Positions 1 through 64,000 of a stretch of DNA of 64,000 nucleotides are shown one piece after another. Below the pieces are notes generated by a model that had not been told where the DNA came from, did no database searches, and saw only the letters and a program-made list of their open reading frames with translations. Source of the stretch: Flexilinea flocculi (GTDB lineage Bacteria > Chloroflexota > Anaerolineae > Anaerolineales > Anaerolineaceae); the NCBI RefSeq assembly GCF_001192795.1, contig NZ_DF968181.1, forward strand, positions 151,603-215,602. The letters run 5' to 3'. Numbering within the stretch: the stretch's first letter is position 1; every line of letters starts with the position of its first letter. The translations under genes were made by a program, and so were the position numbers.

Positions 1-101
1 GTCCGATTGTGACTTAAAATCGTATACGGAACTTGTGCTTTCTTCAGCACCACTTCAAGTTTGCGTAAACGATCCGTTTCCGGTGAGCGTGTGGTCTGCA
101 T
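1..101 (-). CDS. Start of an unidentified gene (partial)
   Basis: On the minus strand an ATG at 99-101 opens a frame with no stop as far as the window edge (33 codons). A purine-rich AGGAAATCCACC lies just upstream and the acetyltransferase gene ends 16 bp before it, so the two look co-transcribed. The visible N-terminus reads MQTTRSPETDRLRKLEVV and continues LKKAQVPYTIL. The phrase LKKAQVPYTIL recalls the beginning of YbaK/ProX-type aminoacyl-tRNA deacylases, but 33 residues do not support a firm assignment. Confidence 0.45.
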   Translation of the reverse strand, partial: MQTTRSPETDRLRKLEVVLKKAQVPYTILSHNR

Positions 102-116
102 GGTGGATTTCCTGTG

Positions 117-650
117 TCAGGAATGGATTTGAATCCAATAGATTTGTAAGGTTTTCCCGTCCGGCTCCTGTATTTCTTTTTCCAGAAGACCACCGCATTT
201 TTCAATCGTTCTCCTTGAAGCGGCATTTTCCTGATAACAGGAAAGCATCACTTTTTTTAATCCGATTTGTTTGGCTTTCTCCAAGATTAGATTCAGCATC
301 TGGACCGCATACCCTTTTTTTCTTTCAGATGGGCAAACGCTGTATCCGATATTTCCGCCAAAGTTTCGCAGATATTCATTGAATTGATGACGAAAATCAA
401 TCATACCAATCAATTTGCCATCCGTTTTCCGAAACGCAAAATAGGTACTGGATGGAACCCAACTACTGCGAACAGTTTTTTCATCCGAATTATCACGGAT
501 CATCTTCAACCATTCTTCGTACGAATCCATTTTATCCAGTAGCGTGCTTCCATGGATGGAGTATTCCCCATGGTCAAAGTGTTCTTGTTTATAAGCCAAT
601 GCAGCCGATTTATGCCGCATTTCCGGAAAAATGAGTTCAATTTCTTCCAT
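117..650 (-). CDS. GNAT family N-acetyltransferase
   Basis: Predicted cytosolic acyl-CoA-dependent N-acetyltransferase of 177 residues. It has the GNAT fold order: an N-terminal strand IELIFPEM, a middle beta segment with DGKLIGMIDFRHQ, and the acetyl-CoA-binding segment GYSVCPSERKKGYAVQML (motif A, with the R/Q-x-x-G-x-A loop written as RKKGYA). A C-terminal segment with NAASRRTIEKCGG follows, typical of the RimJ/RimL-like branch. I chose the ATG at 648-650 because GGACGGGCGG precedes it. A longer reading would start at a TTG at 716 with no ribosome site and would add an unconserved tail. Substrate unknown. Confidence 0.8.
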   Translation of the reverse strand: MEEIELIFPEMRHKSAALAYKQEHFDHGEYSIHGSTLLDKMDSYEEWLKMIRDNSDEKTVRSSWVPSSTYFAFRKTDGKLIGMIDFRHQFNEYLRNFGGNIGYSVCPSERKKGYAVQMLNLILEKAKQIGLKKVMLSCYQENAASRRTIEKCGGLLEKEIQEPDGKTLQIYWIQIHS

Positions 651-801
651 GTTCCGCCCGTCCATTATGGAATGTGAGTAATAAAAGAATTTGTCAACGA
701 TAACTGTCACTTGCAAAATGAATATTTCTTCAGGTGACGATGCTGTGATTTATCTTGCAAATGATTATAACAAACACTTGATAAAATGGATTTACACGAT
801 T

Positions 802-924
802 TCGCAATTCGAAATTTAAATTTACTTTTGGAGTCAATCAAGAAAATTTGTTATTCTTATGGTTTTACACGAAGTGCAAAACCGTACGAACAGCTATGAA
901 TTCTTTTCCTATTTTGAATAACTG
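802..924. repeat. MITE-like palindromic repeat, 123 bp
   Basis: Full-length copy of the dispersed palindromic family. The left end is TCGCAATTCGAAAT and the right end ATTTTGAATAACTG. The central imperfect hairpin has arms ATTCTTATGGTTTTACAC and GTGCAAAACCGTACGAAC around a GAA loop. No clear target duplication remains. It lies about 100 bp upstream of the aldose epimerase gene. Confidence 0.75.
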
Positions 925-1025
925 ATTCAAAATATGGGGAGATATAATTCTCTCTTGATTCGTATGGCTGATAAAAAATTTTATTTACCCGAATGAATCT
1001 GTTCGATTTAAGGGAGGAAATAATT

Positions 1026-1967
1026 ATGATAACCAAAACGAACTGGAAGGGTGAACAAGCGGTTCTGTTGTCGACAGATACTGCCTCTGCTGTGATTCTT
1101 CCGAAACGAGGCGGAAAAATCGCTTCCTTTTATAACAAAAAGGAGAATTTTGAGTTCCTGTTTCAAAATCCGAAATTCGGTTATTCGGATGCTTCGATCG
1201 GGGATTCGTTTGAAGATTTTGAAGCGTGTGGTTTTGATGATGCATTTCCGACCCTTATCGCTGAGACCGTGATGATCGATGGCAATCCGGTGCATTATCC
1301 TGATCATGGGGAAATATGGTCGGCTCCCTTTGATCTTACTATGCATGAGGAGGAAGCTGTACTGAATTATCAGAGCAATCTGCTGGGATATACTTATCAG
1401 AAACAATTTCAGCTTTCTGATCAAACTCTTCATGGATCCTGGCGGATTGAGAATCAAAGCGATATTGCTTTCCCGTATCTCTGGGCTTTTCATTGTCTTT
1501 CAGTCTACCGCAAGAATATGCAGATTCTTTTTCCTAAGGGAACTGAAAAAATCATGAACGGACTGCTCTCAAAACGTCTCGGCTATCCTGGAGCGATCTA
1601 TGATTTCCCGGAGGATACACCGCTTGGGATAGGCTATGATTTCACAAGGGTTCCGCAGCCTGAAAGCGAATCTTATGAAAAATATTTTGTTTGGGGCAAA
1701 GTTCGTGAAGGCCGCATTGGCTACCGATTTCCTAATGAACAGACCGCAATTCAAATTCAATATGATCCGCAAATTTTCCCGTATTTGGGATTCTGGGTGA
1801 CAGCCGGCGGGTTTCGCGGAGACTATAATTGCGCGCTGGAACCGATGACCAGTTTTTATGACAGTGTTGCGAATGCCGAAAAGAGCGCCACCCTCCGGTT
1901 CTTAAATCCGGGTGAATCGATTCATTTTGATATCGATATAACATTTCTCGATACAGAAAACGATTAA
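1026..1967 (+). CDS. Aldose 1-epimerase family protein
   Basis: Predicted 313-residue carbohydrate mutarotase of the galactose mutarotase-like superfamily, which interconverts sugar anomers in the cytosol. The N-terminal LLSTDTASAVILPKRGGKIASFY and the later segments PDHGEIW, WAFHCLSVY and FPYLGFWV fit the beta-sandwich pattern, with His and Glu residues in the expected HGEIW region. The ATG at 1026 is chosen over the one at 993 because AAGGGAGG stands 9 bases upstream. The last codons and the stop are included in an 83-bp sequence repeated 668 bp downstream. Near sugar-acid genes, so a role in carbohydrate catabolism is likely; the exact sugar is unknown. Confidence 0.75.
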   Translation: MITKTNWKGEQAVLLSTDTASAVILPKRGGKIASFYNKKENFEFLFQNPKFGYSDASIGDSFEDFEACGFDDAFPTLIAETVMIDGNPVHYPDHGEIWSAPFDLTMHEEEAVLNYQSNLLGYTYQKQFQLSDQTLHGSWRIENQSDIAFPYLWAFHCLSVYRKNMQILFPKGTEKIMNGLLSKRLGYPGAIYDFPEDTPLGIGYDFTRVPQPESESYEKYFVWGKVREGRIGYRFPNEQTAIQIQYDPQIFPYLGFWVTAGGFRGDYNCALEPMTSFYDSVANAEKSATLRFLNPGESIHFDIDITFLDTEND

Positions 1968-2037
1968 GCGAATTTTCAACAGCCGTTCGAGGCATGGACC
2001 AACTATCGAATCAAAGTCATTTTTCTTATTGCTGCAT
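1955..2037. repeat. Long direct repeat, copy 1 (83 bp)
   Basis: Starts in the last codons of the epimerase gene and matches 2623-2705 at 82 of 83 positions (only the base at 2033 differs, T against C). The copies bracket a 585-bp repeat island. Confidence 0.9.
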
Positions 2038-2082
2038 CTTCGAGTATTTCCTTAATAGAAATTTTTCCACCTGTTTTTCTCA

Positions 2083-2622
2083 AATTAGTGTCCTGGAATC
2101 TCCAAATTTGAGCGTAAAAAGGGACGATTTTTCAAAAAGCGAGAAACTCAGCTACCCTCCTCGTAATGACAAATTGTCATACGAGCCCACACAGTGGTGA
2201 GAATTCTGTCATTGCGAGTTCCATTAGGGGTGATATTTGTCATTGCGAGCCCCGAAGGGGCGTGGCAATCTCCCTGCCCCATTCTGTAAAGGGTGCCACA
2301 CGAAAAGAGATTGCTTCGTCGGGCTGATGCCCTCCTCGCAATGACAGCGTGTTGGGTTGATGCTCTTCTCACAAAGACAGATTGCCATGCAAGTCACACA
2401 GTGGCAAAGTCTGTCATTGCGAGCCCCGAAGGGGTGTGGCAATCTCCCTGCCCCATAATGTAAAGAGTGCCACACGAAAAGAGATTGCTTCGTCGGGCTG
2501 ATGCCCTCCTCGCAATGACATATTGCCATGTGTGTCTTCCTGAGTATCTTGAATTAGTGCCTTGAAATCTCCAAATTTGAGCGTAAAAAGGGACTTTTTT
2601 TCAAAAAGTGAGAAACTCAAGT
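2083..2622. repeat. Composite REP island
   Basis: Gene-free interval made only of repeats. Two direct copies of a boundary repeat of about 70 bp (2083-2153 and 2552-2622, containing CCAAATTTGAGCGTAAAAAG) enclose two REP units of 109 bp (2238-2346 and 2412-2520). Each unit begins TGTCATTGCGAGCCCCGAA and ends in the inverse form CCTCGCAATGACA. Both carry the internal GAGATTGCTTCGTCGGGCTG seen at other REP sites in the window. Open frames across the island are translations of these repeats. Confidence 0.85.
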
Positions 2623-2705
2623 AGAAAACGATTAAGCGAATTTTCAACAGCCGTTCGAGGCATGGACCAACTATCGAATCAAAGTCATTTTTCTTATTGC
2701 CGCAT
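2623..2705. repeat. Long direct repeat, copy 2 (83 bp)
   Basis: Second copy of 1955-2037. It contains a decapitated piece of the epimerase 3' end (GAAAACGATTAA) that is no longer part of a gene, which shows that the duplication happened after the gene was in place. Confidence 0.9.
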
Positions 2706-2734
2706 ATTCGCATTTTTTTTGGAGATTTTCCCAT

Positions 2735-2788
2735 AAAAAATGAGCACTGTTATCGCCTTTCCCGAAAGAAAGACCAGCGCTCATTTTT
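2735..2788. terminator. Bidirectional stem-loop terminator
   Basis: Arms AAAAATGAGCACTG and CAGCGCTCATTTTT pair with one mismatch around a loop of about 25 bases. A-rich on the left, T-rich on the right, so it can end transcription of the minus-strand aldolase gene that stops at 2837. Confidence 0.7.
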
Positions 2789-2836
2789 CACAAATATTTT
2801 GGAAGGTTAAAGAAAAAGTATTTTTCCCTGTTTGAT

Positions 2837-3484
2837 TTACAGCCCGCGAGCTTCTTTAATTTTCTCAAGGAATTTCTTCGCCATATCGGTAATCGATTGA
2901 AAGTCACCGGTTTTTGCTCCGCTAATGAGTGCGCCGCCGACACCGACAGCTACTGCGCCGGCTTTGATCCATTCACTGACGTTTTCTAATGAAACGCCGC
3001 CGGTCGGCATCATTTGGGCTTGCGGAAGCGGTCCGAGGATGGATTTGATAATTTTTGGCCCGAACAATTCACCCGGGAAAATCTTAATAATATCCACACC
3101 GGCTTCCAGATCCATGATCACTTCTCGGATGCTCATTGCCCCGGGCATGACCGGGACACGATAACGGTTGCATAAGCGGACAGTTTCGGAATCAAAAGCA
3201 GGTCCGACGATGTATTGGGCACCGGCAAGAATGGCGATTCGTGCAGTTTCGGAGTCCAGAACGGTTCCGGCTCCGATAATGAAATCCGTGGAATCTTTAT
3301 ATTCCTCAGCCAGACGATGAATGATGTCCGTCACACCCGGCACAGTGTAGGTTAATTCGATTCCTGCGACGCCGCCTTTGACGCAGGCATCGGCGACTTT
3401 CAATGCTTCTTCAGTATTTTTCGCGCGAATTACGGCAACGAGCCCACATTCTTTCAATTTTGTAATAATCTGTTCTTTTTGCAT
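2837..3484 (-). CDS. eda: KDPG/KHG aldolase
   Basis: Predicted 2-dehydro-3-deoxy-6-phosphogluconate / 4-hydroxy-2-oxoglutarate aldolase, 215 residues, the usual length for this class I TIM barrel. It cleaves KDPG to pyruvate and glyceraldehyde 3-phosphate in the cytosol. The Schiff-base lysine is Lys134 in DIIKIFPG and the acid/base glutamate is Glu43 in GIELTYTVPG. The phosphate-binding turns GAGTV, PTGGVS and GVGGAL are present. It is the last gene of a minus-strand series (second aldolase homologue, KDG kinase, this gene). The kinase product KDPG would be its substrate, which completes an Entner-Doudoroff-type sugar-acid route. Confidence 0.9.
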   Translation of the reverse strand: MQKEQIITKLKECGLVAVIRAKNTEEALKVADACVKGGVAGIELTYTVPGVTDIIHRLAEEYKDSTDFIIGAGTVLDSETARIAILAGAQYIVGPAFDSETVRLCNRYRVPVMPGAMSIREVIMDLEAGVDIIKIFPGELFGPKIIKSILGPLPQAQMMPTGGVSLENVSEWIKAGAVAVGVGGALISGAKTGDFQSITDMAKKFLEKIKEARGL

Positions 3485-3545
3485 TTTTTTATCCTGTAAT
3501 CAATTGTTTCAGTAATCCTTGCAAAATCGGAGGTGTTCTTCTGAT

Positions 3546-4568
3546 TTATCTCTGAATTCTGCCGGAACTGTCTCCTCCCATCAGGCGGAAGATTTCATCT
3601 TCCGTTGACAGGTTAAAATCCATTTCCATGGTTTGCTTCAAACAGGCGGCGGCAGTTGCATATTCAATCACCGTTTGCGGATCGAATGCTTTCATCAGTC
3701 CGTAAATTAATCCTGCAGCAAAAGAATCTCCTCCGCCGACACGATCAATCAGATGGATTGAATACTTTTTTGACTGGAAACATTTACCATCCGAAAACAG
3801 CATGGCAGACCAATTGTTATCTGAAGCCGATATGCTTTCTCGTAACGAGAAGGCGACTTTCTTGAAATGATAGGTATTGATCAGTTGTTCAGCGATACTG
3901 ACATAGCCCGAATAATCCAGTTTCCCGGAGTTTACATCCGTATTTCCAGGCACAGCGCCCAACACTTTGCAGGCATCTTCTTCATTTCCAATCAGAATAT
4001 CAACATACTGCATCAAGTTTTTCATAACGGATTGAGCTTTTTCTTCAGACCACAACGCGGACCGGTAATTGAGATCGCAGCTGATCGTTATGCCGGCAGC
4101 ATGCGCTTTTTGACAGGCTTCTTCGACGACCTGCGGCAGATGCTCGCCGAGAGCTGGTGTGATACCTGTGAAATGGAACCAGTCAGCACCTTGAAAGATG
4201 TTGTCCCAATTGAAGTCTGTTGGTTTCGCTTCCGAAATAGCTGTATTTTTTCGATCATAGACAATTTTGGAAGGCCGTTGAGAAGCTCCTTTTTCACAAT
4301 AGAATACTCCAAGCCGATTTCCGCCATAGGCGATATGGGAAGTCCCTACTGAGAAACGCTTCAGCATGGAAACTGCGCAGGCTGAAATTGCATTGTCAGG
4401 CAGCCGCGTGACAAATTCCGTATCGATTCCGTTATTACTTAGTCCGACTAATACATTTGCTTCCGCCCCTGTGTAATTTACATCAAACGAAGCGGCTTGT
4501 AAAAACCTTTGATAACCTGGGGGACTGAGTCTGACTAACATATCCCCAAAACCAACTACTTTTCCCAT
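3546..4568 (-). CDS. kdgK: 2-dehydro-3-deoxygluconate kinase (PfkB family)
   Basis: Predicted ribokinase/PfkB-fold kinase of 340 residues that phosphorylates 2-keto-3-deoxygluconate to KDPG. Visible motifs: the N-terminal substrate segment GAEANVLVGLSNNG, the central DLNYR, and the C-terminal anion-hole/catalytic-base motif DRVGGGDSFAAGLIY with Asp in GGD. The ATG at 4566-4568 is preceded by AGAGGAT; the longer frame to 4649 would run into the upstream aldolase gene. The start lies 13 bp after that gene's stop. A second kinase of very similar sequence is encoded at 13059-14081. Confidence 0.88.
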   Translation of the reverse strand: MGKVVGFGDMLVRLSPPGYQRFLQAASFDVNYTGAEANVLVGLSNNGIDTEFVTRLPDNAISACAVSMLKRFSVGTSHIAYGGNRLGVFYCEKGASQRPSKIVYDRKNTAISEAKPTDFNWDNIFQGADWFHFTGITPALGEHLPQVVEEACQKAHAAGITISCDLNYRSALWSEEKAQSVMKNLMQYVDILIGNEEDACKVLGAVPGNTDVNSGKLDYSGYVSIAEQLINTYHFKKVAFSLRESISASDNNWSAMLFSDGKCFQSKKYSIHLIDRVGGGDSFAAGLIYGLMKAFDPQTVIEYATAAACLKQTMEMDFNLSTEDEIFRLMGGDSSGRIQR

Positions 4569-4581
4569 GCTGGATCCTCTT

Positions 4582-5232
4582 TTAATTATTGGATAAAATT
4601 TCGCGGATTCTTCTCGCATTCTCTTCAATTTGGTCAAAACGATTCTCACTCAGAAGTTTCCGGTTGCATAACGAGCTTCCAATGCCGACACCCGTAAAAC
4701 CAAGACTCATGAATGCTGCCAGATTCTCCATGTTGATTCCGCCGACTGCCATCATCTTGATATGGTTGATCGGCGCCATCACCTCTTTGATATAAGCAGC
4801 GCCAAGACTTCCGCATGGAAATAATTTCACAAAATCTGCGCCGGCATGGTGCGCAGTGATGATTTCTGAAGGCGTCATAGCGCCTGGTATTGAAACCATT
4901 CCCAGATCTTTCGTATAGCGGATGATTTCTATGTCTGTATTGGGTGAAATGATATATTTAGCTCCTGCATCATAAGCGGCTTTTACCTGATCTCTTGTCA
5001 GGACGGTTCCAGCTCCAAAGGCACGTCCAGAGAAGGTTTCATTCAGCATTTGAAGCGCTTCCGATGTTTTCTGAACGCAATGAGGGTCTTGCTGATCGAA
5101 GGTGACCTCGACAAGTTGAATGCCGCCTCGTTCAATTGCTGAGACAAATGCTGACAATTCTGCTCCATATACTTTTCGGCAGATTGCAATCACTTTCTGC
5201 TGTTCGATTAATGTTTGAATTTCCTGGGCCAT
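4582..5232 (-). CDS. KDPG aldolase homologue
   Basis: Second class I aldolase of the Eda family, 216 residues. It keeps the catalytic pattern: Glu42 in LVEVTF, the Schiff-base lysine in ADFVKLFPCG, and the phosphate-binding segments GAGTVL, AVGGINMEN and GVGIGSSL. It differs strongly from the Eda encoded at 2837-3484, so it may act on another 2-keto-3-deoxy acid phosphate such as KDPGal. It is first in the minus-strand series ahead of the kinase. A candidate operator, TTCC-ATAATAA-GGAA, lies 35 bp upstream. Confidence 0.85.
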   Translation of the reverse strand: MAQEIQTLIEQQKVIAICRKVYGAELSAFVSAIERGGIQLVEVTFDQQDPHCVQKTSEALQMLNETFSGRAFGAGTVLTRDQVKAAYDAGAKYIISPNTDIEIIRYTKDLGMVSIPGAMTPSEIITAHHAGADFVKLFPCGSLGAAYIKEVMAPINHIKMMAVGGINMENLAAFMSLGFTGVGIGSSLCNRKLLSENRFDQIEENARRIREILSNN

Positions 5233-5266
5233 AGCAGATTCCTTTTCAAAAAAGATTGAAATCCCG

Positions 5267-5281
5267 TTCCATAATAAGGAA
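5267..5281. promoter_or_regulatory. Candidate operator ahead of the sugar-acid operon
   Basis: Inverted repeat TTCC-ATAATAA-GGAA between the start of the aldolase gene and the IclR gene, with TATAAT-like sequence beside it on the minus strand. IclR-family regulators often bind such GGAA/TTCC dyads; the link to this IclR protein is inferred from position. Confidence 0.35.
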
Positions 5282-5399
5282 TTATATGCAATCCATAAAA
5301 AAGAGTCAATTACAGGTATTCGAAATATGAAATGGATTCTATGTTGTGGTGTTGTTTTTGCCCGGAACGTAAAAACAATATAGCTATTCGTTGGAAAAT

Positions 5400-5524
5400 C
5401 GTCAATTTGAAATATTCGCAGAATTTATTTTTGTTCTTATGGTTTTGCGCAAAGCGCAAAACCATAAGAACAAAAAATTTTTTCTCTCTCTATTGGTAAT
5501 GCATATTTATATTTCAAATTACTG
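5400..5524. repeat. MITE-like palindromic repeat with a perfect 23-bp stem
   Basis: Copy of 125 bp. The stem 5428-5450 pairs perfectly with 5454-5476 around an AAA loop (arm end GGTTTTGCGC). Terminal repeats are CGTCAATTTGAAAT and ATTTCAAATTACTG. A decayed second copy seems to lie at about 5314-5399, with a CAGGTATTCGAAAT left end. Confidence 0.8.
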
Positions 5525-5532
5525 ATCATATG

Positions 5533-6300
5533 TTATTTCGGTTTGGTATATCCCATTCGCAGCGATAACTGTTCTGCCGCTTCACGCATTTTTGCAAGAA
5601 CAACTTCCTGTTTAAACGCTTTAAACAAATCCAGCCTTGAGACACTCATGGCAGCAATGACTTTGCGAGTAAAATCGTAAATCGGAACTGCCAGACAATA
5701 ACTGTTTTCGACGTGTTCGCCGCGATCAACAGCATAGCCGTCAATGCGGGCTTGTTCCACTTCTCGTGCCAGTTCTTCGAAGTTCGTGATCGTTTTTGTC
5801 GTTCGTTTGACGTATTGGATGTTTTTGCCGAGCTCTTCAAATTCATCTTCCGGCAATTGGGATAATAGCACTTTCCCTAAAGCAGTACAATATACCGGTT
5901 CCCGCTTTCCAATGTCATAATACAGACGGATGCTGTTAAATTGTTCAATCCGCTCCAAGTACATGACTTCATTCTGATCCAAAACACCGAGATAGGAAAT
6001 TGCGTTGAAAGTTGATGCGATGTTGTGCATAATTGGCACTGCTTCGGTTTTTAAGACAATTTTATTGAGATATATACTGGAAATTTCGACAAATTTATAC
6101 CCAAGCATGTACAGGTTGGTTTGTTCGTTCTTTTCAATCAGATGGCGTGGGATGAACGAGCTTAAAATTCTGTGTACAGTGCTCTTCGGCAGATCAGTTC
6201 TGCGGGCTAATTCGGTGATGCTGAGCCCTTTTTCGGAAGTGGCTAATTGTTCTATAATGTCCAATGCTCTGTCAATGACTTGTACGTGAGATGTTTCCAT
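5533..6300 (-). CDS. IclR family transcriptional regulator
   Basis: Predicted DNA-binding regulator of 255 residues. Residues 8-60 form the winged helix-turn-helix (LDIIEQLATSEKGLSITELARRTDLP in part, then KSTVHRILSSF). Residues 75-250 form the IclR effector domain, with typical phrases AISYLGVLDQNEVMYLERI, GKVLLSQLP and VENSYCLAVPIYD. Many IclR proteins such as KdgR control 2-keto-3-deoxygluconate metabolism. Its place directly upstream of, and co-oriented with, the KDG kinase and aldolase genes makes a KdgR-like role likely, though the inducer is unproven. A TTTACC/GGTAAA dyad overlaps its own ribosome site. Confidence 0.88.
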   Translation of the reverse strand: METSHVQVIDRALDIIEQLATSEKGLSITELARRTDLPKSTVHRILSSFIPRHLIEKNEQTNLYMLGYKFVEISSIYLNKIVLKTEAVPIMHNIASTFNAISYLGVLDQNEVMYLERIEQFNSIRLYYDIGKREPVYCTALGKVLLSQLPEDEFEELGKNIQYVKRTTKTITNFEELAREVEQARIDGYAVDRGEHVENSYCLAVPIYDFTRKVIAAMSVSRLDLFKAFKQEVVLAKMREAAEQLSLRMGYTKPK

Positions 6301-6302
6301 AT

Positions 6303-6318
6303 TTTACCCTTTGGTAAA
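6303..6318. promoter_or_regulatory. Dyad overlapping the IclR gene's ribosome site
   Basis: TTTACC-CTTT-GGTAAA immediately upstream of the regulator's ATG (minus strand). It may be an autoregulatory site. The 500-bp interval up to 6796 otherwise holds only weak MITE-like remnants (around 6615-6690) and presumed promoters. Confidence 0.3.
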
Positions 6319-6811
6319 TGTTTCGATATCAAGAATAATTGCAAAGTATAGCATAGAATCCGCATGATGGAACAATGTTACGCACTCATTTTTTTTATGG
6401 ATTCCTGAATAACCTGATTTGTCACAACCATTTTATGATTTTTATCCTGTTTATCGGTTTTTCTATCAAATCTTCGATTTTAAGAGATATTCGATGCTTG
6501 AAAGCCGATATAAATTATGATATACTCCAAAATAATGAAATGCAATACCATAATGTGGAACAACTTTTTTGACCCGACACGATCTTTCGTTCTGAACACA
6601 ATATTATAAAAAATTGATTTCAAATTTTGCCGATATTCTCTTTTCATATGAAGAACCAATCTCCATTTCAAATTGCCATCATGTCAGATACGTTCTTCTC
6701 AATGTTTTAGAAAACATCTAATTGTGGCAGAAATGGTTCTTTTTTATCGTACAATGGAATTACAGCAAATCCTTTTGCTGAAAACAAATAGAAACTATGG
6801 AGGAAACTGTT

Positions 6812-7975
6812 ATGAAGAAGATTAATGTTATTTTATCTGTTCTTGTTCTTTTTACATTACTGATCAGTGTTGCATCTGTCACCGCAGCTGAGACTGGCAA
6901 AACATTGAAAATCGGCGTGGTCAGCCCGATTTCCGGAAGTGCCGCATTAGCTGGCAAATACATTGTCAATGGTGTGAAGCTGCTTGAGAATGAACTTAAC
7001 GCTGCTGGCGGCGTCATGAATAATGGCGTTCTCTACCCGATTGAATTTGTTTATGAAGACAATGAAGCAAAAGAAGACATCACAACCAATGTCTATCAAA
7101 AGCTGATTTACCAGGATGAAGTTATCGGCATTGTCGGACCGGATATGTCTAAATGTATTCTGGCAGCCGGAACGATTGCACAATCCGCCGGATGCCCGGC
7201 TATCGGAACATTCACGACGAATGTTGCTGTAACCCAAATTGGTGATTATCTGTTCCGTGCCTGTTTCATTGATCCTTTCCAGGGTCAGGTTGCAGCTACC
7301 TTTGCATGGGGCGAAGGCTACAAAACCGCTGCAGTGCTTTATAACAATGCGGATGCTTACAGCAAAGGACTTTATGAGGCTTTTGTACAATCCTATGAAG
7401 CGCTTGGTGGAAAAATTGTCGAAACACAGGCTTACAGTGGCGCAGATGTCAAGGATTACAACGTCCAATTGACAAAAATCGCAGCGGCGAAACCGGAATG
7501 TGTCTTTATGCCGAATCTGTTAAATGAAGTTCCGCTTCAGATCCAGCAAGCACGTGCCAATGGCATTACCGTTCCGTTGATCGGTGGCGACAGTTGGGAT
7601 ACACCTGAAGTTGCGCAGGTTGCCGGTGCTGAAAATATTAAAGGTTCAGTTTATATTTCAGCATTCTCCCCCGATAACCCGGATCCGATCGCTCAGAAAT
7701 TCGTCAATGACTTCAAGACTGCTTACAATGGCGATGTACCGAACTCCAACGCCGTATTGGCTTATGAAGCGGGTGCAATGTTAGTTGAAGCGATTAAGAA
7801 TGCCAAGACCGTCGATCGAGCAGGAGTTCGTGACGCACTTGCACAGATCCAGGGTTTGGCGCTGCCTTCCGGTATCGTCACTGTAGGTGAGGATCGTAAT
7901 CCGATCAAAGGCGCTGCAATCCTTCAATACAATGACCAGGGTGTTGCAACATTCCTCAAGAATGTAAATCCGTAA
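6812..7975 (+). CDS. livJ: ABC transporter substrate-binding protein, branched-chain amino acid type
   Basis: Predicted exported ligand-binding protein (387 residues) of the LivJ/HAAT family. Residues 1-24 form a Sec signal (KK, a hydrophobic core, ending SVTAAE). No lipobox cysteine is visible. The mature part begins KTLKIGVVSPISGSAALAG, the family hallmark, and has two Rossmann-like lobes (VGPDMSKC, IGDYLFRACFIDPFQG, LIGGDSWD). Start 6812 is preceded by GGAGGAAACTGTT; the ATG at 6797 overlaps this ribosome site. First gene of livJHMGF. A stem-loop after it probably lets it be expressed more than the membrane genes. The ligand may be an amino acid or amide. Confidence 0.9.
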   Translation: MKKINVILSVLVLFTLLISVASVTAAETGKTLKIGVVSPISGSAALAGKYIVNGVKLLENELNAAGGVMNNGVLYPIEFVYEDNEAKEDITTNVYQKLIYQDEVIGIVGPDMSKCILAAGTIAQSAGCPAIGTFTTNVAVTQIGDYLFRACFIDPFQGQVAATFAWGEGYKTAAVLYNNADAYSKGLYEAFVQSYEALGGKIVETQAYSGADVKDYNVQLTKIAAAKPECVFMPNLLNEVPLQIQQARANGITVPLIGGDSWDTPEVAQVAGAENIKGSVYISAFSPDNPDPIAQKFVNDFKTAYNGDVPNSNAVLAYEAGAMLVEAIKNAKTVDRAGVRDALAQIQGLALPSGIVTVGEDRNPIKGAAILQYNDQGVATFLKNVNP

Positions 7976-7997
7976 TCAATCCTATTTGCAAGTTGGA

Positions 7998-8033
7998 AAT
8001 GCCTGCCGATCTTGTTTCAGCGGCAGGCATTTT
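7998..8033 (+). terminator. Stem-loop between livJ and livH
   Basis: AATGCCTGCCG and CGGCAGGCATT form an 11-bp perfect stem followed by TTT. Position between the binding-protein gene and the permease gene suggests partial termination or 3'-end protection. Confidence 0.75.
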
Positions 8034-8076
8034 ACAATATTTCGACCGAAATCAATAAAAAAATGGAGGTATCGAT

Positions 8077-8988
8077 TTGTCCACCCTGATGCAATTTTTG
8101 GTTTATGGACTTCAATTAGGCAGCGTTTATGCTTTGCTGGCTCTCGGATATACCATGGTGTATGGTATTGTGGGTATGATCAATTTTGCTCATGGCGATT
8201 TCTTGATGATTGGGGCTTTAGGTACATTTTTTCTTGCTCAAGCCTTTTCATCGTTTGCCGTCAACGGTACCTATTCCGGATTGATTGTGGCTTTGATCCT
8301 GTTTACTGCGATGGTGGGAACCGGATTGATCGGTGTAGGTGTGGAAGCAATTGCTTATAAACCGCTGCGGAATCGTCCAAAAATGTCGGCTTTAATTACG
8401 GCAGTGGGCGTTTCTATGTTCCTTGAGAATTTTCCCCGTGCTTTACCATTTATCGGTCCCTCTCCCCGTTCATTTCCGATGTTATTTCCCACAAAACGAT
8501 TCCAAATTCAAGGGGTTATGATCAGCACTACACAAATTATCATGATCGTCTTATCACTGGTATTCATGTTCATCTTATATAATGTTGTCAATCGAACGAA
8601 AATTGGCAGCCAAATGCGGGCATGCAGTATGGATAAGGATGCTGCTCAGTTAATGGGAATCAATATCAACCGAGTGATTTCAATCACATTTTTCATCGGC
8701 GCTGCGCTGGCTGCGGCAAGCGGAATTTTTTACGCCAGCATTTATCCTCAGGTGGATGTATATATGGGCGGATGGCTGGGTACGAAATCTTTCATTGCGG
8801 CAGTTATCGGCGGAATTGGGGATATTCGCGGAGCAATGCTCGGCGGATTTATTATGGGAATCACAGAAATCTTAGCAACTTCTGTCAATTCAAATCTCGG
8901 ATATGCCATCGGTTTTGTGATTCTGATCCTGATTTTATTATTTAAACCTGCCGGAATCATGGGCAAGCTGACGATTGATAAAGTATAA
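8077..8988 (+). CDS. livH: ABC transporter permease LivH-type
   Basis: Integral membrane subunit (303 residues) of the branched-chain amino acid-type importer, with about eight hydrophobic segments. It opens with FLVYGLQLGSVYALLALGYTMVYG and GMINFAHGDF, the LivH signature. The EAA-like cytoplasmic loop ACSMDKDAAQLMGININ is present. Translation starts at a TTG (8077-8079) with GGAGG eight bases upstream; no ATG fits. Followed 12 bp later by livM. Confidence 0.92.
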   Translation: MSTLMQFLVYGLQLGSVYALLALGYTMVYGIVGMINFAHGDFLMIGALGTFFLAQAFSSFAVNGTYSGLIVALILFTAMVGTGLIGVGVEAIAYKPLRNRPKMSALITAVGVSMFLENFPRALPFIGPSPRSFPMLFPTKRFQIQGVMISTTQIIMIVLSLVFMFILYNVVNRTKIGSQMRACSMDKDAAQLMGININRVISITFFIGAALAAASGIFYASIYPQVDVYMGGWLGTKSFIAAVIGGIGDIRGAMLGGFIMGITEILATSVNSNLGYAIGFVILILILLFKPAGIMGKLTIDKV

Positions 8989-9000
8989 AGGGGCGATACG

Positions 9001-10026
9001 ATGAAACCATTAATTCGAAAGCTTTTGCCTATTCTGGGTGTCGTTGCACTTTATTACCTGATTATGTATCTCAAATCGATTAAAGTCATGAACCCGTATC
9101 ATATTCAGGTACTGATGTTTGCCGGTGTGAATATTATGATGACGATCAGTTTGAACATCGTCAATGGTTTCACCGGACAGTTTTGTATCGGCCATGCCGG
9201 TTTTATGTCTCTGGGCGCCTACGGGGCATCGATTGTCACTACGATGATTTTTGGAGGCTTTTCAGTGGCTCCCAATCTTCGAATTCCAGTTTTCCTTCTA
9301 GGATTACTGGCAGGAGGGCTGGTGGCAGGCGCTGTTGGTCTTCTGATCGGTATCCCGACGTTGAAATTAAAAGGAGATTATCTGGCGATTGTTACGCTGG
9401 CTTTTGGCGAAATCGTACGGGCTACGCTGCGGTTGATTGAACCGATAGGTGCTGCCAGAGGTATGATCGGTATTCCACCATATACGAATTTTGCCTGGGT
9501 TTTATTCTTTGTTGTATTAACGCTGATTGTGGCACGGAATTTTATTTACTCAAAACATGGAAGGGCTTGCATAGCCATTCGCGATAATGAAATCGCTGCC
9601 GATGCGATGGGAATTAATACAACCAAATATAAAATCATTTCTTTTGTTTTTGCTGCCTTTATCGCAGGTGTCGCTGGTGGATTGTATGCGCATATTATGT
9701 CTTTCATCCAACCGGATACCTTCAGTTTCGTTAAATCGAGTGATTTGCTGGTGTATCTGTACGCAGGCGGTACTGGATCTTTGACCGGTTCTGTTCTTGG
9801 CGGTCTGCTTTTAACTGTATTGCCGGAAGCACTGCGGACTTTTGGCAATCTAGTGAATTGGAGAATTGTGATTTATGCTGTGACTTTGGTTATCATCATG
9901 CTGTACCGACCGCTTGGTTTGTGCGGCGGAAAAGAGCTTCCTTTATTAAAGATCAACCGCAAACATTTATATGAGAAAAGCATTTTCAGCAAAAAATCCG
10001 TTCATCCGTCTGAGACGCCAAATTAG
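9001..10026 (+). CDS. livM: ABC transporter permease LivM-type
   Basis: Second membrane subunit (341 residues). The segment LNIVNGFTGQFCIGHAGFMSLGAYG is diagnostic for LivM, as is the coupling loop AIRDNEIAADAMGINTTKYK. About nine membrane segments are seen and the C-terminal tail is basic and cytosolic. The ATG at 9001 follows the livH stop by 12 bp. It pairs with LivH to form the channel. Confidence 0.92.
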   Translation: MKPLIRKLLPILGVVALYYLIMYLKSIKVMNPYHIQVLMFAGVNIMMTISLNIVNGFTGQFCIGHAGFMSLGAYGASIVTTMIFGGFSVAPNLRIPVFLLGLLAGGLVAGAVGLLIGIPTLKLKGDYLAIVTLAFGEIVRATLRLIEPIGAARGMIGIPPYTNFAWVLFFVVLTLIVARNFIYSKHGRACIAIRDNEIAADAMGINTTKYKIISFVFAAFIAGVAGGLYAHIMSFIQPDTFSFVKSSDLLVYLYAGGTGSLTGSVLGGLLLTVLPEALRTFGNLVNWRIVIYAVTLVIIMLYRPLGLCGGKELPLLKINRKHLYEKSIFSKKSVHPSETPN

Positions 10027-10043
10027 AAAGAGAGGATCAACCG

Positions 10044-10829
10044 ATGTCTATTTTAGAAATTAAAAACCTTTCTATTGAATTCGGCGGATTAAAAGCGGTT
10101 GATGATTTCAACCTTTCCTTGGAGGAGGGTGAAATTATTGCGATTATCGGTCCAAATGGAGCTGGAAAAACAACAATTTTTAATATGCTGACCGGTATTT
10201 ATGCGCCGACAAAAGGTTCGATTGAGCTCAATGGCGAAAGTCTGCTCGGTTTAAAACCTTATCAGTTTGCGCAGAAGGGTATTGCGCGTACGTTTCAGAA
10301 CATTCGTTTGTTTGCAGCATCGACAGTAATTGACAATGTAAAAATGGCATATACCCATCAATGTAAAGAGTCTTTTTTTGAATGTATCTTCCGTACTCCG
10401 AAAATGGTTGAGGAAGAACGCAAGATCGATGAACGGGCGATGGACTTACTGAAAGCGTTCGATCTGGAAAGTAAAGCTGATATTCTTGCAAAAAATCTTC
10501 CCTATGGAGCACAGCGCCGCCTGGAAATTGTGCGCGCATTGATGCTTGAGCCGAAAATTCTACTGCTGGATGAACCGGTTGCCGGTATGATCACAACAGA
10601 GTTGGATGACATGGCAAAAATGGTCCGTGAATTGCGCGACAAACTTGGACTGACGGTCATTCTGATTGAGCATCATATGAATTTTGTGATGCCTATTGCA
10701 GACAGAATTAAAGTATTGAATTTTGGTGAAACGATTGCTGAAGGATCAGCCGACGAGGTTCAGAATAATCCGGATGTTATTGCCGCATATTTAGGAGGGG
10801 GATACAAAAATGTCATCACGAATGCTTGA
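10044..10829 (+). CDS. livG: ABC transporter ATP-binding protein LivG-type
   Basis: ATPase subunit of 261 residues. Walker A is GPNGAGKTT and the Q-loop is FQNIRLF. The signature region NLPYGAQRRLEIVRAL has the PYGAQR variant usual for LivG, Walker B is ILLLDEPVAGM, and the switch histidine lies in LIEHHMNFV. It dimerises with LivF on the cytosolic face. AAGAGAGGATC stands upstream of the ATG. Its 3' end overlaps livF by 20 bp, suggesting translational coupling. Confidence 0.93.
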   Translation: MSILEIKNLSIEFGGLKAVDDFNLSLEEGEIIAIIGPNGAGKTTIFNMLTGIYAPTKGSIELNGESLLGLKPYQFAQKGIARTFQNIRLFAASTVIDNVKMAYTHQCKESFFECIFRTPKMVEEERKIDERAMDLLKAFDLESKADILAKNLPYGAQRRLEIVRALMLEPKILLLDEPVAGMITTELDDMAKMVRELRDKLGLTVILIEHHMNFVMPIADRIKVLNFGETIAEGSADEVQNNPDVIAAYLGGGYKNVITNA

Positions 10830-11526
10830 TGTTAAAGACCTCGCAGTCTCTTACGGCATGATCACTGCGGTTAAAGGCGTATCCTTCAACCTGGATGAAG
10901 GTGAAATTGTTGCGCTGATCGGTGCAAACGGCGCCGGAAAATCTACCATTTTAAGAACCATTTCCGGTTTGGAAAGAGCTAAATCGGGCAGCATTCAATT
11001 TCTGGGAAAAGAATTAACCAAAATGCCTGCTCATAAGATCGTGGAAGCTGGAATTGCTCATGTGCCTGAGGGGCGGCGTGTTTTTCCCCGCCTGACTGTG
11101 AAAGAGAATCTCATGCTTGGGGCGAATATTGTCAAAGAACGTTCAATCATTCAACAACGTTTGGAACGTACGTATCTGACTTTTCCCCGGCTCAAAGAAC
11201 GGCAGGCACAATTAGCCGGCACACTGTCCGGCGGCGAACAACAAATGCTGGCGCTGGGACGAGCGCTTATGACCGGCGGCAAGCTCATGCTTTTAGACGA
11301 ACCATCCATGGGGCTGGCACCGATTATTGTAGAGGATATTTTTCGAATTATCAAAGAAATCAATGAAGCAGGAACCAGCATTCTCCTGATCGAGCAAAAT
11401 GCGTTCCTTGCTTTACAGACTGCATCCCGTGCTTATGTTTTAGAGACAGGATTAATATCCATCGAAGGAAAATCATCAGATCTGCTGAAAGATGATCGAG
11501 TGCGTGAGTCTTATCTGGGTGCGTAG
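10810..11526 (+). CDS. livF: ABC transporter ATP-binding protein LivF-type
   Basis: ATPase subunit of 238 residues. Walker A is GANGAGKST, the signature LSGGEQQMLALGRALM, Walker B LMLLDEPSMGLAP, and the switch region LIEQNAFLAL carries Gln-Asn instead of His as normal for LivF. AGGAGGGGG inside the livG 3' end serves as ribosome site. It ends the transporter operon; a small stem (GACGCA/TGCGTC) and a MITE-like element follow. Confidence 0.93.
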   Translation: MSSRMLDVKDLAVSYGMITAVKGVSFNLDEGEIVALIGANGAGKSTILRTISGLERAKSGSIQFLGKELTKMPAHKIVEAGIAHVPEGRRVFPRLTVKENLMLGANIVKERSIIQQRLERTYLTFPRLKERQAQLAGTLSGGEQQMLALGRALMTGGKLMLLDEPSMGLAPIIVEDIFRIIKEINEAGTSILLIEQNAFLALQTASRAYVLETGLISIEGKSSDLLKDDRVRESYLGA

Positions 11527-11596
11527 TTGTGAAGGAATTTTCAAGTCTCATGAGATTGCAATGCTTATCGACTGACGCACATAATGCGTCGTAATT

Positions 11597-11719
11597 CAGT
11601 AATTCGAAATATGAAAAGAATTCTTTGTTGTTCTTATGCTTTTACACAAAGCGCAAAACCATAAGAACAACAAGTTTTCTTCCTTTATTTGAAAAGCCAA
11701 TCCAAATTTCGAACTGCTG
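11597..11719. repeat. MITE-like palindromic repeat, 123 bp, with target duplication
   Basis: Ends CAGTAATTCGAAAT and ATTTCGAACTGCTG are inverted repeats. The outer flanks GTCGTAATT (11588-11596) and GTCGTAATA (11720-11728) match at 8 of 9 bases, a target duplication. The central hairpin arms are TTGTTGTTCTTATG and CATAAGAACAACAA. Confidence 0.88.
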
Positions 11720-11760
11720 GTCGTAATAAAAGAATGGAGAAAAAAAAGGAAACGATTGAT

Positions 11761-12909
11761 ATGGAACTATCAAAAATAGCCCAAAATTTAGGCGGATCTG
11801 CAATTCGCCAGATGTTTAACGAAGCTTTGAAAATGACGGATACAATCAGTTTTACCGTTGGAGAACCGGATTTTATTACACCGAAACCGATTATCGACGA
11901 AGCTTGCCTGAATTGGCAGAAAGGCCTGACCCATTACACACCGAATGCCGGCGTCCTTTCGCTGCGGCAGGAAATTGCAAAATATGAAACACGATTAAAT
12001 CCGGATCCGGAAAGTCAAATTATTGTAACCTGCGGCGCAACCGAAGCAATTCAAATGGCGCTTTTTACAATTGTCAATCCCGGCGATGAAGTTATTGTTG
12101 TCACGCCTGCCTGGCCGAATTATTTTGGGCAAATCGGTATGTGTGGAGCAATTTTAAAAGAAGTCCCAGCTCGGGAAGAAAATCATTTCGTACCTGATAT
12201 TGACGATATTAAAAAAGCCATTACCAGTAAAACAAAAGCGATTATTTTAAATTCTCCATCAAACCCGACTGGCGCTGTAATCGACGCGGATACGATGAAA
12301 CAATTGGCTGATCTGTTCCGCAGCCATGATATTTTTATCATTGCCGACGAAGTGTATAATCGCCTGGTTTATGATCAGGAGCAGTATTGCAGCATCACTT
12401 CCTTTGAAGGGCTGGAGGATAAGATCATTTATATCAACAGTTTCTCAAAGATGTTCGCCATGACAGGATGGCGTCTCGGCTACGCTGTCAGCAAGCCGGA
12501 TATTATTCGGAACATGACCAAACTGCATGAAAACGGCGCTTCCTGTTTGCCTGCACCCAGCCAGATTGCCGCTGCCACTGCGCTTCGGTTTCATCAGGAT
12601 GAAATTGAAAAAATGCGCAGCATTTATGAAAGGCGACGCAATATCATATGCGGGCTGATCAATCAAATTGATGGTATTTCCTGCAAGACTCCCAAAGGAG
12701 CTTTTTACGTCTTTGCTAATATTACAAAAACAGGTATGCGATCTGAAGATTTTTGTATGAGTTTACTCAAGAAAACCGGAGTGGTTACGGTACCTGGTTC
12801 CGGTTTTGGAGAGAGCGGAGAAGGATTTGTGCGATTTACGTATGCAACCTCTGAGGAAAATATTCAGGAGGGTCTGAAACGGATCAAAGGATTTGTCGAA
12901 GCGTTATAA
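11761..12909 (+). CDS. PLP-dependent aminotransferase class I/II
   Basis: Predicted fold-type I aminotransferase (382 residues) of the aspartate/aromatic group. Visible are the substrate segment SFTVGEPDF, the PLP-phosphate loop CGATEAI, NSPSNPTGAV with the ring-binding Asn, ADEVYNRL, and the Schiff-base lysine in NSFSKMFAMTGWRLGY. A C-terminal Arg in FVRFTYA binds the substrate carboxylate. The ATG at 11761 has AAAGGAAA about ten bases upstream. Longer frames run into the MITE-like repeat, so 11689 is not a credible start. It lies downstream of the liv transporter and may deaminate the imported amino acid; this is inferred from position. Confidence 0.85.
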   Translation: MELSKIAQNLGGSAIRQMFNEALKMTDTISFTVGEPDFITPKPIIDEACLNWQKGLTHYTPNAGVLSLRQEIAKYETRLNPDPESQIIVTCGATEAIQMALFTIVNPGDEVIVVTPAWPNYFGQIGMCGAILKEVPAREENHFVPDIDDIKKAITSKTKAIILNSPSNPTGAVIDADTMKQLADLFRSHDIFIIADEVYNRLVYDQEQYCSITSFEGLEDKIIYINSFSKMFAMTGWRLGYAVSKPDIIRNMTKLHENGASCLPAPSQIAAATALRFHQDEIEKMRSIYERRRNIICGLINQIDGISCKTPKGAFYVFANITKTGMRSEDFCMSLLKKTGVVTVPGSGFGESGEGFVRFTYATSEENIQEGLKRIKGFVEAL

Positions 12910-13058
12910 AGGAAGATTCAAGTATTCTTAAATTACGGATAGTTTTTCGTATATAGAACGGAAAATCGTTATTCTTTTATTTATTCTTTTTATGAACACC
13001 AAAAAGAATAATGATGAATCCACCTTATATTACGAACGATTAAGAAGGGTTAAAACGA

Positions 13059-14081
13059 ATGGAAAAGATTGTCTGTTTTGGCGAAATAATGATGCGGCTG
13101 AATCCGGAAGGATATCTGCGTCTGGTACAGGCAGACCGGTTGATGGTTTCCTTTGCCGGAGGTGAAGCCAATGTCGCCGTATCGCTGGCGAATTATGGAA
13201 AAGATGTTTCTTTTGTGACGAAAATTCCTGATCATGAGCTCGGACAGGCATGTGTCAATGAACTGCGCAGGTTTGGCGTAGATACTTCAAAAATTATTCG
13301 CGGTGGAAAACGTCTCGGTATTTATTTTGTAGAAAAAGGTGCGTCACAGCGCGGGTCTAAAGTGATTTATGATCGGGAAAATTCTGCAATCGCGCTTGCG
13401 GATCCTTCTGAATTCGACTGGAAAAAGATTTTTGATGGTGTTTGCTGGTTCCATTTTACTGGTATTACACCGGCATTGAGTGATAAGATGGCAGCGGCTT
13501 GTGAGGAAGCCTGTAAAACTGCAAAAGAAATGGGCATTCGAATCAGTTGCGATTTAAATTACCGTAAAAAACTCTGGACTCGAGAAAAAGCCGGGCAGGT
13601 CATGAGCGGACTGATGAAATATGTGGATGTCTGTATCGCCAACGAGGAGGATGCTGCGGATGTCTTTGGTATCAAATCGGAAGATACCGATGTAGTATCC
13701 GGGAAATTGTCAAAAGAAGGATATATTCAGGTTGCGGAGACATTGTCAAAACGTTTTGGCTGTAAAGAGGTTGCCATCACGCTGCGCACCAGTATTTCTG
13801 CTAATGATAATCAGTGGGCAGGGATGCTATATCGGAATGGTCAGACCTGGTTTTCTAAGGAATATCTGATTCATATCGTGGATCGCGTGGGGGGCGGTGA
13901 CGCTTTCGGCGGCGGACTGATCTATTCAGAATTGGAAGGGATGGAGCCGCAGGATGTGATTGAATTTGCCGTTGCTGCTTCCTGCCTGAAGCAATCGATC
14001 GAATTTGACATGAATCAGGTATCAGTTGCGGAGGTGAATGCGCTCATGAAGGGCAATGCAACCGGCAGAGTGCAGCGGTGA
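13059..14081 (+). CDS. kdgK: 2-dehydro-3-deoxygluconate kinase, second copy (PfkB family)
   Basis: PfkB-family sugar kinase of 340 residues, collinear with the kinase at 3546-4568 along its whole length (shared blocks include GEANVAVSLANYGK here against GAEANVLVGLSNNG, RLGIYFVEKGASQR, HFTGITPAL and DLNYR). The catalytic motif is DRVGGGDAFGGGLIY. It is transcribed alone on the plus strand, so the two kinases are probably regulated separately or differ in substrate (KDG against KDGal). AAGAAGGGTT precedes the ATG. A small TATTCTTTTT/AAAAAGAATA dyad at about 12984-13012 lies upstream. Confidence 0.88.
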   Translation: MEKIVCFGEIMMRLNPEGYLRLVQADRLMVSFAGGEANVAVSLANYGKDVSFVTKIPDHELGQACVNELRRFGVDTSKIIRGGKRLGIYFVEKGASQRGSKVIYDRENSAIALADPSEFDWKKIFDGVCWFHFTGITPALSDKMAAACEEACKTAKEMGIRISCDLNYRKKLWTREKAGQVMSGLMKYVDVCIANEEDAADVFGIKSEDTDVVSGKLSKEGYIQVAETLSKRFGCKEVAITLRTSISANDNQWAGMLYRNGQTWFSKEYLIHIVDRVGGGDAFGGGLIYSELEGMEPQDVIEFAVAASCLKQSIEFDMNQVSVAEVNALMKGNATGRVQR

Positions 14082-14194
14082 TTCTTGCTGGGAAAAAGCT
14101 GATTTTTAAAGGAAGTATTTGGACGATCCGTAAAAACAATCAATAAAAAACAACACAAATACAAATAATTTCATCTGTATATTAAATCACTGGA

Positions 14195-14240
14195 AAAACA
14201 AAAAGGAGAGCTGCAGAATTCTGTTGCTCTCCTTTGTTTT
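14195..14240 (+). terminator. Rho-independent terminator
   Basis: AAAACAAAAAGGAGAGC pairs with GCTCTCCTTTGTTTT around a 14-base loop. It follows the kinase gene and also faces the minus-strand dehydrogenase gene. Confidence 0.8.
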
Positions 14241-14249
14241 CATGGGACA

Positions 14250-14430
14250 GGAGAGTGCTTCACCACGATGTGGCTCGCAATGACAAGAATCGATGCGCTG
14301 GCAATGACAAACCTTGCTACTTGTATAACTCGGCAATGAGAAGATTCACTGCAATCGGATTCACATGGTACTCTGTCTTTGCGAGGATGGTAGAAACCCG
14401 ACGAAGCAATCTATATTCAGTCTGTCATTC
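14250..14430. repeat. Degenerate REP-type repeats
   Basis: Decayed pieces of the GTCATTGCGAG repeat family (GTGGCTCGCAATGACAAG, TGGCAATGACAAAC, CTTTGCGAGGATGG, CGACGAAGCAATCT). No gene is seen between 14082 and 14424. Confidence 0.6.
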
Positions 14431-15471
14431 CTGATCAACCGTAACGGTGTATCTTTGTTCAGCAGATTTTTCTGCTGCAAAGATGACTTTCATGGCTTTC
14501 ATGGCTTCCCGGCCTGAGATTGCGGGAGGCGTTTTCTTCAGCAGGCAATCGATGAAGGTATCGATAACCATCGTATTGGTCCTGCCCCCGGAAGTCTGTT
14601 CTTTGTTGGATGTCATCTGATCCAGCTCATAGCAAATTCTTGAACCGTCTTTTTTCTCGACGATCAGCGCATATTTAGGGTCATTGTAGCAGCGGATGAT
14701 GCCATCGGTTCCATACAAAATGGTCGAATTGTCCTCATTTCCATAGAATGTCCAACTGACATGCATCGTGCCAATCACTCCACCGCGTGTGCGATAGATA
14801 CAAAACGCGTTGTCATCAACCTGGATCGGTGAACCGTCGGGATATTTTTTATCCAGCGTACTAACATGTGCTGTCACTTCAGTTATCACGTCACCGGTCA
14901 GAAAATGAATGAGATCTGTTTTATGTACGCCCAAATCCGCCATCGCGCCAAAGACAGCGCGTTTTTTATCGAAGAACCAGGAATTCTTCTGCCCGGTCCA
15001 GCCTTCAGGACCCGGATGCCCAAATGTCGTCCGGAAGCTCAGTAATTTTCCAATCTCTCCTGCTTGAATCAGCTCCCTTGCTTTTACATGAGCGCGAGCC
15101 AGGCGTTGATTCTGTCCGATCATTAAGTATTTACCGCTTTTTTCTGCTGCCAAAACCATCGCTTCACAGTCCTCAAGTGTGGTAGCCATCGGCTTTTCAC
15201 ATAGGACATGGACACCGGCTTCAAGTGCCTTTATGGAGATAGCGGCGTGAGCGATATTGGCAGCGCAAACGCTGACGGCGTCAAGATCACTGGCAAGCAG
15301 TTCATCGATGGTATCAAATGCTTTTCCGCCGTATTTTTGTGCGAAACTATCTGCTCGACCTGGAATTTCATCAAAAAATGCTGCCAATTTGCAGTTTGGA
15401 TTTTCTGCATATTCTGGCGCATGCCTTACCTCAGCGATTTTTCCACACCCGATAATACCGATCCTGTACAT
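14425..15471 (-). CDS. Gfo/Idh/MocA family oxidoreductase
   Basis: NAD(P)-dependent sugar or polyol dehydrogenase, 348 residues. The N-terminal Rossmann fold begins YRIGIIGCGKIAEVRHAPEY. The conserved CEKPMATT (catalytic-site Lys in the EKP motif) lies near residue 93, and the C-terminal half is the open beta-sheet substrate domain with DLGVHKTDLIHFLTG. It is the last gene of the minus-strand operon (LacI regulator, binding protein, ATPase, permease, this gene) and starts about 80 bp after the permease. It probably oxidises the imported sugar or its derivative; the substrate is not known. Confidence 0.88.
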   Translation of the reverse strand: MYRIGIIGCGKIAEVRHAPEYAENPNCKLAAFFDEIPGRADSFAQKYGGKAFDTIDELLASDLDAVSVCAANIAHAAISIKALEAGVHVLCEKPMATTLEDCEAMVLAAEKSGKYLMIGQNQRLARAHVKARELIQAGEIGKLLSFRTTFGHPGPEGWTGQKNSWFFDKKRAVFGAMADLGVHKTDLIHFLTGDVITEVTAHVSTLDKKYPDGSPIQVDDNAFCIYRTRGGVIGTMHVSWTFYGNEDNSTILYGTDGIIRCYNDPKYALIVEKKDGSRICYELDQMTSNKEQTSGGRTNTMVIDTFIDCLLKKTPPAISGREAMKAMKVIFAAEKSAEQRYTVTVDQE

Positions 15472-15553
15472 TTTTCAATCTCCTGCAGTCATTTAAAGTT
15501 CAATCCAGATTTTCAAAAACCATCAGGATTTTTTCTAATCACTGTTTCTACAG

Positions 15554-16543
15554 TTATTTACTTTTATTCTGAACGTTTTGGAGCAGAACTGCGACGATGA
15601 TGATCGCTCCACTGATTGCGCCGTTAAGAAATGTCGGGACGTCTGCCATGGTCAGAATGTTGTTGATGATTTTAAACATCAGAGCGCCCAGAAAAGTTCC
15701 GATTATTTTTCCGCGCCCGCCTGTCATGGAGGTACCACCGATCGCCACGGCTGCAATGACTTCCATCTCGTAGGCGTTGCCAGCGCTGGCAGCTGCTACT
15801 GCCATTACACGGGATGCATACAACCATCCGGAAAAACCACAGAGCAGTCCGGTGATCATAAAGACGATGATCTGAATACCTTTGACATTGACACCGGCAA
15901 GGCGTGCGGAATTTGTATTGCTGCCGACTGCATAGATATGTTTTCCCAATTTTGTCTGCCGCATAATGATCCCGAATAGAATCGAGAACACAATAAACAT
16001 GATCATAGGATAGGGAATTTTGAATCCGAAGATCCGGATACTGCCGGCAGCAACAAGGCGGAAAGTATCAAAATTTGTATTGCTGACGGTAAAAGGTCCA
16101 CCCTGTCCCCATTGGTTAATCAGTGAACGGCAGATACTCTGCATTGCCAGCGTGGCAATCATGGCAGGCATATTACCTTTTGCCACCATCAGACCGTTTA
16201 AAGATCCGATCAGGGTTCCGAGAAGAAGACAGAATGCAAACATCAGCCAGATGCTGTTTGTAAAATTCAATACAACAATTCCCAGACCGGAAATAATGGC
16301 GACCTGTGCCCCCACAGAAATATCGATCTGGCCTGCTGAAATCACCATGCTCATTCCCAGAGCGATAATTCCTGTAGTTGCAGTTTGCACAAAGATATTA
16401 ATAATATTGCTCCATCGCAGGAAATTCGTATTGACGCTGACAGCCAGGATCAGGAGCAGGATAAAAGAAAGCCAGTAGCTGTATTCTGCAAATAATTTTT
16501 TGATGAGATCTTTAAATGAATATTTTTGAAATACACTAACCAT
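15554..16543 (-). CDS. Sugar ABC transporter permease (RbsC-type)
   Basis: Membrane subunit of a CUT2 sugar importer, 329 residues with roughly ten hydrophobic segments. Typical phrases are TTGIIALGMSMVISAGQIDISVG in part, GSLNGLMVAKGNMP, YAVGSNTNSARLAGVNV (cytoplasmic coupling loop) and VAIGGTSMTGGRGKIIGTFLG. Its start overlaps the 3' end of the ATPase gene by 8 bp. Works with the double ATPase and the binding protein of this operon. Confidence 0.92.
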   Translation of the reverse strand: MVSVFQKYSFKDLIKKLFAEYSYWLSFILLLILAVSVNTNFLRWSNIINIFVQTATTGIIALGMSMVISAGQIDISVGAQVAIISGLGIVVLNFTNSIWLMFAFCLLLGTLIGSLNGLMVAKGNMPAMIATLAMQSICRSLINQWGQGGPFTVSNTNFDTFRLVAAGSIRIFGFKIPYPMIMFIVFSILFGIIMRQTKLGKHIYAVGSNTNSARLAGVNVKGIQIIVFMITGLLCGFSGWLYASRVMAVAAASAGNAYEMEVIAAVAIGGTSMTGGRGKIIGTFLGALMFKIINNILTMADVPTFLNGAISGAIIIVAVLLQNVQNKSK

Positions 16544-18041
16544 TTTTTACCGCCTCTAAATTTGCTCCAGTAGAATAGTACATAATACTCATTTCGGTTA
16601 TTTCATCCCGATTTAACCTGGCATTAATTCTGCCTTTGTATAAAACAATACAAGAATCGGCAACCTTATGAATTTCCGGAAATTCGGAACTGAAAACGAT
16701 AATAGCTTTTCCATTTTTTGCCAGTTCGATGATCAAACGATAAATTTCAAATTTTGTTCCGACATCGATCCCTTGAGTCGGATTATCAAAAAGCAGAATG
16801 TCTGCATCCGCCTCAAGCCATCGGCCAAGAATCACTTTCTGCTGATTTCCACCGGACAATGATGTGATTGGATTTTTCGGCTGATCGGTCTTAATGGAGA
16901 GTGCTTTCTGTTGGCGTAAAAATCGCTCTTTCTCTCTTCGGCTGTCGATCAGCAGACGTTTGAATTTGGTGTTGAAGAATGCCATCGAAATATTGTCATA
17001 AATCGAGAGATCATTGTGGATGCCGCGTTCCTTGCGTGATCTTGGAACCATGCCGATGCCATTTTTCATGTGGTCGATAATGGTGCTTCTCTGTTTCAGC
17101 GTATGATTTTTTACCTGCAGGGTTCCAGTATACTCTTCAGCGCCGAACAAGGCATCTGCCAGCAGATCACGGCCGGATCCCTGCAGACCGGTAATTGCCA
17201 GGATTTCTCCCTTGTGCAGATCAAAACTGATATCAAAGAAAGATTTCCCCGACAAGTTTTTTACAGAAAGGATGACTTCCTCTTGTCCATAATACGGCTT
17301 ATTTAAGAATTCTTCGTCAGCCAAATGACGACCGATCATCAGTTCTGTTGCCTGTTGTTCATCAATTTCTGCAAATTTTCCGTGTGCGACCAATTTCCCA
17401 TCACGCATAATATAGTAAATATCGCAGATTTCAAACAGCTCCGGCATCTTATGAGAAATATAGATAAAACTGACCCCTTCAGTTTTAAGCTGCCTCATAA
17501 TATCAAATAATCTTTTAATTTCTTTTGTTGCCAGAGCCGTTGACGGCTCATCCATGATGATCAGGTCGCATTTGAATAACAAAGCACGCGCAATTTCAAC
17601 AAGCTGCCTTTCGGCTGGCTGCAGTGTACTGACAATCGCATTCGGATCAATTTGTACCTGCATACGTTCGAAAACCTTCAGACAACGGTTGATCATTTCT
17701 TTCTTATTCAGCAGTCCGTTTTTTCGGAGTAATTCTTCCGAAAGGAATATGTTTTCAAAAACACGTAAATCATTGCAGAGGCTGATTTCCTGATGGATAA
17801 AACGGATACCCATGCGCATCGCGTGCAGTGCATTGGAAATTTGTACTTTATTGCCATCGATAAAAATTTCACCTTCGTCCGGGGGAAATGTCCCCGCAAG
17901 CACATTCATCAAGGTTGTTTTTCCTGCTCCGTTTTCCCCAAGTAAACCGATGATTTCACCCGAGTTAACTGTAAAATCGATATGATCAACCGCTCTGACG
18001 GGCCCGAAATCTTTAACGATTCCTTTCATCTCTATGAGCAA
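16536..18041 (-). CDS. Sugar ABC transporter ATP-binding protein (RbsA-type)
   Basis: Tandem ATPase of about 501 residues for a CUT2 sugar importer. The N-terminal half carries Walker A GENGAGKTT, signature LQPAERQLVEIARAL and Walker B LIIMDEPSTAL. The C-terminal half has a degenerate P-loop GLQGSGRDLL, then LSGGNQQKVILGRWL and ILLFDNPTQGIDVG, the asymmetry expected for RbsA/MglA. I place the start at a TTG (18039-18041), seven bases after GGAGG. A GTG at 18050 would overlap the ribosome site itself. Confidence 0.9.
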   Translation of the reverse strand: MLIEMKGIVKDFGPVRAVDHIDFTVNSGEIIGLLGENGAGKTTLMNVLAGTFPPDEGEIFIDGNKVQISNALHAMRMGIRFIHQEISLCNDLRVFENIFLSEELLRKNGLLNKKEMINRCLKVFERMQVQIDPNAIVSTLQPAERQLVEIARALLFKCDLIIMDEPSTALATKEIKRLFDIMRQLKTEGVSFIYISHKMPELFEICDIYYIMRDGKLVAHGKFAEIDEQQATELMIGRHLADEEFLNKPYYGQEEVILSVKNLSGKSFFDISFDLHKGEILAITGLQGSGRDLLADALFGAEEYTGTLQVKNHTLKQRSTIIDHMKNGIGMVPRSRKERGIHNDLSIYDNISMAFFNTKFKRLLIDSRREKERFLRQQKALSIKTDQPKNPITSLSGGNQQKVILGRWLEADADILLFDNPTQGIDVGTKFEIYRLIIELAKNGKAIIVFSSEFPEIHKVADSCIVLYKGRINARLNRDEITEMSIMYYSTGANLEAVKNG

Positions 18042-18111
18042 ATGAATCACCTCCCTTTATCATGTTGGTATATTAATTGTAATTGAAAACTGATTGACAA
18101 ATTTTTCGAAT

Positions 18112-18234
18112 CAGTAAGTTGAAAAATGAACATAATTTTTTCAAATTGAGATCACAATGTTGTTGCGATTTTTTTTGCGCGAAACGGAAAAATAATACAA
18201 CAATAATTATGATTTTTCATATTTTGAATCGCTG
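18112..18234. repeat. MITE-like palindromic repeat, 123 bp
   Basis: Copy between the ATPase and binding-protein genes. Ends CAGTAAGTTGAAAAAT and ATTTTGAATCGCTG; decayed centre with TTGTTGCG against the ACAACAA side. No clear target duplication. Confidence 0.65.
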
Positions 18235-18344
18235 ATTCAGCAGTGATTCCCATATATGGGTAAGATTCCTGTCGATGAATACGTTCCGCTTAATTACCCC
18301 TGTTCAAAAATGCTTCTCAAAAAAGCAAAATGATGATGGATATA

Positions 18345-18380
18345 GGAAAGCCGTCCGGCTCACTGCCGGACGGCTTCTGC
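18345..18380 (-). terminator. Stem-loop after the binding-protein gene
   Basis: AGCCGTCCGGC and GCCGGACGGCT form a perfect 11-bp stem with a TCACT loop, read on the minus strand with a short T run. It probably limits read-through from the abundant binding protein into the transporter genes. Confidence 0.75.
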
Positions 18381-18401
18381 CTGAACTTTTAAAGTTTCAG
18401 G

Positions 18402-19457
18402 TTAGTTCATAGAAATACTGTATCGTTCTTCAAATTCCTTGCTTGCACGGAAAGCCTCGACCGTATTTTTGTCGATCTCGATGGACGGGATCAAGAAAAG
18501 CTGTCCATTGATATCCTGTCCTGCATATTGTTGTCCTTGAGCAGCGGCAACACCCAGACGGATGGCTTCGCGAATGAAGGATGGGCTGAAGAAATAGGTA
18601 TCGAGCTCAATTCCGTTTGCAACCGGTTTATCAAAGGTCGCCAGTGTTTCACGTCTTCCGCCGACACCAGTCATCAATTTGATATTCAGTTTTGCTGCCG
18701 GATCGCTGCCAAAATAGTTGTTCAGAGCAACGACAATACCGTCAACGACTTCATCATCATGGGTGACGATCAGATCCAGATCCTCAATTTCTTTGGCGTC
18801 CGCTGTCGTCAGCCAGTTTTCCATTTGTTCCTGGGCTTTGGCGTTGGACCAGTCGGTTTGATAATCCGCCTGAACCTGTTTGAATTGAGCGGCATATTCG
18901 GATGCTGCGATAACATCATCCATACCTTTGGAGCGCTGAATGGAAACAGTCGAGCTGTCACCGATGAACCGCAGATAGGTGATGGTTTCGCCTGCTTTTA
19001 ATTGTTCAGCAAAATACTTCAGCAGATATTCACCCATCCATTTACCAATGGTCTCATTGTCGCCCATGATTTCTGCTGTCGGTTTGAAACCATCGATCAG
19101 TCGATCATAGATGATCAATTTCACGCCGGCTTCCATAATGGTGGTGGCTGCATTCTTTAACTGTTCTCCTTCGAGTGGCCATAAGACGATACAATCCGGA
19201 CCCCATTCCAGAATCGTTTCAATGGCTGCGATTTGTTTGGCTGCTTCACCGCCGACCTCAAATTTGTATTCAAAGCCAATTTCCTTGGATAATTTTTCGA
19301 GTTCAGCACGTGCATGTGCAACACTTTCGCCCGTGAAGCCATGATCTGCATCCGGAGTAACGACACCGATTTTAAAAGAATCGGCTGCAGAGACAACACC
19401 CGTTATTGCCATAGCAAGAACGAGCACAATAGATAAGACAAACAATTTCTTCGACAT
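18402..19457 (-). CDS. Sugar ABC transporter substrate-binding protein
   Basis: Exported ligand-binding protein of the ribose/galactose (peripla_BP_4) type, 351 residues. A Sec signal with core LFVLSIVLVLAMAITGVVSA ends at AA-DSF and has no lipobox cysteine. The mature part begins FKIGVVTPDADHGFTGE, with later hinge and ligand segments DCIVLWPLEG, VKLIIYDRLID and DLIVTHDDEVVDG. The ATG at 19455-19457 is preceded by AGGAGGAGAAAAT; an upstream ATG at 19490 is less likely. First structural gene of the minus-strand sugar operon; the sugar is unknown. Confidence 0.9.
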   Translation of the reverse strand: MSKKLFVLSIVLVLAMAITGVVSAADSFKIGVVTPDADHGFTGESVAHARAELEKLSKEIGFEYKFEVGGEAAKQIAAIETILEWGPDCIVLWPLEGEQLKNAATTIMEAGVKLIIYDRLIDGFKPTAEIMGDNETIGKWMGEYLLKYFAEQLKAGETITYLRFIGDSSTVSIQRSKGMDDVIAASEYAAQFKQVQADYQTDWSNAKAQEQMENWLTTADAKEIEDLDLIVTHDDEVVDGIVVALNNYFGSDPAAKLNIKLMTGVGGRRETLATFDKPVANGIELDTYFFSPSFIREAIRLGVAAAQGQQYAGQDINGQLFLIPSIEIDKNTVEAFRASKEFEERYSISMN

Positions 19458-19527
19458 ATTTTCTCCTCCTAAATCAAAATTCTTAATCAACGGTTTACCA
19501 TCATTAGTTAACCGTGATTTTTAATAG

Positions 19528-20535
19528 TTATGGCCTGGGACCAGTCGAATCTCGAATAATCATCCGATATGGAAGGATTGTTTCCAAAGGAATCGATTCG
19601 TTTTGTTCGAGTTTTCTGCACAGTAATTCAGTGGCTTTCTGTCCCAGACTGTAGCATGGTTGTGCCACAGTGGTAATTTTCGGCGTAAACATGGAAGTCT
19701 GTTCCACATCATCGAAACCGACGATGGATATATCTTCTGGAATGCACATTCCCATGATTTTTGCCGTATTGACTGCACCGATCGCGAGTACATCGGAAAT
19801 GCAGAATAAGGCGGTAGGACGATCTGATTGCGTGAGTAGTTTTTCAGCAGCTCTGCATCCGCTCTGATAGTTGTAATCTTTTCCTGCAAAAGCGACATAG
19901 CGGTCCGTAGATTCAAGCCCTGCTTCGCGGAGGGCATCTTTATATCCTTTCAAACGATTTTCAGTTGAAAGATATTTGTTGACACTGCTGATCATGCCGA
20001 TTTTTTTGTGGCCAAGAGCGATTAAATAGCGAACTGTTTCGACTGCAGCATGATAGTTATCGATCGAAACGCGGGAAATATCCAAATCCGGATCATATTC
20101 ACAACATTGGATTATCGGAAACTCTTCAGCATATTCGGATAACCAATGCTGCCCCTTTTCCGATGCCAGAAGAATTGCTCCGTCTGCCTTATGTTTATAC
20201 AGCATGTCTAAAGTTTTTTTGATCTGTTGGGTTTCATCTGTGGTGTTGCAGACAAAAGAACTATAGTTCATATCCCGGCTCAGATCGCATATTCCGGAAA
20301 TGATATTGGAATAAAACGGATTTGTCATATTTGGAGTCAGAATGAGGATTGTTCTCGTCCGTTTTTTTCGAAAATTGCGGGCAAGGACATTCGGTTCATA
20401 TCCGAGTTTTTTGACAGCCCTGATAACTGTATTCGTTGTCGGCTGGCTGATCGTTCCGGTGTTGTTCAGCACGCGCGAAACCGTTGAGGCGGAGACATTT
20501 GCTTCTTTTGCAACATCGTTGATCGTAACCATCAT
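19528..20535 (-). CDS. LacI family transcriptional regulator
   Basis: Sugar-responsive repressor of 335 residues. Residues 3-25 form the helix-turn-helix TINDVAKEANVSASTVSRVL with the hinge helix around KLGYEPN. The rest is a periplasmic-binding-protein-like effector domain (LTPNMTNPFYS, HKKIGMISS, CISDVLAIGAV, DISIVGFDDVE). It precedes and is co-directional with the sugar transporter operon, its likely target. A LacI-type operator lies about 60 bp upstream of its own start, suggesting autoregulation. Confidence 0.92.
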   Translation of the reverse strand: MMVTINDVAKEANVSASTVSRVLNNTGTISQPTTNTVIRAVKKLGYEPNVLARNFRKKRTRTILILTPNMTNPFYSNIISGICDLSRDMNYSSFVCNTTDETQQIKKTLDMLYKHKADGAILLASEKGQHWLSEYAEEFPIIQCCEYDPDLDISRVSIDNYHAAVETVRYLIALGHKKIGMISSVNKYLSTENRLKGYKDALREAGLESTDRYVAFAGKDYNYQSGCRAAEKLLTQSDRPTALFCISDVLAIGAVNTAKIMGMCIPEDISIVGFDDVEQTSMFTPKITTVAQPCYSLGQKATELLCRKLEQNESIPLETILPYRMIIRDSTGPRP

Positions 20536-20592
20536 TTTGATCCTTTATGAAATCGATCGAATTTACATCAACAGGTATTTGCTTATAAAAAC

Positions 20593-20608
20593 ATGCAATC
20601 GTTTGCAT
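20593..20608. promoter_or_regulatory. LacI/GalR-type operator
   Basis: ATGCAATCGTTTGCAT: the reverse strand reads ATGCAAACGATTGCAT, close to the TGNAANCGNTTNCA consensus of LacI-family operators. It lies in the presumed promoter of the LacI gene. Confidence 0.65.
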
Positions 20609-20805
20609 TGTTTATTTGTAGTGTAAATGATTTTTATTAACTTGTAAATAAATAAAAGTCACAGAATATTTTGTGCAAATGTCATGATTCAAGTTCTTTT
20701 GTACGAATGGAACCTCTTAAAAATTTCCAATAAACCAGATAAATTGGAAAGTTATCTTTTCTCATTTGATGGAAGATTGCTTTCCTTTGAGGGGCTTGCA
20801 CGGCT

Positions 20806-20856
20806 GTCTGTCATTGCGAGGAGGCGTTAGCCCGACGAAGCAATCTGTTTTCATGG
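20806..20856. repeat. REP-type repeat
   Basis: One REP unit with TGTCATTGCGAGGAGGCG, AGCCCGACGAAGCAATCTG and surrounding remnants. It directly adjoins, and may have displaced, the left arm of the MITE-like element that follows. Confidence 0.7.
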
Positions 20857-20867
20857 CGAATAAAGAA

Positions 20868-20950
20868 GGAAAATTTGTTGTTCTTATGACTTTACCCTTC
20901 GCGTAAAACATAAGAACAACAATGAATTCTTTTCATATATCGAATTGCTG
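20868..20950. repeat. MITE-like palindromic repeat, left end lost
   Basis: The hairpin TTGTTGTTCTTATG ... CATAAGAACAACAA and the right end TATATCGAATTGCTG are preserved; the left terminal repeat is missing and REP sequence stands in its place. About 50 bp upstream of dnaE. Confidence 0.7.
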
Positions 20951-21010
20951 GCGGGGCAATGAATACCGTGAAAATACGTTAAAATTAGGACATCTTTTGG
21001 AGGATTAAAA

Positions 21011-24000
21011 ATGTCATTTGCCCATCTGCACGTTCATACCGAATACTCTCTTCTGGATGGTTTTTCTAAAATCAATAAATTAATTACACGTGTCAAAGAG
21101 ATGGGGATGCCTGCTGTGGCGATTACTGATCATGGAACGATGTTTGGTGTGGTCGATTTTTTTCAGACAGCAAAAAATGCGGGGATAAAACCGATTATCG
21201 GTTTGGAAACCTATATGGCTTCCGAAAACATGAAAGTGCATGAGGCTCAGGAAAAGTCTTCAACGCATTTGTTGCTGCTGGCTGAAAATGATCAGGGTTA
21301 TCAAAATTTGCTGCAAATTGCTACGGCTTCTCAATTGGAAGGATACTACTATCATCCGCGGATCGACCATGACTTTCTTGCATCTCATTCCGAAGGGTTG
21401 ATTTGTACTTCAGGTTGTATGGCTGCTGAAATTCCCCGCAGTATTCTTCAAATGAATCTCCAGGCTGCGCGTGAAAAATTGGACTGGTATTTACAGGTTT
21501 TCGACAGAGATCATTTTTTTATTGAGCTTCAGGATCATGATATTCCTGAAATTAAAAAGATGAATAATTCGCTGATTGATCTGGGAAAAGAATATAACCT
21601 GCAGTTTGTTGCAACGAATGACATTCATTATGTCGACCCGGATGATTGGAAATACCAGGATATTATGCTTGCGATCCAAACGGGTTCACGCTTGAGCGAT
21701 ACCAATCGATTTCGCATGTCAGACAAGACGTATTATTTACGATCTCCGGAAGAAATGGAACGACTTTTCGGTCATATACCGGGGGCGATTGAAAACACGC
21801 TGAAAATTGCCGAGCGCTGTAATATTGACCTTACTCAAAAAGAGTATCATCTGCCGATTTTTCCTGTTCCAAAGGGAGAGACCCCTCAAACGACACTGCG
21901 TAAACTCTGCGAAAATGGTCTGAGAGAAAAATATGGCGATCGTGTTGAAAGTGATCCAGCTGTACGCGAACGGATAGAAAAAGAACTTAATATCATCCAT
22001 ACCATGGGCTTTGATGCCTATTTTTTGATTGTATATGATTTGGTTCGTCATGCAAAAGAAAATAATATCTGGTATAACGTTCGCGGATCGGGAGCTGGCT
22101 CCATGGTGGCGTACACACTTGGAATTACTCCCGTTGAGCCTTTATCATTCAAATTAATCTTTGAACGTTTTCTGAATCCGGAACGAATTTCGATGCCGGA
22201 TATTGATCTGGATATCCAGGATGATAAGCGGTTCAAACTTCTTGAGTATTGTTCACAGAAGTATGGCGCAGATCATGTAGCTCAGATCATAACGTTTAAT
22301 ACATTGGGTGCGAAAGGTGCTGTCAGGGATGTTGCCCGAGTGATGGATATTCCGCTTCCCGAAGTGGATCGAATCTGCAAATTGATCCCGTCTGGCACAA
22401 AAATGCCGGTCAGTGGAAAGTCGATTACTTTAGCGAATTGTCTGGAAGAAATCCAGGAATTTCGTGATGCCATTCAGGCGCAACCAATTCTGACAGAGTT
22501 GGTGACGACAGCTTCTGAAATGGAGGGTATCACGAAAAGTGTTGGCACCCATGCTGCTGGCGTCATCATTACCGATTATCCGATTGTAAAGTATGCCCCG
22601 TTACATCGGCCGACAAACGGAACAGAAGACAATCCGATCAAATCCGTATCTCAATTCGAAATGAATGTTGTGGATACGATGAAATTATTGAAAATTGATT
22701 TTCTGGGACTTGCGACATTAACCGTTATGCAGAAATGCTGCCAGATGATTGAAAAACGACATGGCATTCATTACACACTATCCAACATTCCGACCGATGA
22801 TCCGGAGACTTTTGATTATATCAGCGCCGGTCATACGGCAGGGATCTTCCAACTGGAAGGCGGAGGGATGACGCGGTATGTGATGGAAATGAAACCGCGC
22901 AATCTGGATAATATCATTGCGATGGTAGCGCTGTACCGTCCGGGTCCGATGCAATTTATTCCGGATTATATTGCCTGTCTGCATGGGAAAAAGGAACCAG
23001 AATATCGACATGAACGTTTGAAGCCCATTTTTTCTGATACTTTCGGTATTCCGGTTTATCAGGAACAGATTATGTTTGCAGCGATGGATCTTGCTGGTTA
23101 CACGGCGGCAGAATCTGACAGTCTTAGAAAAGCGATCTCAAAAAAGAAAAAGAAAGATATTGAACTGCATCGGAAAAAGTTCATTGATGGCTGCATAAAA
23201 AATGGCATTGAAGAGAAGACAGCGGTCGATATTTTTTGTGACTGGGAACAATTTGCGAACTATGGGTTTAATAAAAGCCACGCTGCAGATTACGGTGTTC
23301 TGGCAGTACAAACTGGATTCTTAAAAACTCATTATTTTATTGAATACATGACAGCATCATTGGATGCCAACCTCAGCGATTCGGCAAAAATCGCCTATTA
23401 CATCAATGAATGTAAAATCCATGGAGTGGACGTTCTGCCCCCTCAAATTAACTCGAGCTTTTGGGGCTTTTCTGTGGAAGACGATCCGGACGGAAAAAGC
23501 AGAATCCGGTTTGGAATGGGTGCTGTAAAAAATGTTGGCCAGAATGCTGTTGAGGCGATTGTCGAAGAACGGGAAAAGAATGGACTTTTTAAGAATTTAG
23601 ATGATTTTGCAGAAAGACTGGATTTACGGATGGTCGGGCGCAGAGCGCTGGAATGTCTGATTAAAGTGGGTGCTATGGATCAATTCGGTGAACGTGGATC
23701 ATTGCTGGCAAGTCTGGATGCGATAATTAACACCTGTGTTGCGAACATTCGGTCAAAGGATTCAGGCCAGATCAATTTATTTGATTTGATGTCTATTCCA
23801 ACTTGTCATATTCAGCTGACTGAAACGCCTCCTGTCGATAATCACGAAAAACTGAATTGGGAACGCGAGCTGATGGGTTTGTTTGTTTCCGATCATCCAT
23901 TAAATGCTCATCTACCGATATTAAAACGGCGAAAAGCATTGACTCATCAGCAACTGGATATGCTGGATCAGGGGACTCAGGTATCTATAGGCGGTATGGT

Positions 24001-25036
24001 TCAGAGTATGCGGATGATGCTTACGAAAAAGGATAGCCGAACGATGTGCTCTGTCAAGTTGGAGGATATTCATGGTGATTTGACAGATGTTCTCTTTTAT
24101 CCGAAACAATGGGAAAAAGTTCAGGATATCGTAAAAACAGATGCGGTTCTGATCGTTGAAGGACGTCTGGACAAAAGCAGGATGACAGCGCAAGTCATCG
24201 GTTCATCAGCGCAATCTCTGATGGTCGGTGAAATACCGCAGGCTGTTGCAGAATTTGTGGATTCATTCACGAATGAACTTGAGGAACAATTAGATACTGA
24301 CGATATCGCTGTGGGTGACAATATGCCTTCTCCCGGAATTTATCAGAATGGTACGGCAAATGAATTTGATGATACTCCTGAAGAACCGGAAGTCCCATGG
24401 AATCAAATATTGGAAGAATCTGGATCGAGTGATATATGGCCGGACGTTCCGCTCGCCGTGACAAATCTCCCTGAGAAATCTGCTGCTATCGAAGGTAACC
24501 AAAAAAATGAAACAGTATTGAAACAGGAACCTGTTGATTCGGCGGAAGATGAAGTTTCATCTGGCGGATCAAAAATATGGGTAAATCAACATGACGGATT
24601 GGAAATTTTCCGCAGTGATGATGAAAATGGAAAAAACGATCATCCCCTTGATACATCCGAGCAATTGGCAGCAGATTCCTCAAAAGCTACTGCCGTTTCG
24701 GAGATTGAACCTCGCCTGTTAGAAAATTTAGAAGTAGAGGAAGAGGATGATGACGATCTGATCTTTCCGGACACTCCAAAAAAGAAACCGAAACTGCTTA
24801 CGATTATTATTAAACAAGACCAGGAAATTCCGATCGAATCAGTAATACGAAAGATGAAACGAGTTCATGGATTAATCACATCGTATCCGGGACGTGATCG
24901 ATTCGCTTTTCTTATCCAGGAAAGCGGAAAGACGAATCTATTGGAATTCCCGGATACCATGACAAACATTTGTGAGGAGTTACTCTTAAAAATTCGTAAA
25001 GAGATCGGTGAAAATAACATACAAATCGAGGAATAG
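21011..25036 (+). CDS. dnaE: DNA polymerase III subunit alpha
   Basis: Catalytic replicative polymerase of the C family, 1341 residues. The N-terminal PHP domain begins FAHLHVHTEYSLLDG with its metal-binding histidines intact. The polymerase active site includes PDIDLDIQDD (about residues 397-406) and GSGAGSM, with the finger motif YGFNKSHAADYG downstream. An OB domain lies near residues 985-1075 (VSIGGMVQSMRMM). A long acidic linker of low complexity (about 1080-1250, rich in Glu, Asp and Ser) then leads to a small C-terminal domain starting PKLLTIIIKQD. The start is fixed by TTTTGGAGGATT. It stands alone, with pfkA downstream. Confidence 0.97.
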   Translation: MSFAHLHVHTEYSLLDGFSKINKLITRVKEMGMPAVAITDHGTMFGVVDFFQTAKNAGIKPIIGLETYMASENMKVHEAQEKSSTHLLLLAENDQGYQNLLQIATASQLEGYYYHPRIDHDFLASHSEGLICTSGCMAAEIPRSILQMNLQAAREKLDWYLQVFDRDHFFIELQDHDIPEIKKMNNSLIDLGKEYNLQFVATNDIHYVDPDDWKYQDIMLAIQTGSRLSDTNRFRMSDKTYYLRSPEEMERLFGHIPGAIENTLKIAERCNIDLTQKEYHLPIFPVPKGETPQTTLRKLCENGLREKYGDRVESDPAVRERIEKELNIIHTMGFDAYFLIVYDLVRHAKENNIWYNVRGSGAGSMVAYTLGITPVEPLSFKLIFERFLNPERISMPDIDLDIQDDKRFKLLEYCSQKYGADHVAQIITFNTLGAKGAVRDVARVMDIPLPEVDRICKLIPSGTKMPVSGKSITLANCLEEIQEFRDAIQAQPILTELVTTASEMEGITKSVGTHAAGVIITDYPIVKYAPLHRPTNGTEDNPIKSVSQFEMNVVDTMKLLKIDFLGLATLTVMQKCCQMIEKRHGIHYTLSNIPTDDPETFDYISAGHTAGIFQLEGGGMTRYVMEMKPRNLDNIIAMVALYRPGPMQFIPDYIACLHGKKEPEYRHERLKPIFSDTFGIPVYQEQIMFAAMDLAGYTAAESDSLRKAISKKKKKDIELHRKKFIDGCIKNGIEEKTAVDIFCDWEQFANYGFNKSHAADYGVLAVQTGFLKTHYFIEYMTASLDANLSDSAKIAYYINECKIHGVDVLPPQINSSFWGFSVEDDPDGKSRIRFGMGAVKNVGQNAVEAIVEEREKNGLFKNLDDFAERLDLRMVGRRALECLIKVGAMDQFGERGSLLASLDAIINTCVANIRSKDSGQINLFDLMSIPTCHIQLTETPPVDNHEKLNWERELMGLFVSDHPLNAHLPILKRRKALTHQQLDMLDQGTQVSIGGMVQSMRMMLTKKDSRTMCSVKLEDIHGDLTDVLFYPKQWEKVQDIVKTDAVLIVEGRLDKSRMTAQVIGSSAQSLMVGEIPQAVAEFVDSFTNELEEQLDTDDIAVGDNMPSPGIYQNGTANEFDDTPEEPEVPWNQILEESGSSDIWPDVPLAVTNLPEKSAAIEGNQKNETVLKQEPVDSAEDEVSSGGSKIWVNQHDGLEIFRSDDENGKNDHPLDTSEQLAADSSKATAVSEIEPRLLENLEVEEEDDDDLIFPDTPKKKPKLLTIIIKQDQEIPIESVIRKMKRVHGLITSYPGRDRFAFLIQESGKTNLLEFPDTMTNICEELLLKIRKEIGENNIQIEE

Positions 25037-25110
25037 TGAAGCGTAAATTTGCAGTTAATCTGCAAAGAACACTTTGGCATATCGATTCAAAAAAAGGAAA
25101 GGTTTATGGA

Positions 25111-25152
25111 ATATTCTGTTGGATTTACGCTTGGCGCAAATCCAACAGAATG
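25111..25152. repeat. Hairpin related to the MITE-like centre
   Basis: ATTCTGTTGGATTTACGC and GCGCAAATCCAACAGAAT pair except at one position, around TTG, and are followed by GAATTCTC as in full-length copies. The stem sequence differs from the other copies but keeps its complementarity. Recognisable terminal repeats are absent. Confidence 0.6.
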
Positions 25153-25362
25153 AATTCTCTTCATTTTTCATGTCTTCTCGAAATTTCCATTCATTGATTT
25201 CGGCCTTACGGGATTGTGACAATCCGATCCCAATAGCCTCATTGATCCACTCATCGTAAAACATGTTTAATAATTATTTCAATGTCATAAACCAAACTGG
25301 TAGAAATCGCGATTTATTTTTTTTGTAATATGATTTTTTGAATGTAAAATGGATAATAATAT

Positions 25363-25442
25363 GAGCGATTCGTAATGTGATATGAATTCTTTGTAATTTT
25401 TCTTGATTGATTCGAAAGATCAGTTCGTATTTCGAATTGCTG
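25363..25442. repeat. MITE-like repeat lacking the central hairpin
   Basis: Ends GAGCGATTCGTAAT and ATTTCGAATTGCTG, total 80 bp; the central stem is gone. The flanks TAATAATAT and AAGTAATAT agree at 7 of 9 bases. About 55 bp upstream of pfkA. Confidence 0.7.
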
Positions 25443-25497
25443 AAGTAATATTTACTGACGATTCTAATCGGATCGCGGATATGAAAGGGAATGAACT

Positions 25498-26493
25498 ATG
25501 GAATCTGTACAACTGGATACTCCTATTCGATCAGTTGCGGTATTGACATCAGGCGGTGATGCACCAGGAATGAATGCCGGTGTTCGAGCTGTTGTTCGAG
25601 CTGGTATTGTTGCCGGATTAAAAATGTATGGTATCCAGGATGGATATCAGGGGTTGATTAATGGAGATATTGTCCCATTGGGAAGACGGGATGTCAGCAA
25701 TATCTTGAGTCGAGGGGGTACCTTTTTACGTACAGCCCGATGTGCAGAAATGATGACACCGCATGGACAAAGAGAGGCTGTCCGCCAATTGTATAATGAA
25801 GGCATTGACGGCTTAATCGTAATTGGCGGAGACGGTACAATGGCGGGCGCTCAATCGATCTCAGCTCAAGGGTATCCGGTTGTCGGAATCCCCGGAACGA
25901 TCGATAACGATGTATATGGAACTGATACTTGTATTGGCGTCGATACAGCTTTAAACACGATTATGGAAGCGATTGATAAAATCAGGGATACGGCGGCTTC
26001 GCACAGCAGGGCATTTCTGGTTCAGACCATGGGCCGGGATAGTGGCTTTCTTGCTGTCGAATCAGCGCTCATTTCAGGGGCTGAAATGGCATTGATTCCG
26101 GAAAATCCAAACATTACAGTGGAAGAAATCGCGCAGACAATTGCGAATTCTTATAAACGTGGCCGGCGGCATTGCATTATCGTTGTGGCGGAAGGTTTCC
26201 CGATTCCGATGGATGAACTGACGGTTAAATTGGATGCCATGGATTTAGGGTTCAAAGCACGCGGAACGAATCTAAGTTATATTCAGCGCGGGGGAACACC
26301 CAGCGCTTTTGATCGATTGATTGCCTCACGGATGGGTTTTAAAGCAATTGAATTTTTGACAACCGGAAAATTTAACGTTATGACAGCGTTGCAGGGTCGG
26401 GATATCGTGCCACTGCCAATTCCGGAATTGGTCGGAAAACATCGTGGCTTTCCTGAAGAATACTTAAAGATTTCAAATATTCTTTCCCGATAA
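25498..26493 (+). CDS. pfkA: ATP-dependent 6-phosphofructokinase
   Basis: Glycolytic kinase of 331 residues that converts fructose 6-phosphate to fructose 1,6-bisphosphate. Motifs: nucleotide loop SGGDAPGMNAGVRA, GGDGTMAGA with Gly where pyrophosphate-dependent enzymes have Asp, and catalytic PGTIDND. Substrate-binding TMGRDSGFLA and VVAEGFPIP are present. The Gly in GGDG suggests ATP as donor. AAAGGGAATGAACT precedes the ATG. A MITE-like element inserts right at the stop codon. Confidence 0.93.
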   Translation: MESVQLDTPIRSVAVLTSGGDAPGMNAGVRAVVRAGIVAGLKMYGIQDGYQGLINGDIVPLGRRDVSNILSRGGTFLRTARCAEMMTPHGQREAVRQLYNEGIDGLIVIGGDGTMAGAQSISAQGYPVVGIPGTIDNDVYGTDTCIGVDTALNTIMEAIDKIRDTAASHSRAFLVQTMGRDSGFLAVESALISGAEMALIPENPNITVEEIAQTIANSYKRGRRHCIIVVAEGFPIPMDELTVKLDAMDLGFKARGTNLSYIQRGGTPSAFDRLIASRMGFKAIEFLTTGKFNVMTALQGRDIVPLPIPELVGKHRGFPEEYLKISNILSR

Positions 26494-26497
26494 GAAC

Positions 26498-26619
26498 CAG
26501 TAAATCGAAATAAAAAAAATTTGTATGGTGTTCTTATGGTTTTGCGCGAAGCGCAAAACCATAAGAACACCATATTTTCTTTCTTTATTCGAAAAGCCAA
26601 TCCACATTTGGAATTGCTG
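26498..26619. repeat. MITE-like palindromic repeat with a perfect 24-bp stem
   Basis: Best-preserved hairpin: 26524-26547 pairs without mismatch with 26551-26574 around GAA. Ends CAGTAAATCGAAAT and ATTTGGAATTGCTG. Flanks GATAAGAAC (which includes the pfkA stop) and GAAAAGAAT match at 7 of 9 bases. Confidence 0.88.
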
Positions 26620-26674
26620 GAAAAGAATTCAGAGGGGGAAAACATATTCCGCCTCTTTTTTTTATCACGTGCCA

Positions 26675-26785
26675 GGAGATTGCTTCGCCCTTGCTGGGCT
26701 CGTAATGACAAATATCGCCTCAGTATGGCTTGCACGGCAATCTGTCATTGCGAGGAGGGCATACGACCGACGAAGAAAATTTTTC
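26675..26785. repeat. REP-type repeats
   Basis: Two REP pieces: AGGAGATTGCTTCGCCC with GGCTCGTAATGAC, and GGCAATCTGTCATTGCGAGG with CGACGAAGAAAAT. The interval 26494-27222 holds only these, the MITE-like element and the promoter region of the next gene. Confidence 0.65.
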
Positions 26786-27222
26786 TCATGTGCCATCAGG
26801 CGTAACAAGATTGTGCCATCGCAGGGATGAAGCAATTGTTATCAAAACTGGTGGATTGGATTTCAATTGGATTTCTTGATAAGTTGCGAATAGGTAAGGA
26901 TATGCTTTGCCAGTGTTTCGAAATATCCTTGATTTTCACAAAACGTCCTTAGATCATTGAATTGCTGAATCTTAATCAGAATGGCAAAGAAAAATAGAAT
27001 AATCTTGCTTCAGCAAACAATTCGTTTTTACTTATCATGTGAATTGAATCATTGAAAAAGTATTATCAAAATTTATAGCAGATATGACTTTTGTCATGAT
27101 CGAATTCGTGATTGATTTTATTCCAATCTTTTGTCCTTGCGGATTAAAATTATGATTATCTGTCTTAGTAAACCCATTTACCCGGGGTACCAATCAACGT
27201 TTGATCTAATTAGGAGATAAAA

Positions 27223-28488
27223 ATGAAGAAGTTTTTTGTTTTTGTTGTATTGGTTATGTTGCTGCTTCTTGCTGTCCCTGTTGCTGCTCAGGAAGCAGGA
27301 GCAAAACTGATTATCGAAAGCTGGCGTCAGGATGATATCACCATTTGGAATGAGAAAATTCTGCCTGCATTTAAAGCTATTCATCCCGAAATTGAAGTGA
27401 TCTTCCAGCCGACCAAACAGGAAGATTATAACGGTCAGTTGAATACAAAACTGGAAGGCGGTACCGCGGGCGATATTATTACCTGCCGTCCATTCGATCC
27501 CTCTTTGGCGTTATTTGAAAAGGGATATTTGGCACCGTTGAATGATCTGCCTGGAATGGCATCCTTCGGCGATTCAGCAAAAGTTGCCTGGACTACGGAT
27601 GATGGAACCACAACCTATTGTGTTCCGATGGCCTCTGTGATCCATGGCTTTATGTATAATAAGACCGCTTTTGAGGAAAAGGGCTGGAAAGTCCCTGTAA
27701 CCAAGGATGAGTTTTTCGCCTTATTGGACGCCATCAAAGCGGATGGCGAGTATATTCCGCTGGCCATGGGAACACATGACTTATGGGAAGCAGCAACGAT
27801 GGGCTGGTATAACATCGGTGTTCAAAACTATAAGGGTGAAGAAGGCCGTCTCGGCATCATCAATGGAACAGCAAAATTCACTGATGAACCTTTCGTGAAG
27901 ACCTTTGAAGAACTGGCAAAATGGGCTCCCTATCTGCCCGATGGTTATCAGGCCGTTCAATATTCCGATGCACAGCAGCTGTTTACCATGGGTAAGGCTG
28001 CTATCTACCCGACCGGCTCCTGGGAAATTTCGGTTTTTGAACCATTGATTGCCGGTGAGTTTGAAATGGGCGCTTTCCGAGTTCCGATGGACAAAGCTGA
28101 CGATCCGTGCTTTATCAGCGACCATACAGATATCGGTATCGGCATGAATTCTGCTACCAAATATCCGGAAGCAGCCAGAATATTCCTGGATTGGGTTGCA
28201 TCGGCTGAATTTGCTTCGTTATATGCCAATAATATGGTTGGTTTCTTCCCGCTGGCAAATATTGAGTATTCTGTGGATAATCCGGTTGCTCAGGAATTCC
28301 TTTCCTGGAGAAAAGATTGCGGATCCAGCATCCGAATTTCTGCATCCATCATCGGACGCGGTGAACCGGGTATGGATACTGATTTATGGAATACATCTGC
28401 CAATGTCATCAATGGAACAATGACGCCGGAGGAAGCGGCCAAATACGTCCAGGATGCATTAGATAAATGGTATTCGCCTGCAAAATAA
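27223..28488 (+). CDS. Extracellular solute-binding protein family 1 (sugar)
   Basis: Exported sugar-binding protein (421 residues) of the CUT1/MalE type. A Sec signal at residues 1-23 (MKKFF, a hydrophobic core, ending VPVAAQ) has no lipobox cysteine. The mature part reads KLIIESWRQDD and IWNEKILPAFKAIHPEIEV. Domain phrases such as GDIITCRPFDPSLALFEKG and YPTGSWEISVF are typical. AATTAGGAGATAAAA precedes the start. The permease genes follow after a terminator and a 550-bp gap; the sugar is unknown. Confidence 0.9.
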   Translation: MKKFFVFVVLVMLLLLAVPVAAQEAGAKLIIESWRQDDITIWNEKILPAFKAIHPEIEVIFQPTKQEDYNGQLNTKLEGGTAGDIITCRPFDPSLALFEKGYLAPLNDLPGMASFGDSAKVAWTTDDGTTTYCVPMASVIHGFMYNKTAFEEKGWKVPVTKDEFFALLDAIKADGEYIPLAMGTHDLWEAATMGWYNIGVQNYKGEEGRLGIINGTAKFTDEPFVKTFEELAKWAPYLPDGYQAVQYSDAQQLFTMGKAAIYPTGSWEISVFEPLIAGEFEMGAFRVPMDKADDPCFISDHTDIGIGMNSATKYPEAARIFLDWVASAEFASLYANNMVGFFPLANIEYSVDNPVAQEFLSWRKDCGSSIRISASIIGRGEPGMDTDLWNTSANVINGTMTPEEAAKYVQDALDKWYSPAK

Positions 28489-28517
28489 AAACGGAATATT
28501 CCGCTTAATCAGGATTG

Positions 28518-28549
28518 AAAAAGGGGGGGCTGAACAGCCTCCCCTTTTC
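28518..28549 (+). terminator. Stem-loop after the binding-protein gene
   Basis: A G-rich arm (AAAAGGGGGGGCTG) pairs imperfectly with AGCCTCCCCTTTT around AAC. From here to 29038 I see no gene, only this terminator and MITE remnants. Confidence 0.75.
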
Positions 28550-28936
28550 TGGAAATCAAATTGAAAAAGCAGGACAGTCATTGAAAGATTTCATGATCCC
28601 AGGCGAATTGATCTCAGCAATAATGAATTTGCCATTAAGGATGCTCAATTCGAAATACAAACCAGTTAAAATCTCTTCTAAAAGGCTTCGATAGATTTCG
28701 AATTAAAGGTTATTCAGAAAATTTAAAATCTTTTTATAATAGTAAGAACAACAAGATTTCTTTTTTGTAAGGGATTCTTTTGTAAAAAAAGAAAGGTATG
28801 AAAGATGCGTTGCTGCTGTTCTTCTGAAAAAAATTCTTTCATTTTTTTCTTCTTTTCAAAAGTTCCATTGGGTATCAAAAAAGAGATGAATTTTTCTGTT
28901 GTCTGATTGATTGTACAAAGATTTGGGATTTATGCT

Positions 28937-28974
28937 TAGTAATTCGAAATATTAATAAATCTTTCGAATCGCTG
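28937..28974. repeat. Short (38-bp) form of the MITE-like repeat
   Basis: TAGTAATTCGAAAT joined through ATTAATAAAT to CTTTCGAATCGCTG, 38 bp, the same length as the copy at 47170-47207. Flanks match only at 6 of 9 bases. Another partial copy lies near 28648-28710. Confidence 0.6.
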
Positions 28975-29038
28975 CTTAATGATCGTTTTTTTATTTGTTT
29001 CTATTGATCAGTATACATTCACTAAAGGAGAATAACGG

Positions 29039-29971
29039 ATGGTCGCATACAGAAAACACCGGAAACCATTTCCCTGGCACATCATTGTTTTTCTTGCTCC
29101 GGCATTGATTGTTTACGTCATTGTGATGGTTATTCCATTATTGGATTCATTATCTCTGAGTTTATTCACGGAAGATCCAGAAAATGCGAGGGAGACGATT
29201 TTTACCGGCTTAAGCAACTACCGATACCTTTTCACGGATTATTACTATTCTCCGATTTTCTGGTCGGCGTTGAAACATAATGTGCTTTTCTTTATCATAC
29301 ATATGGTGGTTCAAAATCCGATCGGACTTCTTCTGGCAGCAATCTTGTGCAAAGGTGGAAAAATTCGGACTTTCTTTCGAACGGTTCTATTTATTCCCAC
29401 AATTCTCTCATTCGTACTGGTCGGTTTTGTGTGGAAGCTAATTCTGAGTCCAGTCTGGGGAGTATCGAAAACGATTCTGAACCTGTTCAGCCTGGGAGGT
29501 CTGTTCCAACCATGGCTTGGGCTGGAAGAATCCGCACTGATTACCTGTTCTCTGATTTCAGTCTGGCAGTATATTGGAACACCGATGATTTTATTTTATA
29601 CCGCATTAATCGCCATACCGGATGAATTATTGGAAGCTGCGCGTGTGGATGGGGCAAATCCCTGGCTGATTTTTTGGAAGATTAAATTTCCACTGATTAT
29701 TCCTACAGTTGGCTTAGTCACCATGATGACTTTTGTGGGAAATTTCAACGCATTTGATCTGATTTATACAATGCAGGGTGCACTGGCTGGTCCAAATTTT
29801 TCCACGGATATCATGGGGACGCTTTTCTATCGAACCTTTTTTGGACAACAGCAGCAAATGCCCAATCAGACATTGGGCGCAACGATCGCCACGATGCAGT
29901 TCGTCATCATTTTAATCGGTGTTGTCGTATACATGATCTGGCAGAAACGTACAACGGTTTACGAATATTAG
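29039..29971 (+). CDS. Sugar ABC transporter permease (MalF-type)
   Basis: Membrane subunit of a CUT1 importer, 310 residues, six hydrophobic segments. It begins IIVFLAPALIVYVIVMVIPL, and the EAA loop ELLEAARVDGANPWLIFWKIKFPLI (split here as EAARVDGAN and KIKFPLI) contacts the ATPase. AAAGGAGAATAACGG precedes the ATG. The matching ATPase is not in the operon, so a shared MsmK-type ATPase elsewhere is likely. Confidence 0.9.
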   Translation: MVAYRKHRKPFPWHIIVFLAPALIVYVIVMVIPLLDSLSLSLFTEDPENARETIFTGLSNYRYLFTDYYYSPIFWSALKHNVLFFIIHMVVQNPIGLLLAAILCKGGKIRTFFRTVLFIPTILSFVLVGFVWKLILSPVWGVSKTILNLFSLGGLFQPWLGLEESALITCSLISVWQYIGTPMILFYTALIAIPDELLEAARVDGANPWLIFWKIKFPLIIPTVGLVTMMTFVGNFNAFDLIYTMQGALAGPNFSTDIMGTLFYRTFFGQQQQMPNQTLGATIATMQFVIILIGVVVYMIWQKRTTVYEY

Positions 29972-30080
29972 GCGCTATACAAAATGTCAATCTGTCTTTC
30001 AAATCCCTGGAAAAATAACAGCCACACTGCAGTCAGTAATTGTTATCCTGCGGAATTGATCGAAGTTTTGGAGGAATTGA

Positions 30081-30959
30081 ATGTCTGATTCAACCGGTCA
30101 TCAAAAAAGTTTGCAAACTCCATTCAGTTATCGAATACGGAACTGGTTTGGAGAGGCGGTTCCTATTCTGATACTGATCCTTTGGAGCGTGATTGCTCTC
30201 TTCCCGATTTATTTGATTTTAATTAATGCCTTTAAAGAACGAAAAGCGATTTTTAAACTCCCCTTTAATTTACCGTCAGCGGAGACTTTCAGCCTGATCG
30301 GATTTCAAAATGTGAGTCAGCGAGCGCATTTCGGGACCTATTTCTTCAATAGTATTTTTGTCACTGTCATTGCATTGCTGCTGACACTATTGATCGGAAC
30401 GATGGCTTCATTTGCCCTGGCGCAATACAAATTCAAAGGTGTAACCATCCTGAATCTCGTTTTTTCGATCGGCATTATGATCCCCATCCGGTTGGCAACC
30501 GTCGGTATTTTAAGACTGATGGTGAGCCTTCACTTGACCAATACGTTGGCTGCTTTGATCATTGTTTATGTGGCGCAATCCCTGCCAATGACAATTTTTA
30601 TTGTATCGTCTTTCATGCGGCAGGTGCCTCAGGAATTAATTCATGCGGCACGCGTGGATGGAGCGTCAGAATACCATATCTATGGATTAATTCTGCCATT
30701 AATCAGACCGGCTTTGGGTGCGATCGGAATTTTTACAATGATTCCGATTTGGAATGATTTGTGGTGGCCGTTGATTTTAGCTCCCAGTTTTGAAACTGCA
30801 ACGGTTACGCTGGGATCGCAACAGTTTTTGGGACAATATATGACCGATTGGAATGCCGTTCTCGCATCTCTGACGATGTCCATGGTTCCCATTCTGATTT
30901 TTTATCTGATTTTCTCAAAGCAGATGATCAAGTCCATTACCTCAGGCGCGTTGAAATAA
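30081..30959 (+). CDS. Sugar ABC transporter permease (MalG-type)
   Basis: Second CUT1 membrane subunit, 292 residues with six membrane segments. Typical features are LFPIYLILINAFKERKAIF, the EAA loop ELIHAARVDGASEYHIY, and a C-terminal TSGALK close to the usual GAVKG ending. TTTTGGAGGAATTGA stands upstream. It forms the channel with the preceding permease. Confidence 0.9.
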   Translation: MSDSTGHQKSLQTPFSYRIRNWFGEAVPILILILWSVIALFPIYLILINAFKERKAIFKLPFNLPSAETFSLIGFQNVSQRAHFGTYFFNSIFVTVIALLLTLLIGTMASFALAQYKFKGVTILNLVFSIGIMIPIRLATVGILRLMVSLHLTNTLAALIIVYVAQSLPMTIFIVSSFMRQVPQELIHAARVDGASEYHIYGLILPLIRPALGAIGIFTMIPIWNDLWWPLILAPSFETATVTLGSQQFLGQYMTDWNAVLASLTMSMVPILIFYLIFSKQMIKSITSGALK

Positions 30960-31107
30960 ATGGTAGTAATGGGAATTCTTGGACTCCTTATGCGAGAAAA
31001 GAGAGGAACCTTGTCGTTGTGATATTTTTGCGCTACACGGAATAACGCGACGCAATAACGAATAACTCTCCTCGTATTTCGAATCGTTGGATGAAAGGAA
31101 ATTTTTC

Positions 31108-32112
31108 ATGAAAGTTGGTATTATCGGCACAGGTTTCATGGGTGTGACCCATGCTGCCGGATGGGCTCAGACTCCGGCTCAAATATGCGGTTTTTGTGCA
31201 GAGACCACTGCTGAAGCCGCACCGCTGGCAAAACAATATCATTCGAAAATATATACATCGATAGACGAGATGCTTCCTGAAGTGGATGTGGTGGACTTAT
31301 GCACTCCGACATTTCTGCATGCCGAACAAGTCGAAAAAGCAGCCAGAGCCGGGAAAGATATTATTTGTGAAAAACCTTTAGCGCTTGATGTTCAGACTGC
31401 CGTTGAAATGCTTGCGGTGTGTCAGAAAATGGGAGTTCGATTGTTCGTAGCGCATGTTGTCCGTTTCTTCCCGGAATATGCGAAAGCAAAAGCGATTGTT
31501 GACAGTGGAAAAATTGGACGCCCCGGAACAATCCATCTGCGACGCTGTAATTACCGCCCGAAAAAACCCGTCGGGAACTGGTTCCTGGATGAACAAAAAT
31601 CCGGCGGACTGTTGCTGGATCTCTCTGTCCATGATTTTGATTATGCCCGTTGGATTGCGGGAGATGTAAAAAACGTCTTTTCAAAAAAAGTCAGTTCTAT
31701 GGATCCTGAAGCTCCGATTGATTATGCTCTAACCATCTTAACGCATGAAAACGGGACGCTTTCGCACATTACCGGAGGATGGGCGTATCCTCCGCCGAAT
31801 TTTCAGACAGGATTTGACATCAATTGTGACCGTGGAAATATCCATTGGGATTCTGCTGAAACCGATCCAGTGCACGTTTTAATTCGAACGGATCAGGATT
31901 CCCCGGATGTCGGATTGGTCGGATCTCATCTTATCGAAAGTCCTTATACAACAGAGATCAAAGAATTTTATGATGCCATTCAAAATCACAAAGAAGCACG
32001 TGTGACTTCGGTTGATGGCATGAAGGCGGTTCAAATTGCCGCAGCAGCACGGAAATCTGCTGAATGCGGTGAACCGGTGATGATCGATTCGATGAAAGGA
32101 GAAGCTGCATGA
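31108..32112 (+). CDS. Gfo/Idh/MocA family oxidoreductase
   Basis: NAD(P)-dependent dehydrogenase, 334 residues. Rossmann start KVGIIGTGFMGVTHAAGW, then VVDLCTPTFLHAEQ and the hallmark CEKPLALD, with the C-terminal substrate domain containing GGLLLDLSVHDFDYARWI. The ATG at 31108 follows AAAGGAAATTTTTC; an upstream TTG is not needed. It overlaps the next dehydrogenase gene by 4 bp (ATGA). Likely acts on a sugar brought in by the upstream transporter. Confidence 0.88.
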   Translation: MKVGIIGTGFMGVTHAAGWAQTPAQICGFCAETTAEAAPLAKQYHSKIYTSIDEMLPEVDVVDLCTPTFLHAEQVEKAARAGKDIICEKPLALDVQTAVEMLAVCQKMGVRLFVAHVVRFFPEYAKAKAIVDSGKIGRPGTIHLRRCNYRPKKPVGNWFLDEQKSGGLLLDLSVHDFDYARWIAGDVKNVFSKKVSSMDPEAPIDYALTILTHENGTLSHITGGWAYPPPNFQTGFDINCDRGNIHWDSAETDPVHVLIRTDQDSPDVGLVGSHLIESPYTTEIKEFYDAIQNHKEARVTSVDGMKAVQIAAAARKSAECGEPVMIDSMKGEAA

Positions 32113-33104
32113 TGAAAATTGGAATCATGAGTTTTGCTCATCTGCATGCAGAGGCATATGTGCAGAATATTAAGGCAATACCTGACGTAGAAATGATCGG
32201 ATTCGTCGATTCGGATGAAAGTCGAGTCGAAAAATTTGGCAGGCAGTTTCAAGTTTCAGCAACAACTGATTTTGAAAAATTCTTCGCAGAAAAACCGGAC
32301 GGTGTGATCATTTGCTCTGAAAATAATGCGCATCTGCCGATGGTGGAAATGGCAATTGATGCTGGAATTCGAAATATCTGCTGCGAAAAACCGCTTGCCA
32401 CAACCTTGGCGGATGCCCAAAAAATTACAGCGCTGGCAGTAAAAAACCATGTCAATCTCATGACTGCTTTTCCGGTACGGTTCTCAGCGCCGGTTATGGA
32501 AGTTAAACGACAGTTGCAGCTTGGTAATTATGGGAAAATTTATTGTTTTCAATCCTCCAATGAGGGGCGTATGCCGGCAATGTACCGCAAATGGTTTGTG
32601 GATAAAGAATTGGCAGGCGGTGGCTCCTTGCAGGATCACCTGGTTCACTTGACGGATTTGTTCCGCTGGATCACCCGCTCTGAAGTCGAATCTGTTTTTG
32701 CGCAATCGAACCAGGTTTTTCATCATGGTGAAGTGGATGTGGAAACAGGCGGAATGGCGATGCTTAAATTTCGAAATGGCGTGTTTGCCAGCATCGACTG
32801 TTCCTGGTCACGTCCCGATTATTATCCGATTTGGGGCGGTCTGTCGTTTGAAGTGATCACAGATCGGGGAGCGATCCAGGTAGATGCTTTCAAGCAGAAT
32901 TTATCGGTATACCATCATGAAACAAAAGGGCTGTCTCTGGTTGATTGGGGATCTGATTCCAACCAGGGAATGATCGATGAATTCGCCGCTTCGATCCGGG
33001 AAAATCGTCAGGCATCCGTCAGCGCTGAGGATGGATTGCGAGCCGTAGAAGTCATCCAGGCTGCCTATGAGTCCGTTGCCAGCGGAAAAGTAGTTTATCT
33101 GTGA
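32109..33104 (+). CDS. Gfo/Idh/MocA family oxidoreductase, second
   Basis: Second dehydrogenase of the same superfamily, 331 residues, distinct in sequence from its neighbour. KIGIMSFAHLHAEAYVQNI at the N-terminus replaces the usual GxGxxG by an SFAHLHA pattern seen in one branch of the family. CCEKPLATT and GGSLQDHLVHLTDLFRW follow. GGAG lies seven bases before the ATG. Translationally coupled to the previous gene. Two sequential dehydrogenases suggest oxidation followed by re-reduction (epimerisation through a keto sugar); this is inference. Confidence 0.85.
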   Translation: MMKIGIMSFAHLHAEAYVQNIKAIPDVEMIGFVDSDESRVEKFGRQFQVSATTDFEKFFAEKPDGVIICSENNAHLPMVEMAIDAGIRNICCEKPLATTLADAQKITALAVKNHVNLMTAFPVRFSAPVMEVKRQLQLGNYGKIYCFQSSNEGRMPAMYRKWFVDKELAGGGSLQDHLVHLTDLFRWITRSEVESVFAQSNQVFHHGEVDVETGGMAMLKFRNGVFASIDCSWSRPDYYPIWGGLSFEVITDRGAIQVDAFKQNLSVYHHETKGLSLVDWGSDSNQGMIDEFAASIRENRQASVSAEDGLRAVEVIQAAYESVASGKVVYL

Positions 33105-33111
33105 GAAGGCG

Positions 33112-33798
33112 ATGAAGATTCAGATTACCTGGCTTGGACATTCTGCTTTTTTATTTGATTTTGATGGATATCGTGTATTGACGGATCCATATTTGAATGA
33201 CAATCCGGCTGCTGTGTGCAAAGAAACCGAAATTGAAACGGATTCGATACTGGTCAGTCATGGGCATGGCGACCATGTGGGGGATACAGTAAAAATAGCC
33301 CGGCGCTGTCAGGCGGAAGTCATCAGTAACACGGAGATTTGCAAGTGGTTATCTGCAAACGGCGTGGAGAAAACGCTTCCTTTATATCACAGCGGAACAA
33401 GACAGCTGCCTTTTGGCAGTGTAAAGGCTGTCAGCGCTGTGCATGGTTCTGCTTCGCCGGATGGCGGTTATGGAGGTCTGGCGCTGGGATTTATTCTGAC
33501 TGCTAAAGATGGACGTAAGATTTATTTTGCTGGTGACACAGGATTGTTTGGTGACATGACATTGATCGGGGAGGAAGGAATTGATGTGGCATTTTTGCCG
33601 ATCGGTGATATTTATACCATGGGACCTTTGGATTCCATCCGCGCTGTCAACCTGATCAAACCTGGGATCGTCATCCCGATGCACTATAATACCTGGGATC
33701 GAATTGCAGTCGATATTCAAAGCTGGGAAAAGGCTGTGAAAGAGAAGACAACAGCCCAGCCGCTTGTATTACAAGCCGTAAAACCCGTTTCGATTTAA
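33112..33798 (+). CDS. MBL-fold metal-dependent hydrolase (UPF0173/UlaG-like)
   Basis: Metallo-beta-lactamase-fold hydrolase, 228 residues. It begins ITWLGHSAFLFDFDGYRVLTD in the UPF0173 style, has the metal motif SHGHGDHVGD, a central FAGDTGLFGDM and the C-terminal histidine in VIPMHYNTW. The family includes lactonases such as UlaG. In an operon with two sugar dehydrogenases, a sugar-lactone hydrolase is a reasonable guess. It starts 8 bp after the previous gene. Confidence 0.85.
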   Translation: MKIQITWLGHSAFLFDFDGYRVLTDPYLNDNPAAVCKETEIETDSILVSHGHGDHVGDTVKIARRCQAEVISNTEICKWLSANGVEKTLPLYHSGTRQLPFGSVKAVSAVHGSASPDGGYGGLALGFILTAKDGRKIYFAGDTGLFGDMTLIGEEGIDVAFLPIGDIYTMGPLDSIRAVNLIKPGIVIPMHYNTWDRIAVDIQSWEKAVKEKTTAQPLVLQAVKPVSI

Positions 33799-33816
33799 AT
33801 TGCAGGAAGATATTTT

Positions 33817-33846
33817 TCAGGGATGAAGAGGAACCTTCATCCCTGA
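33817..33846 (+). terminator. Rho-independent terminator
   Basis: TCAGGGATGAAG and CTTCATCCCTGA form a perfect 12-bp stem followed by TTTGTTTTT. It ends the MalFG/dehydrogenase operon. Confidence 0.85.
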
Positions 33847-33962
33847 TTTGTTTTTAAATTTCGGGAATCTTTCTTAAAGCGCTACTGTACTATGACATTT
33901 CCGTTGGCTTTTCGAGTGAAGAGAGGAATTGGAATCCTTCTCATGATTCAAATTGACGTGTT

Positions 33963-34404
33963 TGATAGTTTTTGCCAGTCCATTCCACATAAAATACTAC
34001 CTGAGTTTCTCACTTTTAGCAAAAAAGACCATTTTTACGCTCAGAATAAGAGTTTTCAGGACGCTAATTCGGGACACTCATGAGTATCCACATGACAATT
34101 TGTCATTGCGAGGAGGGCTTAAGCCCGACGAAGCAATCTTTTTTCGCATGGAAATCTTTCCTTAATGTGGCTAGGAGATTGCCACGCCCCTGTGGGGCTC
34201 GCAATGACAGGATTCCCACGGCAATCTGGTTTTACGAGGAGGGAAGCTGAGTTTCTTGCTTTTTGAATAATAGTCCCTATTTAGTCTCAAATTTGGAGAT
34301 TCCAGGACACTAATTCGAGAAACTCAGGTGAAAAGTCGTTCAAAATTTCAACTTGCTGGAACTACCTGATAGTTTTTGCCAGTGCATCCCACATAAAATA
34401 GTAC
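33963..34404. repeat. Second composite REP island with 38-bp flanking direct repeats
   Basis: TGATAGTTTTTGCCAG-type repeats at 33963-34000 and 34367-34404 (35 of 38 identical) flank an island. The island has two boundary repeats (about 34001-34070 and 34249-34325, reverse orientation relative to the island at 2083-2622) enclosing REP units (34097-34140 and 34180-34245, with TTGTCATTGCGAGGAGG and GGGGCTCGCAATGACAGG). No gene lies between 33799 and 34585. Confidence 0.8.
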
Positions 34405-34585
34405 AGCAACAGATTTAAACGAAGAATACTGATCCTTATGTTTTTTGATAAAACGGCTGCTATTTGTATTCGATTCAGCGCACTATGGAATCATACATAA
34501 AATACAGGATCACTGAAAATATGAAAGTATAGAATTTTCCTTATAATAACGAATGGCAAATGGTTTGATGGATTGAAGGAAAAAA

Positions 34586-35854
34586 ATGGCTGAAACGAAA
34601 AAGTTTTATCAACTGACAATACCTGAACGGTTAGAACGACTGAAATCAGACAGTCGGCTTGAGGAGTCGGATATGAAGGCGTTTTCCGGTGAGACTGGTC
34701 TGACCAACGACATTGCCGATCATATGATTGAAAATGCAATTGGCGTCTTTTCACTGCCGATCGGAATTGCACAGAATTTCCGGATCAATGGCAAAGCGCT
34801 GCAGATTCCGATGGTGATTGAAGAGCCTTCGGTTGTGGCAGCTGCATCCAATGGTGCCCGGTTGGTTGCTCTCAGCGGCGGTTTTGAGGCGGATTCGGAT
34901 GAACCCCGCATGATCGGCCAACTACAGTTGGTTCATATTCCTGACCTGGAACAAGCGAAGACAAATGTGCTGGCGCGAAAAGAACAGATTCTCAAGATGG
35001 TGGCAGAAGTTGATCCGGTTCTGGTATCCCTTGGCGGGGGACCGGTTGATCTTCAGGTACGCTTGTTTCCACAGACTCCTGCAGGACCGATGATGATTCT
35101 TCACCTGATCCTGGATGTTCGGGATGCGATGGGTGCCAATGCGATCAATACAGCATTGGAGAAAATTTCCCCTTATATAACGGAAATAACCGGCGGTGCA
35201 GTTCGATTAAGAATCCTTTCCAACCTTGCCGACTTGCGTCTTGCAAGAGCACGCTGCAGAATCCACCCGAATTGTCTGACGATGAAAGATTTCTCCGGCG
35301 AAGAAGTGCTGGATCGAATCGTCGAGGCGGCAGCTTTTGCTGAGGTGGATCCATACCGCGCGGTTACGCATAATAAAGGAATCATGAATGGAATTGACGC
35401 GGTTGTTATCGCGACAGGAAATGATTGGCGGGCTGTTGAAGCAGGGGCGCATGCCTGGGCATCACGCGATGGTGTCATTCGGCCATTAAGTCATTGGACT
35501 AAGGATTCTGAAGGATGTTTGTGCGGCAGTATAGAACTACCATTGGCTGCCGGAATTGTCGGAGGGGCTACCCGCGTGCATCCTGGTGCGCGTGCTGCGT
35601 TGAAGCTGATGAATGTGTCCTCCTCCAAAGAATTAGCTCAAATTATGGCCAGTGTCGGACTGGCTCAGAATCTGGCAGCACTGCGAGCTTTGTCCACGGA
35701 AGGTATTCAAAAAGGACATATGATCCTGCACGCACGGCAGGTAGCTATGGCTGCCGGTGCGACCGGTGAAAAAATTGAACAGCTTGCTGCAGAATTGGTG
35801 CAAAGCGGAACGATTCGGATCGATCGGGCAAAGGAGATACTTAAGAACCTATGA
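34586..35854 (+). CDS. mvaA: Hydroxymethylglutaryl-CoA reductase, class II
   Basis: HMG-CoA reductase of 422 residues, the length of class II enzymes such as that of Pseudomonas mevalonii. In this operon it probably works towards mevalonate. Catalytic glutamate lies in [11 protein letters not shown], the lysine in [12 protein letters not shown], the aspartate in [13 protein letters not shown] and the C-terminal histidine in [21 protein letters not shown] belongs to the substrate/cofactor site. TTGAAGGAAAAA precedes the ATG. First gene of the mevalonate operon; the HMG-CoA synthase start overlaps its stop (ATGA). Confidence 0.95.
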
Positions 35855-36906
35855 AATTATTAATTCCAGAAAAACCAGTCGGTATCATCGGTTATGGCGC
35901 TTATATACCGCGCTACCGGATTCCGGCATCCGAAATTTCCAGAATATGGCATGGCGATTCTGATGGAATGCCGATTAAAGAGAAATCAGTTCCAGGTTTG
36001 GATGAGGATACGATTACAATGTCCATTGAAGCTGCCAGGAATGCGATAAATCGCGCACAGATTGACCCCAAAGAACTGCGGGCAGTTTGGATTGGATCCG
36101 AGTCTCATCCGTATGCCGTCAAACCCAGCGGAACCGTGGTGGCAGAAGCAATTGGCGCTTCCGAATCAATTTCAGCGGCGGATTTTGAATTTGCTTGTAA
36201 AGCAGGCACAGAAGCCGTCATCGCCGGAATGGGCTTTGTCGGTTCTGGCATGGGCGATTATGTGCTGGCTGTTGGAATGGATACGGCGCAAGGACGCCCG
36301 GGCGATGTTCTTGAATATACAGCCGCAGCCGGTGGAGCAGCTGTGATCATTGGTCCTGCATCCAATGCGCTGGCAGTAATTGACGCAGCGTATTCGTTTG
36401 TGACGGATACACCGGATTTCTGGCGACGGCAAACGCAAAAATATCCGGAACACGGTCAGCGTTTTACCGGTGAACCCGCTTATTTTCACCATTTGGAAAG
36501 TTCGATCGAAACATTTTTCGCTGAAACCGGCACTGCTGCCAAAGATTACCGTTTTGCAGTGTTTCACCAGCCAAATGCCAAATTTCCGCAAAAGCTTGGC
36601 AAAGAATTTGGCTTTACCAAAGAGCAGTTTCAAACTGGACTATTATCGCCGATGATCGGCAATACGTATTCCGGCGCTGTCCTTTTAGGGCTTTCAGCGA
36701 TTCTGGATATTGCGGAACCGGGGGATAAAATTTTCGCTGCTGCTTTTGGATCCGGAGCCGGTTCAGATACGTTTTCCTTTACGGTAACCGACCAGATACG
36801 ATTACGCCGCAGCCTGGCTCCGTCAACCCAGGCATACATCAACCGCAGGACTGAAATTGATTATGCGGTTTATGCTCGCCATCGCGGAAAATATGTCATG
36901 AATTGA
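35851..36906 (+). CDS. Hydroxymethylglutaryl-CoA synthase, archaeal type
   Basis: Predicted to condense acetyl-CoA with acetoacetyl-CoA, 351 residues as in archaea rather than about 390 as in Firmicutes. Thiolase-fold protein with the full triad visible: Glu84 in [12 protein letters not shown], nucleophile Cys116 in [11 protein letters not shown], and His239 in [21 protein letters not shown] supplies the C-terminal Asn/Ser turn. Archaeal homologues form a stable complex with an acetoacetyl-CoA thiolase and a DUF35 protein, both encoded next, so a complex is likely here too. Confidence 0.93.
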
Positions 36907-37129
36907 TCCGACAGTACGAAAAATAGGTTGATTTTTCGAATCAATAAACGATATTCCAATCCGCATATCGAAATATCGGATTGAATCGGACAATAAAATT
37001 TGTCTCTGCGATTTGCATTTCCGGTAAAGCAGTAGCACATTTTCATAAAAACCGGATTTCAATATCAATACGTGGAATCATTTGTTTGGTCCTTTAGAAA
37101 AGGGGCTAACAGATATAAAGGATGGGTGA

Positions 37130-38281
37130 TTGAACACGAATCAAGAAAAGAAACAAGTGGTTATAGCTGGTATCGGGATGCTGCCGGTAGGCGAGCATTG
37201 GGATCTCAGCTTGCGCACACTCGGCGCTCGAGCTGTCCGAAAGGCACTTGCAGACAGCGGAAACTTGAAGCCGGATGCGATTTATATCGGGAATGGATTG
37301 GCTAACATTCTCTCTCACCAGGCAAATTTAGGCGCGTTAATCAGTGATGAAGCCGGTTTTTCCGGAATTGAATCTTGTACATTTGAAGCGGCTGGAGCGT
37401 CCGGTGCAGCCGCATTTCGGGCAGCCTGTTTGGCTGTCCAATCCGGTCTGATTGACGTTGCTGTTGCATTGGGCGTTGAAAAAATTACCGATTGTGACGG
37501 ATCAACTGCTCTGACGGCACAGGATCTGATTCTCAATTATGAATTTGAGGGAATTACCGGTCTGACAGTTGCCGCCGGGGCTGCAATCATTGCGCAACGC
37601 TATATATCGGAGCATCTTCTCGATCATAGCATCTTCCAAAATATTGCACTCCAATCTTATCAACATGCTCAGGATAATCCGAATGCAATGTACCGGAACG
37701 GTTTAACAGCGGCGATGTATCAAAAACAATCCATCAAAAATGATCCACTGGGCTTATTTGACATTTCTTCTCTGGCAGATGGCGCTGCAGCGCTGGTGGT
37801 GACGCGGGAAGAATTGATTCCGGTAGAATCACGCGAAGAAATGGTTCGGGTTTTGGGCTCAGCCAATGCAATTGCTCCATTATCATTGCATGATCGTCAT
37901 CAATTGTTGCAATATAGTGCTGCGTCGCAGTCAGCAGCGTCTGCACTGCGAAAAGCTGGTATGTCCTTGAACGAGGTGGATCTCTTTGAACTTTGGGATG
38001 CAAATTCCATCGATACGGTTCTCTCCATGGAAGCGATAGGTCTGGCTTTGCCGGGAAAAGGCTGGCAGACAGAGAATATAATTCTGAATTCCATGGGAGG
38101 CTGTTTAGGACGCGGAAATCCGCTGGGCGCTTCCGGCGCTTATCAATTGGCGGAGGCAGTTTTGCAGCTTCGCGGACAAGCTGGCGCTTGTCAGATTGCG
38201 CAGCTTCCAAAGCGGGCACTGGTTCAGGCGCTGGGAGGTCTGGGATCTACAGCTATTACGCACATTCTCGGTCATGGATGA
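37130..38281 (+). CDS. Thiolase-family protein lacking catalytic residues
   Basis: Thiolase-fold protein, 383 residues, placed where archaeal operons have acetoacetyl-CoA thiolase. Overall similarity is clear (TFEAAGASGAAAF, LADGAAALVV, GRGNPLGASGAYQ, ALGGLGSTAITHIL). However, the nucleophile position is Gly89 (GGA codon) in EAAGASG where active enzymes read EAACASG. The GHP histidine is Asn330 in GRGNPLG, and the usual HDxF region reads LWDANS with Trp289. Classical thiolase chemistry is therefore improbable. It may scaffold the HMG-CoA synthase/DUF35 complex or catalyse another reaction, as the Cys-less Ltp2 aldolases do. The start is a TTG after AAAGGATGGG. Confidence 0.85.
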   Translation: MNTNQEKKQVVIAGIGMLPVGEHWDLSLRTLGARAVRKALADSGNLKPDAIYIGNGLANILSHQANLGALISDEAGFSGIESCTFEAAGASGAAAFRAACLAVQSGLIDVAVALGVEKITDCDGSTALTAQDLILNYEFEGITGLTVAAGAAIIAQRYISEHLLDHSIFQNIALQSYQHAQDNPNAMYRNGLTAAMYQKQSIKNDPLGLFDISSLADGAAALVVTREELIPVESREEMVRVLGSANAIAPLSLHDRHQLLQYSAASQSAASALRKAGMSLNEVDLFELWDANSIDTVLSMEAIGLALPGKGWQTENIILNSMGGCLGRGNPLGASGAYQLAEAVLQLRGQAGACQIAQLPKRALVQALGGLGSTAITHILGHG

Positions 38282-38463
38282 ACTATCAAAAACTATCAGG
38301 ATAGCTTTTGACCGTTTTTTTCTCATATAATTTCGCGATGTTGTATTACAAGAAAACGATTCGAAATACGGGAAGAATCAATGGTCATTATCAAGATCGG
38401 ATAAAAAATTTTAGCCCATGTTTCGAACCGGCGATGAAAAGGGAAAAAGGAATCAAATAGAAA

Positions 38464-38871
38464 ATGGAAGCACCACGTCATTGGCGTTTGAAAAAACAGC
38501 GATATTCACTGACCGGTGAGGTTTGTCCTCATTGCAGTGCAAAAATCTTTCCGCCGCGGGATGTGTGCCCGGAATGCGGTCAGGAAGCAAAAACAGCATT
38601 TCAATTCAGTGGAAAAGGTGAAGTATTTTCCTATACCACCATCAATGATGCACCGTCTGGCTATCAGGAACAGGCTCCTTATGCGGTGGCATTGGTCAAG
38701 TTGAATGAGGGCCCGATTGTCACAGCCCAATTAACCGATCTGGGAGCAGAACCAGTGCGCATCGGGATGCCGGTGGAAATGGTGACACGGCGGATCAAAG
38801 ACGATGGCAACGAACGCGGCGTTATTTTATACGGGTATAAGTTCCGACCGGTGATTGCCGGTCCGCGGTAA
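38464..38871 (+). CDS. Zn-ribbon OB-fold protein (DUF35)
   Basis: Acyl-CoA-channel partner protein of 135 residues. The N-terminal zinc ribbon has four cysteines in CPHCSAKIFPPRDVCPECG, then an OB fold (GKGEVFSYTTIND, APYAVALVKLNEGP) ending YGYKFRPV. In the archaeal complex this family bridges thiolase and HMG-CoA synthase and passes the CoA pantetheine between them. The last 28 coding bases of its conserved end (38828-38855) recur at 42789-42816, across the accessory island. Confidence 0.9.
   Translation: MEAPRHWRLKKQRYSLTGEVCPHCSAKIFPPRDVCPECGQEAKTAFQFSGKGEVFSYTTINDAPSGYQEQAPYAVALVKLNEGPIVTAQLTDLGAEPVRIGMPVEMVTRRIKDDGNERGVILYGYKFRPVIAGPR
38828..38855. repeat. Island-flanking direct repeat, copy 1 (28 bp)
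   Basis: TATACGGGTATAAGTTCCGA followed by CCGGTGAT, inside the DUF35 gene. Identical to 42789-42816. The 3.96 kb between contains the integron integrase and the restriction-modification genes. Confidence 0.9.
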
Positions 38872-38896
38872 TAACTTTTAAAGTAAAAACAATAAA

Positions 38897-38928
38897 AGCG
38901 TTCTCCCAACCAGGAGAACGTTTTTTTT
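38897..38928 (+). terminator. Terminator of the mevalonate operon
   Basis: CGTTCTCC and GGAGAACG with a six-base loop and eight T's. Confidence 0.9.
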
Positions 38929-38950
38929 GTTTGGCTCTCAAAAATGATTG

Positions 38951-39924
38951 TCAATCCAGCGGACTTCGTACCGCCTTCGGTCCGCGGTTGAGGACATGAG
39001 TGTAAATCATCGTGGTTTTGACATCTTTATGCCCAAGCAGTTCCTGCACTGTACGGATATCATAACCTGCCTCAAGCAGATGGGTAGCAAAGCAGTGACG
39101 GAAAGTGTGAGGGCTAACCGGTTTATCGATTTTTGCCAGCTTTGCGGCTGCTCTGACCGCCCTTTGAAGCCCGCTGGGATCCAGATGATGGCGGCGCACG
39201 ATACCGCTGCGTGGATCGATTGACAGGCGATCAGATGGGAAAATATATTGCCAGGGAATTCTTTATCTGCATTGGGATATTTGCGAGCTAGTGCAAAGGG
39301 AAGTTCCACCGAGCCATATCCTTGCGCCACGTCCCGTTCATGGATTTTTCGAACAAAGCCGATTTGATCCTTCAGGGACTGCACCAGGCTGGCTGGCAGC
39401 ATGGTTGCGCGATCTTTTTCGCCTTTCCCTTCCCGAACGATGATCTGAGATTGCTCGAAATCAATATCCTTCACGCGCAAACGCATACATTCCATCAGGC
39501 GCAGACCGCAACCGTAAAGCAGCTTTGCCATTAATTGATGCACCCCCTGCATCCCTGAAAGCACACGAATGGTTTCATCTTTCGACAAGACAGTTGGCAA
39601 GTATTCGCAAGGTTTGGCGCGCAGTGCATGGATCGGAATAGCAATATCCATTTGCAGTACATTTCGGTATAGAAACAACAGGGCATTCAACGCCTGGTTC
39701 TGGGTAGAGGCAGACATATTTTCATCTTTGGCCAGGTGGGTGAGAAAGGCTTCAATTTCTGCAGCACCCATTTCAGCCGGATGGCGTTTGTTATGGAACA
39801 GGATATACCGTTTTGCCCAGTGTACATAGGTTTTCTCGGTGCTGTAGGAGTAATGCTTCAGACGGATTGCATCACGAATCTGGTCGAGTAATTTTCTCGA
39901 TTTTGGAGTTGATTGATCGTTCAT
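38951..39924 (-). pseudogene. intI: Integron integrase, frameshifted
   Basis: Tyrosine recombinase of the IntI type (attC x attI recombination), about 324 residues when both frames are joined. N-terminal SAM-like domain: YSYSTEKTYVHWAKRYI and FLTHLAKDENMSASTQNQALNALLFLY. Catalytic domain: arginine in LLYGCGLRLMECMRLRVKDID, then beyond the break [30 protein letters not shown] and tyrosine in [12 protein letters not shown]. Near 39248-39254 the frame shifts after EFP; one missing base restores [17 protein letters not shown] and [11 protein letters not shown]. Either a real inactivating deletion or a sequencing error. The gene faces away from the cassette-like genes, as in integrons. Confidence 0.88.
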
Positions 39925-40187
39925 AAATGTTAGTTTTCAAAAGGTGATTGTGTATAATATTAAAAGAATGGGGGCGTTGCATGTTTGAGATAATCAAGTG
40001 TAATTGCAGTATAACATACATTTTATGATTGGATATACGGTGTAATTGCAGCGTATCAGAAGTCCGTATAATTAATAGTTGGCAAGCCCCTTACACAATT
40101 GGCATATAAAAACGGGGAGTTCCTCAATCTCTGATTTTCAGCCATTTTCCTACTATAATTTATTGGTAGAAATGGAGAATTCCCAAA

Positions 40188-41408
40188 ATGGCTCGTAATA
40201 GTCAACTAATTTCGGAAGAAAGAGAATATTTAGTAATAAATGTTCAACAAGCCAAAGATATTGTAAAGGATTGGCTTTCAGAGATTGATCTTGTTCACGT
40301 TACAAAACTTGGCTTGCCAGAAGTTGACGACAGATACCATTATTGGCGTGTTCCTGTATGCGTCAAAAATGGCGAAAAAATTGGCGAAGTTGTAATTGAC
40401 GCTTACAGTACCGAAATTATTCACTCTAAAACTACAAAGCCTGAAATCTTAACGGCTCGTTTGCTAAAGCAGGACGAATCGAAAATTATTGAGAAAAAGC
40501 AGAGTAAAAGGGAATACAGATTATCGAATCTCAGAAATACTGTCGGTTTTGGAGATTCGGCACATTTCCTTGAAGAAATGCCTGCCGAAAGCGTGGATTT
40601 AATTTTCACTTCGCCGCCTTACTACAATGCTCGTCCTGAATATTCAGAATATGAAGAATATGACGAATATCTTTTCAAAATGCGCCAAATTATTAGAAGA
40701 AGTCATAGGGTATTAGCGGAAGGAAGATTTTTTGTCATTAATGTATCCCCCGTTTTATTACGCCGTGCTTCAAGAAACGAATCATCAAAAAGAATTGCCG
40801 TTCCATTTGACTTCCACAGGATATTTATTGAAGAAGGTTACGATTTTATTGACGACATAATCTGGTTAAAGCCAGAAGGCGCAGGCTGGGCTACTGGACG
40901 TGGACGGCGATTTGCCGCAGATAGAAACCCTTTGCAATATAAGGCTGTGCCTGTGACCGAATATGTTTTAGTTTATCGAAAGCGCACCGATTTACTAATT
41001 GACTGGTTTATTAGAAATCATCCTGACAAACAAGTTATAGAAGATTCTAAAATACCTGATGGTTACGAAAAAACAAATGTTTGGAAGATAAATCCATCAA
41101 CAAATTCTAAACATCCAGCCGCTTTTCCGAAAGAATTGGCTGAAAAAGTGATACGGTATTATTCTTTCAAAGGCGATGTAGTTTTAGACCCGTTTGCAGG
41201 CTCTGGCACTGTTGGGAGTGCTGCATCAGGATTAGGTAGAAGGTTTGTTCTTTTTGACAATAACCCTGATTACATAGAAATAATCCGAGAAGAGATTAAG
41301 TCTTGGAAAAACGTCAATTTGAACAATGTAATGTTTATAAATTGCGAGCCCGTTAAACCCATTCATAAACAGTTAGATTTGTTCAAGGCGGAGAAACATG
41401 ATAATTGA
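40188..41408 (+). CDS. Type II DNA methyltransferase, beta class
   Basis: Restriction-protecting methyltransferase, 406 residues, probably N4-cytosine or N6-adenine. The amino-modifying motif [12 protein letters not shown] (motif IV, about residue 140) precedes the AdoMet motif [19 protein letters not shown] (about residue 334), which is the beta-class order. An extra N-terminal region of about 110 residues is not assigned. A TATAAT box lies 35 bp upstream and GGAGAATTCCCAAA is the ribosome site. Its 3' end overlaps the next gene by 11 bp. Codon use is more AT-rich than that of the neighbouring metabolic genes, as expected of acquired DNA. Confidence 0.88.
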
Positions 41409-42579
41409 CGATTTATTTCCTGAAAAAGGAAAGTTGGTTCTGACCGCAAACGGTAAAGAATTTATCGAAAGACTTGGCGTAGAAACCGCACGACAGGTTA
41501 TTCTTGCTGTGTTGCGGGGCGAAAATATTCGCACACAGACCGAGCCTTTAACACGCCGCCGAGTAGCAATCGCTACGGGTGCGATGGTTTATTTGTTTGC
41601 AAAGGGATGGGCAGAAATTGATAACTTCACAGAGAATTTGTCTGCCTTTGCGCTTGAACAAATGGATAATACGCCTCAATCGAAAAAAGATACATTTTGG
41701 CCAGCACAGTGGCTTATTGGATTAACAGGAAAAAGTATCCAAAATGTTCTGCGAAGCAATCCAGAATTACGCCAAAGTTATATTCAAGATTTTGAAAATG
41801 CTGTAGAAGAAGCCGCCAGAAGGTGTGAAGAAGATTTTGGCGAAATTTCAATGAGTCTTGGTTATGTTGTTGATGGAGAATTACGGCAAAGTGTCAGTGC
41901 TTTGAATTGGAAAGATTTAACACGCCTAACTACTGCAATTGGTGCAACGACTTTGACAATTCGTGGTTCTGAAAAATCCACTTACGGAAAATTATTTGAG
42001 CGTTTGATAATGGGGTCAGTTCTAACGATTCTTGGCTTTGAGCATGTAGAAAACTCCCAAAGTCCAAAGATAGAAAGAGTATTTTGGTTGTCCGATAGTT
42101 CGGATGTGAGAGAATGCGACGCCACGATTAGATTACGCCCTGGGAAATTAGCAAGATTTGACATCGGCTTTATTGGCAAAGGCAATCCCGAAATCATGAA
42201 AGACAAATTAACACGATATGCCAATGAAGTCGAGCAGAACGGAACAGCAAACTTTTCACAGACTTTTATTATTGTGGACAAAATGCCCGATACTACAAAG
42301 ACGATTGAAGCCGCTAAAAAATCTGGCAGTGAGATTATTCAAATGAGTATGCAATTTTGGGCTTTAGAGTTAGCTAAACGTCTAAAAGCCCGACTTGGTT
42401 ATAGTGCTGAAATACTATCTGTCCCAGAAGATGAATTAAGTGATTATATCGAGCAAAAACTACAACCTGTTCCAATATTGAATTTTCTCAATCCGACAAA
42501 TACAAGAATTCAAGTAATACGGGAAGAAGCGCAACCCTATTTAATTTCAGAAGATGAAGAAGATTTTGAAGATGAATAG
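41398..42579 (+). CDS. Type II restriction endonuclease, possibly CfrBI-like
   Basis: Protein of 393 residues coupled to the methyltransferase by an 11-bp overlap, so almost certainly its cognate nuclease. [27 protein letters not shown] at the N-terminus (in two blocks) and [21 protein letters not shown] in the centre resemble, to my recollection, the CfrBI family. The region [23 protein letters not shown] with Glu, Asp and later Lys residues could be the nuclease core. The family name needs a profile search; the role as restriction partner rests mainly on the operon. Confidence 0.75.
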
Positions 42580-42610
42580 AGACTCTTAAAATGGCAAAAG
42601 AGTCTTGCAG

Positions 42611-42751
42611 TCAAAAGGCTTGCCAACATTGCGGGCAGGCGGACGGGCGGGGACGTTGCCCCGCCCAAAGGGATTCAGCCCCTTCAAGCATTTTCTACCT
42701 TTGGCTTTTTCCAGCCAACTCCCCCGCCCGCCGCTAACGTAAGCCATTAGA
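42611..42751. repeat. Candidate attC site 1 (about 141 bp)
   Basis: Follows the restriction gene by 31 bp. The outer arms TCAAAAGGCTTGCC (42611) and GTAAGCCATTAGA (to 42751, reading TCTAATGGCTTAC in reverse) pair imperfectly, as do the GC-rich inner arms GCGGGCAGGCGG and CCGCCCGCC. A perfect GGGCGGGG/CCCCGCCC hairpin lies within. The right end TAACGTAAGCCATTAGATT resembles that of the second site. The layout fits an integron cassette end, but the core GTTRRRY is not strict. Confidence 0.5.
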
Positions 42752-42788
42752 TTAACGCTTTCACTTCCACAACGCGGACCGAGTCGGA

Positions 42789-42816
42789 TATACGGGTATA
42801 AGTTCCGACCGGTGAT
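42789..42816. repeat. Island-flanking direct repeat, copy 2 (28 bp)
   Basis: Exact copy of 38828-38855. It is preceded by GACCGAGTCGGA, which recurs with changes at about 43740-43750 (GACCGAGTCGAATGTACGGA) after the second attC-like site. Confidence 0.9.
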
Positions 42817-42845
42817 GCAAGGGTAGCAATAGAAGCGTAATGCAA

Positions 42846-42873
42846 AACGCTCTCCATCTGGAGAGCGTTTTTT
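42846..42873 (+). terminator. Rho-independent terminator
   Basis: AACGCTCTCC and GGAGAGCGTT with an ATCT loop and a T run. It mirrors the terminator that follows the DUF35 gene at 38897-38928. Confidence 0.85.
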
Positions 42874-43043
42874 GTTGGGGCGTATAATACTATTTGCCTT
42901 TGTTAAAGCGGTAGAGTAAAAATCGAACCTGCCTGTTGACTGCAATATTTTCGGAATTCCATACAGTGAAAAAGACATGCTCTTTTATATATAGTGCTTC
43001 ATAGTAGTTGTATTTTTTCCATATCAATCGATGGAGATTTCTT

Positions 43044-43577
43044 ATGAATATCGTCTTTACAACGAGTCCAAACACATCGCTCGCTATTCCAATCCAGCTT
43101 TTATTTTGGGGTTTTGTTGCCGTATACGTGATTCACATTTTCGAAGAGTCGGTCTTAGGCGAAAATTTTGTCGATAAGGTACGCAAGAACTTTTTTCCTG
43201 TCTATGACTGGACATAATTCTTTTGGTTCAACACTTTTCTTCTAACTCTAAATGTGATGGCAATCATTTCATATGATATTGGCGGTGGGAGATGGATCAT
43301 CTTTCCCCTATCTCTGGCAGTTGAGCGAATATTGAACGGAATATGGCATTTCGGAGAAACAATTGTCACCCATAAATTCTCTTCGGGGCTTCTTGCCAGC
43401 ATATTAACATGGATTTTGGCTTACTTACTCATTCGCTATTCACTACTACCAGGAGAAATATCTTCGATTGACTTTTTCGTTGCATTTGCGATTGGTACAC
43501 TCATCACAGTGCTTATGATCGGCTCATTGTTTATCATAAAATCAAAAACTATGAAGCATTCGGCAGGACGGCAATAA
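43044..43577 (+). pseudogene. HXXEE domain membrane protein, interrupted by a stop
   Basis: Two consecutive pieces in one frame, 43044-43217 and 43218-43577, separated only by a TAA at 43215-43217. Joined, they give about 177 residues with five hydrophobic stretches. The family motif HIFEE occurs near residue 32 (LLFWGFVAVYVIHIFEES) and HFGET in the second piece. The continuity DWT-stop-FFWFNTFLLTLNVMAI shows a nonsense change rather than two genes. ATG preceded by GGAGATTTCTT. Function of the family is unknown. It lies between two attC-like sites. Confidence 0.75.
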
Positions 43578-43662
43578 TGAAGAATTTACGAACGCCACCC
43601 GAAAAAGTGTGCGCCTGACCTGTGGGATTCCGCGGCATTTTCCTCGCTTTGAGTATTTCCTG

Positions 43663-43713
43663 CTAACAAACCTTGTCCACGCCCGCCCACACGCAGGTAA
43701 CGCAAGCAGTTAG
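43663..43713. repeat. Candidate attC site 2 (51 bp)
   Basis: CTAACAAACCTTGTCC at the left and GGTAACGCAAGCAGTTAG at the right. CTAAC/GTTAG and CTTG/CAAG pair in the order expected for R and L boxes around a GC-rich centre. It directly follows the HXXEE pseudogene. Confidence 0.5.
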
Positions 43714-43881
43714 ATTGAAACTCCGACATCTCCCCTGCAGACCGAGTCGAATGTACGGATAGGCGCTGTGATCCCTTCGGTCGCAAGCTCCGGCAAGTGT
43801 TGAAAGCAGCAACATACAACTTCCTGGACCCAATACAAATCTCAGAAAAATAGCGGGATTTTTTTGTTGTATAATTTTTTT

Positions 43882-44112
43882 ATGAAGAAAGTTATTTTTC
43901 CACCTCGTCATATTGTCTGGAGTAAGGCTGAAATTGATGGTGCTGACCCCTTTCAGCGACGCTGGTTATTGCAGCAAACGCTGCTTTATGGAACGGCTGA
44001 TGATATTCGCCGTCTGGATTTGGATGAAGTGGCGCAACAAATCGATTATCTCCATTTACCTTTATATATTGAACGCTTGTGGCGTTCTTTTCTTAAAATA
44101 CGATATGCCTAA
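43882..44112 (+). CDS. Small protein upstream of AbiEii-type toxin
   Basis: A 76-residue protein (KKVIFPPRHIVWSKAEI, DPFQRRWLLQQTLLYGTADDIRRLDL in part) whose 3' end overlaps the nucleotidyltransferase gene by 8 bp. TATAAT stands only a few bases upstream of the ATG and no ribosome site is visible, so translation may be leaderless. Small genes with such a HIVW/DPFQRRWLL pattern accompany AbiEii-like nucleotidyltransferases. I infer an antitoxin or partner role from the overlap, not from a recognised domain. Confidence 0.7.
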   Translation: MKKVIFPPRHIVWSKAEIDGADPFQRRWLLQQTLLYGTADDIRRLDLDEVAQQIDYLHLPLYIERLWRSFLKIRYA

Positions 44113-44806
44113 TCCAAAACTCACATTACCCAATTCTCATGGCCTGCTCACACCTTTGCAGCAGGTTTTTTTACAGGTTTTTGCAGAGCTTCCCGACCAG
44201 GAACAATTTTACCTGACTGGGGGTACTGCCCTATCAGAGTTTTACTTGGGGCACCGCCTATCATATGACCTGGATTTTTTCACAGGTGTGGATGGATTGG
44301 TGCTACCGTTTTCATTTCAGTTGGAAGAGCTTATGAAGCAACAAGGTCTTCATATCCGGGTTTTACGCCGCTTTGCAAGTTATGTAGAATTATCTGTTTC
44401 ACAAGAAGAAGAAATCCTCAAAATTGACCTGGCGCTGGATTCTCCCTTTCGTTTTGAGCCGCCTGTACTGTGTCCTCCAGGAATTCAGGTAAACAACTTT
44501 TCAGATCTTTGTGTGGATAAACTTTTGGCATATTATGGACGAGCCGAGCCACGCGATGCGGTTGACCTTTATGCAATTTTACAAACTGAGTCATTTGACC
44601 AATTGTTGGAGAGAGCAGCACAAAAAGATGAAGGATTTGATACATACTGGTTTGCCATTGCACTGAATCGCTGCCTCGACTTTCCTGACGAACCGGAACA
44701 ATGGCCTGTTAATATGCTTATTCAATGGAATCCCCAACAGATCAAAAAATTATTTGAATCCTGGGCTGTTCGTCTGATGGAAAGATTAAAACCATCCAAT
44801 TCATAG
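44105..44806 (+). CDS. Nucleotidyltransferase, AbiEii/AbiGii toxin family
   Basis: DNA polymerase beta-type nucleotidyltransferase of 233 residues. The active-site block is FYLTGGTALSEFYLGHRLSYDLDFF, with the GG motif and the DLD aspartates. A further acidic residue lies in EILKIDLALD, and the C-terminal part CVDKLLAYYGRAEPRDAVDLYAIL is typical of the AbiEii/AbiGii family. Family members act as toxins in abortive infection. The ATG at 44105 overlaps the upstream small gene; longer in-frame readings run across that gene and are unlikely. Confidence 0.85.
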   Translation: MPNPKLTLPNSHGLLTPLQQVFLQVFAELPDQEQFYLTGGTALSEFYLGHRLSYDLDFFTGVDGLVLPFSFQLEELMKQQGLHIRVLRRFASYVELSVSQEEEILKIDLALDSPFRFEPPVLCPPGIQVNNFSDLCVDKLLAYYGRAEPRDAVDLYAILQTESFDQLLERAAQKDEGFDTYWFAIALNRCLDFPDEPEQWPVNMLIQWNPQQIKKLFESWAVRLMERLKPSNS

Positions 44807-44937
44807 AATAATTATTGCCGCCTACCGGCTGTACAGAATTTATGTTCTCCAGTATGATCCTCTTTGAGGTTTTTTCATAAAGTATATAACGTGGAAATAA
44901 TATGCCAATTTGACAAACAATTATCTGGAGGTTGATC

Positions 44938-45285
44938 GTGAAGAAATGGTATGACGAAGAGTATGAATGGGAAATCGAAGTGACAGGGTTTCTTCGAGGT
45001 GACCGTACAGAGCGGTATTGCCGTAATGGCGAGGAAATTGGAGATAAGTACACCTGCACTTATGGCTGCCCTGTCAACAAGGATGGTCAAGGTATTTGTT
45101 CGAAAGTGATGATGATGATGTTCCCCATCATGGAGGCTGTGCGGAGCGGAGGCGATTTAGAGAACATCGGTGGGGATAGCAGATATAGCAAAGAAATTGT
45201 ATGTCCGGATGGTTGCGTTATGTTTCGGATGACTGCAAAGAAACTTGGAAACGAGAATTTTTTTAAGGGTAATTTTGCTAATTAG
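44938..45285 (+). CDS. Small cysteine-containing protein (TIGR04076-like)
   Basis: A protein of 115 residues with five cysteines (RYCRNG, YTCTYGC, GICSKV, EIVCPDGCVMF). The sequence pattern, with MMMMFPIMEAVRSGGDL and CPDGCVMFR, agrees with my memory of the TIGR04076 family, whose function is unknown. The start is a GTG at 44938 because CTGGAGG lies seven bases upstream; a TTG at 44932 would abut the ribosome site. The next 478 bp (45286-45763) contain no gene I can support. Confidence 0.7.
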   Translation: MKKWYDEEYEWEIEVTGFLRGDRTERYCRNGEEIGDKYTCTYGCPVNKDGQGICSKVMMMMFPIMEAVRSGGDLENIGGDSRYSKEIVCPDGCVMFRMTAKKLGNENFFKGNFAN

Positions 45286-45763
45286 CTTTACAATTCGGTG
45301 CAATTTGTGTTTAAGCTATAACTCATCCCTACAGGTTTATTGAATCATGGAATTTTTTATCACGATTATCCTTACATTGGAAATGATAATGATGATCAGA
45401 CAACCGTTTTCAACTTGAAATCAGAATCAGTATATAACACACATAGATTGATACATCTACCATCCCAGCATGTGCCGAATATCTTATACAGGTAAAAATC
45501 TTGAAGAAGAAAAATTCTTCGATGGCGATGAGAATATGGAAACCTTATTTATGATTTGAATCGTTTTTATTATCGGAAGATCTTTTTTTCTGCAAAACAA
45601 ATTTATGCTTTTTTCGACTCTTCGGCACATTTGGCATACAATTTTCCATGACCTGGAATACCAGGGCAGACTAACTTTGAGTTTTTCCTGCTCCCATTCC
45701 GATTATACGCCCGTTTACTCAGAATAACTCAAACCCTTAGGCATCTGATACAGGACCGAAATC

Positions 45764-46303
45764 ATGGTCAATACAAATATTAGACTGACGCGAGAACAAG
45801 ATATTCGTTTACTGCCAGACATAGAACGTTCTGCCGGTGAAAGCTTTCGAAAGTTGCCTGAGCTTGCATGGATAGCAGACGATTGTGTTATGTCGGCCGA
45901 AACTCACTTACAGTATGTCAAGAAAGGCACATCCTGGGTAGCAGCTGCAGATGAGAAAATTGTAGGCTTCATATGCGCAGAATTTATCGAGAGGGATTTG
46001 CACATTTGGTTGTTGGCGGTTCGACAGGAATGGCAATGTCATGGAATTGGTCGGAGATTAATGGAAACTGCCATTAAATATGCACAAAGCAAAAAATTCG
46101 AATTTGTGACGCTTACCACGTTCCGAGAGGTACCCTGGAATGAGCCTTTCTATCGTTCATTAGGGTTCGAAGTCATCGAAACGACAATGATGGAACCGCG
46201 ACTTGAACAAATACTTCAAGAAGAAATCCAACATGGAATTCCAGGCGTTTTGCGGTGTGCTATGCAGCTTTCTGTTTCACCTGCAGATGGAGATAATACA
46301 TAA
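45764..46303 (+). CDS. GNAT family N-acetyltransferase
   Basis: Cytosolic acetyltransferase of 179 residues. IRLTREQDIRLLPDIERSAGESF at the start, the central KIVGFICAEFIERDLHIWLLAVRQEWQCHGIGRRLM (acetyl-CoA motif Q-x-x-G-I-G) and FYRSLGFEVIE near the end define the fold. Similar proteins annotated as GNATs act on small amines or peptides; no substrate can be named. It stands alone between accessory genes. Confidence 0.85.
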   Translation: MVNTNIRLTREQDIRLLPDIERSAGESFRKLPELAWIADDCVMSAETHLQYVKKGTSWVAAADEKIVGFICAEFIERDLHIWLLAVRQEWQCHGIGRRLMETAIKYAQSKKFEFVTLTTFREVPWNEPFYRSLGFEVIETTMMEPRLEQILQEEIQHGIPGVLRCAMQLSVSPADGDNT

Positions 46304-46400
46304 TAACGAGTTTTCTTGATTAATTCGAGAGATTGGTTTGTTTTTAGAAATGCTGGTAATAAGACAGGATGTTTCGCTTTGCAAGCTATAAGCATATAAT

Positions 46401-46520
46401 CAAGCGTTTTGTAATTTTGCAGCACCTTTTGCAAAGAGAGAAAATTTATTATTGTTGTCTTTTTGTTCTTTGTGAAAAACGCACAATAATTAATAATTCT
46501 TTCTAAATTTTGAATTGCTG
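46401..46520. repeat. MITE-like repeat, decayed
   Basis: The right end AATTTTGAATTGCTG is clear. The centre TTATTGTTGTCTTTTTGTTC ... GAAAAACGCACAATAA is imperfect and the left end is degraded. A further right-end fragment lies at about 46330-46355. Confidence 0.55.
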
Positions 46521-46563
46521 TCAATCCTAGCAAGATGTTGTCTTTTTTTATCGAAACATATTT

Positions 46564-46821
46564 TTAATAATGGTATCTTGCCTGTAAGAAATCGATCTGA
46601 TGATCTCGAACGAGATAAACAATTCGATGCTCCTGGGTTAGCCTTCTTGACCATGCTCCCGGTGCGAGATATTTAAGAGGTTCAGGTTTGCCGATTCCTT
46701 TGAATGGATCTCGTAAAATGGCCTCGATCAGATCGAAAGCTCTGATCGCAAATTTCCGGTCAGTTTCCACCAAGAAACGCAGATCTTCGATAAATTCTGG
46801 CTGGAATACTGCGGTGCGCAC
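46564..46821 (-). CDS. yoeB: Toxin YoeB/Txe
   Basis: Predicted ribosome-dependent mRNA interferase, 85 residues, of the RelE/YoeB fold. Characteristic elements: FIEDLRFLVETDRKFAIRAFDLIEAI, DPFKGIGKPEPLKY, the catalytic stretch WSRRLTQEHRIVYLV and a C-terminal ARYHY (His-Tyr ending as in YoeB). The GTG at 46819-46821 starts 4 bp after the antitoxin stop. Partner of the YefM protein encoded just upstream. Confidence 0.9.
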   Translation of the reverse strand: MRTAVFQPEFIEDLRFLVETDRKFAIRAFDLIEAILRDPFKGIGKPEPLKYLAPGAWSRRLTQEHRIVYLVRDHQIDFLQARYHY

Positions 46822-46825
46822 CTTT

Positions 46826-47104
46826 TTACTCAAGATCAACCTCGCGCCGCAATGCGTCAACCGTCAATGGTTGAGTTTCATTTTTTAATGCTCTGCCAAG
46901 CGCAGAAAGCAATCGTTCGGCATTAGCCGGTGAGCGCAGAAGGTAAGCTGTTTCCATCAAGCTTTCTAATTCTGAAGCAGCGATCATTGCTACTTCTTCT
47001 TCGCCCCTGCGCTGAATCACAACAACTTCACGGTTTTGTGTTACCTGATCCATCAGCTTTGCCAGTCCATCACGTGCTTGTGTATAATTAGTTTGAATTG
47101 TCAT
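46826..47104 (-). CDS. yefM: Antitoxin YefM/Phd
   Basis: Type II antitoxin of 92 residues. The N-terminal Phd/YefM domain (NYTQARDGLAKLMDQVTQNREVVVIQRRG, then VAMIAASELESLMETAYLLRS) binds DNA as a dimer, and the C-terminal tail wraps the YoeB toxin. The preceding tandem CTGTACAG dyads are the likely operator for autoregulation. ATAGGAGTAAAAT supplies the ribosome site. Confidence 0.92.
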   Translation of the reverse strand: MTIQTNYTQARDGLAKLMDQVTQNREVVVIQRRGEEEVAMIAASELESLMETAYLLRSPANAERLLSALGRALKNETQPLTVDALRREVDLE

Positions 47105-47117
47105 ATTTTACTCCTAT

Positions 47118-47139
47118 CTGTACAGTATTACTGTACAGT
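47118..47139. promoter_or_regulatory. yefM-yoeB operator
   Basis: Two perfect CTGTACAG palindromes separated by TATTA, immediately upstream of the antitoxin's ribosome site. The TGTACA core is the element bound by YefM-family antitoxins. Confidence 0.75.
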
Positions 47140-47169
47140 ATAGCTACTGGTTTGTCAAGGTATAACATT

Positions 47170-47207
47170 CAACAATTCGAAAAGTCAATGCATATTTCGA
47201 AATGCTG
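47170..47207. repeat. Short (38-bp) MITE-like repeat with perfect 9-bp target duplication
   Basis: CAACAATTCGAAAAG joined through TCAATGCAT to ATTTCGAAATGCTG, flanked on both sides by TATAACATT (47161-47169 and 47208-47216). It is the cleanest evidence that these sequences insert with 9-bp duplications. Confidence 0.85.
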
Positions 47208-47417
47208 TATAACATTCATATGATCCAGAAGACTTATCATTTTAATCAGTCAAAAATAGCATCAAACCACTGACCTATGACCGATCTATTTGGTCCGCGC
47301 CAAAGTGGAAAAACTACTCATGCGCGGCAATTCGATCAAATCACGCTTCGTCTTCAGAATCGAATTTTGCACCTTTCTGTAGTTTGAATCGTAATCCATA
47401 GTGTGGTGCATCTGAAT

Positions 47418-47541
47418 CAGCAATTTAAAAATTTGAAAAGTTTTTTGAGAAATAAGAGAAAACTTGTTGTTGTGTTGCTTTTGCGCGAAGCGCAAAAGCA
47501 ACACAACAACAAATAATTTTTTCCCATACTTCGAATCGCTG
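47418..47541. repeat. MITE-like palindromic repeat with a perfect 23-bp stem
   Basis: Stem 47464-47486 pairs perfectly with 47490-47512 around GAA. Its arm reads TTGTGTTGCTTTTGCGC where the copy at 26498 has GTTCTTATGGTTTTGCGC. Flanks CATCTGAAT and CATCAGAAT match at 8 of 9 bases. Confidence 0.9.
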
Positions 47542-47583
47542 CATCAGAATCAAATCAAAAGGAAAAGAGTTGAGGTAGATCCA

Positions 47584-48189
47584 ATGTCCATGAGGAAAAG
47601 CGAGCGCATCCTGCTCCATTTAACCAATATCACGCTAATCGTTTTTTTCGCTTATTCGATATGCTTTCTTGCAGTCTATCCGATTAACAGCAGTTTTTCG
47701 CCCATCGCTGGAATGATCGGACTGGTTGCAGGACTGGTGATCTGGCGCATACAGCGCGATCGATTGCTGCATCTGCTGCTGAATCATCGAGGATATCAAT
47801 TGGCGGTTCAAATCATTCTGATGATCGGATTATTTGGATTTTTCATGGGTGTTCCCGTTTTCAATCTTCTTCCAGGTATCTTGATAACATTTGTGTTTGG
47901 TTTACATGCAAGACTGAATCAGAAATCTGAATCTGATTTTCGTCATGACTTGAAAAAGATTCAATGGGTGAATCTGATGATTTTACTTCTTTTTCTGGCA
48001 GCCTCTGCTGTGATTGCAGTAAGAGACCCGTATACCGGAGCGAATTTGAAAGGGATGTTTGGATTGCGCCAGGACGTATCCCGAGCCCAAATTTACTGGA
48101 TCATCTTCCTGGGCGGCGCTGGATTATTGGGGCTGCAGTGGCTGCTTGAATCAATAATCAGCCGATGGATTTTCCATAGACGTCCCTGA
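47584..48189 (+). CDS. Membrane protein of unknown function
   Basis: An integral membrane protein of 201 residues with about five to six hydrophobic segments (LTNITLIVFFAYSICFLAVY, IAGMIGLVAGLVIW, AVQIILMIGLFGFFMGVPVF, NLMILLLFLAASAVIAV, IIFLGGAGLLGLQWLLE). I recognise no family. The ATG at 47584 is chosen because the frame upstream of it is the MITE-like repeat. Ribosome site weak (GAGGTAGATCCA). Confidence 0.65.
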   Translation: MSMRKSERILLHLTNITLIVFFAYSICFLAVYPINSSFSPIAGMIGLVAGLVIWRIQRDRLLHLLLNHRGYQLAVQIILMIGLFGFFMGVPVFNLLPGILITFVFGLHARLNQKSESDFRHDLKKIQWVNLMILLLFLAASAVIAVRDPYTGANLKGMFGLRQDVSRAQIYWIIFLGGAGLLGLQWLLESIISRWIFHRRP

Positions 48190-48355
48190 TATTTCAGCTT
48201 TAAAAAAATCCATAAAATAAATGTCCGGAACAACAACAAAGAATCCTTCCCAATTTTCAAATTGCTGCAACGAAAACCAGTTCATCATTTCTTTTGTGGT
48301 ATAACGAATACGCTTAGTTGTTATTGGAATGAGCGTTATCTGAATTGTCCAAAAA

Positions 48356-48464
48356 CAACAATTCGAAATATAGACCTGCTATTCGAATCAGGCGTGAAAA
48401 ACCTGGTGCTAGGAAACGCAAAGATATCAGCATTAATGAATGTTCCCCATTTTTCGAATTGCTG
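48356..48464. repeat. MITE-like repeat, variant centre
   Basis: Ends CAACAATTCGAAAT and TTTTCGAATTGCTG over 109 bp, with an internal TATTCGAATCAG and no large hairpin. Flanks GTCCAAAAA and GTTCAATAT match at 6 of 9. A further right-end fragment lies at about 48228-48267. Confidence 0.6.
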
Positions 48465-48537
48465 GTTCAATATCACAAAAGAGAAGATGCTGCATTAAAA
48501 TGTTATTTTTTAAAAACCAAACAATCTGGAACGTGTG

Positions 48538-49911
48538 ATGATTGAAAACATCCGCGAACGTGAAAAAGCCATTTTCGAGACACTGCCGATTCCGAAAGCA
48601 GTCATCGCATTGGCTGTGCCTACCATGATCGGTCAGATTATTACAATTGTTTATAATCTCGCCGATACCTGGTTTATTGGATTGACGAATGATCCTGCTA
48701 AGGTGGCATCGATAACCATCTGCATGCCGGCATTTATGGTATTAACGGCAATTGCAAATCTGTTCGGAATCGGAGGGGCCAGTCTTATTTCCCGGTCTTT
48801 GGGTGTCCGGAATCGTTTGCGGGCAGGAAATGCCGCTTCCTTTGCAGTTTTTAACTGCGCAGGAATTGCAGCTTTATACGCTATTGTATTGTTGATTTTC
48901 CGTAGGCCGATACTTTCCTTTTTGGGAAGTACTGAAAGCGATGTTTCGTATAGTTATACGTATTTGTTCTGGACGGTCATTGTCGGAGCTGTACCGACAG
49001 TAATGAATTCCCTGTTTGGGCACTTGGTACGATCGGAAGGTGCATCACGTCAGGCGGGATTTGGCATTTCTTTGGGCGGTATTCTTAACATCCTGCTGGA
49101 CCCGCTGTTTATGTTCTATTTGCTGCCGGAAGGCAATGAAGTCGCCGGTGCAGCAATAGCAACGATGATTTCCAATGTGATTGCAAGCGTATATTTTATT
49201 CTTTTTATCCGTAAACGCAGAGAGACCAGTGTTATCACATTTAGACCGACTGTAGAAAGTTATCGAAATGGAATACCAGGAGAGGTAATCTCAGTTGGAA
49301 TTCCTGCAGCTCTGATGAATTGTTTGGCTTTATTATCCAATATCACAGTCAATAATTTAATCTCGGTTTACCGCAGTCAAGCGATTCTTGCCGGTATGGG
49401 TATTGCAAAAAAAATCAATATGCTGGTTTTTCAAATGACCCAGGGGATCGCACAGGGAGTACTGCCATTAATTGGATATAACTATGCAGCCAGAAATTTC
49501 CGCAGGATGAAGTTGTCTATCGTGACGGTTTTTGGAGCTGCGTTTATTTTTTCTGTTTGCAGTATGATCCTGGCATTTCTTTACCCGAACGTTTTTATTT
49601 CTTCCTTTATTAAAGATCATGAAACAGTAATGTATGGTGTTCGTTTCATCAAGATACTCAGTCTTGGATTTCCATTTACGGCTATCAGCTATACTGGAGT
49701 GACGGTTTTTCAAGCTATCGGGAAGAAATTCCCTGCTACACTCGTGGCTGTGCTGCGCAAAGGGGTTGTCGATATTCCAATGATGTTTTTCTTGTCAAAG
49801 ATTCTTCCGCTGGACGGTATTGCCTGGGCGACACCTTTGGCTGACTTTACCGCATCTTTGGTCACAATTATTCTTTTCTTGATTACCTTCAGAAAAATCT
49901 GGCAACAATAA
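48538..49911 (+). CDS. MATE family efflux transporter
   Basis: Multidrug or metabolite antiporter of 457 residues with twelve predicted membrane helices in two homologous halves. Typical phrases are PKAVIALAVPTMIGQIITIVYNLADTWFIG (in part), GIGGASLISRSLG, EGNEVAGAAIATMISN, MTQGIAQGVLPLIGYNYAARNF and SYTGVTVFQAIGK. The ATG at 48538 has GGA seven bases upstream; an overlapping GTG at 48535 is possible. No regulator is adjacent. Confidence 0.92.
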   Translation: MIENIREREKAIFETLPIPKAVIALAVPTMIGQIITIVYNLADTWFIGLTNDPAKVASITICMPAFMVLTAIANLFGIGGASLISRSLGVRNRLRAGNAASFAVFNCAGIAALYAIVLLIFRRPILSFLGSTESDVSYSYTYLFWTVIVGAVPTVMNSLFGHLVRSEGASRQAGFGISLGGILNILLDPLFMFYLLPEGNEVAGAAIATMISNVIASVYFILFIRKRRETSVITFRPTVESYRNGIPGEVISVGIPAALMNCLALLSNITVNNLISVYRSQAILAGMGIAKKINMLVFQMTQGIAQGVLPLIGYNYAARNFRRMKLSIVTVFGAAFIFSVCSMILAFLYPNVFISSFIKDHETVMYGVRFIKILSLGFPFTAISYTGVTVFQAIGKKFPATLVAVLRKGVVDIPMMFFLSKILPLDGIAWATPLADFTASLVTIILFLITFRKIWQQ

Positions 49912-49913
49912 AA

Positions 49914-49946
49914 AAACTTCAATTTACGAAAGATAAATTGAAGTTT
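49914..49946. terminator. Bidirectional terminator
   Basis: AAACTTCAATTTA and TAAATTGAAGTTT form a perfect 13-bp stem around CGAAAGA between the convergent MATE and GlsB-like genes. Confidence 0.85.
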
Positions 49947-50055
49947 CTGACGATTTGTTTTGAGAAATAATGTAGTTGATCATGCAGTTCAGATGCAGGG
50001 GAATACCAGCCAAACCGCCGACTGATTATTTTTTTATGGAGTGAAATTTACTGCT

Positions 50056-50298
50056 TCAGATTTTTTTGAAGATACGGATCAAGTACAAAAGTAAAATTGC
50101 TCCGACTAGTGCTGCGGCAACCGATCCGATAAAACCGCCGAAGGAAATATTGAGGAAATCAAATACATAACCTCCGATGACAGCGCCGACGACACCGACA
50201 ATCAAATTGCCGATCAGACCAAATCCACCGCCTTTCATAATTTTGCCGGCCAGCCATCCGGCGATCAATCCGACAACCAAAAAAGAAAAAATATTCAT
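50056..50298 (-). CDS. GlsB/YeaQ/YmgE family membrane protein
   Basis: A small membrane protein of 80 residues with three glycine-rich helices (FLVVGLIAGWLAGKIMKGGG, LIGNLIVGVVGAVIGGYVF, IGSVAAALVGAILLLYLI). This is the transglycosylase-associated/stress-response family, whose precise role is unknown. AAGGAGAATCAATAAACAAG precedes the ATG. The upstream interval to 50821 (about 520 bp) contains only a decayed MITE-like copy. Confidence 0.88.
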   Translation of the reverse strand: MNIFSFLVVGLIAGWLAGKIMKGGGFGLIGNLIVGVVGAVIGGYVFDFLNISFGGFIGSVAAALVGAILLLYLIRIFKKI

Positions 50299-50469
50299 CT
50301 TGTTTATTGATTCTCCTTATTCGTAAAATTGGCAGGTTGTGACGCATTCATGTACCGAATTTTGATTGTCAGCAACAAATCCTGTTTCTCTCTGCCTGTC
50401 TCGATTCCCTTCATCATTCATTTTACCAAAAATCCTGATGCCCTGACCTGTTCTTCGGCCAGCAAATCA

Positions 50470-50596
50470 AAATAAGAGAAGGATTATTTTTTATTGAATT
50501 TGCGTGAAGAGCAAAAACATAATAGCAAATAATTTCTCTCATAATTTGACAAGCCAACCGAAATTCGAAAGATCAGTCTGCCTTTCGAATAGCTAT
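50470..50596. repeat. MITE-like repeat, decayed
   Basis: Centre GAATTTGCGTGAAGAGCAAA and right part GACAAGCCAACCGAAATTCG with terminal CTTTCGAATAGCTA. Left end unclear. Confidence 0.5.
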
Positions 50597-50821
50597 TGGT
50601 ATATACGGAAAAATGGTCAGTTGGATGCAAAGATACAAGGAATCATTTCCAGATTTGCCATCGCTGCCAATCCATGTCCTCTGTTAACGTTTCAGCAGCA
50701 ATTTTGATCAAATGAATGGTATTTTTCAATATAATCCGATCGATTATGAGCAATTCGGGTCAGGTGTTTATTGGTCTTCCAGCGTATGATTCGTTCATCA
50801 AATCAACAGGAGGAATTTGTT

Positions 50822-51328
50822 ATGTCAGAAAAAAAAGAACTTCATCAGAGTTTCTCAGTTTTCACAGTTGGTTCTGTTCAGGTATCAGAAATGGATGGGT
50901 TTTTTGCCGTAAAACTGCTTCCAGAATTCAGAGAAGCAATGGAAGGACTCGATCAATTTCAGCATGTCAACGTGCTCTGGTGGGCAGATCGACAGGATTC
51001 GCCGCAGGCTCGGCATACGCTGCTGACAGAATTACCCTATGCTCCCGGAATTCAAGCGGGCGTTTTTGCCTGTCGCAGTGAATATCGTCCAAATCCAATT
51101 GGAATCACAATCTCACAAATTCTGGAAATTGATAAAAGTCAGGGGATTGTCCGATTAGCATGGATTGACGCGTTTGATGGCACCCCTGTTTTGGATCTCA
51201 AACCCTACTTGCCGGTATCAGACCGTGTACGATATGTGTCGGTCGCGGATTGGATGAAGGACTGGCCTGTCTGGATGGAGGACGCCGGCGAGTATTTTGC
51301 AAGTAATCCGACAAATTTTGGCGAATAA
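50822..51328 (+). CDS. trmO: tRNA (N6-threonylcarbamoyladenosine37-N6)-methyltransferase TrmO-type
   Basis: TrmO/YaeB (UPF0066) domain protein of 168 residues, predicted to methylate t6A37 in certain tRNAs using AdoMet. Family features: VFTVGSVQVS, LDQFQHVNVLWWADR, GVFACRSEYRPNPIGITISQI (the FxxRSPxRPNPIG-type motif) and WIDAFDGTPVLDLKPYLP. It lacks the C-terminal extension of the Escherichia coli enzyme. AGGAGGAATTTGTT fixes the start. Single gene. Confidence 0.87.
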   Translation: MSEKKELHQSFSVFTVGSVQVSEMDGFFAVKLLPEFREAMEGLDQFQHVNVLWWADRQDSPQARHTLLTELPYAPGIQAGVFACRSEYRPNPIGITISQILEIDKSQGIVRLAWIDAFDGTPVLDLKPYLPVSDRVRYVSVADWMKDWPVWMEDAGEYFASNPTNFGE

Positions 51329-51372
51329 ACATTAAAACATTCTCCTCTTTCGAATAGCAGCTGCTCATTCTT

Positions 51373-51496
51373 CGGAAATTCGAATTCCAGATTTTCTATT
51401 CGAACCAAATGGGAATAACTTGTTATTGTGATGTTTTTACTCTTTCCGTAAAAACATCACAATAAGATAGAATCCTGCGCTTATTTGGAATTGCTG
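51373..51496. repeat. MITE-like palindromic repeat with a perfect 18-bp stem
   Basis: 51423-51440 (TTATTGTGATGTTTTTAC) pairs perfectly with 51448-51465 around TCTTTCC, yet another arm sequence. Ends CGGAAATTCGAATT and TATTTGGAATTGCTG. Flanks agree at 6 of 9. Confidence 0.75.
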
Positions 51497-51547
51497 TTCG
51501 TTCATTCATAGAATCGTTTGGAATATAATTGAAAAGAAAGGCAAAAA

Positions 51548-52063
51548 ATGATCCCGATCATCTCTGAACCCAGACAAATACTGCTCGCCGGAATGTCCTT
51601 CTATGGAGATCCTTTTGATATACATGCCGGATGGGATGAGGAAAATCGAATCGGTGAACTCTGGAATCGATGGATGCGGTTCCTTTACCATAACCCCTTT
51701 TGTCAAAATCTTGCTGCTGAAATGCCGGGATTCTATGAGGTTCATTTATATGATGAAGACACGGCAGAAAAAGGATTGTTTGAGGTTTTTGTCGGCATAG
51801 CAATTATGGAGTCGGTTCTTCATAAAATTCCTGAAAACCTGTGTCTGAAAAATCTGCCGGAAAGCAAATATGCTATTTTTACATTGCAGGGGATGGATAT
51901 TAAATCGGACTGGGAAAATACCATTCAGCTCAGCCTTTTGGAATCCGGTCTTCAGCGAAACGATTCCTATAATTTCCAATATTATGATGAGCGATTCAAA
52001 GGAATTCAGCATATTGAATCTTCGATATTGGATGTTTATATTCCGATCAAAAATCTCCAATAA
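51548..52063 (+). CDS. GyrI-like small-molecule-binding domain protein
   Basis: A 171-residue stand-alone effector-binding domain of the GyrI/SOUL-like family found fused to AraC and MerR regulators. Hallmarks: LLAGMSFYGDPF, an ELWNRWM helix, FYEVHLYDEDTAEKGLFEVFVGIAI, YAIFTLQG and a C-terminal aromatic strand. It has no DNA-binding domain. Next downstream is an AraC regulator carrying a related domain, so the two may bind the same ligand. Ribosome site GAAAGGCAAAAA. Confidence 0.75.
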   Translation: MIPIISEPRQILLAGMSFYGDPFDIHAGWDEENRIGELWNRWMRFLYHNPFCQNLAAEMPGFYEVHLYDEDTAEKGLFEVFVGIAIMESVLHKIPENLCLKNLPESKYAIFTLQGMDIKSDWENTIQLSLLESGLQRNDSYNFQYYDERFKGIQHIESSILDVYIPIKNLQ

Positions 52064-52074
52064 CCCATGCGATT

Positions 52075-52160
52075 CTGCAATTGGGAATAGTGAATTGTTT
52101 TTTACAAAGCGCATAAAACAATTCAACAACGAATAATTCTTCCAATATTTTGAATTATTG
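52075..52160. repeat. MITE-like repeat with target duplication (86 bp)
   Basis: Begins CTGCAATTGGGAAT and ends TTTTGAATTATTG, with GAATTGTTTTTTACAAAGCG and AAAACAATTCAACAAC pairing in the centre. Flanks CATGCGATT and CATGCGATC match at 8 of 9 bases. It lies between the GyrI-like and AraC genes. Confidence 0.8.
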
Positions 52161-52211
52161 CATGCGATCGATCTATCGTAACGAATCCTTATCATTTTCT
52201 TAGGGTAACTG

Positions 52212-53096
52212 ATGAATGAACCGCTTGAATCAATTTATGATGCGATAGAGTTCTTCGAAGATCATCTATATGAAAATGTAACTGTTGCGCAAACCGCAGA
52301 TTTCATTGGATATTCCTTATTTCATTTTATCCGCATGTTCAACCGGATAGTTCATCATACACCTTATGATTATCTGATTCGCCGTCGTTTGAGCGAGTCT
52401 GCTCGTATCTTAACGAACAGTCATCGCCGGATTACGGATATTGCCCAGGATTTCTGTTTTCAAAACCAGGAAAGTTATTCTCGTGCATTTAAACGGATGT
52501 TTGATATGCAGCCAAGCCAATGGCGTGAGGAAGCGCCATCAGAGGAATTCGTGCTGATGCCTAAGATAACCTTAGCCGATTTAGCTTTTCGCAACAGTGA
52601 TTTTTTTCGTTCTCCTGAATTGTTTATTTGGAGTGAAACCCGATATCAGGGGTTGATGACAAAAATCATAGAGGATAAAAATGGGTTGCAGGAATGGGAA
52701 AATTCACTTGCTGCTGATCTGAAAAATTGCCTTTCCGATGTCAGTGCCTCACCGCAGGTAACGATAACGTTTTCGGTCAATTCAGATTGGAGGAATCGGT
52801 ATGAATTCATCGGCATTGAAAAGCATAAAAACCAAAGGCAAACTCTGAATTTAGTCGAACGAATTGTTCCTGCAGGAAATTATGCCGGAATCTTTTATCC
52901 GGTGGATTTTTTCAAGGAAGCGCGAACCTACCTGTTCTTTACATGGTTTCCGGCTGTCTGCTGCCGCGCAACATGCCACGAATTTTTCTTGCTTTCTTTT
53001 TCGGTCTTATCCTCTCAAGGAAGGCAACTCTTTGTTCCCGTTGTTATCTCAGAAAAATCAAATATCCGATTGAAGGATTCCCGTGCAGCAATCTGA
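52212..53096 (+). CDS. AraC family regulator with GyrI-like effector domain
   Basis: Regulator of 294 residues. Two helix-turn-helix units fill residues 8-105 (VTVAQTADFIGYSLFHFIRMFNRIV, and ITDIAQDFCFQNQESYSRAFKRMF with the usual QPSQWR end). Residues 120-280 form a GyrI-like domain (FIWSETRYQGLMTKI, VPAGNYAGIFYPV, ARTYLFFTWFPAV). The C-terminal tail after the last beta strand (FVPVVISEK) is longer than usual, but I see no need for a frameshift. It may respond to the ligand of the neighbouring stand-alone domain. Confidence 0.85.
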   Translation: MNEPLESIYDAIEFFEDHLYENVTVAQTADFIGYSLFHFIRMFNRIVHHTPYDYLIRRRLSESARILTNSHRRITDIAQDFCFQNQESYSRAFKRMFDMQPSQWREEAPSEEFVLMPKITLADLAFRNSDFFRSPELFIWSETRYQGLMTKIIEDKNGLQEWENSLAADLKNCLSDVSASPQVTITFSVNSDWRNRYEFIGIEKHKNQRQTLNLVERIVPAGNYAGIFYPVDFFKEARTYLFFTWFPAVCCRATCHEFFLLSFSVLSSQGRQLFVPVVISEKSNIRLKDSRAAI

Positions 53097-53134
53097 AATC
53101 CGGATTGATTTATCGAATCAATCCAGAAAATTTG

Positions 53135-55741
53135 TTATTCTTTTTTCGTAAGTATTTGAACACATCCTTTTCCTCCATCCACTCGAACCCTGTCACCCGT
53201 TTCCAATCGCATGGTTGCATCTTTACAGCCCACGACAGCCGGAATGCCCAGTTCACGGGCGACAATGGCTGCATGACTGAGCGGAGCGCCAAGATCGGTA
53301 ACGATTGCTGCTGCTCTTGGGAAGAGCGGTGTCCAGCCAATGTTGGTCATCGTTGTCACCAGGATTTCACCAGTCTGAAATTGACTGCTTTCTTCAAACG
53401 AATTCAATTTGCGAACAGTACCCTCGACGATACCCAGCGCTCCGGCAAATCCATGAAGCGTATCAGAATGGTCCGGATTTCCAATTTCTGCGACACGTTG
53501 AGTTTGCGCATCGTATACATCCGTTCTTCGATTAGGATCGGAGCCCCAGGTGAACGGATCAAATCGGCCGCAGATCAATGCTGGATAAGGCGGCAGAGCA
53601 CAATATTGTTGAAAGGTCTCTTTTCGGATCGGAATCAGCGCCATAACGTTAGAATTTTCTCGACCGGACAAAAGTTCTAATACTTCGTCAATCGTCAGGT
53701 AAAAAATTTCATCTGCAATTCCAAGCAAGCTGCCTGCACGAAGCGCAAACGTTCGTAACACGGTCATGCAGCGTGTCGCTTCTGATCGAACTGCTTCCCG
53801 CTGATATGCAGCTTTTGCAGCCTGGAAGATCCTTTTTTGGAAAGGTGATGCCTGACGTGGATTCTGGCTGCTGAATCGCTGCCAGGCTTTGTCAAATGCG
53901 TTTTTCTGTTGTTGCCGCAATACGTCCAAATTAACAGGATTCTTTTCCCATTCTTCCAACTGCGAATCAAGCCATTTCGGATCTTCTGCCGGGCGTGGCC
54001 AGGCCGCTTCACCTTCATTCACGCCGCGATGTCCATACGCTTCCATATAAGCTTCCTGTGTCATTTTTCCGTTCAGAATCATTCCCAATCCGATTGCCGG
54101 TCCCATACTTTCAAATTGCCCGGATAATCCGCTGAGATTGGACAGCAGCGCATTGACAACATCCGGATCGGCGTATTGAAGCAGATCCCGTTCCAGTTTG
54201 ACCTGCTGGTCGGATGCTGCAGCGACTACGTGAATCAAAGAATCCCGGTACAGCGGGAAAACCTCTTGATTCCATAGGTTCAGCAAACCCTCTTTTGTTG
54301 TCGTGTTCTTTATCTTGTTGTTGAGCTCTTTGCATCGTGCAGCATTTCCTGCAAGGAAGCGTTTTTCTTTTTTACGATAAGCAGCAAACATGCGGCTGGA
54401 TCGAAGTAATCCAGGAAGCACATTCTGACTCCATTCGGAACTGGTCAACGGAATGAGAGGAATTTCCAGATCTTCTGGAATCTCACCCCACCATCCTGAG
54501 ATTTCGCGATACGCACGATGTGCATCACCTTTGAAAAAACGCGCAAAAGCGGATACCTGTACGCTGATATTGGCATAAAACCTGCCGCCAATAATGCCAT
54601 TTAAAGAGTAGTTTTTCACCGATAGCGAAGGTCCGCCATGACCGTCCAGATATGAATGCAGCGATGCCGTAAAGGGCGTCAATACTTCCGGGCTTGCCTC
54701 CATCAGATTGGTCGCCGACCAAAGAAAATTTCCTTTATGCGAGTCGTTCCACACGCCACGGATCGGATCAAAATTGTTCAAGGTCGTTATGGGACGCGCT
54801 TGCAGAATGGCGACTTCCTTTCCTTTCGATGCCCATTCAATATCTTGCGGACACCCTGCTGCATTTTCAATTGCATGAGCGTATCTGTGCAGATTTTTAA
54901 TGATGGGAGCGATTTCTTCCGGACCATGATAGGATCCCTGCGGCCGGTCAATGCTGAATTCTGATGCAGAAATTTCTCCGGAAACCAGTTTTTCACCTAA
55001 TCCGCTTGTATAATTACCGGTCATTTGCGAAAGATTTCCTGTCAGCGGATTCACTGTAAATAATACGCCTGCAAAATCGGGCTGAATCATTTTTTGGATG
55101 ACAACAGCAATGGAATACTCATCATTCTGCAGCCCTTGTGCCAGACTGTAACTTTTTACACGCTGGCTGTGTCTGGATTTCAATACGGTTTGGATAGCTT
55201 CACGTATCTCCTGATCGGATCTTATATCCAATACACTTTCAAATTCTCCGGCAAAAGAGGCTTTTTGCGAATCCTCAACCGCTGCTGATGAACGAATTGC
55301 AAACGGAATGGTTTTCCCTTTCCTTAAACGGGTCAATTGTTCTCGTACAGCCTGCCATGCTTCTTCGCGCAGATCATCCTGAATAAAGGCTTCCGGCAAT
55401 AAAATGCAACCATCCGGAATCGGGTAACCGGATTGGAATAATTTCGCCAGGCTCAAACCTTTTCCGCCGGCTGCAGGTGCAAGGCTGGATTCAAGCGGGA
55501 AACTTCCGAAAGCATAGACCCCATGCGTATTGATTCGTTGATTTGCTTTTTGAAGTTGATTCAGCAGAAATACTGTCAGCCAATGAAACAACAGATTCCC
55601 CAGAGTTCCGGCTAACATGGACAGAATGACTAAGGAGAGTATGCTCTTAATCCCGCTAAAGCGGATAAAGGAAAGGGCAAATGCAGTGGCACCCAACCCA
55701 CTAATTATTTTCGTAATGATTTCTTGCTTAATTTTGTTCAT
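53135..55741 (-). CDS. Membrane-anchored PEP-utilising enzyme (PEP synthase / rifampicin phosphotransferase-like)
   Basis: Protein of 868 residues. Residues 1-65 hold two hydrophobic segments (IISGLGATAFALSFIRF; LVILSMLAGTLGNLLFHWLTVFLL), then an ATP-grasp dikinase N-domain (AAGGKGLSLAKLFQSGYPIPDG, IPFAIRSSAAVEDSQKASFAGEF). A middle substrate domain contains YGHRGVNEGEAAWPRP, and the C-terminal phosphohistidine domain carries His823 in GAPLSHAAIVARELGIPAVVG. It keeps the domain order of rifampicin phosphotransferase and PEP synthase but lacks the PEP/pyruvate barrel, so phosphoryl transfer to another acceptor is likely. The membrane anchor is unusual. Convergent with the AraC gene. Confidence 0.85.
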   Translation of the reverse strand: MNKIKQEIITKIISGLGATAFALSFIRFSGIKSILSLVILSMLAGTLGNLLFHWLTVFLLNQLQKANQRINTHGVYAFGSFPLESSLAPAAGGKGLSLAKLFQSGYPIPDGCILLPEAFIQDDLREEAWQAVREQLTRLRKGKTIPFAIRSSAAVEDSQKASFAGEFESVLDIRSDQEIREAIQTVLKSRHSQRVKSYSLAQGLQNDEYSIAVVIQKMIQPDFAGVLFTVNPLTGNLSQMTGNYTSGLGEKLVSGEISASEFSIDRPQGSYHGPEEIAPIIKNLHRYAHAIENAAGCPQDIEWASKGKEVAILQARPITTLNNFDPIRGVWNDSHKGNFLWSATNLMEASPEVLTPFTASLHSYLDGHGGPSLSVKNYSLNGIIGGRFYANISVQVSAFARFFKGDAHRAYREISGWWGEIPEDLEIPLIPLTSSEWSQNVLPGLLRSSRMFAAYRKKEKRFLAGNAARCKELNNKIKNTTTKEGLLNLWNQEVFPLYRDSLIHVVAAASDQQVKLERDLLQYADPDVVNALLSNLSGLSGQFESMGPAIGLGMILNGKMTQEAYMEAYGHRGVNEGEAAWPRPAEDPKWLDSQLEEWEKNPVNLDVLRQQQKNAFDKAWQRFSSQNPRQASPFQKRIFQAAKAAYQREAVRSEATRCMTVLRTFALRAGSLLGIADEIFYLTIDEVLELLSGRENSNVMALIPIRKETFQQYCALPPYPALICGRFDPFTWGSDPNRRTDVYDAQTQRVAEIGNPDHSDTLHGFAGALGIVEGTVRKLNSFEESSQFQTGEILVTTMTNIGWTPLFPRAAAIVTDLGAPLSHAAIVARELGIPAVVGCKDATMRLETGDRVRVDGGKGCVQILTKKE

Positions 55742-55809
55742 ATGTAAGGCTCATGTTCGAAACGAAATGCAACTTTTTTTTTTGCCAATGACTTTTTGAT
55801 GTTGGTTAC

Positions 55810-56037
55810 TTATTCTTTTTCTTTTTTGTCCAGCATCGCGAATAACTCAGGGCTTTTTTCCAGAAATGACGATGCTTTCACAAACGCCAATCCATGATCC
55901 AGGTCTCCAAATACGAGAATTTTTTCGCCGACATCAATTTGAAAATCACGTCTCGCTTCTGCTGGAATAACAACCTGTCCTCTGTCGCTGACAGTGATTG
56001 CGCCGTAAAATCGTTTTTTGTCAGATGGTTTTGTCAT
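55810..56037 (-). CDS. AbrB/MazE-type transcriptional regulator
   Basis: A small DNA-binding protein of 75 residues. FYGAITVSDRGQVVIPAEARRDFQIDVGEKILVFGD is the SpoVT/AbrB swapped-hairpin fold (GQVVIPAEAR core). The ATG at 56035-56037 follows GGAGTGAAGTA; a longer frame to 56106 would run through the palindromic operator. No toxin partner is adjacent, so it is probably a regulator rather than an antitoxin. Confidence 0.85.
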   Translation of the reverse strand: MTKPSDKKRFYGAITVSDRGQVVIPAEARRDFQIDVGEKILVFGDLDHGLAFVKASSFLEKSPELFAMLDKKEKE

Positions 56038-56050
56038 TACTTCACTCCGT

Positions 56051-56084
56051 GTAAGATATATCTTGTAAACAAGAAATATCTTAC
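56051..56084. promoter_or_regulatory. Palindromic operator upstream of the AbrB-type gene
   Basis: GTAAGATATATCTTG and CAAGAAATATCTTAC form a 15-bp near-perfect dyad around TAAA just upstream of the ribosome site. Probably the protein's own binding site. Confidence 0.65.
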
Positions 56085-56272
56085 ATCTGTTTGGTATAAA
56101 TGTCAATCTGCAGTTAGTGATTCGGAATATGAAGAGAATTGCTTGATATTGAGTTGTTTTTATTAATCCGCGAAAAATAACAGGAAAACAGGTTTTTTCT
56201 CTTTTCTCAAGCGAGGTTTATAAATGTTAAATCGTTAATTAGGGGGTGAAAAAGAAGATGTTGGGAAAGAAT

Positions 56273-57352
56273 TTAGTTTTCTGAAGATACGCGTTTGCCG
56301 CTCTTGCACAAATAAACCAGATTATATGCAAGGTAATCTAATTGGGTTCGATTTAAGCGCTGATCAATTACGAGGGTCAGGATTGTCCGAGCCATATTCG
56401 TTGCAATAGCATTTTGATTGAGACGCGGATCGGACAGTAATCCATTCCAATGGATGGTTAAGCCGATACCATTTTTACCTAATTGGTCGAAAAGCCAGTC
56501 CCTTGAAATTCCGGAGACATAAACTGGCAGGCCGAGCGGCATGTTATCTGTCTGCAGCGAGGTAAATATTGGTTTTAATTCGCAAATTCCAGAAATTTGT
56601 TCCAGTAAATAACTGTAATTTTCCTGTCGCTTTGTTTTGATCTGCTTCCAGTCTAATTGTTCGATGTAAAAACGCTCCTGAGAATTTCCTTCGATTATCC
56701 AATCGGTTTCATAGAACGTTTCTGCGAGATTATATAAATCGACTAATTCCTCGTATCGACCCCAGCCGCGAAACACGTAATCTGCCATGAGTTTTCGATA
56801 TCTGCGGATAACCGGCAGCCTGTGATTAAACGAATTGTCTTGTTGATCCCGATGCATCATCAGATCGGTTGTTGTTGAAAGATACCCGCCATCATAAGGA
56901 GCTAATTTCCGAATGGAATTAAAAACAAAATCCCCGAATTGATGAGGATTAAATCCGGCTTGCGCATTGTCTTCAATCAGCAGTTTTCCATGATGCTGGA
57001 GATTTTTCAGAAAAGTCTGTTCATATTCTGAATGGAAAAAGCCGAAATAGTTGATAAAGTAAACAACTTGATGATGGATGGCTTTCCTATCCAAGTCTTC
57101 CAGGTCGATGGAAAAATCGGGAAGAACCTGGTAATAATCGCAATGCAGGCCGCATCGTTCCAACGTAGAAACGATGGTCGGGCAGAGATAGGAAGGCAAT
57201 AAAACGCGGTTGATTCCATGATTGATTAAAAACCGGCTGATGACGATCAGACATGCTTTTCCTCCATTGAGAAAAAGCATGTCTTTTGGTAAAACGGATC
57301 GATTCGTCGTATTCCATCGATCATCGTAAAAGAATTCACCGCCGATAACCAT
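56273..57352 (-). CDS. DegT/DnrJ-like PLP-dependent protein
   Basis: Fold-type I PLP enzyme of 359 residues related to sugar aminotransferases. It has the N-terminal GGKACLIVISRFLINHG helix, VLLPSYLCPTIVSTLERCG, VYFINYFGFF and LLIEDNAQAGF with the PLP-ring aspartate. The probable Schiff-base lysine lies in FNSIRKLAPYDGGYL, followed by the C-terminal small domain. No nucleotide-sugar genes adjoin, so the amino acceptor is unknown. About 300 bp upstream are gene-free and contain a decayed MITE copy. Confidence 0.8.
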   Translation of the reverse strand: MVIGGEFFYDDRWNTTNRSVLPKDMLFLNGGKACLIVISRFLINHGINRVLLPSYLCPTIVSTLERCGLHCDYYQVLPDFSIDLEDLDRKAIHHQVVYFINYFGFFHSEYEQTFLKNLQHHGKLLIEDNAQAGFNPHQFGDFVFNSIRKLAPYDGGYLSTTTDLMMHRDQQDNSFNHRLPVIRRYRKLMADYVFRGWGRYEELVDLYNLAETFYETDWIIEGNSQERFYIEQLDWKQIKTKRQENYSYLLEQISGICELKPIFTSLQTDNMPLGLPVYVSGISRDWLFDQLGKNGIGLTIHWNGLLSDPRLNQNAIATNMARTILTLVIDQRLNRTQLDYLAYNLVYLCKSGKRVSSEN

Positions 57353-57446
57353 AAAACATTTCCATATAAATTCTTTTTGACTGATTCAAAGTTTATTCCA
57401 AACGAAATTCAAATTGCACACAAATTTTATCATCGATCCATGATTC

Positions 57447-57576
57447 CAGTCTGATGGCAACCATTTGAGAAATGGTGAATTACTTATTGTCATATTTTTT
57501 TAGCGAAGCACAAAAACAACACGATAGCAAGTTTTCTTAATTGATTTTTAAGGATGATTTATCAATCGAATTGCTG
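57447..57576. repeat. MITE-like repeat, decayed
   Basis: The right end TATCAATCGAATTGCTG and the centre CTTATTGTCATATTTT ... AAAACAACACGATAGCAAG are visible; the left end is poorly preserved. About 110 bp upstream of the Mg2+ ATPase gene. Confidence 0.5.
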
Positions 57577-57686
57577 AATGCAGATCAAACAGCAGGTAAT
57601 CGTAGGATAATTGAATAAATGGAGCAATAAAACGGGGAAGTATTGAAAATTACTTGTTATATATCAATAAAGGACGGAGGATCATG

Positions 57687-60281
57687 ATGAAACATTTTTT
57701 AATGAACAGAAAAAAAATGATTTCTCAGCAGCCATCAACCTTCGCAGAGATGACAGCCAACTATTGGAGTATCTCGCTTGATCAAGTATTGAAGGAATTG
57801 AACGCTTCTGTTGAAGGACTTCAGGCGAACGATGCATCTGCACGACTGAGCAAATATGGATTAAATACAATCCGGGTGAAGCAGCAGAATTCCATAGGGC
57901 GCATAATGCTGAATCAAATAAAGAGTCCATTGGTCCTGATTCTGATCTTTGCTGCCATTATTTCCGGAATTGTGGGTGAGTGGGTGGATGCTTTGATCGT
58001 TCTGGTTGTTGTTGCAGGCAGTACAATCCTCGGTTTTTCTCAGGAATATTCTGCCAGCGTGGCAATCGACAAATTGAGAAAACAGGTGACTATCAAATCG
58101 AATATTTTAAGAGATGGAAAATCGACGATATTGCCGTCTGAAAATGTGGTTCCGGGCGATGTTGTTTTACTGTCCGCAGGAAGTCTGATCCCTGCCGATG
58201 GAATTGTGTTGGAAGCAAATGACTTTTTTGTTAACCAGGCAGTACTTACTGGTGAGACTTTTCCTGTTGAGAAGAAACCGGGGATTGTTTCTGAAAATGC
58301 AAGTCTGGCAGAGCGGACAAATTGTGTTTTTATGGGGACCAATGTGAGAAGTGGTATTGCCAGGGTATTCATCGTTCAAACTGGTAAGGAAACGATATTC
58401 GGACAAGTAGCAGAAAGGCTGGTCTCAACTCCGCCAGAAACTGAATTCGAACACGGGCTGCATGAATTTGGCACACTGCTAACACAGATTATGATGGTAA
58501 TGGTCATTTCAATTCTTGCCCTTAATTTTTTCATGAATAAGCCATTTTTTGATTCTCTGCTCTTTGCATTGGCTTTGGCGGTTGGAATTTCTCCTGAATT
58601 ATTGCCGGCAATAACCAGTATCACCCTTTCACATGGGGCTAAAAAGATGAATGAACACGGTGTTATTGTTCGGCGGTTGAACGCGATTGAAGATTTTGGC
58701 AATATGGATGTTTTATGCACAGACAAGACCGGAACACTGACAGAGGGTGTCGTACATCTTGACAATGCGTTGGATATTTTTGGGAATTCATCCAAGGATG
58801 TTCTTCGATATGCCATGATTAATGCTCATTTTCAAACCGGATTGGATAATCCTCTGGATGAAGCGATTCAACAGGCAGCCCAAGACGCCGGAATCGATAT
58901 CCAGGATGAACAGAAAATCAGCGAAATCCCGTATGATTTTGTGCGTAAATCTTTAAGTATTGTTGCCGAAAATAAACAAAGGCAAAGATTTCTGATTACG
59001 AAAGGTGCGATGGACAGGATTCTTCCGGCTTGTGAAAGTGTTCAGTTCGGTTCCGATACGATACCATTGGATGCTGCTACCCGCGATTCAATCGAAAAAA
59101 AATTTGGTGACTGGAGTGAAGAAGGTTTTCGCGTTCTTGGTTTAGCAATCAAGGAAGTGGAAAAACAAACGGATTCCTATACCTATAAAGATGAACATGC
59201 AATGACTTTGATCGGTTTTCTTCTTTTCCTTGACCCACCGAAAACGGATGTTGAGCAGACAATCGAGGAATTAAAAAAACGTAATGTGCAGATAAAAATA
59301 ATCACTGGGGATAATGCAAAAGTCGCCAAACATGTCGCCAATCATTTACATATACCTGTTCAGAACATCATCACTGGAAGTGACTTGAATAAACAAAATG
59401 ATCAAGTGTTATGGCATCTTGCTGAAAGTGCGACAATTTTTGCCGAGATGGATCCCAACCAAAAAGAACGAATTATTCACGCCCTTCGAAAGACTGGCCA
59501 TGTTGTCGGATATATGGGTGACGGCATTAATGATGCTCCTGCGTTAAGGTCGGCTGATATTGGAATTTCTGTAGATACAGCTGTGGATGTTGCGAAAGAT
59601 GCTGCGGATTTCGTATTACTCAGGAAAGATTTGTCGATTTTACAGAAAGGGATCGATGAAGGGAGGAAAACATATGCTAACACGCTAAAATATATTCTCA
59701 CTACCATCAGCGCAAATTTTGGTAATATGATCAGCATGGCAGGAATTTCAGTTTACCTGCCATTTTTGCCTTTGCTTGCATCCCAAATCCTTTTAAATAA
59801 TTTCCTTTCAGATTTTCCCGGGCTGACCATTGCAAGTGACAATGTAGATTATGAAATGATTGAAAAACCAAATCATTGGAATACAAGGTTTATTCGCAAT
59901 TACATGATCCTTTTCGGGTTGACAAGTTCCATTTTTGATTTTCTGACATTTGGCGTTTTATTATTCTTTTTTCATGCACAACCGGATGAATTTCGAACAG
60001 GCTGGTTCATTGAATCTTTACTGACAGAGTTGGTGATTGCACTGGTTGTCAGGACCCGTCGTCCCTTTTTCCACAGCCGTCCGGGAAATCTGCTCTTAGC
60101 AAGTTCGTTATTCTTTATTGGATTAACTCTGGTGATTCCCTATATCCCATTTCTTAAAATATTTCGCTTCGTCCCGCTGCCGATTCCATTATTAATGGCA
60201 TTGATCGGGCTGACGATGGTTTATGTCTTGGCTACGGAATCTGTAAAAAAGCTTTTTTTTACAAAAATTGCAAAACAATAA
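57687..60281 (+). CDS. mgtA: Magnesium-translocating P-type ATPase
   Basis: P-type ATPase (type IIIB, Mg2+ import) of about 864 residues. The actuator loop includes VLTGETFPVEKK and the phosphorylation site is Asp in CTDKTGTLTEG (about residue 350). Nucleotide-binding KGAMDRILPAC and the hinge GDGINDAPALRSADIGISV are clear. LLNNFLSDFPGLTIASDNVD is characteristic for the MgtA branch, and ten membrane segments are predicted. GGAGG lies six bases before the ATG at 57687; an ATG one codon earlier is also possible. No M-box is evident upstream. Confidence 0.93.
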   Translation: MKHFLMNRKKMISQQPSTFAEMTANYWSISLDQVLKELNASVEGLQANDASARLSKYGLNTIRVKQQNSIGRIMLNQIKSPLVLILIFAAIISGIVGEWVDALIVLVVVAGSTILGFSQEYSASVAIDKLRKQVTIKSNILRDGKSTILPSENVVPGDVVLLSAGSLIPADGIVLEANDFFVNQAVLTGETFPVEKKPGIVSENASLAERTNCVFMGTNVRSGIARVFIVQTGKETIFGQVAERLVSTPPETEFEHGLHEFGTLLTQIMMVMVISILALNFFMNKPFFDSLLFALALAVGISPELLPAITSITLSHGAKKMNEHGVIVRRLNAIEDFGNMDVLCTDKTGTLTEGVVHLDNALDIFGNSSKDVLRYAMINAHFQTGLDNPLDEAIQQAAQDAGIDIQDEQKISEIPYDFVRKSLSIVAENKQRQRFLITKGAMDRILPACESVQFGSDTIPLDAATRDSIEKKFGDWSEEGFRVLGLAIKEVEKQTDSYTYKDEHAMTLIGFLLFLDPPKTDVEQTIEELKKRNVQIKIITGDNAKVAKHVANHLHIPVQNIITGSDLNKQNDQVLWHLAESATIFAEMDPNQKERIIHALRKTGHVVGYMGDGINDAPALRSADIGISVDTAVDVAKDAADFVLLRKDLSILQKGIDEGRKTYANTLKYILTTISANFGNMISMAGISVYLPFLPLLASQILLNNFLSDFPGLTIASDNVDYEMIEKPNHWNTRFIRNYMILFGLTSSIFDFLTFGVLLFFFHAQPDEFRTGWFIESLLTELVIALVVRTRRPFFHSRPGNLLLASSLFFIGLTLVIPYIPFLKIFRFVPLPIPLLMALIGLTMVYVLATESVKKLFFTKIAKQ

Positions 60282-60342
60282 AATAACAGTCTTTCTCTCT
60301 TTATTAGGAAAAATTCCTTTTTTCGAATTGCTGTTTTCTTAG

Positions 60343-61649
60343 GTTGGTGTAACATATTTTCTGTAAAATAAAGAACCTTAACAAAAGAGGTGAGTCAGAA
60401 GTATCCTTATAGTAACCAAACCATAAAAGGAGACTAGAAATGACTCACCCAAATAATTATACCTTTGCAGAGGAAATAGCGGAAAAAGGATTGGAAGCAA
60501 TTCCAGAAATGATGCGAGTGCTGATAAATAACGCCATGCAAGTAGAAAGATCAAGGTACTTACAAGCTGAACAGTACGAACGCACAAAGGATCGCAAGGG
60601 ACATGCAAATGGTTTCAAACCGAAGACGATACAGACCAGGATAGGAAACATTACCTTTGCAGTTCCACAGGTTAGAGAGGGTGGTTTTTATCCCAGTGCT
60701 CTGGAAAAGGGACTGCGAAGTGAAAGAGCCCTTACGATCACACTGGCTGAAATGTATGTACAGGGAGTATCGACTCGGAAGGTAAAAACCATTACGGAAC
60801 AGCTTTGTGGGATTGAGGTCTCAGCCACACAAGTCAGCCGGGCAACAGCGCAATTGGACGAAGTACTGCAAGAATGGCGTGAAAGGCCATTAGGAGAGAT
60901 CAGCTATCTCTTTGTGGATGCCCGATATGAGAAGATTCGTGAAGCAGGACAAGTAAGAGATGCAGCGGTTTTGGTGGCCTCTGGCATTACGCCAGAAGGC
61001 GAACGGCAAATACTTGGGGTTTCAGTTTCGCTTAGTGAGCATGAAACACATTGGAAAGCATTTTTAAAGAGTCTAAAAGAGCGAGGGTTACACGGAATAA
61101 AGCTGATTATCAGTGATGACCATGAAGGTCTAGGGGCAGCCAGAAGAGCAGTTTTTGGCGGTATTCCCTGGCAACGGTGTCAGTTCCATCTGCAACAGAA
61201 TGCCGGAGCTTATCTGCCCAGACAATCGATGAGATTGGAAGTGGCAGCAGACATCAGAGCCATATTTAATGCTCCTGATCGAAAGACAGCAGAAGAGCTC
61301 TTGCAGAGCGCCATCCAGAAGTATGCTATTTCTGCTCCGCGGCTTTCATCTTGGCTCGAAAATAACCTTTTTGAGGGTTTTTTGGTTTTTGATTTTCCAT
61401 TGGAACATCGAAGAACGATACGAACAACCAATAGTCTGGAGAGGATTAATAAAGAGATTCGCAGACGGACAAGAGTGGTTGGTGTGTTTCCAAATCAAGC
61501 TTCTTGTCTCAGGTTGGTCTCGGCATTACTGATGGAGACCTGCGAAGAATGGCAGATCGGAAAACATTTTTGTACTGGCAAGTTTATGAATTCTTAAAGA
61601 TCTATGGATATTTCAGACTCTAATTTACAGAAAAAGGGTTGCATAATCC
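60343..61649 (+). mobile_element. IS256-family insertion sequence, complete (1307 bp)
   Basis: Imperfect terminal inverted repeats of about 25 bp share TTTTCTGTAAA (left at 60357-60367, right in reverse at 61623-61633). They are bounded by an exact 8-bp duplication TTTCTTAG (60335-60342 and 61650-61657), as usual for this family. It holds one intact transposase gene. It sits one base after the right end (CGAATTGCTG) of a MITE-like fragment. Confidence 0.93.
60440..61597 (+). CDS. IS256 family transposase
   Basis: Mutator-type DDE transposase of 385 residues. Catalytic residues: Asp in YLFVDARYEKIRE, Asp in IKLIISDDHEGLGAA, Glu in TTNSLERINKEIRRRT. KRKGHANGFKPKT-like N-terminal text here reads DRKGHANGFKPKT, and QCRFHL is represented by QRCQFHLQQNA. 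AAGGAGACTAGAA precedes the ATG. No internal stop, so likely active. Confidence 0.95.
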   Translation: MTHPNNYTFAEEIAEKGLEAIPEMMRVLINNAMQVERSRYLQAEQYERTKDRKGHANGFKPKTIQTRIGNITFAVPQVREGGFYPSALEKGLRSERALTITLAEMYVQGVSTRKVKTITEQLCGIEVSATQVSRATAQLDEVLQEWRERPLGEISYLFVDARYEKIREAGQVRDAAVLVASGITPEGERQILGVSVSLSEHETHWKAFLKSLKERGLHGIKLIISDDHEGLGAARRAVFGGIPWQRCQFHLQQNAGAYLPRQSMRLEVAADIRAIFNAPDRKTAEELLQSAIQKYAISAPRLSSWLENNLFEGFLVFDFPLEHRRTIRTTNSLERINKEIRRRTRVVGVFPNQASCLRLVSALLMETCEEWQIGKHFCTGKFMNS

Positions 61650-61891
61650 TTTCTTAGTTTCAGATGACTGATAATCAAAAGGAATAATCGATATTTCGTG
61701 TATATGTTTAATCAATAAAAATTATATAATTAATTCAATACAGATTTTTCCGTTTCTCAATAATAAATTCTTGCTTTCGATCGAAAAAAATGTAAAAAAA
61801 GTTTTGTGATCGGATTGGTTTGGAAATCAAAAAAAGAGATTAAAAAGTGGTAAATCAATCAGGAAATCCGCCTGTTTTTTTTCGATTGTAA

Positions 61892-64000
<2,109 letters not shown>

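Follow-up and report, generated by a model that had tools for sequence, protein, structure and literature searches.

The 64-kb window analysed here (G000:C3:151603-215602) comes from a genome of 3.51 Mb in three contigs (G000) and carries 22 copies of a 123-bp palindromic element, as counted by profile matches at E ≤ 1e-3 with partial copies and fragments included (Table 1). The consensus has no gene of its own. Its palindromic core of 49 nt lies between a left end, CAGTAATTCGAAATATGAAAAGAATTC, and a right part that is longer and ends in CATATTTCGAATTGCTG; terminal inverted repeats of about 14–16 bp flank the hairpin core. The copy at 47418 (L117, 3342-3219) has none of its 23 stem pairs mismatched, and its fold compared with shuffles gives z scores of −6.2 as DNA and −7.4 as RNA. 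The neighbouring remnant at 47170-47207 apparently lost its hairpin by deletion between two ATTCGAAA repeats.

Table 1. Copies of the palindromic element and associated target duplications in the 64-kb window.
Feature	Position	Strand	Evidence
Full-length MITE, target duplication gone (2/9)	802..924	-	profile match and flank comparison
Partial MITE copy	5313..5384	+	profile match
Full-length MITE, perfect stem, duplication 3/9	5400..5524	+	profile match, flank and stem comparison
Full-length MITE, subfamily A, absent at site in G010	11597..11719	+	E 1.3e-32; duplication 8/9
Decayed MITE copy	12930..13036	-	E 4.9e-05
Full-length diverged MITE, duplication 4/9	18112..18234	-	profile match and flank comparison
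MITE copy without one end	20852..20950	-	profile match
Diverged MITE copy	25083..25187	+	profile match
80-bp MITE copy without hairpin core	25363..25442	+	duplication 7/9
Full-length MITE, perfect stem, absent at site in G010	26498..26619	+	E 3e-27; duplication 7/9
MITE copy, absent at site in G010, target duplication unscored	30979..31089	-	E 1.5e-16
Diverged MITE copy	46404..46520	-	profile match
38-bp MITE remnant	47170..47207	.	9/9 duplication TATAACATT; 34/38 matched; 8-bp microhomology at junction
Left 9-bp target duplication of 47418 copy	47409..47417	.	8/9 match to 47542-47550
Full-length MITE of stem subfamily B with its 49-nt core perfectly palindromic	47418..47541	-	profile E 1.4e-28
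Right 9-bp target duplication of 47418 copy	47542..47550	.	8/9 match to 47409-47417
MITE fragment	48225..48267	-	profile match
Diverged MITE copy, duplication 6/9	48356..48464	-	profile match and flank comparison
Diverged MITE copy	50460..50567	+	profile match
Full-length MITE, duplication 6/9	51375..51496	-	profile match and flank comparison
86-bp MITE copy	52075..52160	-	duplication 8/9
MITE fragment	53086..53143	-	profile match
Diverged MITE copy	56116..56210	+	profile match
Diverged MITE copy, duplication 1/9	57460..57576	+	profile match and flank comparison
MITE fragment	60271..60333	+	profile match

Other features of the window include a segment at 38856-42788 that is missing from the collinear region of the same-genus genome G010; it encodes a tyrosine recombinase (39007-39924), an N4/N6 DNA methylase (40188-41408), and a CfrBI-like restriction endonuclease (41398-42579), and is probably a restriction-modification island. 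Another dispersed repeat that is also intergenic (TGTCATTGCGAGGAGGG...CCGACGAAGCAATCT) but looks unrelated to the MITE lies at 14249-14418, 26674-26787, and 34086-34215, with similar letters near 20800. Three interleaved direct-repeat families of 95, 109, and 81 nt, 86–96% identical, occupy 1955-2717, a segment largely missing in G010 (16 bp versus 745).

All 14 copies listed in an earlier note on this DNA were recovered among the 22 profile matches, some of them partly (25363 and 52075 as fragments), and eight window copies lie beyond that list (5313, 12930, 25083, 30979, 48225, 53086, 56116, and 60271). The note's statement that all copies end in one inverted-repeat motif was too strong: 34 window ends fall within two mismatches of the motif, but exact CAGYAATTCGAAAT occurs only twice, and several copies are fragments. 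Genome-wide, exact CAGYAATTCGAAAT ends are far above chance, numbering 230 in G000, 246 in G010, and 38 in the same-genus genome G003, with a reversed-pattern control giving 0 in each. A consensus search beyond the genome, which the note had recommended, matched 6 of the 61 genomes searched, all of them among the 14 same-genus genomes (G007 and G008 weakly, and G002 over 64 bases) and none among the 47 of other genera; copies in G010 reached up to 97% of the consensus. Separately, the G003 family (L032, L037, L040, L042, and L044) is more diverged, with the best copy at 84% to the consensus. A recurrent variant at L101:8980, L145:11506, L094:15738, and L004:1501-1618, in which the right end reads CGAACAGCAG and then ATGAAAGAA instead of ending in CTG, is perhaps a longer subfamily.

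At the window density of 22 copies in 64 kb, a genome would hold about 1,200 copies, fragments included, which is an estimate only; first-look candidates numbered 540 and 670. Sampled stretches, among them the window, held 92 copies over 254 kb of G000 and 67 over 271 kb of G010, many of these stretches having been picked around known copies and many copies having been fetched as best query matches, which biases the sample toward well-preserved ones. When genes were predicted with a simple ORF rule, 25 of 145 copies shared more than 30 bp with one.

The five target duplications given in the earlier note are correct (47409/47542, 11588/11720, and 52066/52161 at 8/9; 26489/26620 and 25354/25443 at 7/9), and no clear duplication was found at six other copies listed there (802, 2/9; 5400, 3/9; 18112, 4/9; 57447, 1/9; 48356 and 51373, 6/9). 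After duplicate removal, 153 copies from G000 and 81 from G010 were available, of which 72 and 46, respectively, had recognisable ends and entered the flank test. Flank identity at k = 9 was.548 versus.290 shuffled in G000 (z 14.7) and.737 versus.306 in G010 (z 17.8). At every other length tried between 4 and 13, |z| stayed below 3, the largest value being 2.8 at k = 10 in G000. Flank identity is raised at 9 bp alone, and the note's proposal of scattered elements that lack a gene and duplicate 9 bp of target is borne out. Flanks matching at 4/9 or less surrounded 35 of the 72 G000 copies and 11 of the 46 G010 copies.

Most of the window has a collinear counterpart in G010. Eight window sites were compared with it, and at three of them G010 was judged to be empty. 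At 11597, 26498, and 30979, joined flanks, from which the element and one 9-bp copy had been taken out, aligned across the junction to G010 DNA lacking the element, with 1–2 bp gaps near the junction at 26498 and, at 30979, gaps of 8 bp and 5 bp. Joined flanks were tried at four sites, and the fourth, the 20851 copy, gave no usable junction alignment. The empty sites that the earlier note had suggested looking for in sister genomes therefore exist at three places in the window. Near 5400, 18112, and 57447, G010 likewise has element-like sequence, shared or independent, and near 802 the two genomes aligned ambiguously. The region 47170-47541 was rejected as a clean empty site in G010 because a spacer of about 200 bp is absent along with it.

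A PF01609 search of G000, G010, and G003 led to three places. At L048 (G000:C1) lies an insertion sequence of 1,632 bp (L048:821-2452) with ends CAGCAATTCGAAAT and CAGTAATTCGAAAA, a 9/9 duplication (GCATTCTGT), and an open frame of 446 aa; a motif-free end scan restricted to duplications of 8–10 bp gave identical boundaries. A full-length insertion sequence sharing the ends of the short copies, another of the note's suggested checks, is thus present in the same genome with its own 9-bp duplication. The ends of the MITE and of this element agree at 14/14 positions on one side and 21/24 on the other, with no homology past about 24 bp. The fourth base is C at one end of the element and T at the other, and as MITE copies vary there, agreement at this base is weak support. 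The transposase gene is the sole match in the 14 same-genus genomes; it was not found in G010 (a draft, about 92% complete), which holds the best-preserved MITE copies.

An end scan of the 446-aa query and nine relatives recovered CAGCAATT ends with 9/9 duplications on Calothrix, Anabaena, Nostoc, and Saccharobesus plasmids and no ends for five of the nine. The transposases of these plasmid insertion sequences are 33–40% identical to that of the L048 element, and the elements share the octamer CAGCAATT and 9-bp duplications with it but differ after the octamer, reading CAGCAATTCTCATTTT or CAGCAATTATTGGT where the L048 element reads CAGCAATTCGAAAT; the search for MITEs beside them was one 115-bp end search of the plasmids only. 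Within the same class, a transposase match at E ≤ 1e-10 was present in 34 of 396 genomes, the host's own included. Among the best 14 other class loci, five ended in CAGCAATT or a near variant, four of them with a 9-bp and one with an 8-bp duplication; two others yielded implausible candidates only, and seven yielded none, several of the seven having little sequence on one side. Such ends, with 8–9-bp duplications, were found in 9 of the 23 distant relatives scanned.

D128, D216, and E344 are among the invariant columns when the query is aligned with six relatives (seven sequences in all) and, judging from this conservation, may form the catalytic triad of a DDE transposase. Pfam scores for the query were below the gathering thresholds for both PF13808 (20.6 versus 32.3 bits) and PF01609 (19.2 versus 23 bits), and DDE_Tnp_1 was just above the cut-off for the Calothrix relative. 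A PDB profile search returned nothing meaningful, and NCBIfam returned no family at E ≤ 1. With NCBIfam empty and Pfam below cut-off, the L048 element is filed under no named IS family. Members of the ISAs1 family combine DDE_Tnp_1_assoc with DDE_Tnp_1 and have ends starting with CAGGG and 8–10-bp duplications; the L048 element was not assigned to this family, its ends being CAGCAATT/CAGTAATT rather than CAGGG and no curated NCBIfam transposase model matching it. A Gloeothece relative, whose ends were unrecognised, is annotated as 'ISNCY family transposase', ISNCY being a bin of unclassified elements.

The 446-aa transposase probably moved the hairpin copies, and we propose, with high confidence, that the MITE family was inserted in trans by this DDE transposase or a close relative and that the hairpin then drove change. 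The transposase would bind the CAGYAATTCGAAAT ends, and the short copies would be inserted in trans through a staggered cut of 9 bp. Once a copy is in place, its hairpin may drive further change: template switching during replication would copy one arm onto the other and flip the 3-nt loop, and slippage between short direct repeats would delete the hairpin in some copies, leaving remnants between the target duplications made at insertion. It is very improbable that the mover was another of the genome's transposases, either the IS256-type of the window or that of another PF01609 element. Candidates do exist, namely an IS256-type transposase (PF00872 protein) at 60440-61597, an IS1634-type element at L046, and a further PF01609 protein at L047 of G010, where the contig begins inside the gene and one end is missing. 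However, the IS256-type ends read AGGTTGGTGTAACA and are unrelated to those of the MITE, as the earlier note had said, and no end pair resembling the MITE's flanks L046; both were rejected as partners on these grounds. Least probable of all is that recombination or gene conversion, without a transposase, spread the copies as fixed chromosomal repeats. Many copies are old and lack duplications and some sites are filled in both G000 and G010, as such spread would have it, but the 9-bp duplications, the element-free G010 DNA at three sites, and the L048 element, with its matching ends and its open transposase gene, all contradict it. The 9-bp duplications, the element-free sites, the autonomous partner with matching ends, and the ends of its relatives thus identify the palindromes as a new MITE family, a kind of element already known; the earlier observation is confirmed, and its interpretation is supported in its main parts.

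The hairpin itself was analysed in the 135 copies with an ungapped 49-nt core out of 177 with long coverage (42 excluded), each placed in stem subfamily A (GTTCTTATGG) or B (GTTGTGTTGT). Counts of double changes preserving Watson–Crick pairing were 54, 66, 8, and 44 in the four combinations of genome and subfamily, versus 11.5, 20.4, 0.7, and 6.8, respectively, in shuffles. When pooled with the innermost pair omitted, 169 double changes were complementary and 43 were not, versus 16–24 and 33–59 (about 20 and 46) in controls slid by 1 to 3. Double-change types seen once were complementary in 49 cases and not in 25, where one third is expected (p 8e-9), though shared ancestry is not fully removed from this count. 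At most one mismatched pair was present in 63 of the 135 stems and at least 10 in 21, and two perfect palindromes carried 8 and 7 paired changes (L008:683-803 and L030:1401-1499). The terminal repeats of the same elements showed no paired excess, with 14 matched doubles versus 19.6 expected (71 copies) and 4 versus 10.9 (46 copies). Loop orientation was set by flank length in 95 copies, with 7 ambiguous ones dropped, giving TTC 33/GAA 18, TTT 11/AAA 7, AGA 5/TCT 3, and TCC 4/GGA 1, with rarer loops of 1–3 copies each.

Template-switch mutation in hairpins, as described in two reports, homogenises arms and inverts loops (PMC8794818, PMC8604942), a pattern that the MITE hairpins resemble. Alternatively, the hairpins could be a functional structured RNA or a selected DNA motif, such as a terminator, an RNase III site, or a protein-binding site, with the compensated changes reflecting function. 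Stem pairing is retained through double changes, the RNA fold of the 47418 copy lies far below its shuffles, and in REPINs common compensatory changes were read as a sign that hairpin capacity is critical (PMC3116915). We nevertheless regard function as unlikely, although a selected role at the DNA level may still exist. In copies between co-directional genes, G-T (34) and A-C (35) mismatches in transcript orientation are nearly equal, giving no sign of G-U tolerance; loops are found in both orientations, and the window has no Rfam match at gathering thresholds. Moreover, the 145 copies lie between co-directional (90), divergent (39), and convergent (16) gene pairs, which hold 60, 25, and 15% of intergenic bases, respectively, so that placement is roughly proportional to intergenic length. 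A further account, that the arms are homogenised during transposition through self-repair of a hairpin or single-strand intermediate rather than in chromosomal replication, draws on the family's mobility and on the position of the stem between the ends used by the transposase. It seems more doubtful still: 13 of 22 end-deficient copies (at least 6 nt missing from the model match) keep compensated pairs (36 compensated pairs, 115 mismatches), which possibly predate the loss. Template switching at the hairpin appears to fit best, ahead of RNA function, and we place at about even odds the broader proposition that the hairpins are a genome-wide natural record of replication template switching, with pairing and loop flips produced by mutation alone and without RNA function.

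Hairpin loss is a distinct outcome. Short end pairs with a duplication of at least 7/9 numbered 19 of 110, versus 0.68 expected. Among six short copies examined, two of 38 bp fit deletion between ATTCGAAA repeats with 8-bp microhomology, and those of 73 and 77 bp fit deletion between TTCTT repeats (5 bp). Microhomology was 0 and 1 bp in the 75- and 55-bp copies, respectively, and repeat-mediated deletion is therefore not general. The 38-bp elements were rejected as independently mobile units, deletion remnants being preferred because both junctions lie on 8-bp repeats and the target duplications are intact.

REPIN/REP sequences with RAYT are not known to make a target duplication, and a REPIN/REP identity was rejected on the 9-bp duplications and the DDE-type transposase. 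PMC3116915 describes REPINs as extragenic hairpin repeats with common compensatory changes, as here, and ties them to RAYT tyrosine transposases, whereas the present MITE goes with a DDE-type transposase and 9-bp duplications. Bacterial MITEs such as Correia, ERIC, and Chunjie, as reviewed in PMC10969869, are alike in being short, gene-less, and mostly intergenic, with inverted-repeat ends, direct-repeat flanks, and truncated remnants, and reach hundreds of copies (711 ERIC copies in Photorhabdus luminescens). The present family differs from them in its ends, in its partner transposase, and in its restriction to one genus among the 61 genomes searched. The Nezha MITE of cyanobacteria, for which citing papers name ISNpu3-like elements as the proposed mover (PMC3049150, PMC3733652, PMC10969869), likewise joins a MITE to an IS partner, and cyanobacterial relatives of the L048 transposase exist. 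The template-switch reports share arm homogenisation, compensated multi-base changes, and loop inversion, including ttc/gaa, but concern rRNA genes and yeast coding genes (PMC8794818, PMC8604942), whereas 135 stems of a MITE family are involved here. Among the open-licence papers listed by literature searches, no title or abstract opening described this MITE family or template switching in MITEs.

The family is ordinary in kind but unusually complete, bringing the MITE, its probable transposase, and element-free sites together in one package. It also points to a group of insertion sequences that is marked by CAGCAATT or near-variant ends and an 8–9-bp duplication and has members in cyanobacteria, in one gammaproteobacterium, and in the class of the host. 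The compensated, loop-flipping hairpin is the unusual part and is worth specialist attention, as it can readily be used to test whether mutation alone is able to produce covariation in DNA palindromes, a question that bears on structured-RNA prediction. If template switching alone is responsible, strong covariation, the usual sign of functional RNA, would arise without selection, and hundreds of independent copies would let the rate and tract length of the process be measured.
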